A stretch of DNA of 30,809 bases from a virus, in the IMG/VR virus record IMGVR_UViG_3300033146_002028, positions 1-30,809 of that record; one strand, given 5' to 3'. Below, piece by piece: positions 1-30,809 of the stretch. Both the position numbers and the translations under genes were made by a program. The notes beneath the pieces are model-generated. The model was not told the origin of the DNA. It saw nothing but the letters and a program-made list of their open reading frames with translations, and did not search any database. Within the stretch, counting starts at the first letter, position 1, and each line of letters opens with the position of its first letter.

Positions 1-54
1 TTCTTTGCAGGAGCTTTCTTCTTTGCAGGAGCTTTCTTCTTTGCAGGAGTTTCC
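1..54. repeat. 18-bp tandem repeats encoding PAKKKA units
   Basis: The unit TTCTTTGCAGGAGCTTTC (plus strand) occurs at 1-18 and 19-36 exactly, and at 37-54 with changes at its 3' end. The array continues off the left edge. On the minus strand each unit encodes AKKKAP. In-frame repeats of this kind commonly vary in copy number. Confidence 0.85.
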
Positions 55-602
55 TTTGCAGGGGTCATCATTTTTTTAAATGTTTCTCCAAACAGCTCCT
101 CTCTACTCCCGTCTACAAACATACTCTCTTTAATCGTAAGAAGAGAAAGAACACCCTCTTTACGAGACTCTTGTATAAACGAATCCCGTAGTTTTTTGGT
201 TAATGTCAGGGTGATTTCACGTTCCTCTTGTCCCCAGTCTACGTATTCTGGAGAATAATCTTCTCCAAAGCATTGGGTTAAAAGGGAGTCCATTCTTTTT
301 AGGAAAATAGACTCTTTTTCTTCCCCACGTTCCCCAGTATTGGAGTACGATTTATTGCACATACTACGATTTGTTAAAGAGAAAAACAACTGTGCAAACT
401 CACTGACTGTTACAGTTATTGACTCCTCATCAATCCCCCAGCTAAGCCCTTCAAGCAATGCTAAGCACATTACATCACGGACAACAATGCTTTTAATTTC
501 CGTTGTTTTTCTACAACAAAAAGGGGCAATTCCTTTTGCTGTAGAAAGTGCTGCGCTTGCTTTTGTTGTTTTCCGGGCAATTCTCAATTCAGATAATCTC
601 AT
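1..602 (-). CDS. Partial gene of unknown function with PAKKKA repeat tail
   Basis: Reading leftward from ATG at 602-600, the frame stays open for 200 codons to the window edge, so the 3' end is missing. An AAAGGA Shine-Dalgarno site lies 7 nt before the ATG. The N-terminal part (about residues 1-175) is a mixed, charged sequence I do not recognise, starting MRLSELRIARKTTKAS. From about residue 181 it turns into tandem PAKKKA units encoded by 18-bp DNA repeats. Tails of this kind occur in histone H1-like bacterial proteins such as Hc1/Hc2 and AlgP and usually bind DNA or RNA non-specifically; that role here is inference. The gene is transcribed away from the late operon. It could be a DNA-binding or regulatory protein of the phage, or a flanking gene. 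Confidence 0.75.
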   Translation of the reverse strand, partial: MRLSELRIARKTTKASAALSTAKGIAPFCCRKTTEIKSIVVRDVMCLALLEGLSWGIDEESITVTVSEFAQLFFSLTNRSMCNKSYSNTGERGEEKESIFLKRMDSLLTQCFGEDYSPEYVDWGQEEREITLTLTKKLRDSFIQESRKEGVLSLLTIKESMFVDGSREELFGETFKKMMTPAKETPAKKKAPAKKKAPAK

Positions 603-661
603 TTTATAGTCCTTTCATAGTAAAAAAGAAAAGACTTGCAAGAGAATAAAATCAATCACTT

Positions 662-706
662 AATACTATTTTACACTATGTTTTTTGTACTTCATAAAAT
701 AGTATT
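662..706. repeat. 12-bp perfect inverted repeat, operator-like
   Basis: AATACTATTTTA at 662-673 is matched by its exact reverse complement at 695-706, with 21 nt between. The stem is A/T-rich and has no adjoining T-run of terminator form. One arm lies inside the spacer of the candidate leftward promoter, which fits an operator for a dimeric repressor; this is inference. Confidence 0.5.
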
Positions 707-718
707 CCTAATTGTCAA
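691..718 (-). promoter_or_regulatory. Candidate leftward promoter for the 1-602 gene
   Basis: On the minus strand a consensus TTGACA (-35, positions 718-713) is followed after 16 nt by TATGAA (696-691), a 4/6 match to the -10 consensus. The implied transcript would start about 80 nt before the ATG at 602. The 12-bp inverted repeat overlaps this spacer. Confidence 0.4.
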
Positions 719-790
719 AGAACTAAAGAAGCCCACTCCAAAAAAATTCTTGTTGCTCCTTTCACTCTTCCACAGTGTACCAGCCTCACC

Positions 791-953
791 TGCCAGTGAT
801 TTAAAAAGTGGTTCCAAGAACCACTCCTTAATGTTTTATCTGCCAGTGATTTAAAAAGTGGTTCCAAGAACCACTCCTTAATGTTTTAAGTGATTTAAAA
901 AGTGGTTCCAAGAACCACTCCTTTTATTATATATCGCCAGTGATTTAAAAAGT
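791..953. repeat. Direct repeats carrying a 19-bp palindrome (3 full copies, 1 partial)
   Basis: The palindrome AGTGGTTC-CAA-GAACCACT occurs identically at 807-825, 857-875 and 901-919. Each copy is preceded by AGTGATTTAAAA. A fourth copy of the leader (936-953) stops just where the palindrome should begin. Spacing is 50, 44 and 50 nt. The first two units (791-838, 841-888) are identical over 48 nt. There are no unique spacers, so this is not a CRISPR array. No T-run follows copies 1 and 2 directly, which argues against simple terminators. The position just before the small terminase gene suits terminase-binding (cos/pac-type) sites or repressor operators; neither is proved. Confidence 0.8.
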
Positions 954-1002
954 AAAACTAACGACCACAACTATTATTATTCTGCCTTTCAAATGAATAT
1001 AC

Positions 1003-1031
1003 TTGTTTTATATAGAAAACCGTGGGATATT
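1003..1031 (+). promoter_or_regulatory. Weak candidate promoter before small terminase
   Basis: TTGTTT (1003-1008) and GATATT (1026-1031) are 17 nt apart, an approximate sigma70 pair; alternatively TATATA at 1009-1014 serves as -10 with a poor -35. Neither is strong, and late phage promoters often need an activator. Confidence 0.25.
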
Positions 1032-1062
1032 TAATAAAAAACAAAAAAAAGGAGCTTAAATT

Positions 1063-1551
1063 ATGAAAAAAGTAGGAGAAGTCGCATTAAATAAGGGGAA
1101 TGTTGGAAACTTCAGTTTAGTGACCTTTGATGCCGTCCCTGAATGCGTAGAAGAGTGCCCCATTAAGAATATTTGTAGTTATCAAAAAAACAACCGTAAA
1201 TGCAAATTACGAATTGTTTATATTGAGAAAGTAGTAGACACTTTAGCAGCAATCTTAAAAAGCAAGGGAACAGAATTAGATTGGCATAAAGTATCATTCT
1301 TTTTAGTCCCCTTATACAGCCAACTACTTGCTTTTAAGATTAGTGTAGCAGCCAGGAACAATCCTTTATTACTTGGTGAAAAAGGAGTGAAAGCACACCC
1401 CTCTTATAAGGAGATTAGAGAGACTATCAAATTAATAAATCAGCTATTAAATGAGTTTGGTATTACAAAGAATGAAAAGAAAGGGTTTATTGATGGTGAT
1501 AGTGATTATTATGAATCCTTATTACAAAATCAAGAGGTTCCTGATGAGTAA
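1063..1551 (+). CDS. terS: Terminase small subunit (P27-like)
   Basis: This 162-residue protein probably recognises phage DNA and loads it onto the large subunit. The C-terminal half has the P27-type small terminase pattern: an LYSQLLAFKISV helix, then GVKAHPSYKEIRETIKLINQ and LLNEFGI. The gene lies directly upstream of the large terminase and overlaps it by 8 nt. An AAGGAG site precedes the ATG. Unusually, the N-terminal third carries a cysteine cluster, C28-x3-C32-x5-C38-x8-C47, that looks able to bind a metal. Position and C-terminal pattern support the call; the cysteine module is not part of the usual description of the family. Confidence 0.75.
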   Translation: MKKVGEVALNKGNVGNFSLVTFDAVPECVEECPIKNICSYQKNNRKCKLRIVYIEKVVDTLAAILKSKGTELDWHKVSFFLVPLYSQLLAFKISVAARNNPLLLGEKGVKAHPSYKEIRETIKLINQLLNEFGITKNEKKGFIDGDSDYYESLLQNQEVPDE

Positions 1552-3394
1552 ATTAAAAAGAAGAAAAGGGAAAGAGAAAGTACCCTATAATTTTGGAGGT
1601 GATGGTTGTGTTCGCTGGTGTGAGGAGTTTTGCTCAATCCCAATACCAGTTAAAGGCATGATGCAGTGGATACCTATTAAGGAGTTGCCTAAAGAGAAAA
1701 ACATTTTAACTGGTAGAAGTCCTTGGTCTATGTGGCAGCATCAAGCTCATGTTTTGCGTGAAGCCCTTGAAATGGATGCAACGTATACTTTTAAATACCG
1801 ATTAGTGGTTTTGTGTTGGCAGCGTGGTGAAAGTAAGTCTTTGCTTGCTTGCTTAATTCAGCTTTGGAAGTTTTTTTGTTTTCCTCGTCAACAAATAATG
1901 CTGGGTGCAAATAGTAGAGATCAGGTTAAGTTTGTTCATTTTGAGATTATGAAAGATATAATTTTGAATAGCCCTCGTCTTCTGAAAATCGTTGGTAATA
2001 GAAATTTAATGGACAAACAAATACAGATGAGGGATAAGCATAGAAATGTTGTTTCTATGATTCGTAGCATCTCTTCCTTTTCTGGTATTGTTTCTAATAT
2101 TAGTGGTTATACATTTTCTGAAATGTTCGATATGAAAAACCCTAAATTCTTTACACAGCTTGATGGTTCAATTAGAAACATACCTAATGCTTTGGGTGTT
2201 ATTGACAGCACAGTTTCTGGTAAGGAGCATGTGCTTTATAAATTGTATACTTCAGCAAGAAGTAATAAGAGCAAGACTGTGTATTTTAATCACAGATGCA
2301 GTCCCGAAGCCTCCTGTGATGATTATTGGAATCCCAGCATGACGCAGTTACAGATAGATGATTATAAAAGCAAGTTTCCACCTGCTGAATTTTCAATGTA
2401 CTTTAAGAATACCTGGGAATCGGCAACACAAAAAATGTTTAAATGGGAGGAAGTACATTCTTGTAATTACATTGGTTTAAATAAGCAGTTAGGGGAGCAG
2501 CAGCAAGTACTATCTTTATTAGCCGAGTATAACAAGTCTGTGGGTGAAGTGGAGAAATTACCTGATGGGGAGCGTAAGATTTCTATAGAACAGGGACTGC
2601 AACGCAAACTGGAACCTTTAATGGAGCTTGAAGATGTATATAGTATTAGAACAAAATCAAATCAATCTCGAATTACAACAATGTCCGAATTACACAATCT
2701 GAGTCATGTTTATGATACCAATTTTGCAATTATGATTGGGGGTGATAGAGCTGACCCTATGAAAGCAAACGTGAGTCACGGGGCCAGGACAATATTTCTT
2801 GCCATTGCAAAGGGGTTGCCTGGTAGTAAGAGCAACCCTAAGAAGTATTTGGATTCTTTAGAAGCAGCCAGTAAGAACTTTATTTATTTTGTAATTGGCT
2901 TTCGTCATGTAGTTATGTCTGATATGAAAAGTATTCAACTGTTTATTGAAGAGTGTTTAGAGGAATATGATAGTGTGGAAACTCTTTGTGCAGAACGGTG
3001 GGGAATGTGGGATATTGCGGATTGGTGTGATGAAAAAGATATTATGTTTGAGGCTATTACAGCGGCATACACTTTGCAAAGAACTGGCTTTTCAGAATTG
3101 TATAATGCTATAGTTACTGGAAGATTTAAAATTCCCCCTACGGCAATAGCAGGAAACAGACAATCAGATTTGTTTATTGAAGAAGCAGAAATGTTTGACC
3201 ATGACCCGGTTGGAAAATTCTATGGCTCACCTGAGAAATCAAATAGATTGGGTGTTCAAGATGATAGTGTTTTTGCAGCAAGTTGGGGGATATATGGAGG
3301 GCGCAATTTATCTGTAGAAGATTTTATAGATAGAAAGAATGCTAAAACTTTTGGTGGGTTTTACAAAAACACAAATTTAGTTGGCAATTATTAA
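1544..3394 (+). CDS. terL: Terminase large subunit (packaging ATPase and nuclease)
   Basis: This 616-residue packaging motor cuts concatemeric DNA and drives it into the prohead. I chose ATG at 1544, which overlaps the terS stop and follows an AGAGG site, over a longer open frame from 1451. The ATPase domain shows a Walker A-like segment WQRGESKS (92-99), hydrophobic strands, a Walker B-like YTFSEMFDM (189-197, E193 the likely catalytic Glu) and a motif C-like DSTVSG (221-226). The nuclease domain begins at GGDRADPMK (399-407, D401) and ends with VQDDSVFA (571-578), giving the acidic metal ligands. The length is normal for the family. The Walker A differs from the usual GxxxxGKS/T. Confidence 0.9.
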   Translation: MSKLKRRKGKEKVPYNFGGDGCVRWCEEFCSIPIPVKGMMQWIPIKELPKEKNILTGRSPWSMWQHQAHVLREALEMDATYTFKYRLVVLCWQRGESKSLLACLIQLWKFFCFPRQQIMLGANSRDQVKFVHFEIMKDIILNSPRLLKIVGNRNLMDKQIQMRDKHRNVVSMIRSISSFSGIVSNISGYTFSEMFDMKNPKFFTQLDGSIRNIPNALGVIDSTVSGKEHVLYKLYTSARSNKSKTVYFNHRCSPEASCDDYWNPSMTQLQIDDYKSKFPPAEFSMYFKNTWESATQKMFKWEEVHSCNYIGLNKQLGEQQQVLSLLAEYNKSVGEVEKLPDGERKISIEQGLQRKLEPLMELEDVYSIRTKSNQSRITTMSELHNLSHVYDTNFAIMIGGDRADPMKANVSHGARTIFLAIAKGLPGSKSNPKKYLDSLEAASKNFIYFVIGFRHVVMSDMKSIQLFIEECLEEYDSVETLCAERWGMWDIADWCDEKDIMFEAITAAYTLQRTGFSELYNAIVTGRFKIPPTAIAGNRQSDLFIEEAEMFDHDPVGKFYGSPEKSNRLGVQDDSVFAASWGIYGGRNLSVEDFIDRKNAKTFGGFYKNTNLVGNY

Positions 3395-3409
3395 AAGGAG
3401 ATTTTGGTT

Positions 3410-5083
3410 ATGGAAATAGGCGATAGAAGAGAATTAATTGATGGTTTATCAGATGATGATCTACTTAACATTGCAAGTATGATTACACCTTGGAGTACCG
3501 GCCCAAGAATCAATGATACTAAGGTAGCAGATGAAGATGGGTTTACTTTATCTGGTATTGGCGTGAATGGGGATTATACAGGATATGCCGCTGCACAAAA
3601 TGCCTGTTGGGAGAAGTTTTCTACCAACCCACAAATTTCCTCTCATGTGAGGGATTTTATGGGGGATTTGACTGGTGCAGGGTTTAGTTGGGGCAGTGAA
3701 AATAATGCTGTTGATGCCGTATTAAAAGAAATTTCAGATGATTTGAGAAACGAACTGTTGTTAAAAATCTCTAAATATGTGGCACGGTCGGAAGTAGAGG
3801 GTGAATTGTTTTTGTGTTTGTCTTTGCACAAGGATTCTTTTGTGGAAGTTGATTTTATGGAACCCACAGATTTAATTGGTGGGGTAAATAATAGTGGTAT
3901 TTACTTTCATCCCCGTAAAAAAACAATGCCTATGTTTTATGAGTTTGCAATTAAAACAGAAATCCCAAAGAAGAAAAATAAAACGAAGAAAAACGCAGGT
4001 GGAAAGATAGTTGGGGGCGTGACAAGTGATATTGCTTCAACTATTTTAATTCCTTCTATTTATGTAGGGTATTATCCTGATTTAGGGAGGGAGGCTATTG
4101 CTTATTATTCTCTTTCTACTGAAAAATTAAAGGGGTCTAAAAGCAACATTGGGTATTCAAAGACTGGGAATTGGCACAGGTTTATTGTATCTTGGGATCG
4201 GGGGTTTCTTACACAACGTAATGTTTCTCACATAAACACCACATTATCTTGGGTTAATTTTTATGAGGATTTGAAGAAATGGGAAATTGATCATAAAAAA
4301 TCTGCAGGTTCCTATTTATGGGTAGTTAAAATGGAAGATGCCAGAACATTTCGTTCTTGGCTGAAGATGACAGATGAAGAAAAAGAACAAACTGGATTAA
4401 CTGCAAAGAAAACACCAGGTGGCACTCTTATTTGCCCGCCTGGTGTGGAAATAGAGTGCAAGAACCCTAAGCTACCCACTATTTCAGAACAAGATACTGA
4501 TATTATGCACATGATAAGCTCTGGTTTAAATCGTCCAGAGGATATGATTACTGGACAAACTAAAGGAGATACTTTTTCAGGTGTAAAAGCGAGTCGTGGG
4601 CCGCAATCAGATAGGGTTTTAGACAATATGCACTATTTTGAACAGTTCTTGCGATTGGTATTGTGGCGTTCTATTTTCTTTTTAAAAAGCACTAAATCTA
4701 CATTTAAGATTAAGTATAAAGTGAAAGAGGTGGTACAGTTCAAGAATCAAAAGCCCATTGAGCAGACTGTGGTAAAAGAAGCGCACGAGCTTATTGATTT
4801 TGATTTTCCCACCCCTGAAATTGGTGATTTAGAGGGGAAAGCAAAAGCCTATCTTGGAAGTAAGCATTTATCCGTGGTGGAGAGTTTGGGCATTCCCCGT
4901 GCTGAAGTTGCAAAGCGGTTGGGTTTTAGAAATTATGGGAAGAAACGGAAACTTTTTGAAACAGAAAATAAAATATTTCCTGATCTGCCTTTAACTGGTG
5001 AATTAGAATCTGCACAAGAGGGTGCCGGAGAATCAAGGCATGTTCACCCCGGCACACCACAGGCCCCATCTCAAGCAAAATAA
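3410..5083 (+). CDS. Portal protein
   Basis: This 557-residue protein should form the dodecameric ring at the capsid vertex through which DNA is packaged and where the tail attaches. Evidence is its size, its place between the large terminase and the capsid protease, and typical portal features: a central segment with ISEQDTDIMHMISSGLNRPED and GDTFSGVKASRG, and a C-terminal part AKAYLGSKHLSVVESLGIPR. ATG 3410 is preferred because AAGGAG lies 9 nt before it; TTG at 3404 is too close to that site. No separate small gpW-like gene lies between terL and portal, unlike lambda. Confidence 0.8.
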   Translation: MEIGDRRELIDGLSDDDLLNIASMITPWSTGPRINDTKVADEDGFTLSGIGVNGDYTGYAAAQNACWEKFSTNPQISSHVRDFMGDLTGAGFSWGSENNAVDAVLKEISDDLRNELLLKISKYVARSEVEGELFLCLSLHKDSFVEVDFMEPTDLIGGVNNSGIYFHPRKKTMPMFYEFAIKTEIPKKKNKTKKNAGGKIVGGVTSDIASTILIPSIYVGYYPDLGREAIAYYSLSTEKLKGSKSNIGYSKTGNWHRFIVSWDRGFLTQRNVSHINTTLSWVNFYEDLKKWEIDHKKSAGSYLWVVKMEDARTFRSWLKMTDEEKEQTGLTAKKTPGGTLICPPGVEIECKNPKLPTISEQDTDIMHMISSGLNRPEDMITGQTKGDTFSGVKASRGPQSDRVLDNMHYFEQFLRLVLWRSIFFLKSTKSTFKIKYKVKEVVQFKNQKPIEQTVVKEAHELIDFDFPTPEIGDLEGKAKAYLGSKHLSVVESLGIPRAEVAKRLGFRNYGKKRKLFETENKIFPDLPLTGELESAQEGAGESRHVHPGTPQAPSQAK

Positions 5084-5106
5084 AGATACGGTTGTTTTTT
5101 GCTTGA
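5071..5106. other. 10-bp inverted repeat across portal stop and -35 box
   Basis: TCAAGCAAAA (5071-5080) and its exact reverse complement TTTTGCTTGA (5097-5106) flank a 16-nt loop that contains the portal TAA stop. The 3' arm overlaps the -35 element of the promoter at 5103. It ends in no T-run, so a terminator role is weak; a protein-binding site is possible. Confidence 0.45.
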
Positions 5107-5132
5107 CAAAAACAAAAGTTAAATCCTATATT
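5103..5132 (+). promoter_or_regulatory. Sigma70-type promoter for the capsid genes
   Basis: A perfect TTGACA (5103-5108) is separated by 18 nt from TATATT (5127-5132, 5/6 match to TATAAT); CTATAT one base earlier gives a 17-nt spacer. The predicted start is near 5139, about 50 nt before the protease ATG. It lies in a 104-nt gap between genes, long for this packed window. Confidence 0.6.
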
Positions 5133-5182
5133 TGAAATGTGGTGGGATATGTGTTTTATCTAATTAATTAATGGAGGATTTT

Positions 5183-5191
5183 ATGAAATGA
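5183..5191 (+). other. Two-codon mini-ORF (Met-Lys-stop) before the protease start
   Basis: A GGAGG site (5174-5178) is followed after 4 nt by ATG AAA TGA at 5183-5191. The TGA overlaps the protease ATG (5188-5190) as ATGA. The ribosome site thus has near-ideal spacing to the mini-ORF and a longer one (9 nt) to the gene, so the protease may be started by reinitiation. The mini-ORF may also be a chance feature. Confidence 0.4.
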
Positions 5192-6582
5192 AAGACTTTT
5201 ACACATTGCTAACGGCCTCCTCTTGGTTGATGGAGGATGGGGCATTACAAGTCCTGGCTAACGCATATCCTGATACTAAGGCGGTTTCATTTTATTCAGA
5301 TGAGGAAGAGAGTGATTTGAATAAAATGGTTATTAAGGGGAATACTGCAATTATTCCTATTATGGGGCCGTTATTTGCACAAGATAATTTTATTACAAAA
5401 GTGTTGGGCGTTGGCAAAACGTATACTTCTATTACTAAGGAGTTGCGGGATGCAGCGGCGAATTCTGATGTAGAAAATATTGTCCTGTCTGTGAATACCC
5501 CAGGTGGACAAACAGTCGGAGTCAACGCAACTGCTGGTGTTATAAAAGAAGTTGCGAAGAATAAACCGGTAAAAGCTTTTGTTCATGGAAATGGAGCTTC
5601 GGCGGGATATTGGCTCATCTCTGCTGCTGATGAAATTTACATGGACGCTACTGCTGGTGTAGGAAGTATTGGGGTAAAGGCTATTGTCCCTAAGCCCGTA
5701 GATGACGATTGGGAAATGGAAATTGTCAACTCCGATAGTCCGAACAAAGCTCCTGATGTTTCTACCAAGGAGGGGCAAGAGGTAATCAGAACGATGTTAG
5801 ACGATTTAGCTGAGGTATTTATTGCGGCAGTAGCTGAGGGTCGCAATGTATCGGAAAAAACAGTACTAAATGACTTTGGTAAAGGAGGAATCCTTATTGG
5901 TCAAAAAGCTGTAGATGCAGGTATGGCTGATGGTTTAGCAACTTTTGAAGAGGTTTTGGAATTAATTAACAATAACACAAGTAATGCAAACGGAGGCTGT
6001 ATGGATTTAAACACGCTGAAATCAGAACACAAAGATGTGTTCGATGCAGTTGTGGCAGAGGTTACTGCTTCTATGAGTGAGAAAGTCACCACTCTGGAAG
6101 CAGATATTGCTGCTAAAGCTGAAGAAATTGCTACTTTGAAGTCTGATACTGGTAATAAGGGTGCTGTCATTGACACACTAAAAGCCAGTAATGAGGCTTT
6201 GGAAGAGCGGACAAAGGCATTGGAACGGGAAACTGCCATCAGGGCGCAGAAAGAAATGCAGGTACTGGCTTCTGCTACAATAGATGCTGAACTTGCTAAA
6301 TCTGATATTCCCAAGCAACTGCATAGCAAGGTTGCGGTCCAGATTGATTTCAATAAATTTGTCAGTGAGGACAAGGGGCTGGATACAGAAGCATTTGTAA
6401 CAGCAATTAAAGCAGAAATTAAAGAGTGGGAGGGGTCTTTGGGTGCGGCTACCACTACTGTTGCGGGCGTTGGGAATTTTGCCCGCACTACTTCTGTTGA
6501 ATCGTCTGAAATTTCTGTCGAAGCTGGGAGTGCTTTATCTCGTATGTCCAAGCTTCTTGGCGTTGAAAAAGACGAAAATTAA
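5188..6582 (+). CDS. S49-family capsid maturation protease with C-terminal scaffold
   Basis: This 464-residue protein resembles lambda gpC, a SppA-like Ser-Lys protease that digests scaffold and prohead proteins. Residues about 48-250 form the S49 domain: NIVLSVNTPGG (97-107), GNGASAGYW with likely nucleophile Ser138, GVGSIGV (157-163), and Lys187 in NSDSPNKAPD, about 50 residues downstream as in SppA-type enzymes. Residues from about 272 are Ala/Glu/Lys-rich and coiled-coil-like (EKVTTLEADIAAKAEEI), as expected of a scaffold. A second in-frame start at 6001 probably gives the scaffold alone. A promoter precedes the gene; the decoration and capsid genes follow. Confidence 0.85.
   Translation: MKDFYTLLTASSWLMEDGALQVLANAYPDTKAVSFYSDEEESDLNKMVIKGNTAIIPIMGPLFAQDNFITKVLGVGKTYTSITKELRDAAANSDVENIVLSVNTPGGQTVGVNATAGVIKEVAKNKPVKAFVHGNGASAGYWLISAADEIYMDATAGVGSIGVKAIVPKPVDDDWEMEIVNSDSPNKAPDVSTKEGQEVIRTMLDDLAEVFIAAVAEGRNVSEKTVLNDFGKGGILIGQKAVDAGMADGLATFEEVLELINNNTSNANGGCMDLNTLKSEHKDVFDAVVAEVTASMSEKVTTLEADIAAKAEEIATLKSDTGNKGAVIDTLKASNEALEERTKALERETAIRAQKEMQVLASATIDAELAKSDIPKQLHSKVAVQIDFNKFVSEDKGLDTEAFVTAIKAEIKEWEGSLGAATTTVAGVGNFARTTSVESSEISVEAGSALSRMSKLLGVEKDEN
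6001..6582 (+). CDS. Nested scaffold protein (Nu3-like), internal start in the protease gene
   Basis: ATG at 6001, in frame with the protease, follows a strong GGAGG at 5992-5996 with 4 nt spacing and marks the exact change from protease to helical sequence. The product would be 193 residues, starting MDLNTLKSEHKDVF. In lambda the scaffold Nu3 is made the same way from the 3' part of gene C. The scaffold would direct assembly of the major capsid protein into proheads and then be degraded. The ribosome site and domain boundary are seen in the sequence; separate expression is inferred. Confidence 0.7.
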   Translation: MDLNTLKSEHKDVFDAVVAEVTASMSEKVTTLEADIAAKAEEIATLKSDTGNKGAVIDTLKASNEALEERTKALERETAIRAQKEMQVLASATIDAELAKSDIPKQLHSKVAVQIDFNKFVSEDKGLDTEAFVTAIKAEIKEWEGSLGAATTTVAGVGNFARTTSVESSEISVEAGSALSRMSKLLGVEKDEN

Positions 6583-6596
6583 GGGAGGAATTGATT

Positions 6597-7298
6597 ATGG
6601 CTATTCGTTCAAATGCCGGTCTGAGCGGTTCTGTCCCGCAGATGAATCACCAGCCCGAAGGTTCAGGTACTAAAGCTTTATTTCATTCGGTACGGGATAT
6701 TGCTCTTATTTTGAGTAAAACCCTACAGGGTGGGTATGGTGTCTTGAAAGCTGGGACTATTTTGGCAGAAGGGAATGTTTCTAAATTGTTGGTTCCTTAT
6801 ATTGGGTCAGCGGCTGTTGATACTGACAATGTAGGGCGTTCTTCGGTAATTGAAAATGTGCCGAATGGAACTACTTGTAAAATAACCATTGCAGATTCGT
6901 ATAAATTCCAGGTTGGAGACAATCTGATGTTGGTTCGTAATAATAGTGGAACCCCCGTTTATCATGCTGGTGGGGCGATCACTGCTATTGACAACACAAC
7001 CAGCAAAGTCTTTGCTACAGTTACTTTTACAACCACAACTGGCGGCACTTCTTTTACAGTAGTGGCCGGTACAGCAGTGTACGTAGCTGCTGGTACCAGC
7101 ACCCGGTTTTCTACGGCCAAGTACATTTTGGATAAAGATGTAGATACTGGGAGTGGTGAGGATACACGGGCTATGGGTGCGAATACCAGTGTTGTTATTT
7201 CCAACGCTGTTCTGTATTCCACAAGTCTTGTTAATTGTGATACGACTGCTGTTTCAGCCCTTGGTGTTGAAGACGGTCGTTTCTTAATCTTAAAGTAA
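6597..7298 (+). CDS. Head decoration protein (gpD position)
   Basis: A 233-residue protein lying where lambda gpD lies, between scaffold and major capsid gene. It should bind the outer capsid surface and stabilise it during packaging. ATG 6597 is chosen over TTG 6591 because GGGAGG at 6583-6588 has the better spacing to it. The core shows KAGTILAEGN (51-60) and a C-terminal AVSALGVEDGRFLILK. Residues about 90-163 form a beta-rich segment (KFQVGDNLMLV then ITAID and VVAGTAVYV) that is about the extra length over gpD (~110 residues). A related segment occurs in the next gene. The call rests on position and general form. Confidence 0.65.
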   Translation: MAIRSNAGLSGSVPQMNHQPEGSGTKALFHSVRDIALILSKTLQGGYGVLKAGTILAEGNVSKLLVPYIGSAAVDTDNVGRSSVIENVPNGTTCKITIADSYKFQVGDNLMLVRNNSGTPVYHAGGAITAIDNTTSKVFATVTFTTTTGGTSFTVVAGTAVYVAAGTSTRFSTAKYILDKDVDTGSGEDTRAMGANTSVVISNAVLYSTSLVNCDTTAVSALGVEDGRFLILK

Positions 7299-7308
7299 GG
7301 AGGGAAAA

Positions 7309-8535
7309 ATGCCTAAAGGAAAAAGCGGAATCCCCGCTCTTGAATTAGAAGTACTGAATGGCCTTATTTCCAAATTACCTGTGGCCCCGAATCTGTTTTT
7401 CTCGAATCTGTTTTCTTCAGAACCATATGAATCAGATACGATCAGATGGGAATTGGAATATGGTAGTGCTGGAATGACCCCGTTTGTTGCTCCCGGCTCC
7501 GTTGCTCCTGCCATTGGTACAGATGGAGTTGGTGAGGCTTCTGCCAAAGCTGCATTTTACAAAGAGAAAATGTATTTTGATGAGGAATTTTTAAACAATC
7601 TCCGGGAGCCCGGAAGTTGGGCTACTTATGCCACTGCAGAGCGCCATCTTGCCAGGGGTTTGCAGAAGTTGGATAGGCGGCTATCCCGTAGACGGGAGTG
7701 GATGTTTTCTCAGGCTGTTGTTGAGGGGGCAATGACTTACACTCAAAAGGGCGGAGTTAAGTTCAGTTTGAGTTATGGTGTTCCTGATACACACAAAGTC
7801 ACTCTTGGGAGTGCCAGGGCTTGGGGTACGGGTGCTTCTCGTAACCCTGTTGAGGATATTTTTGATGCAAAGAAAGTCCTGGTTGATGATGCCGGTGTTG
7901 TTCCTAATCATTCCATTATGAACAGTGAGACTTTGAAACTCCTGCTTTTTGATTCTGCTATTCAGGATATGGTAAAAGCCTCTGCATTCGGTGATGGTGA
8001 TTTGTTCACCAACCCTGCCCAGGTTCTTGGCACATTGCTTGGTGTGGGCAAATTGGTTATTTATGATGAAATTTATGAAGTTCCTGCTTATCTGACTGCT
8101 GCGGTAACTGGTGGTTCCACTACTGTTATCCATGTCGATGATGCTTCTGATTTCATGGTAGGCGGCACTTTGCGTTTTCAGGACATGAGTAGTTTCAATT
8201 CGTGGGAAGATGAGACTATTAGTGCTGTTGATGTTGAAGCCGGCACGGTTACAGTTGCTTCTGCTCCTACGGCTTCCTTTAAAGCTGGTGAGGATAGAGT
8301 GACGATGAAGAAGAAATTTATTGCTGATAACAAATTTCTTTTGATGGCCGATAATATTGACGGCGCCAAAATTGCTGAGTTCATGGAAGCCCCTTATGGC
8401 ATTGGCCGTAGATGGGGACGGTATGCTGATACAAAACCTGAATGGGATCCGGAGGGTCTGTGGTTACGAGTACAGGATAAGGGCTTGCCCGTTATTTATC
8501 ATCCTGATACTACGTTTACTTTGACTGTTGCTTAG
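7309..8535 (+). CDS. Major capsid protein (lambda gpE-like)
   Basis: A 408-residue protein forming the capsid lattice. Typical features of the gpE family are the N-terminal region with RWELEYG (46-52), the RRLSRRREWMFSQAVVEG segment (123-140), NPVEDIFDAKKVL (179-191), GVGKLVIYDEIY (245-256) and the C-terminal GLWLRVQDKGLPVIYHPD (383-400). Between YDEIYEV and KKKFIADNKFLL, where the family normally runs on directly, lies an insertion at about 258-335 with beta-type sequence (DDASDFMVGGTLRF, VEAGTVTV). A GGAGGG site precedes the ATG and an intrinsic terminator follows the stop, as for a highly expressed gene. Confidence 0.9.
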   Translation: MPKGKSGIPALELEVLNGLISKLPVAPNLFFSNLFSSEPYESDTIRWELEYGSAGMTPFVAPGSVAPAIGTDGVGEASAKAAFYKEKMYFDEEFLNNLREPGSWATYATAERHLARGLQKLDRRLSRRREWMFSQAVVEGAMTYTQKGGVKFSLSYGVPDTHKVTLGSARAWGTGASRNPVEDIFDAKKVLVDDAGVVPNHSIMNSETLKLLLFDSAIQDMVKASAFGDGDLFTNPAQVLGTLLGVGKLVIYDEIYEVPAYLTAAVTGGSTTVIHVDDASDFMVGGTLRFQDMSSFNSWEDETISAVDVEAGTVTVASAPTASFKAGEDRVTMKKKFIADNKFLLMADNIDGAKIAEFMEAPYGIGRRWGRYADTKPEWDPEGLWLRVQDKGLPVIYHPDTTFTLTVA

Positions 8536-8549
8536 TTTGTAATTTAATC

Positions 8550-8585
8550 AAAAAAGGGTGTGGGATTGTCCCTGCACCCTTTTTT
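8550..8585 (+). terminator. Strong intrinsic terminator after the major capsid gene
   Basis: AAAAAAGGGTG (8550-8560) pairs perfectly with CACCCTTTTTT (8575-8585). An inner GGGA/TCCC pair adds 4 bp above a small internal loop, and the T-run closes it. It lies between the capsid gene and the FI-like gene, so downstream head-tail genes need read-through or antitermination. The stem also reads as a terminator on the minus strand. Confidence 0.9.
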
Positions 8586-8599
8586 ATTAGGAGAAAAAA

Positions 8600-9013
8600 A
8601 TGCAAAAAGAAGAAATCAAACTTTTAGTAAATTTAAGAACCCCTGTAAAGATGTATAAGCAGAATACAGTATTTATTGTATCAGATGCCCCTGTGGACGT
8701 GCTGAATGAGTTTGAAGCTGCTCCCCATCTATTTACACCCGTTTTGGATTTAAGACGCCCTAATCTCGATTCTACTCTTGTAAACGACAAGCCCATTGAG
8801 GAAATGAATGTTCCAGAGTTGCGGAAATATATCAAAAATAATAACCTCCCTGTAAAACTTGCCAGAAAAGATGATTTAGAAAAGGTGATTTCTAAAATTC
8901 GGGAAATGGAAAAAGAGGCAGAGATTGAGGAATTGCGGAAAGAAACTGCTGCAGAGATAGAAGAGAAAGAGCCGGAAAAGAAAGAAAAGAAAACCCTAAA
9001 ACGGAAAAAATAA
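8600..9013 (+). CDS. FI-like head protein with SAP/HeH-like motif
   Basis: A 137-residue protein following the major capsid gene, where lambda has FI, a helper of DNA packaging. Residues 66-101 (IEEMNVPELRKYIKNNN, then KLARKDDLEKVISKI) have the helix-extension-helix form of SAP/HeH/Rho-N-type motifs, which bind nucleic acid or packaging partners. The last 35 residues are almost all Glu and Lys and probably helical. An AGGAG site precedes the ATG, just after the terminator. Assignment to FI is by position; the motif is read by eye. Confidence 0.5.
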   Translation: MQKEEIKLLVNLRTPVKMYKQNTVFIVSDAPVDVLNEFEAAPHLFTPVLDLRRPNLDSTLVNDKPIEEMNVPELRKYIKNNNLPVKLARKDDLEKVISKIREMEKEAEIEELRKETAAEIEEKEPEKKEKKTLKRKK

Positions 9014-9014
9014 A

Positions 9015-9449
9015 ATGCTTGCTGATATTAACGCAGTTCAAGATATTGTCATTCCAACTATGGGCGGCTTGGTTGATGCTTTGCAGGGAACACCACAGAT
9101 TGAACAGAGCATTAATCAAGCCCTTGCTGAATTAAATTGGGCGTTGCCGATGGATGATGTTCAAAAGGAATATTGGATTATTGAACGAAGTAAGAGATTT
9201 GTGCTGTATTCTTTATTATTTGAATCAGCAAAAAAGTTTCGGTTTAAACAGATATTTCTGCAGCAGCGATTTGATAATTATTTTCGTTTATTACAAAAAA
9301 TGGATGATGATCTACTGGCAGCCATTGAAAATAATCCCGATTTATTTGATGTTGCTGGTTTTCCATCAGACAAGTTATTTTCTTATATTACCACTGGTTT
9401 TACTTACGATGGTTTAGGAAGAGACACAACGTATAAAGGATGGGAATAA
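9015..9449 (+). CDS. Head-tail connector/completion protein
   Basis: A 144-residue, largely helical protein starting one base after the previous stop, so its translation is probably coupled (the ribosome site is weak). It has a small-residue-rich N-terminus (INQALAELNWALP) and a helical middle (WIIERSKRFVLYSLLFESAKKFRFKQ in two parts), the general form of gp6-like connector proteins that extend the portal ring. Position after the capsid gene supports a head completion role. No specific motif was recognised. Confidence 0.5.
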   Translation: MLADINAVQDIVIPTMGGLVDALQGTPQIEQSINQALAELNWALPMDDVQKEYWIIERSKRFVLYSLLFESAKKFRFKQIFLQQRFDNYFRLLQKMDDDLLAAIENNPDLFDVAGFPSDKLFSYITTGFTYDGLGRDTTYKGWE

Positions 9450-10087
9450 TGAGCATTGGCCCCGATATTAAAGAGGTATTTGAAGAATTGGGAACTGCAA
9501 TTATAATCCATAAGCCAGATGGCACTATTGTGTCAAATGAGTTTATGGATTATGATGACACTTTCCATGATGCAAGCACAGAGCTACAACGGCAATTTGC
9601 ATTAACAGGTTCACTGGCGTACGATTCTAAAATTATTATTGGGGATATAATCAAATTTGTAAACCATGAAGAGTTGTATATCACCATTGGAGTAAAGCCC
9701 TCTTATTTTGAAGATTTGTATGTGACAAAAGAAGTGTATTTATTGCGGTGCAATACTGTAGGAATGTTTTGTCGGAAAACAGAAATTAGAAATGAAAATC
9801 TGGAAGTGGTTACAGATTGGGTAGAATTATTTGAACATATTAACGCTGTGCAATTTGAGCGTGGAACCAATACAGAAGCAGAAGAATTTACAGATGTGAT
9901 GGAGATTTCAATAGGAACACAGCTTTTATATGTATCCTCATTTGATATTCAAATAGGGGATAGATGGTATCCTAATGAATTGGACAGAGAAAAATATTTT
10001 AGAATTGATACCATACATACTCGTAGATTTTCCAATGGACAAGATGCTTGCTATTTGTGTTTTCTTGCTGATGATACAAGGGAATAA
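9449..10087 (+). CDS. Probable head-tail joining protein
   Basis: A 212-residue protein beginning at ATG 9449, which overlaps the previous TAA and follows AAAGGA by 8 nt; ATG 9440 is possible but lies inside that site. It is beta-rich, with IIIHKPDGTIVSNEF near the start and SKIIIGDIIKF followed by LYITIGVKPSYFEDLYV, a pattern met in head-tail joining and minor tail proteins. The second half (WVELFEHINAVQFERG) is not recognised. It lies between a connector and the tail completion gene. Confidence 0.45.
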   Translation: MSIGPDIKEVFEELGTAIIIHKPDGTIVSNEFMDYDDTFHDASTELQRQFALTGSLAYDSKIIIGDIIKFVNHEELYITIGVKPSYFEDLYVTKEVYLLRCNTVGMFCRKTEIRNENLEVVTDWVELFEHINAVQFERGTNTEAEEFTDVMEISIGTQLLYVSSFDIQIGDRWYPNELDREKYFRIDTIHTRRFSNGQDACYLCFLADDTRE

Positions 10088-10089
10088 AA

Positions 10090-11127
10090 GTGACCTGGAA
10101 AGATGAAAAACAAGCACTAATTACACTGGACGGGAAACGTTTTGGTGAAGCTATGGGCGAATACCTGACTAAAGTCGCCCCTCTTTTTGCAGCAGCTAAG
10201 GGCGCCGCTTATCTTACGAATACAAAGGATGGGGGAAGATTAACAAGAGCCGCAATTTTAATTGCTGCTGCACAGGTAAAATTGGCTGTAACAAATCCTA
10301 CAAAAGCTGGAATTGGGGCAGCGGAAGCCACATGGGTAAATTCACCAAAATGGGAGAAATTTAAAGCGGATGTGCAATTACACGGGGCATTTGCGGGTTC
10401 TGGTTCAAGGGGCGCGGCCCAAAAATGGAATATGCTGGGGAATGTTGGGAAATATGCTGGGGTAGCTTATGTTGGGAGACACGCAATAGCTTTAGGTATC
10501 CCAAAAAACATTAAAGTTCGACAAAGCCCTTTTGGCAGGTCTAAAAAAATGATAGCTGTGGCAAAGTATGCAAAATATTTAGAGTTTGGAACATCAAAGA
10601 AGCCAGATGCCATGCCTTTGTTTCGTTCAGTTATGCACGTTTTTATGAAAACAACTTATACGGAATTACAAAAGGCTCCCGAAAAAACGATGAAAAAAAT
10701 TAAAAAATTACGGGCCAAAAGAAAGATTATGCAAGCAAAAGATGCAAAAGAATTAGAAGCAGATATGAAAAAATTGGAAACTGCTTTTAGCAATGAAGCC
10801 AAACAAATTGAAAAACAACTAACCTCTGGGGCATCTGAAGCGCATTTATTGGGGGATAGTGGGGCGGGGCTTACTGCTTCTTCAGATGTTCGTGGTCAGG
10901 CACAAATAAGCAATTTAACGGCATTGGATATCTCTGCAGAAAAAACAGCAAAAAAAGAAATGCACGATGTTCTAAGTGCGGCTAAATTAGATGCTGCAGC
11001 AAAAGCAGAAATTGAAAAATTATTAAATACTGGTAATTACACACGGATAGTGGAGCAGGGGGGCACCAAAACTGCACAGGTGTATGATGAAAATGATTTA
11101 CAAGACCTTACGGGTGAGTTTGATTAA
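10090..11127 (+). CDS. Tail completion protein (HK97 gp10/lambda gpZ-like)
   Basis: The gene starts at GTG 10090 after AAGGGA. Residues 159-182 (KYAKYLEFGTSKKPDAMPLF) match the core of HK97 gp10-type neck proteins, which join the finished tail to the head. The N-terminal 150 residues are Ala/Lys-rich. The C-terminal part from about residue 195 is strongly helical and charged (KKIKKLRAKRKIMQAKDAK) and makes the protein, at 345 residues, longer than gp10 (~130) and gpZ (~190). The following genes fit U and V positions. Confidence 0.6.
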   Translation: MTWKDEKQALITLDGKRFGEAMGEYLTKVAPLFAAAKGAAYLTNTKDGGRLTRAAILIAAAQVKLAVTNPTKAGIGAAEATWVNSPKWEKFKADVQLHGAFAGSGSRGAAQKWNMLGNVGKYAGVAYVGRHAIALGIPKNIKVRQSPFGRSKKMIAVAKYAKYLEFGTSKKPDAMPLFRSVMHVFMKTTYTELQKAPEKTMKKIKKLRAKRKIMQAKDAKELEADMKKLETAFSNEAKQIEKQLTSGASEAHLLGDSGAGLTASSDVRGQAQISNLTALDISAEKTAKKEMHDVLSAAKLDAAAKAEIEKLLNTGNYTRIVEQGGTKTAQVYDENDLQDLTGEFD

Positions 11128-11130
11128 ATT

Positions 11131-11364
11131 ATGAATTATGAAATAAAACGAGGCATGAGCCTGATAGATGTTGAGATAACGGAGGTGCGCTGTTTGGTTG
11201 AATTTTCTTTAACAGATTTAACTAAATTAAGAGATGTATTAGATATGGTAACTATTGACTATGATGGTAAATGTGATAAAGATAGAGAGTTAGCTGAATT
11301 TTTAACAGGGGAATTTTACCCACAGTTAGATAAAATAATTAAACAGATACAAGGAACTGAATAG
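11131..11364 (+). CDS. Small protein of unknown function
   Basis: A 77-residue acidic protein lying between the tail completion and tail terminator genes, starting 3 nt after the previous stop and overlapping the next start by one base. Tight packing supports a real, translationally coupled gene, although the ribosome site is weak. The sequence (EFSLTDLTKLRDVLDMVTI) suggests a helical fold; I recognise no family. Confidence 0.55.
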   Translation: MNYEIKRGMSLIDVEITEVRCLVEFSLTDLTKLRDVLDMVTIDYDGKCDKDRELAEFLTGEFYPQLDKIIKQIQGTE

Positions 11365-11837
11365 TGGATGCAACGGCAAAAGAAATAAACATAAAACGAT
11401 CATTAAAAAAGTTTTTTCTTGAGGGGTTGATGTCCACCTCACCTATTCTTGCACCTGTGTATTTTGATTTTCTTTTTGATGTCCCGGAGGATATACATGG
11501 TACTAAAGTAGATAAATGGGTGGTTTTTGTATTGGGTGAGCTTCAATTTGAAACCCTTTCTACTTTAACAGGGTATCTTTATCTATTTACCAGAAAAGAT
11601 AGAGAGGGGGACGAGATTACCCGCTTAACAGATACTGTCTATGAATTATTTGAAGATACACAGGCAAATACAGGGAGCTATGCAATACCCTTGTACGATA
11701 CTGAGGTCACTCCTTGGGCAGAAATAGGCAAGCTGCAGGCTGCACAGATCATAGATGTGCATGGGGTTCAAAGTGGAAAAGATAAAACAAAATTTCGGAC
11801 ACTGAATGTTACGTTTCGATGGGGAGCCGCGGTTTAA
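11364..11837 (+). CDS. Probable tail terminator (gpU position)
   Basis: A 157-residue protein starting at GTG 11364, one base overlapping the previous TAG, with AAGGAA 7 nt before. It lies between the gp10/Z-like gene and the tail tube gene, where lambda has U, which caps the tail tube and fixes its length. The alternation of strands and a helix (DKWVVFVLGELQFETLS, ITRLTDTVYELFED) and the C-terminal FRTLNVTFRW suit the gpU-type fold. The call is mainly positional. Confidence 0.45.
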   Translation: MDATAKEINIKRSLKKFFLEGLMSTSPILAPVYFDFLFDVPEDIHGTKVDKWVVFVLGELQFETLSTLTGYLYLFTRKDREGDEITRLTDTVYELFEDTQANTGSYAIPLYDTEVTPWAEIGKLQAAQIIDVHGVQSGKDKTKFRTLNVTFRWGAAV

Positions 11838-12109
11838 TGACACATAATATAAATTGTGAAAAATGCGGGAAAAAATTATTAGAACGCAAAAGCAATGGTG
11901 TTTGGAAATTACGATTTGGTAGACGTGGGGAAAAGTCAGAGCCAATAGTTGACCTTGAAATTGTGGGGTCACTAAAAATGAAGTGCCTGAGAAGAAGTTG
12001 TGGGCATGTAAACATTTTAAACTTTTTTCCAAGTCAGCAGTGCAATCCGATATCGGAAAGTAGGGACAAGGCTAAAATTATAACTAAAATAGATTTAAAG
12101 GAGACTTAA
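11837..12109 (+). CDS. Com-like zinc ribbon protein
   Basis: A 90-residue protein from ATG 11837, overlapping the previous TAA. It has a CEKC knuckle (C7, C10) followed by GKKLL, and a second pair C50 and C55 in LKMKCLRRSCGHVN. The pattern of C-x2-C-x-KLL, a strand with LEI, then KC-x-R...C and N-x-L resembles phage Mu Com, a zinc-binding activator of mom translation. The second knuckle here is C-x4-C, and the middle is longer than in Com. No mom-like modification gene is in view. It may instead be an RNA-binding or structural zinc protein of the tail operon. Confidence 0.5.
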   Translation: MTHNINCEKCGKKLLERKSNGVWKLRFGRRGEKSEPIVDLEIVGSLKMKCLRRSCGHVNILNFFPSQQCNPISESRDKAKIITKIDLKET

Positions 12110-12111
12110 CA

Positions 12112-13020
12112 ATGGCGAGAACTGGACCGTTAACAAGAAATACCAGTGCTGTTGCTTTGGGGTTGGCACAGATTCGGATTGGTAATTCAGCAGATCATAT
12201 TGCCAATGCCGCTGCTGCTTTGGCTGCAAGTGACTCTATTGGTGCTTTAGGGCAGACTGCATTTTCTGCTTCTATTGAGTTGTGGAAAATGCTATCCGGT
12301 TTCCCACAGTTAGAGGATTTGACTATCCCTACTTCGGAAACAAGTTCGATGGAGTGTACGTTTAAAGAATTGACTGCATACAACATGGCTTTGGCACGGG
12401 GACTTGACCCCAATGGCGCACATTCTGCCACGATTGATGAGGTGTCAATCGCTTCTTCTTTGGGAACCACCACGGGAACCCTGGCTGTGACAGATACAGA
12501 TGGGCCTGTAACTGATACTTTCAGAGTGTTTTTTACTGGCAGCTCTGCTGGTTCTATTTATGGAGATGCCACAGGTCAGGTTACCGATTTTGCAAGTCTG
12601 TCTTCTATAATTGCTCCTGAAAATCCCACTTCCTCCAACTCCCCTGAAAGTCCGTTTTTCAGTATTCCTGCAAACTTCTTTTCGGGAACTTGGGCAAGTG
12701 GTGATGTTTATGTATTTCAGACCACAGCATACGATGATGGAACTGCATTTGGCATCCATAGTGGTGAAATCCTACTTGGTGCTATTAAGGCTCCTGAGTT
12801 TGTTCGTATGGAGGCTGTATACACCTTTCCAAACGCAGAGAACACCATGACTATCATCTATCCTCGGTGTAATGTAACTTCTAATATGGAAGTTGATTTG
12901 CAGGTAGAGGATGCGGCAGCCCCTGGCATTACGTTTGAAGCTAAACGTGCCGATCAAGATGTATCTGGTGGTAACTCCGTATGGAATGCTGCTCCTTTGG
13001 GGAAAATTGTATTTGGATAA
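12112..13020 (+). CDS. Major tail tube protein (gpV position)
   Basis: A 302-residue protein that should polymerise as hexameric rings into the tail tube. It follows a strong AAGGAG and precedes the tail chaperone genes and the tape measure, as in siphophages. The sequence is rich in Ala, Ser, Thr and beta-type segments, with a C-terminal stretch MEVDLQVEDAAAPGITFEAK and a final APLGKIVFG, usual for tube proteins. A Ser/Thr-rich middle (about 115-210) may be a surface insertion. Position and composition carry the call. Confidence 0.75.
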   Translation: MARTGPLTRNTSAVALGLAQIRIGNSADHIANAAAALAASDSIGALGQTAFSASIELWKMLSGFPQLEDLTIPTSETSSMECTFKELTAYNMALARGLDPNGAHSATIDEVSIASSLGTTTGTLAVTDTDGPVTDTFRVFFTGSSAGSIYGDATGQVTDFASLSSIIAPENPTSSNSPESPFFSIPANFFSGTWASGDVYVFQTTAYDDGTAFGIHSGEILLGAIKAPEFVRMEAVYTFPNAENTMTIIYPRCNVTSNMEVDLQVEDAAAPGITFEAKRADQDVSGGNSVWNAAPLGKIVFG

Positions 13021-13130
13021 TTAACAGCACAAAAAAAATAATTTGGTCGGCCTGTGTCTTATCGCAACCTCCCCCATTGCTCCGCATGGGTCGGCCATTT
13101 TTTAATCCTACTAAGGAAAGGAATTTTAAA
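13021..13130. other. Gap with 8-bp direct repeat and weak hairpin
   Basis: This 110-nt gap between the tail tube and chaperone genes has GGTCGGCC twice (13045-13052, 13089-13096), a CCCAT/ATGGG stem (13073-13077, 13086-13090) and a T6 run from 13098. The T-run starts 7 nt after the stem, so a terminator is doubtful; mild attenuation after an abundant product is possible. Confidence 0.3.
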
Positions 13131-13586
13131 ATGAATGAAAAACTAAAAATGAATCCGAAAATTCGGAAAGTAGAAGTTGGTGTTAGAACTCTTCAAACTG
13201 TCAAAATCTACCCCCTGTCTTTTCGTGACCAAGAGGAACTTACCACAATTATTTTTGATGTATTAGCGGAAATTTTTAAAGAGGAAGAAGCCGTTTCTTC
13301 TGAGAGTCTTGAACAAGCCGATACCCCTGTTTCAAATATGGAATTGATTAAAAGAGTCCTCAAAGCGATTACAGAGAACATGGCAACGATTTTGGAATAC
13401 GTGACTGATCCAGATATTAAAATTGATGGAAAAGATATTATTGGCGTTCTTTCTAATGATCAGATGTTTGAAATTGCAGATATTATTTTTGAAGTGAATT
13501 ATGCAGATTTCTTAAAAAACTTCAAAGCCCTCGCCACGAAGGCGGGGGAGATTTGGAAACCGAAAGTATCAGCACAGAAAGAATAA
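13131..13586 (+). CDS. Tail assembly chaperone, short form (gpG-like)
   Basis: A 151-residue protein that should bind the tape measure and tube subunits during tail assembly and not remain in the virion. ATG 13131 follows AAGGAAAGG; the open frame reaches back to 12981 but that part overlaps the tail tube gene and lacks a start signal. The N-terminus (IRKVEVGVRTLQTVKIYPLSFRD in part) and helical rest resemble chaperones found just before the tape measure gene. Near the 3' end lies a -1 frameshift signal at 13514-13548. Confidence 0.75.
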   Translation: MNEKLKMNPKIRKVEVGVRTLQTVKIYPLSFRDQEELTTIIFDVLAEIFKEEEAVSSESLEQADTPVSNMELIKRVLKAITENMATILEYVTDPDIKIDGKDIIGVLSNDQMFEIADIIFEVNYADFLKNFKALATKAGEIWKPKVSAQKE

Positions 13587-13981
13587 TTGCGGAACTTTGT
13601 AGAGGGTTTCCTGGTTACAGGATAGAGCATTTTTATCACAAAAGTTTTCGTGAGGGTGGTGTCACCTATGGACAAATAGGTGAGCTATATAAACAACTCT
13701 TGGAAATAAAATGGGATGAATTGCGACAACAGGCTGCTTTGCAAGGGGTTGATTTAGATAAAGAAGTAGAAAAAGGAGGTACTGGTTCAGATGTTCCCGC
13801 ACCAAAAGGACAACCAGTATCTCCTTCTATTGGTTTATTTAAAGACCCCAAAGAATATGATGGTATGAGTGCTGAAGAACGGGAAACAGAAACAAAAAAG
13901 ATGATGGCCACGTATAGGCAATGGGCTGGTGATTTGGGAGCCAAAGATAGTAATGGAAATAAAAGCAGCAGTTGGGTATAA
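13131..13981 (+). CDS. Tail assembly chaperone, frameshifted long form (gpGT-like)
   Basis: The ribosome would read codons 1-130 in the first frame, slip back one base on A AAA AAC (13514-13520) and continue from 13520 for 153 codons to the stop at 13979-13981, giving about 283 residues. The second frame has no ATG near its start; the first candidate is TTG 13553, only 2 nt from a GGGGGAG run. Its sequence (RGFPGYRIEHFYHKSF, YGQIGELYKQLLEIKWDEL) fits the T-type domain that contacts the tube protein in lambda. The coordinates span both frames; the product is not one uninterrupted frame. Confidence 0.8.
13514..13548 (+). promoter_or_regulatory. Programmed -1 frameshift site
   Basis: The slippery heptamer A AAA AAC (13514-13520) is in the right phase of the upstream frame (TTA AAA AAC). 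After a 7-nt spacer, CCCTCGCC (13528-13535) pairs with GGCGGGGG (13541-13548) over 8 bp with one G-U pair and a 5-nt loop. The shift is into the frame that encodes the rest of the chaperone. Confidence 0.85.
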
Positions 13982-13993
13982 GGAGTTTCTATT

Positions 13994-16900
13994 ATGTCAA
14001 CAGAAATACAATTAAAATTAGCGGCGGTATCAGTCCAAAGCTTTAAAAACAGCACTACTGCAATCCAAGAGAATTTAAAGCAAATACGCCTTTGGATAGC
14101 TGCAGCACAAAAAGCAGGGAAAGCCACATTAGTAAGTGACCTGCAAAAAATGGCCAGTGCGCTTGAAATTACCAAAAACAAAACTGCTGATTTAACAAAA
14201 GAAATTGGCGGTTTAGGAAAAGCCACTGTAGAGATAAACAAAACAGAACATCTTTTACAGGAAGCATTAGGAAAAACAAAATCAGAGTACGCTGCTGTAA
14301 ATGAAAAAGCAGCAATATTTTATGGGCAGCTTAAAAAAGGAACAATAGACCAAGAAACTGCTAAAAAAGCTGTTTCACAATTTCAAACGGCAATGCAGAA
14401 TCTCAATGCCGATATAATTGCCGCAACTAAAGGCGGTTCTGCACTAAATAAAAATATTAAATATGAAACAATCCTTGAATTACAAAGGGCTGGTGCGTTA
14501 AAAGTCACCAATTCAGCAATAACTAATATGAACGAAATGGCCCAAAAACGAATGGGCCTTTCTAAAAAACAGATTGAGGCTGTTCGTCAGCAACGTAGTG
14601 AGTATTCTCTTTATGAGAAGGCTTTAAATACAGCAACAATAAAAACAGAAGCTTTTGGGCAAGGTGTTATTGCATTAGGTAAAAAATTTGGAACCACAGA
14701 CAAAGCATTCCTAACTGCCGATAAAAGCATTAGGCAAGTTGAGGCTTCCCTTGAGGGGTTGCGAGCAAAACAATTAGCATCTGGTAAAAATGTTGGGTGG
14801 ATTCAGAACCTTGATAGATACAAACTTACTTTGGCTGCACTTAATGGTACAATCAAAATAACTAAAAACGGTATTGAGGCATTAACAGATAAAGGGCTTC
14901 GGGCATTAGGGCAAAAATCTGTAGGGGCCGCCAGAGAGAACGGTGTGTTGGTGGCTTCATTTGATAAACTTAGCACACGTACTGCTGCTTTAAAGCAGAA
15001 ATACCCTGAATTAATAAATGCACAAAATAAATTTGGTAGAAATTCTGAAAAGATTATTGATTTATTTTCCCGAACTAAAATTTCTTATGAACAAGCTGGG
15101 AATGCCTTAAAAAAACAGAAACAGGGGTTTGCTGAATATAATAAAAAATCTGAATCATTAAAGACTGCAGAAAATGCTGCATTTAAATTGCAACAACAAT
15201 TTCAGGCTTTAAGAAATGGGGAACATGCGTATACAACCAGCACTCGTTGGTTGATTAAAGAAGTTGCTAACCAGAATGCCTCATTCACAGATGCACAGGC
15301 CGTATTGCGAACACATTTAGTTTTGTTGCGGGAAGAACAAAAGGCACAGAGGCAAAGTGCCAAAGAAAAAGAAAATACCAGAAAAGGTGTATTACAGCTT
15401 CGTACAGCATACCAAGAATTACTTAAAGATAAAGGAAGTCTTAGAGACGCAGTAAATGAAGAAATTAGAAAATTTGCATTAGAGGGCAAATCTATTGATA
15501 AAGTTAAACGCAAACTGACTTTATTACAAAACGTACAAAAGCAAGAACGGGTTGAACTTGAAGCACAAAAGGCCTCCATTCAAGCACAAATTGATTCTAT
15601 ATATAAACTTAAAAATAAATACACAATATTAATAAATACAGAGAATAAATATAAATCCACTGCTGAGGCACTTATTCTATTATTAGAAAAAGAAGCCGGG
15701 GCACAAAAGGCAGTTGAAATTTCTTTAGCTCGATTAGATGCCCGAAGAAAATCATCTGATACGGAAGAAAAAAAATCTGCAGAAAAAAAGAAAAATATCA
15801 GTGCTGCTATTTTGCGGTTAAATAATGATTACGCTCTTTTATTAAAAACAGAAAACAAATATACACAAAAAACAAAAGCGTTGATTAATGCCGTAAAAGA
15901 ACAAGGGGCGAGCATCCAGCGAGTTGAGCCTATTTTACGAAGATGGAAAAATGAGGTAAAAAATTCTAATAGAGAAGTTACAGGATTTAGGGGGGCTTTA
16001 AATGCCCTTACTCGTAGTTTTAAAACGTATTCAAGGTACATGCTTGCTTCTGGGCTACTTAGAAAAACAGTAGATACTTTTAGACAAGCAAAAGAGGGAG
16101 TTATTGCGTATGACCAGGTTTTGCATGATTTAACTGCTATTTTAAATGCAACAACCACAGAAGTTTCCTTGATGGGAAAAGCACTCATTTCAACTACTAT
16201 GAGAACAAAATTCTCCATTGAAGAAACTGGTACCGCAATGCGGTTGATGGGCCAGTCTGGTTTTACTGCTATGGAAGCCGTACAAGGTATTGATGACGTG
16301 GCTAACTTGGCAACTGGAACATTAGAGGGATTAGATAGTACGGTTAAATTGATTACTGCCACAATTAGGGTGTTTCAGTTGGATATGGATGAAACCAGCA
16401 AAGTCGTAGATATATTTGCAAATGCTGTCAATAATTCACGTTTGACGATTGACCGTATCAATACATCTATGAACTATATTGGCCCGATTGCTAAAGCGGC
16501 GAAACTTTCTTTAAAGGATACGTCAGCAGCATTGATGTTGCTTGCCAATGCGGGTGTCAGGGCTTCCACATCAGCAACAGGCTTGCGCCGCATGATTGGT
16601 ATGTTAGTCAACCCTACAAAAGCATTTAAGGCCGCCATAATTGGAGCAGGGTACACATTAGATGAATTTAATCCAGAACTTGTTTCCTTTACAAGTATTA
16701 TAGAAAAATTACCTCATGTAGTTGATGGGGCGGGCGATGCCATTGAAATGTTTGGGCTTCGTGGTTCTGCTGTGGTGTCTGCAATCGCAGAAATGGGTTC
16801 AGATGAGTTTACCCGGCTATATTCCACACTTGATGAAACAGGCACAGCATCCAGAATGGCGGCGGAACAGATGAAGGGAATGGGAATCATCATTAAAAAT

Positions 16901-19900
16901 ATTGCTGATAGATTTCAAGTATTGGCAAAAGTAGTAGGAGAGGGCAGTGGTATTACAGCATTGATGCGGGGAGTATTACAAGTATTTAAGCAATTTTTAG
17001 GTGTTTTGGTATATTTAGCAGGAACGCCTATGGGCAAATTTGTTTTAATGATGTCTGCAGTATCAGCGGGGATTACTGCCATTACAGTGGGATTGATGGC
17101 TTGGAAAGCCCTCGGCATGGGTTCGGTGATTGCTAAAATAACAGCCGCCCTTACTTTTCAGAATGTTACAATGATAAGCACAGTCAGCATCATGGCAGCA
17201 TTAGAAACCACAATGCTTGGTTTAACAACAGCAGCAGCGGCAACGGCAGGGGCATTTATGAATTTATCACTGGCACTTATTGGGTTACTGAGCAACCCAA
17301 TAATTTTAGGATTAGCTGCAGTAGCAGCAGGGGTGTGGTATATTCATCGTGCAGCAACTTCTACAAAAAAGGAAATGAACGAGTTAGCAGAGAATACAAA
17401 AATATTTGTGACTGAAATTTCAAATGCTTCTGATAAAATAAATAGTCATAATAAAACCGTAAAAGAGTATGGTAAATATTCTGATAATGCAAAAAAATCT
17501 GCATTAGGCTTACGAGAAGCCATCCTTAAATTAAGAGATGAAGAAGTTTTATCTGAAAAAGAAGCCCAAAGTTACATAACAATGATTGATAAAAAGACTG
17601 GGGCATTTATCAATCAAGAAGAAACATTAGATAGATTAAGCAAAAAACTTGATGAAGTTTATAATAAGCGGGTACGAAAAGTAGTTAATGAGATACAAAA
17701 GATTAGTTGGGTAAATTCAATTCGTGGCATGCAATCGTATAGTAATGCAGCACAAATACTAATCGCACAAATACAAAATTGGCAAGAAAGTGACTTAGCC
17801 ACTGAAAAACGATTAGTTTTTTGGTCTGAAAAAGGAGTAGAAAAATACAATAAACGTAAACATGCTGTACAAAAGTACCACGAACAAATGCGTAATTTGC
17901 CGCCCATATTACAAGAGTCTGCTGCCGCCTATTTGGAATTAGAGTTAGCCGCAAATTCTTCATCTGATACACAGGGGTTATATAGCAAAAAATTTGAGAT
18001 ATTAAAAGATTTAACTAAACGGCAGACACAGTCTATTTTATCAACAGTAAAAGTGTATAAATTAACAGGGGAACAAATACATAAATTAGTAGAAGAAAGA
18101 TATGGAACGGAAAATGAATTAGCTAAAGCAGCCATTACTATACAAGTGGCACGAGCAGCAGAATCTGCCAAAAAGCAACGCACTATCTATTCGGATTTAA
18201 TGGAGTCCTTTTCTGAAGACCAGCGCAAATTTGCAAAAGGGGAATCTTCTTTTGATGTATTGTTATCACAATACAATGAAGTGGTAAAAAAGATTGAAGA
18301 AAAACACAAAGATTTGATTGATACTTTATTATCTATAAAACCTTCAAAAATTAAAGGGTACAAAAAACAAATAGATACGATAGCAGGTTTTAGTGATGGA
18401 TTGTGGTTCCAAGATGCGGGGATTGGGGAGGTGCTGCAAAAGGAAGAAAATGATACTCTTCTTGCTCCGATAAGTGAAGCAGTGAAATCACAAAGTGCAA
18501 AACTGGAGGATGCTTTAGAAACAGCGTCTTCCAGAGCAAAAGAGGCCTGGATACATGGATGGGCAAATGGGGCAGATGGGAAGCCCTCAATGTCGGAACA
18601 GTTAAAAGCAGAATTAGTCGATATTGATACTGGTGCTGCGAAGGCGGTGCGTGATTTAACGAAAAAATTTGATACAGGAAAAGGGAACTCTGTAGTACAA
18701 GGATATAAAATATCTTCTATTTTTGATATAGAAAAAATAGAAATTGAAATAGCGGCTGCTGAACAAAAGGTAGCCGCATTTAGTAAAATTATAAAAGAGG
18801 CCGGTTCACCTGGGATAGACATCACTTCTGAAAATAATAAGGAGATAAGAAAACTTGTAAAACAAAAAGTAGAACAAGAACAAAAAATATTAGATAATAG
18901 AGTTTCTTTAATAAAATTAGGGCTTGCAAAAGTTGAAGAGCTGTACGTGGCTGACGCAGACAAGCACCAGCGTATGGTAGAAAAACAAATACGAACACAG
19001 GGTGGAACACAAAAACAGCGAATACTGTTACAAATACAAGCTGAAGAAGAGAACCGTAAAATACTCCAAAATTCTATAAACACAGCAAACAAACTTGAAG
19101 CAGACCATACAAAATTTATCCGTTCTCAAAATGATAAAATTCAGGAATCTAATAAGAAAACACAAAATTTAAAAATAACTTTAGTAGAAAAGGCACTTGC
19201 AAAAGAAGAGGCTGCACTAAAAACAACAAAATCCTTGGTAGATGCAATAAATAAAGAATTAGATTATGAAAATAGATATTCAGAGGGTGCTTCGGCAGCA
19301 ATGCAGCGTAGGTTTGATGCAGAAGAATCCTCTCGAACTGCACATATTAAAGCACTTAATGATGCAAATACGGAATGGAGAAAATTAATAGCAGAAGAAA
19401 ATAAAAAAGGTGCAGATCGTGATGTTTCTTATATTGGGGAACTAACTAAAAAAATTAAATTGTCTCAAAAGGAGATCAACACACTTATAATTTTGCTTAG
19501 GGAATTTAAAGCAGAAGAAGCAGAGAAAATTAAAAATCAGGGAATAATAGATGGAAGCGATGACATTAAACAAGTAGTACTTGGCATAGATACGGCAATC
19601 CATAGTTTTAAATCTATGGGAGAAATAATTACTGAAGGGTGGAAAAGAACCATCAATACAATGAGTTCTGCCACATCTCAATTTTTCCAGGACATTGTTT
19701 TAAAAACAAAACACACAGAAGACGCATTTAAGAGTTTAGCAAAGAGTGTGGGACAGTCTATGCTGCAAATGGGAACTGACATGGCCGCCCAACAAGCAAT
19801 GAATTGGCTGTGGGGAGCAGATTCAGGAAATACCGGAGACAACACAGGTGCAATTAAAGGGGCATGGGGGTTTGTAAAAGACCTATTTGTAAATAAACAA

Positions 19901-20251
19901 CACACAGGTGGGCTGGTTGGGGCATCTGGAGGAATGCAAACACCCGTTTCCCCCTTTGCTTTTGTCAACGCCCCCCGTTTGCATAATGGATTACGAGCAG
20001 ATGAATTTCCCGCTATTTTGCAAAAGGGGGAAGAGGTTATATCCAAAAGAGATGTGCAAAATAGAAAAGACAAAGGAGTGAGTGATATACATATTTCTTT
20101 GATTAATGAAAGTGGTGAAAAATTAGTTGCTACCAAAAAAGAACCTGTATTTGATAAGGATAAAATGATATTAAATGTAGTGTTAAGTGCGGTGGGTAAT
20201 AACAAATCAGGATTTGGAAAAAATATGTCAAATGCTTTATCGAGGTATTAA
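13994..20251 (+). CDS. Tail tape measure protein
   Basis: A 2085-residue protein that sets tail length and is ejected into the host at infection. Residues 1-680 are helical and coiled-coil-like with diverged ~65-70-residue repeats. About 683-870 is the TP901-type core (LSLKDTSAALMLLANAGVRA, TGLRRMIGML). Hydrophobic segments at about 1013-1037 and 1086-1115 suit membrane insertion. Residues 1130-1950 are again helical and Lys/Glu-rich. The C-terminus has the GGLVG...RLHNGLRADEFPAILQKGEE signature common to lambda-type tape measures. TAAGGAG precedes the ATG. At roughly 1.5 angstrom per residue the tail would be near 300 nm. Confidence 0.92.
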   Translation: MSTEIQLKLAAVSVQSFKNSTTAIQENLKQIRLWIAAAQKAGKATLVSDLQKMASALEITKNKTADLTKEIGGLGKATVEINKTEHLLQEALGKTKSEYAAVNEKAAIFYGQLKKGTIDQETAKKAVSQFQTAMQNLNADIIAATKGGSALNKNIKYETILELQRAGALKVTNSAITNMNEMAQKRMGLSKKQIEAVRQQRSEYSLYEKALNTATIKTEAFGQGVIALGKKFGTTDKAFLTADKSIRQVEASLEGLRAKQLASGKNVGWIQNLDRYKLTLAALNGTIKITKNGIEALTDKGLRALGQKSVGAARENGVLVASFDKLSTRTAALKQKYPELINAQNKFGRNSEKIIDLFSRTKISYEQAGNALKKQKQGFAEYNKKSESLKTAENAAFKLQQQFQALRNGEHAYTTSTRWLIKEVANQNASFTDAQAVLRTHLVLLREEQKAQRQSAKEKENTRKGVLQLRTAYQELLKDKGSLRDAVNEEIRKFALEGKSIDKVKRKLTLLQNVQKQERVELEAQKASIQAQIDSIYKLKNKYTILINTENKYKSTAEALILLLEKEAGAQKAVEISLARLDARRKSSDTEEKKSAEKKKNISAAILRLNNDYALLLKTENKYTQKTKALINAVKEQGASIQRVEPILRRWKNEVKNSNREVTGFRGALNALTRSFKTYSRYMLASGLLRKTVDTFRQAKEGVIAYDQVLHDLTAILNATTTEVSLMGKALISTTMRTKFSIEETGTAMRLMGQSGFTAMEAVQGIDDVANLATGTLEGLDSTVKLITATIRVFQLDMDETSKVVDIFANAVNNSRLTIDRINTSMNYIGPIAKAAKLSLKDTSAALMLLANAGVRASTSATGLRRMIGMLVNPTKAFKAAIIGAGYTLDEFNPELVSFTSIIEKLPHVVDGAGDAIEMFGLRGSAVVSAIAEMGSDEFTRLYSTLDETGTASRMAAEQMKGMGIIIKNIADRFQVLAKVVGEGSGITALMRGVLQVFKQFLGVLVYLAGTPMGKFVLMMSAVSAGITAITVGLMAWKALGMGSVIAKITAALTFQNVTMISTVSIMAALETTMLGLTTAAAATAGAFMNLSLALIGLLSNPIILGLAAVAAGVWYIHRAATSTKKEMNELAENTKIFVTEISNASDKINSHNKTVKEYGKYSDNAKKSALGLREAILKLRDEEVLSEKEAQSYITMIDKKTGAFINQEETLDRLSKKLDEVYNKRVRKVVNEIQKISWVNSIRGMQSYSNAAQILIAQIQNWQESDLATEKRLVFWSEKGVEKYNKRKHAVQKYHEQMRNLPPILQESAAAYLELELAANSSSDTQGLYSKKFEILKDLTKRQTQSILSTVKVYKLTGEQIHKLVEERYGTENELAKAAITIQVARAAESAKKQRTIYSDLMESFSEDQRKFAKGESSFDVLLSQYNEVVKKIEEKHKDLIDTLLSIKPSKIKGYKKQIDTIAGFSDGLWFQDAGIGEVLQKEENDTLLAPISEAVKSQSAKLEDALETASSRAKEAWIHGWANGADGKPSMSEQLKAELVDIDTGAAKAVRDLTKKFDTGKGNSVVQGYKISSIFDIEKIEIEIAAAEQKVAAFSKIIKEAGSPGIDITSENNKEIRKLVKQKVEQEQKILDNRVSLIKLGLAKVEELYVADADKHQRMVEKQIRTQGGTQKQRILLQIQAEEENRKILQNSINTANKLEADHTKFIRSQNDKIQESNKKTQNLKITLVEKALAKEEAALKTTKSLVDAINKELDYENRYSEGASAAMQRRFDAEESSRTAHIKALNDANTEWRKLIAEENKKGADRDVSYIGELTKKIKLSQKEINTLIILLREFKAEEAEKIKNQGIIDGSDDIKQVVLGIDTAIHSFKSMGEIITEGWKRTINTMSSATSQFFQDIVLKTKHTEDAFKSLAKSVGQSMLQMGTDMAAQQAMNWLWGADSGNTGDNTGAIKGAWGFVKDLFVNKQHTGGLVGASGGMQTPVSPFAFVNAPRLHNGLRADEFPAILQKGEEVISKRDVQNRKDKGVSDIHISLINESGEKLVATKKEPVFDKDKMILNVVLSAVGNNKSGFGKNMSNALSRY

Positions 20252-20254
20252 GTT

Positions 20255-20599
20255 ATGTTTCCAGGTATTACAATTAAAAAACCAATAGATTTTAGTGAAA
20301 CACTGACACAAGATATTTACAGTACTCCCTTTGAAGGAGGGTACGTTGAAACCCGCCCTAAAAATTCCAGAGCCCGTGAGCAGTTTTCTTTGGCTTGGAC
20401 AGGCGGTTACTCTTTGTCGTTACAGGAACGAAATGATTTAAAACAGTTTTTCAAAGAACATCAAGGGGAGTCATTTATATTTACAGACCCTTGGACAGAT
20501 GAAGAGTATGAAGTTGTTTTTAAATCTAAAGCACTTCAATTTGGGACAGAGATTCCCGGCAGATATTATAATTGTTCTTTAGAGTTGGAGGAAGTATAG
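20255..20599 (+). CDS. Minor tail protein (gpM position)
   Basis: A 114-residue protein 3 nt after the tape measure stop, starting MFPGITIKKPIDFS. The pattern of an ETRPKNSRAREQFSLAWTGG strand region, a helix of LQERNDLKQFFKEH, and FTDPWTDEEYEV is common in small distal tail proteins directly after the tape measure, where lambda has M. It probably sits at the tail tip. Family identity beyond position is uncertain. Confidence 0.6.
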   Translation: MFPGITIKKPIDFSETLTQDIYSTPFEGGYVETRPKNSRAREQFSLAWTGGYSLSLQERNDLKQFFKEHQGESFIFTDPWTDEEYEVVFKSKALQFGTEIPGRYYNCSLELEEV

Positions 20600-21214
20600 A
20601 TGCCCTTGCCTATTTCATCAGAAGCCATTAAAGCCAAGAATGACTTACATTCGCATACAATATGGCATACATTAGCAAAGTTTAAGTATAAAGAAGAACC
20701 TGAAATTCTTATTTGTTTAAATAATGAGGAAATTGTTTGGGATGGAAAAACATGGATTCCAATGGCATTTCAGATAGGGGAATACGAAGAAAATAAAGAA
20801 GCTGAAATTCCAACAATGAAATTTGAAGTTTATGACCCAAGTCGCACAATTTTCCCTATTGTAGACAAGTACAAGGGCTGTGTTGGCGCCACAACAACAA
20901 TCTATATCGTACACTCAGAAAATTTAGGAACGGATATTAGCGAATTCTGTTTAGAATTACAAGTTGTCGATTCTTCTGTATTAAATAACTATGTAATTTC
21001 ATTTAATCTCGGTGCTTCCAATTTAATGAATTATCGGTTGCCCAATGATGTTTACACACGAAATTTTTGTAGATTTGCTTTTAAGGACGATAATTGCCAA
21101 TATAGCGGTACAGAAATTTCCTGCAATGGAACGGTTGCTCGATGTAGAGAATTAGAGAACGCTCTCAGATTTGGGGGGTTCCCAGGCATACCACATGGGG
21201 CTGTTTATGTTTAG
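20600..21214 (+). CDS. Minor tail protein L-like, probable Fe-S protein
   Basis: A 204-residue tail tip protein. The C-terminal part has four cysteines, C157, C166, C175 and C182, in NFCRFAFKDDNC, SCNGT and RCRELENALRFGGFPGIP, the lambda gpL pattern whose cysteines bind a 4Fe-4S cluster. N-terminal strands (PTMKFEVYDP) match the family's beta region. The gene starts directly after the previous TAG and overlaps the NlpC-like gene by 8 nt. In lambda, gpL lies between M and K, as here. Confidence 0.85.
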   Translation: MPLPISSEAIKAKNDLHSHTIWHTLAKFKYKEEPEILICLNNEEIVWDGKTWIPMAFQIGEYEENKEAEIPTMKFEVYDPSRTIFPIVDKYKGCVGATTTIYIVHSENLGTDISEFCLELQVVDSSVLNNYVISFNLGASNLMNYRLPNDVYTRNFCRFAFKDDNCQYSGTEISCNGTVARCRELENALRFGGFPGIPHGAVYV

Positions 21215-21575
21215 TGACTTATTAGGACTTCCTTATGAAAGTGGGGCCAACGGCCCCGATAAATATGATTGTTGGTACCTTTGTGTTGAGGTGTGCAAAA
21301 GAATGGGGATTAATCTCCCTGAAGTAAATATTTCCTACACCAGCATACTTACAATTTCTCGTACAATTAAAAATGAAACGGAAAATACAAATACTTGGGA
21401 AAAAATAAAAATTCCAGAACAAGGGTGTGTTGTGGCAATGACACACCATGTGGGTACCGTGCTTAGTAGAACCGCATTTATTCATGTAAGAAAAGATATA
21501 CCAGTGTGCATAGAGAAATTAAATTCACCAGTTTGGAAATCTAAAATTAAGGGGTTTTATAAATATGTCGGTTAA
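21207..21575 (+). CDS. NlpC/P60-type peptidase of the tail tip (gpK C-terminal half)
   Basis: A 122-residue protein. ATG 21207 has GGGG about 8 nt upstream and overlaps the L-like stop; ATG 21195 and TTG 21171 are weaker. Cys22 in KYDCWYLCVEV is the likely nucleophile and His81 in HHVGTVL the catalytic base, with FIHV following, as in NlpC/P60 cysteine peptidases that cut peptidoglycan peptides. It may open the cell wall locally at infection. Lambda gpK has an additional N-terminal Mov34/JAB metallopeptidase domain, absent here. It overlaps the next gene by 11 nt. Confidence 0.8.
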   Translation: MFSDLLGLPYESGANGPDKYDCWYLCVEVCKRMGINLPEVNISYTSILTISRTIKNETENTNTWEKIKIPEQGCVVAMTHHVGTVLSRTAFIHVRKDIPVCIEKLNSPVWKSKIKGFYKYVG

Positions 21576-24500
21576 ATTAACGATATTGCATGACCCATTT
21601 GATGAGTCACAGAAAACTGTTTACGAAGAAGAATATGTTAATGGCAAAACACTCATAGGGTATATTGGAGATAAGCAGTTATTACGAGAAGGGGAAGCGG
21701 TTGCATTTGCCGTAAATGGGGAGATTGTTGTACCAGAATATGTTTGTGAAGATGGCGCACATATTGTAGCCACAGTTAAAATTGGAGTTACAGCAGGGGC
21801 CTCTGCTTTTGCAACTTGGTTATTTGCTTCTGGCGCCCCTGTGGCAGCTACTGCAACTACTGCTGCAGTATCAGCTTCATTTGCTTGGACAGCGGCATAT
21901 AGTGTAGCTCAATTTGCACTTACTATGGCATTTAATTATGCCGTTGGGTATTTAATGCAAGAATACTTAACGGATGACCCAGTACAAAATCCAACAGCTT
22001 CACAAACACATGGTTGGGGTGCATTACAGCAAGTCAATACTCCGGGCTACCCGATACCTATCTTGTTTGGGACACATAAAATGGCTGGGTGTGTGATTGC
22101 ACAAAGTAATGAGTATTTGGGAAACAATAAAGAGTACTTAAATGTCTTATTGGGGCTTTGTGAAGGGCCGATTGACACAATCACAAATATACAATTAAAT
22201 GACCAACCAATTTCATATTTTGGTGATTGCGATACTTATATTAGATTAGGAACAAAAACAGATGCCGTTATTCCTGAATTTAGTGAAATAGCAACACAAG
22301 TATCTTTTAGTAAAAAATTAAAGCAGAATCCTACATTATCAATCGGGCCGCCTGTGTGGCCGCAGACTTGGGACGATATAGATGATATAATTGAAGCTGA
22401 CCCATTTCCTTATGCAACTTCTGTGACTGTGCAGACAAATGGAAATGCCGTAACTAAAATAAAAATAGATGTGGTTGCGTCAAAAGGATTGTATGGGATA
22501 CGACAATCAAGTCATGTCGGTAGGTTATATGCTATAAATGCTAAATTTATGGTACAATACCGTATCGTTGGTGATACAAATTGGGTAAATACTGGAATAC
22601 ATATAATAACTGGAGATGCGGGTTCCCCAGCAACCGCTGCCAGAAAACAAGTCATATTATCTGACTTGCCCCCAGCTCAATATGAAATATTAGTAATTAA
22701 AATTTATAACCGCCACCCATATTCACAAAATGAACTTTGGTGGCAGGGAATCTCTGAAATTTTTGAAGAGGAGTTTATATACCCTTCTTTAGCTAAATAT
22801 GGAATTAAGGCATTAGCCACTGACCAGTTATCAGGGAATATGCCTCGAATAACTTGTATTGCTACAAAAAACACAGTGCAGATTTATGATATTTATGGGG
22901 AAGCCTGGGTAGCTAAATCTGCAAGAAACCCAGCTTGGGCCACTTATGCCTTACTTAATACGTATGGGCCGATTGAAAAAGAATACATTGATTACGATGC
23001 TTTTTTAGAATGGGCTGAATATTGTGATGAAATTATAGATGATCAAAAAAGACACGAAATAAATCTTGTTATTGATACAGTAGATACCATTTGGATGACT
23101 GTGCAAAAGGTAGCTAAATTAGGCAGGGGAGTTATTGTTAGACAGGGCATGGTATATAAACCACTTGTATCAAGTTTGGTGGTTAATGTTTCTCATTTAT
23201 TTACAATGGGGAATATTATTAAAGATTCCTTTTCAATGCAATATATGGGAACTGCTGATAGAAGTAATGCTATCGAGGTTTCCTATAATGATGAAACAAT
23301 GGATTATACAAGGCAATCCATAATTGTATTTTCAAAAGACGCCACAGAAGAGGATTTTGCTAAAAAAGCATCTATTGATCTTACTGGAATAACAGACAGA
23401 ACCAGGATTATTCGGGAATGTAATTTTAGAATCAATCAAAATAAATGGCTGGTACGGACAGTTACTTTTGAGGCTGCAATAGATAGTTTTGCTTGTACTA
23501 TTGGAGATTTATTTTATTTCCAACATGAAATTCCTGATTATGAAACTGGCAAATCAGGGAGGATTCTCAGCTCAACTAATGCAGGGGCGCATGGATTTGT
23601 TGTCCTTGATAAAGAGGTCACGTTAGAAGTTGGTACAGGGTACGCCATATTGGTAAGAATGCCAGATACAGATGAACTTATTGAAAAAGAAGTTGCATCC
23701 ACATCTTATGAACTCACCACAAGCACACTAACTTTAACTTCTCGATGGGATGTTGAACCTGCAAAAGAGGCTATTTATGTTTTTGGAAAAGTGCTTACAT
23801 ATAAGAAAAAATATAGATTAGTAAACAGTTCCAGAAATTCAAATTTAACAAAAGTAATTACTGGGGTAGAATATATTGAAGATGTTTATGATGATGCCGC
23901 AGGAATACATGAATTGGAAGAGTGGAGTCCCGCATATCAGGAAGCCACTTCTGTAACCGCATACGAAATACTTTCTTATAATGCCGATAATGGGTACTAT
24001 TCACAGATACATCTTTCTTGGTTCCCAACAGTAACAGCACAAACAAATTGGGTGATTTGGATTCAATCAACAGAAAGTAATACTACCCCAGTTGTGGTTG
24101 GGACAACCACAGATTTGCATTTTATTATTGGAACTGATTTTTTTACCATAGGCCAAGAGTACAAAATTTTTGTGGTATCAGAGGGACAAGGGGCTGTAGA
24201 ACTCACAGATAATACATATACAATTACACCATTGGGTAAAGAAGCCCCCCCTTCTGATGTCACATTATTTTCAGCAGAGTTTGATGCGATTACCCGAAGA
24301 GTAAACTTTACATGGGCAAACATAGATGACATGGATTTGGCTTATTATGAAATTAGAATGAATGGCACTGATTGGGATAGTGCTACTGTAATAGTAACAC
24401 AAATACTGCCTAATCACGCCTCATACTTTCTTGAAGAAGACCTAACTGCCCCTGATATTAGATTTTGGATTAAAGCTGTAGATACAACAGGAAATTGGTC

Positions 24501-26142
24501 AGAACACGCCATTTATACAGAGATAGATATTGATACAACTAATAATGGGATACAAGTTCCCACTGGATTAAGATTAATATCTGACAGCACACTTACATCT
24601 GATGGGCAGGATGTGGCGTTGTTGCTTGCTACATGGGATAGAAATGCAGAAGTTGACCCCAACTTTCACCATTACGAATTACAACGAAAAGATGTTAGTA
24701 TAGGAAAAGTAGCCGCATTCAATACCACAGAAAATAGTTATCAATGGGAGGTTCGCCCAAATACAGAATATGCGGTTAGGGTTAATGCTGTAGCAATGGG
24801 GTTTGGACAGCTAAGAACGGATTTTGGAGCCTGGGTTACTATTGTTACTGCTAAAGATACTAATCCCCCCGCAGTGCCAACAAATCTATCTGCAGTATCT
24901 TTTTTTAATTCTATCAGAATGTCCTGGAACCACAGCAATGAATTAGATTTGTCACATTTTAAATTATATAGAAATACAGAAGATAATTTTGGTACGGCTG
25001 GGGTTGTTGGAAACCCAGTATCAGATTTTAACCAAAATTTCAGTATGGTGGTGGACACCCCTGAAGATTATCAAAAGTATTATTATTGGGTAACAGCAGT
25101 TGATAATTCTGGAAATGAGAGTGCAGCAACAGAATCCACTTTTGGGCAAAAATTACAAGCGGATACTGTTAATATTACTGAAAATGCCATTACTGCTCCT
25201 TTAATTCAAGCAGCGGCTATTGTTGCAGATAAAATTGCTGTTAATGCCGTTGATGCAACAAAGATAAATGTTGGGGAGCTATCTGCAATTTCAGCGAATA
25301 TGGGAACTATAACTGCAGGAATACTTCAATCTGAGAATTGGGGTGTTGCCAGTGGAACTAAATTTAGTTTAAATGACGAGATATTTATTTTAGGTGGTTC
25401 TGATAACCCGGCATTAAGTTGGGATGGGAACACGTTAAAAGTTAGGGGGATTATTGAAGTAGAGGGAGGTGCTGCTGGGAGTATCACTTATTCAGATATT
25501 ATTGGACAAAAGCCCCCTGTGGATGCAGATCATACGGCTTCTAATACAGCCCACAATACACTATATGTAAATGGGACACCAGCATATTGTGTGGATAATT
25601 GGGCTTGGCCATATAATAAAACTGAAATAAATGGGGGTGTTATTGCAACAGATACTGTTTATGCACGTTCTATTGTAGCTGGGGGAATAACTGCTGAGAA
25701 AATTGCTGCAAATGCCATAACTGCTGAGAAAATTCAGGTTGAAACGATTACTGCTGATAGAATTTATGCAAATGCCTATTTGGGTGCGGGCAGATTAGAT
25801 ATTGCACAAGTGGGATTTTTAGGGTTTGAACGGGAATTTACTTATGTAACGCATAATAATACTTTCACAAGCCCAGCAATGACATTTACAATTTCTCATA
25901 ATTTAGGACGCCTCCCACAAATAACAACTGGGAATATGATGGCGCAAAGGAGGGACGGATATTGGTATCCATTGTTACCTTGGGATTATATAAAAAGAGG
26001 TGAGCTTGAACACATGTACTATGATTTTTCTCCTAACAGTGTTAAAGTGCGCTTTTTTGAGATTACTTCCCTTACAGGCGTCCCCAATGCTGGAAATAAT
26101 GGAAACAGATACAATATTAGTTTTCAGTATATAATTATGTAA
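21565..26142 (+). CDS. Central tail tip/host specificity protein (fused gpI- and gpJ-like)
   Basis: A 1525-residue protein expected at the tail tip, contacting the receptor. Residues 1-72 look like the ubiquitin-like start of gpI-type proteins; 73-132 is an Ala-rich hydrophobic segment. From about 145 the gpJ-type hub begins (PGYPIPILFGTHK, YLNVLLGLCEGPID). Four fibronectin III-like domains follow (about 794-890, 893-990, 997-1095, 1101-1190). Next are short repeats with ITAEKIAANAITAEKI (about 1200-1410) of the kind found in trimeric shafts, and a C-terminal domain with ISHNLGRLPQ that may bind the receptor. AAGGGG precedes ATG 21565. Confidence 0.88.
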   Translation: MSVKLTILHDPFDESQKTVYEEEYVNGKTLIGYIGDKQLLREGEAVAFAVNGEIVVPEYVCEDGAHIVATVKIGVTAGASAFATWLFASGAPVAATATTAAVSASFAWTAAYSVAQFALTMAFNYAVGYLMQEYLTDDPVQNPTASQTHGWGALQQVNTPGYPIPILFGTHKMAGCVIAQSNEYLGNNKEYLNVLLGLCEGPIDTITNIQLNDQPISYFGDCDTYIRLGTKTDAVIPEFSEIATQVSFSKKLKQNPTLSIGPPVWPQTWDDIDDIIEADPFPYATSVTVQTNGNAVTKIKIDVVASKGLYGIRQSSHVGRLYAINAKFMVQYRIVGDTNWVNTGIHIITGDAGSPATAARKQVILSDLPPAQYEILVIKIYNRHPYSQNELWWQGISEIFEEEFIYPSLAKYGIKALATDQLSGNMPRITCIATKNTVQIYDIYGEAWVAKSARNPAWATYALLNTYGPIEKEYIDYDAFLEWAEYCDEIIDDQKRHEINLVIDTVDTIWMTVQKVAKLGRGVIVRQGMVYKPLVSSLVVNVSHLFTMGNIIKDSFSMQYMGTADRSNAIEVSYNDETMDYTRQSIIVFSKDATEEDFAKKASIDLTGITDRTRIIRECNFRINQNKWLVRTVTFEAAIDSFACTIGDLFYFQHEIPDYETGKSGRILSSTNAGAHGFVVLDKEVTLEVGTGYAILVRMPDTDELIEKEVASTSYELTTSTLTLTSRWDVEPAKEAIYVFGKVLTYKKKYRLVNSSRNSNLTKVITGVEYIEDVYDDAAGIHELEEWSPAYQEATSVTAYEILSYNADNGYYSQIHLSWFPTVTAQTNWVIWIQSTESNTTPVVVGTTTDLHFIIGTDFFTIGQEYKIFVVSEGQGAVELTDNTYTITPLGKEAPPSDVTLFSAEFDAITRRVNFTWANIDDMDLAYYEIRMNGTDWDSATVIVTQILPNHASYFLEEDLTAPDIRFWIKAVDTTGNWSEHAIYTEIDIDTTNNGIQVPTGLRLISDSTLTSDGQDVALLLATWDRNAEVDPNFHHYELQRKDVSIGKVAAFNTTENSYQWEVRPNTEYAVRVNAVAMGFGQLRTDFGAWVTIVTAKDTNPPAVPTNLSAVSFFNSIRMSWNHSNELDLSHFKLYRNTEDNFGTAGVVGNPVSDFNQNFSMVVDTPEDYQKYYYWVTAVDNSGNESAATESTFGQKLQADTVNITENAITAPLIQAAAIVADKIAVNAVDATKINVGELSAISANMGTITAGILQSENWGVASGTKFSLNDEIFILGGSDNPALSWDGNTLKVRGIIEVEGGAAGSITYSDIIGQKPPVDADHTASNTAHNTLYVNGTPAYCVDNWAWPYNKTEINGGVIATDTVYARSIVAGGITAEKIAANAITAEKIQVETITADRIYANAYLGAGRLDIAQVGFLGFEREFTYVTHNNTFTSPAMTFTISHNLGRLPQITTGNMMAQRRDGYWYPLLPWDYIKRGELEHMYYDFSPNSVKVRFFEITSLTGVPNAGNNGNRYNISFQYIIM

Positions 26143-26152
26143 AGGAAAAAGA

Positions 26153-26620
26153 ATGAAATTATTAATTGAGTATACAGAAATAGGAGAGATAGTGCATGTC
26201 ATTCAACTGCATCAAGGAATCCATAAACACAGGGAAAACTCTACTGTATTTGAAGTGGCTTCATTTTCAAATCATCCAGTCCCCAGTACTTCATTTTATC
26301 ATTTTAAGAAGCAAAGGATTGTGCAAAAACCAAGTGTTTCTAATATCCAATTAGCAAATGGGGATATAAGAATACCATTATTACCAACTCCAAAAATTCC
26401 AATAAATACAAAGTTTGAATTTATTGGACTGCCCACCACGAATGAAAATGGATTTGAATGTGAGATTGAAATACATTGTTTCCCAAAAATACCAGATGAA
26501 GAAATGGGGGCGCTTGTTTCTAATAAAACAATCACTTTACAAAATGAAGGTGTTTATGTTATTTATCTTTCAGGGCCATTATTTTTAGAAACATTTTATG
26601 AAATAAAAGGGGTGCAATAA
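26153..26620 (+). CDS. Hypothetical tail-associated protein
   Basis: A 155-residue protein following the J-like gene, with AAAGGA upstream. It appears beta-rich, with PINTKFEFIGLPTTN and FECEIEIHCFPKIP, then ITLQNEGVYVIYLSG and a final FLETFYEIKG, reminiscent of a small jelly-roll-like fold. No family is recognised. Its place between the central fibre and further fibre genes suggests a tail tip or fibre accessory role. The stop overlaps the next ATG. Confidence 0.6.
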   Translation: MKLLIEYTEIGEIVHVIQLHQGIHKHRENSTVFEVASFSNHPVPSTSFYHFKKQRIVQKPSVSNIQLANGDIRIPLLPTPKIPINTKFEFIGLPTTNENGFECEIEIHCFPKIPDEEMGALVSNKTITLQNEGVYVIYLSGPLFLETFYEIKGVQ

Positions 26621-26793
26621 TGTCTTTGACTTCTGATCAAACATTGCAATTAATTGGTGAACAAACATTTAGGATTCGGGAATTGGAATTGATGAATCAG
26701 CAAATCACACAACAATTAAAACAAATGGAGGAAAACAATGCCAGAGAAAATGCAGTTACAAGTGAAAGTAACACAGAGATTAAAGAAGTATAA
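26620..26793 (+). CDS. 57-residue helical protein, overlapping gene
   Basis: ATG 26620 overlaps the preceding TAA (TAATG), with AAGGGG about 10 nt upstream. The product starts MSLTSDQTLQLIGEQ and is a single amphipathic helix rich in Gln and Glu (RIRELELMNQQITQQLKQME). It overlaps the next gene by 56 nt in another frame. Coupled start and helical content support a real gene. Function unknown; possibly a coiled-coil accessory to fibre assembly. Confidence 0.6.
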   Translation: MSLTSDQTLQLIGEQTFRIRELELMNQQITQQLKQMEENNARENAVTSESNTEIKEV

Positions 26794-26920
26794 CAAAGGG
26801 ACTGATACCACAGGTATTCCTGATAATGTCAGTGAGAAAGAATTTATTGTTACTGGAGATGAAGCCAGGCAGATACTTCAGGCTGCTGGCCAAACCGATG
26901 TACTTAATAGCATAACTTAG
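26738..26920 (+). CDS. 60-residue hypothetical protein
   Basis: ATG 26738 follows a strong GGAGG (26728-26732). The product starts MPEKMQLQVKVTQ and ends with a helix (GDEARQILQAAGQTDV). It overlaps the 57-residue gene before it and precedes another tail gene by 9 nt. No family is recognised. Confidence 0.65.
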   Translation: MPEKMQLQVKVTQRLKKYNKGTDTTGIPDNVSEKEFIVTGDEARQILQAAGQTDVLNSIT

Positions 26921-26929
26921 GAGGGAAAG

Positions 26930-27340
26930 ATGGCTTTAACAGAAGCAGGCAGGGATTTTATTGCGGGGGCACTAATTGGAACAGCTACGCCATTATTTGA
27001 TAACACAAATGCGTTTATTGGTGTTGGAGATGATAACGGTGCTTATGTGGCCACACAGACACAACTTGAAGCAGAGCGTAATGCAACTTCAAGTCTCAGA
27101 AAAGCAATGGACGGTTCTTACCCTATTCAAGACCCTGAAGCTGATAGCAGCAATAATAAAATCAGGTTCCGTGCCACCTTTGGCAGTGCAGATGCTAATT
27201 TCCATTGGGAAGAGTGGGGCATTTTTAATCATGGTGTTACTGGTTCTATGCTAAATAGAATCGTTGATGACCAAGGCACTAAAGCGTCTGGGGCTACTTG
27301 GATTTTTGAGGTTGATCTGGAAATTCAGATAGGAAGTTAA
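26930..27340 (+). CDS. Tail structural protein of a widespread phage type
   Basis: A 136-residue protein with GGAGGG before ATG 26930. It begins MALTEAGRDFIAGALIG and contains NAFIGVGDDNGAY, RFRATFGSADANFHWEEWGIF and MLNRIV, a pattern I know from many siphophage genomes near the fibre genes. It is probably a small structural subunit of the fibre or tip; the exact role is not established. The compact Gly/aromatic-rich beta sequence agrees. Confidence 0.6.
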   Translation: MALTEAGRDFIAGALIGTATPLFDNTNAFIGVGDDNGAYVATQTQLEAERNATSSLRKAMDGSYPIQDPEADSSNNKIRFRATFGSADANFHWEEWGIFNHGVTGSMLNRIVDDQGTKASGATWIFEVDLEIQIGS

Positions 27341-27344
27341 TAAT

Positions 27345-28247
27345 TTGACTATCTATCAAAATACACGGGATAGTGCGTTTTATTCTTCTGCTGACTGTGC
27401 TTACGCTGATGTGGGCACAGTCGGAGAAGACTCTGTTATTTTAACCTCAGCAGAAAATGGGCACAGTGGATTACATTTAGGTACGGATAGTCTTGACCTT
27501 TACCTTACCCCATCACATTTTCATACTCTTAGTGGGTTTCATGTTATTGTTGTGGCTTCAGATATTTTAAAGATAAAAACCACTGGAACAACATTTTATC
27601 TTGGGGATACTGTAACTGTAACTGGTTCTGATTCTTTGCTTGTTGCAGTATCTAAAGTTAAAACTGCTAAAATTAAACATAAAGAGGATAATTTAAAGCT
27701 AAAGACACAAATATCTGACACACGGCTACGCCTCATCACTTCTGAAAGCATTAAATTAAAAATAGGTAGTACGAGTCGGGTTATTTTAAAAAGACAAGAT
27801 ATAATAGGTTTAAGTGATTTAGAAGAGTCTGAACAACGGTACAGGATTTTTGATAGTTTACAATTAAAAACAACTGCTGAAAGTACTTTATATCCCAGAA
27901 CTATTGATGCACTAAAAGTTTTATTTTCTGAATATTCTACTGTGCTTATCCCTGTTTCGGATTCAATGGTAATAGGCAGTATAATTGAAGAAACAGAACA
28001 AGAACAAACTTTAGTGGCAGATGAGCAGTTATTAATAAAAATAAATGAATTTTCTGGTTTGGTTAAACAATCATCTGATGTTTTAAAACCCATGCTATCA
28101 GAAGAAGGAAGAAAAGTTAAGGTATCCTCAGATATTTTGTATGTCTGTTTTGAAAAAATAAGTGGTGAGATTCTCAGAGTGTACTCCCCATCACATATTA
28201 TTTCACAAAGAATAACCAGTGCATTTTATACAAGAGGGGAAATATGA
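27345..28247 (+). CDS. Repeat protein with SDxLxV motifs, probable fibre component
   Basis: A 300-residue protein whose only early start is TTG 27345, with AGGAAG 7 nt upstream; the first in-frame ATG is near residue 208. A short motif, roughly (S/T/E)-D-x-L-x-(L/I/V), recurs about 12 times (residues 48, 72, 95, 114, 133, 169, 187, 205, 225, 243, 261, 273), giving alternating acidic turns and strands that suggest a beta-solenoid or fibrous fold. It overlaps the next gene by 4 nt (ATGA). Its place in the fibre cluster suggests a virion role. No family is recognised. Confidence 0.6.
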   Translation: MTIYQNTRDSAFYSSADCAYADVGTVGEDSVILTSAENGHSGLHLGTDSLDLYLTPSHFHTLSGFHVIVVASDILKIKTTGTTFYLGDTVTVTGSDSLLVAVSKVKTAKIKHKEDNLKLKTQISDTRLRLITSESIKLKIGSTSRVILKRQDIIGLSDLEESEQRYRIFDSLQLKTTAESTLYPRTIDALKVLFSEYSTVLIPVSDSMVIGSIIEETEQEQTLVADEQLLIKINEFSGLVKQSSDVLKPMLSEEGRKVKVSSDILYVCFEKISGEILRVYSPSHIISQRITSAFYTRGEI

Positions 28248-29263
28248 GCAAAAAATTATATTGGGCGGACAGCTTAACTGGTGGGGGCGCCGGTGCTTTA
28301 GATTCTATTAATGCAGATAATGTATTAGATGGGGATTTATGCCAGGTATTTATGGAAGCAGAAGAACAATTATCTGTGTATGAATTGGACGCCTCTACTT
28401 CCCCTCCTTTAGTTGATAACCCCCCAGATGTCATTACCCCTGATTCTGAATTAGCAAAATCACCAGAGGGAGAAAAACGATGGGTTTTAAAATACAACAT
28501 TTCAGCTTCAGCTTCTTCAAATTATAATGTAACTGCCAAAGTAGAGGCGGGCAATATAGCAGTAGGGAGAACCATCACTGGAACGTCATTACAGAATTTT
28601 GCAGATGAGTTACTTTTAAATCTCACATTGTCCCTTACGGCATCAGTTGCTGGTGGGGTTAGAGAGTTTGGGAATGACATAACAGGGGTTGATTTAAATG
28701 CCACTCCTAATAAAGGAAAAGAGGAAATCACATCTCTTACTATTTCTACAACCAGAGATGGCACAGTTGCCACACAATCTCCTATAATTCCGGCAGGAGC
28801 AGCATTGATATATAATACACTTTGTGCAGATTATGGAAATATTACTAATGATATGACCATTACTGCACAAGTTACAGATGGTGTATTTACTATTACCGAA
28901 ACCACAGTATACGATTTTGTGTTCCCATTTTATGCGGGTTGGACAGACGATCCCAGTGATATCTTTACAGGAATAACCAGAACCCAGCTTTTAGCCTTAG
29001 ATGATATTTCAGTATTAGTTAAAGTCAAATCCACAACAAATGAAAGCTGCAGCCCAGTAAACGGGAGATTTGTATTGGGGTATCCTGCAAGTTATGGGAA
29101 TCTGTCTTCTATTATTGATAAAAATGGGTTTGAAACAATATCTGATTATACTATTTATACTTATAATGTGGTTGGTTTAGATGGAACCACACAAAGTTAT
29201 AAATTTTATATTTCAAGTGGGGACACCACACAAACTAATTTTACTAATAGTTTTAGATTTTAG
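28244..29263 (+). CDS. Probable tail fibre protein
   Basis: A 339-residue protein with GAGGGG before ATG 28244. The N-terminus MSKKLYWADSLTGGGAGALD and the following DGDLCQVF, VYELDAS and DVITPD form a unit that I have met at the start of phage fibre proteins and may attach them to the virion. Residues about 85-200 are Ser/Thr-rich beta sequence. The C-terminal half (VYDFVFPFYAGWTDD, GRFVLGYPASYGNLSSI, QSYKFYISSGD) resembles C-terminal domains of fibre proteins. Receptor binding is possible but unproved. Confidence 0.55.
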   Translation: MSKKLYWADSLTGGGAGALDSINADNVLDGDLCQVFMEAEEQLSVYELDASTSPPLVDNPPDVITPDSELAKSPEGEKRWVLKYNISASASSNYNVTAKVEAGNIAVGRTITGTSLQNFADELLLNLTLSLTASVAGGVREFGNDITGVDLNATPNKGKEEITSLTISTTRDGTVATQSPIIPAGAALIYNTLCADYGNITNDMTITAQVTDGVFTITETTVYDFVFPFYAGWTDDPSDIFTGITRTQLLALDDISVLVKVKSTTNESCSPVNGRFVLGYPASYGNLSSIIDKNGFETISDYTIYTYNVVGLDGTTQSYKFYISSGDTTQTNFTNSFRF

Positions 29264-29272
29264 GAGTACACT

Positions 29273-30809
29273 ATGACCGTAATAAATGGTATTCAATTAT
29301 CCTCTACTTTTTCTGTCAATTCAGCTAAACCCGCTGATGGAAAAATGATGTTATCCACAACTGGCCGATTGGCTCTTACTAAAGTACAGAGATATGCAGG
29401 AATGATTTGCTATGACACCACACTTAATCAATGGAAGGAATTAATAGTCAACCCAAGTGGTGACACTACAACGGAAAGTGACTGGAAAGATTTTGGAACA
29501 GCATTAGCGGGTATTTCTATCCAAGCTATTCAAACAGACAACACCACCGACCCAGGCGCCGCCCCCACAGAGGGGGATAAGTATTTAATTACTGATTCCT
29601 CAAATCTACACGCTCATTTTGGAACCATAACTGGTTTAGGTAATGGGGATATAATTAATTACAGAGGGAGCTCTTTTGAAATTATTTTTGATGCCTCAGA
29701 AGATGACCCCTCCTTGGAAATTTTAAATTTAGATTCTGGAGCAAGATTATTTTATGATGGTACTGATTGGACAGCATCAGATTCAGCTTATACATACACG
29801 AATACAGTATTGGTTGACCCGGTAGGAACTCCCGCAACTGGAAAAGTGTATACAAATGTAGCAGATGCCATTTCCTATATTCAAACACAATCACCAACTG
29901 TTAATTCAGCATGGGTTATTGATTGTGCAGCAGGGGAAATTGCAGGTGATTTCACAGTTCCTGATTATATTACTGTTCGGGGGCATAACGGAAGTATTCT
30001 AACAGGACAAGTAGAAATTGACCAAACAGACAGTGGGAATATATTTGTCCCTGTAAATAACTTCCCTGCAATTATGGAATGTACGATTGAAGATTTCTAT
30101 TTTAATACGTATGGAGCAAATAATAATTATTGGATACAAAACTGTATTATTACTGGTGCCACCACAAATACAAGTTTATCAAATGAGCTGATTCCAAAAT
30201 TCACAGAATGTTCTTTTAGTGGTAGTATCAGTATCACAAATATAGAGTTGTTGCAGTTTTCTGAATGCACTATTTCTAATGGAACTTATGCCGTAGCTTC
30301 AAGCTCTTCTGACGGTATTTATATCAGTAAAAGCACTGTGCTTGGTGGGACTTTTGATGGTGTAAATACCATAAACCAAAAAAGTTGGGTGTTGCCATGG
30401 ACTTCTGCTATTTCTTTTTCACAAATAAGTGATTCTCACGATTCTATTTATTATGCGGTAAATATGGAGGACGTAACATGGTACCCAACTTTTGTTTACG
30501 CCACAGATGTAAAAGGAAGTTTGTCCATTAAAAACTGTGAACTAAAAACTATTGGAGGTTCCTTAGAGATAAGTGTTTTAAATAAAACCGTTCACCATGA
30601 TGGAGGCAGCACTTTAGTCTCTGACTTTGAAATGGAAATTAAAAATTCTACCTTTTCTGAAAGTGCCCAGTATTCTTTATATGCAGAATCCATTAATTTA
30701 TACGGCAATTATAGTCGTAACTGTGAGATTACTCCTTTTGCTACTTCAATAGTAATGAAGGATTCAGAAGATTCAGAAATAGAAATCTCTGGTAAAAATC
30801 TTAATTCCC
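29273..30809 (+). CDS. Partial tail fibre/spike with beta-helix-like repeats
   Basis: From ATG 29273 (AGGAG upstream) the frame stays open for 512 codons to the window edge, so the C-terminus is missing. The start has the DGKMMLSTTGRLAL...YAGMICYDTTLNQW unit of phage fibre N-termini. A second unit (TEGDKYLITDSSN, GDIINYRG, RLFYDGTDW) is a further small domain. From about residue 185 short strands with recurring C-T/S-I or S-x-S motifs (MECTIEDF, IQNCIITG, FTECSFSG, FSECTISNG, IKNCELKT) look like a right-handed beta-helix, the fold of many tailspikes. Any depolymerase activity would lie further on and cannot be seen. Confidence 0.7.
   Translation, partial: MTVINGIQLSSTFSVNSAKPADGKMMLSTTGRLALTKVQRYAGMICYDTTLNQWKELIVNPSGDTTTESDWKDFGTALAGISIQAIQTDNTTDPGAAPTEGDKYLITDSSNLHAHFGTITGLGNGDIINYRGSSFEIIFDASEDDPSLEILNLDSGARLFYDGTDWTASDSAYTYTNTVLVDPVGTPATGKVYTNVADAISYIQTQSPTVNSAWVIDCAAGEIAGDFTVPDYITVRGHNGSILTGQVEIDQTDSGNIFVPVNNFPAIMECTIEDFYFNTYGANNNYWIQNCIITGATTNTSLSNELIPKFTECSFSGSISITNIELLQFSECTISNGTYAVASSSSDGIYISKSTVLGGTFDGVNTINQKSWVLPWTSAISFSQISDSHDSIYYAVNMEDVTWYPTFVYATDVKGSLSIKNCELKTIGGSLEISVLNKTVHHDGGSTLVSDFEMEIKNSTFSESAQYSLYAESINLYGNYSRNCEITPFATSIVMKDSEDSEIEISGKNLNS

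Follow-up and report, generated by a model that had tools for sequence, protein, structure and literature searches.

A probable -1 frameshift signal of the lambda G/GT type, with a conserved downstream stem, in the tail chaperone genes of an uncultivated phage group

The window, meaning the whole stretch of DNA that was analysed (30,809 nt), covers positions 1 to 30,809 of the IMG/VR virus record IMGVR_UViG_3300033146_002028 and derives from an uncultivated tailed phage. Two overlapping reading frames, ORF1 and ORF2, are situated between a presumed major tail protein gene and a tape measure gene, and the junction between the frames carries the elements of a putative ribosomal slip site. The features of the region are as follows:

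12112-13020, + strand: presumed major tail (tube) protein, 302 aa (from its position and its conserved association with the two frames)
13113-13122, + strand: Shine-Dalgarno-like AAGGAAAGGA of ORF1, 8 nt before the ATG at 13131 (sequence)
13131-13586, + strand: ORF1, predicted 'G'-type tail assembly chaperone, 151 aa, 0 frame (PHROG 1442 matches of relatives)
13514-13520, + strand: slippery heptamer A_AAA_AAC, in phase with ORF1 (..TTA AAA AAC..)
13520-13981, + strand: ORF2, predicted 'T'-type frame after a -1 slip, 153 aa (homologous frame in all 60 loci compared)
13521-13527, + strand: spacer TTCAAAG, 7 nt (sequence)
13528-13535, + strand: 5' arm of the presumed stimulatory stem, CCCTCGCC (position, and a similar sequence with a CCTC core in most relatives)
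13536-13540, + strand: hairpin loop ACGAA, 5 nt (folding)
13541-13548, + strand: 3' arm in its local, compact form, GGCGGGGG (folding; in most relatives the 3' arm is located about 18-50 nt further on)
13553-13555, + strand: TTG, the sole early start-like codon of the second frame and a weak alternative start
13994-20251, + strand: tail tape measure protein, 2085 aa (PHROG 1533 and others, E 1.7e-40)

Judged by its family matches, the identity of the gene directly downstream of ORF2 as the tape measure is secure. The 302-aa gene upstream of ORF1 is presumed to encode the major tail protein by position only; its product had a weak, sub-threshold Pfam match (Phage_TTP_17, E 0.075) and matched no named tail tube family significantly. 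Neither ORF1 nor ORF2 as encoded in the window matched a PHROG family, or a Pfam family above the cut-off, and both were without a match among 50,697 phage records. Among 47 aligned relatives of ORF1, 13 matched PHROG 1442 'tail assembly chaperone' (best E 3e-07), while Pfam Phage_TAC_15 was weakly matched by six, and it is through these relatives only that ORF1 appears to be related to the tail chaperones. The predicted structure of ORF1 had a pLDDT of 85.6. Fold searches with ORF1 and ORF2 returned no match below E 0.001; the named weak matches of the ORF1 model included a pre-tape measure frameshift protein G as well as several tail assembly chaperones, with the HK97 tail assembly chaperone among the weak PDB matches. 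No informative match was obtained for ORF2, fold search included.

An earlier note, made from the letters of the window, had described a complete -1 frameshift cassette at this junction, and each of its elements could be located. The heptamer A AAA AAC is in phase within ORF1, the 7-nt spacer leads into a hairpin (13528-13548) of eight pairs, one of them G-U, closed by the 5-nt loop, and no stop interrupts the -1 frame between 13493, ahead of the slip point, and 13981, where it terminates. The same note had held that the second frame has no usable start, which largely holds, as the frame has no early ATG, though the TTG at 13553 stands 2 nt past a purine-rich stretch. The 40 nt on the 3' side of the heptamer fold with -19.1 kcal/mol (z -4.3 compared to shuffles), and a stem this good at this spacing is rare among dinucleotide shuffles (P = 0.0035). 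The heptamer alone is unremarkable, since the AT-rich window holds dozens in phase (43 heptamers of this general kind per 8972 codons), and because it proves little by itself, the case rests on conservation in relatives.

Searches that used a single ORF1 or ORF2 sequence recovered hardly any relatives or none, and alignments of either frame were too divergent for a scan of the collection. Recovery was solved by using the conserved 302-aa gene upstream of ORF1 as an anchor, from which the best 80 of 95 related loci on viral contigs were taken, together with three loci from genome contigs and the loci found earlier. Collapsing identical junctions left 60 loci, and dereplication at 85% similarity left 50. 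Using profiles of ORF1 and ORF2, both frames were detected in nearly all related loci. The second frame was positioned at -1 in 59 of the 60 non-identical loci and was fused to the first in the remaining one. An in-phase slippery heptamer occurred exactly at the junction in all but one of the 59 loci with a -1 arrangement (58/59), compared to two occurrences of the same heptamers in 6608 codons within upstream ORF1, which served as the control. Amongst the 50 dereplicated loci, the most common heptamer was AAAAAAC (n = 32), followed by GGGAAAG (n = 7), AAAAAAG (n = 4), and AAAAAAA (n = 4), with GGGAAAC, GGGAAAA, and AAAAAAT each present once. A tree of 52 loci required at least four changes between A-type and G-type heptamers, and this interchange means that the slippery property, not the letters, is conserved. 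One relative with 63% G+C (L011) still has AAAAAAC. The pattern that the earlier note had set against a frameshift, a lost heptamer accompanied by a normal start for the second frame, did not appear among the relatives.

The only type of -1 locus lacking a heptamer (L071, positions 4690-4740, with identical junctions in L074, L076, and L077, four contigs altogether) has ATA AAA G situated 6 nt, the usual distance, before an intact stem, and this may be a tetramer-type or non-canonical slip site. In the locus with fused frames (L006, positions 6300-6330; also L019), 38 nt are deleted in comparison with L009, between CTT repeats. The deletion joins the chaperone frames as one and represents either a natural variant or an assembly artefact.

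Detection of the downstream stem depended on how much sequence was folded. Folding 45 nt downstream of the heptamer gave a mean z of -0.43 and no apparent general structure, whereas folding 75 nt gave a mean z of -1.87 and revealed distal 3' arms; in most loci the stem begins 6-7 nt past the heptamer and encloses a large loop. When spacers of 5-9 nt only were scanned, with the longest uninterrupted stem as the score, the spacer was 6 or 7 nt in 36 of the 50 dereplicated loci and 5-8 nt in 47. The mean stem score (23.3) exceeded both that obtained when arms were swapped between loci, the first 20 nt of one locus being joined to the downstream part of another (14.8), and that found elsewhere along the gene (about 12), and none of 10000 permutations reached the observed mean. 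Supplied with a plain alignment of 27 loci, RNAalifold recovered the stem unaided. In these loci, picked for their similar geometry, two-sided changes occurred in 10 of 12 pairs, with 35 such cells compared to 13.2 in shuffles, counts that are somewhat inflated by relatedness, and sliding the partner by one base reduced pairing from 82% to about 50%. Overall, the combined tests make a convincing comparative case for conservation of the stem.

A simple classification divided the 50 loci into 38 with an extended stem (median 10.5 bp; median loop, 24 nt), seven with a compact stem, the window included, and five with a weak stem or none (L052, L064, L095, L096, and L097). A stem with compensatory changes is present in about 45 of the 50 dereplicated loci, and the alignment of relatives that the earlier note had suggested as a check bears out the conservation of heptamer and stem alike. 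The compact hairpin seen in the window is, by this classification, a minority form of the conserved downstream stem. Across the group, the 5' arm mostly begins 5-8 nt past the heptamer, and the 3' arm is either distal (loop of about 15-50 nt or more) or local (loop of 3-5 nt). The compact forms are scattered on the tree, with L018 beside the extended L020, and L026 and L028 beside the extended L008, and because they occupy several separate places, the 3' arm has apparently changed place repeatedly, with the 5' arm remaining where it was. Complementarity between the loop and the downstream sequence, as expected of a pseudoknot, was no better than in swapped loci (13.5 compared to 12.6, sd 2.7), and no correlation was detected between stronger stems and weaker heptamers (P 0.27).

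Several known systems resemble this arrangement. With lambda G/GT it shares two overlapping frames between the major tail protein gene (here presumed) and the tape measure gene, a -1 shift (predicted here) late in the first frame at a heptamer of the form X_XXY_YYZ, and similar product sizes as read from coordinates (151 and 283 aa here compared to 140 and about 279 aa in lambda), though no sequence similarity between lambda G/GT and the window was detectable by the searches used. The lambda heptamer is G_GGA_AAG, in contrast to the A_AAA_AAC and conserved downstream stem described here, and the lambda site itself, when examined, had no comparable stem (P 0.06). Conservation of G-T frameshifting is widespread among long-tailed phages, and the heptamer A_AAA_AAC is used by HCTV-2 of haloarchaea (PMC5009743); the tail-chaperone frameshifts of the haloarchaeal siphoviruses HCTV-1, -2, and -5 differ in having archaeal hosts. 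The dnaX gene of E. coli and the IS3-family elements share with the window an A-rich heptamer and a stimulatory stem-loop or pseudoknot 5-8 nt further on (PMC4066793), stimulation being presumed for the window, but differ from a tail-chaperone site in genes and purpose.

Alternative explanations for the two frames were weighed against these results. ORF1 and ORF2 could be two separate genes, with ORF2 initiated at the TTG at 13553 or coupled to ORF1. On this reading the purine-rich 3' arm GGCGGGGGAG would serve as the Shine-Dalgarno sequence and the heptamer would be incidental. A purine-rich stretch does precede this TTG, and in three relatives that also have compact hairpins (L026, L028, and L078) a start-like codon occurs at nearly the same place behind a Shine-Dalgarno-like tetramer. 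The nearest GGAG in the window, however, is only 2 nt from the TTG, which is too close, and near the junction the second frame lacks an ATG in 45 of 50 loci and any of ATG, GTG, or TTG in 33 of 50. The spacing and the general scarcity of starts make internal initiation at 13553 unlikely, and as independent initiation leaves a heptamer and stem at fixed spacing unexplained, the reading as separate genes is given very little weight. A sequencing or assembly error, or a decayed gene, could mimic two frames in a virus record derived from a metagenome, and a fused relative (L006) exists, but among 60 non-identical loci, drawn from many samples, 59 show the same -1 arrangement, and both frames maintain conserved protein families, such that an origin of this kind is scarcely credible.

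Slippage of RNA polymerase on the A run, producing messages in either frame, would be compatible with the six consecutive A's of the window and the seven of those relatives with AAAAAAA. The runs are mostly of six, though, and in nine of the 50 dereplicated loci GGGAAAG or a similar heptamer occurs instead; as a short A run that can be replaced by GGGAAAG argues against transcriptional slippage, and a covarying RNA stem 5-8 nt downstream fits a ribosome, this explanation is considered extremely improbable. Less remote, though still improbable, is a genuine frameshift in which the heptamer alone sets the slippage and the hairpin of the window is not a stimulator. Certain tailed phages have been described as lacking known stimulators (Atkins et al. 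review, PMC5009743), five loci of the present set have weak stems only, and the absence of a comparable stem from lambda is in keeping with such a case. Set against this are the occurrence of the stem at its spacing in about 45 of the 50 loci, with covariation, and the low chance probability of the stem in the window.

The junction is thus best read as a programmed -1 ribosomal frameshift signal of the lambda G/GT type, a reading which, on the comparative sequence evidence, is very probably correct. The central claim of the earlier note, that a -1 frameshift joins two tail-chaperone frames, is strongly supported by the frame offset and heptamers of the relatives and supported by their matches to PHROG 1442, and the tape measure gene downstream. 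The sequences show how the site is built, that it is conserved, that the stem covaries in relatives, and that ORF1 is related to tail chaperones. We infer the occurrence of slippage, its efficiency, its tandem mechanism, and the roles of the chaperones, and the course of events would be as follows. Most ribosomes would read ORF1 to its stop at 13586 and produce the 151-aa chaperone (G). A minority would be paused by the hairpin at 13528-13548 with AAA in the P site and AAC in the A site, slip back one base on A_AAA_AAC (a tandem -1 slip), and continue in the -1 frame to 13981, with a predicted 283-aa G-T fusion (130 + 153 aa) as the minor form. By analogy with lambda, the tape measure protein would be coated by G, and the fusion would recruit the major tail protein through its T part. 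The junction peptide FLKKLQSPR predicted in the earlier note fits slippage in the P site only; tandem slippage after decoding of AAC would give FLK-N-LQSPR in its place.

It is plausible, as had also been proposed, that the hairpin sets a different ratio of the two products. In E. coli, which may not be the host of this phage, A_AAA_AAG shifts more readily than A_AAA_AAC (PMC5009743), and most heptamers slip more when a stimulator is present (PMC4066793), so that a conserved stem would be sensible here. A tentative extension, possible but somewhat less likely than not, is that these phages, unlike lambda, set the G:G-T ratio by a conserved, covarying stem together with the heptamer, and that with a fixed 5' arm and a mobile 3' arm the wiring changes while the structure is kept. 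Judged by the literature searched, novelty may lie in the covarying stem with its mobile 3' arm; if the extension is true, this would be among the first tail-chaperone frameshifts with a structural stimulator demonstrated by evolution.

As G-T frameshifting is already known, the site is a further case, in a phage group unmatched among the phage records searched, to which it extends textbook programmed frameshifting. The covariation shows that a downstream stem is kept in this group where lambda has no obvious one. The approximately 50 natural variants, with seven heptamers and two stem layouts, offer material with which to measure joint control by slip site and stem of the G:G-T product ratio, something on which tail assembly depends. 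For annotation practice, the two frames of this chaperone family should be joined.

Several minor features accompany the junction. In L026 (5388-5454), L028 (5387-5453), L078 (5019-5085), and the window (13541-13555), the purine-rich 3' arm is followed by an ATG, GTG, or TTG, and with a second-frame start in this position the arm could also act in ribosome binding for a T protein made on its own. A Shine-Dalgarno-like GAGG occurs 5-9 nt before the heptamer in 40-46% of loci (for example, L026, 5376-5387) compared to a baseline of 5.5%; the glutamate codon at this place is GAG in 19 cases and GAA in six, compared to 160 and 341 elsewhere in ORF1, counts that ignore kinship. This element in the relatives resembles the upstream stimulator of dnaX; the window itself lacks it. 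Within the genome collection, the tail module was found only on L098, L099 (Sulfuricurvum MAG), and L100 (Melioribacter MAG), which are possible hints of the host, the binning of short phage contigs being unreliable. Between the presumed tail tube gene and ORF1 of the window, a long GC-rich hairpin followed by six T's (13044-13103; 14 bp outer stem, -22.4 kcal/mol, z -2.8) appears terminator- or attenuator-like, and by eye L006 also has a hairpin between its tail tube gene and ORF1.
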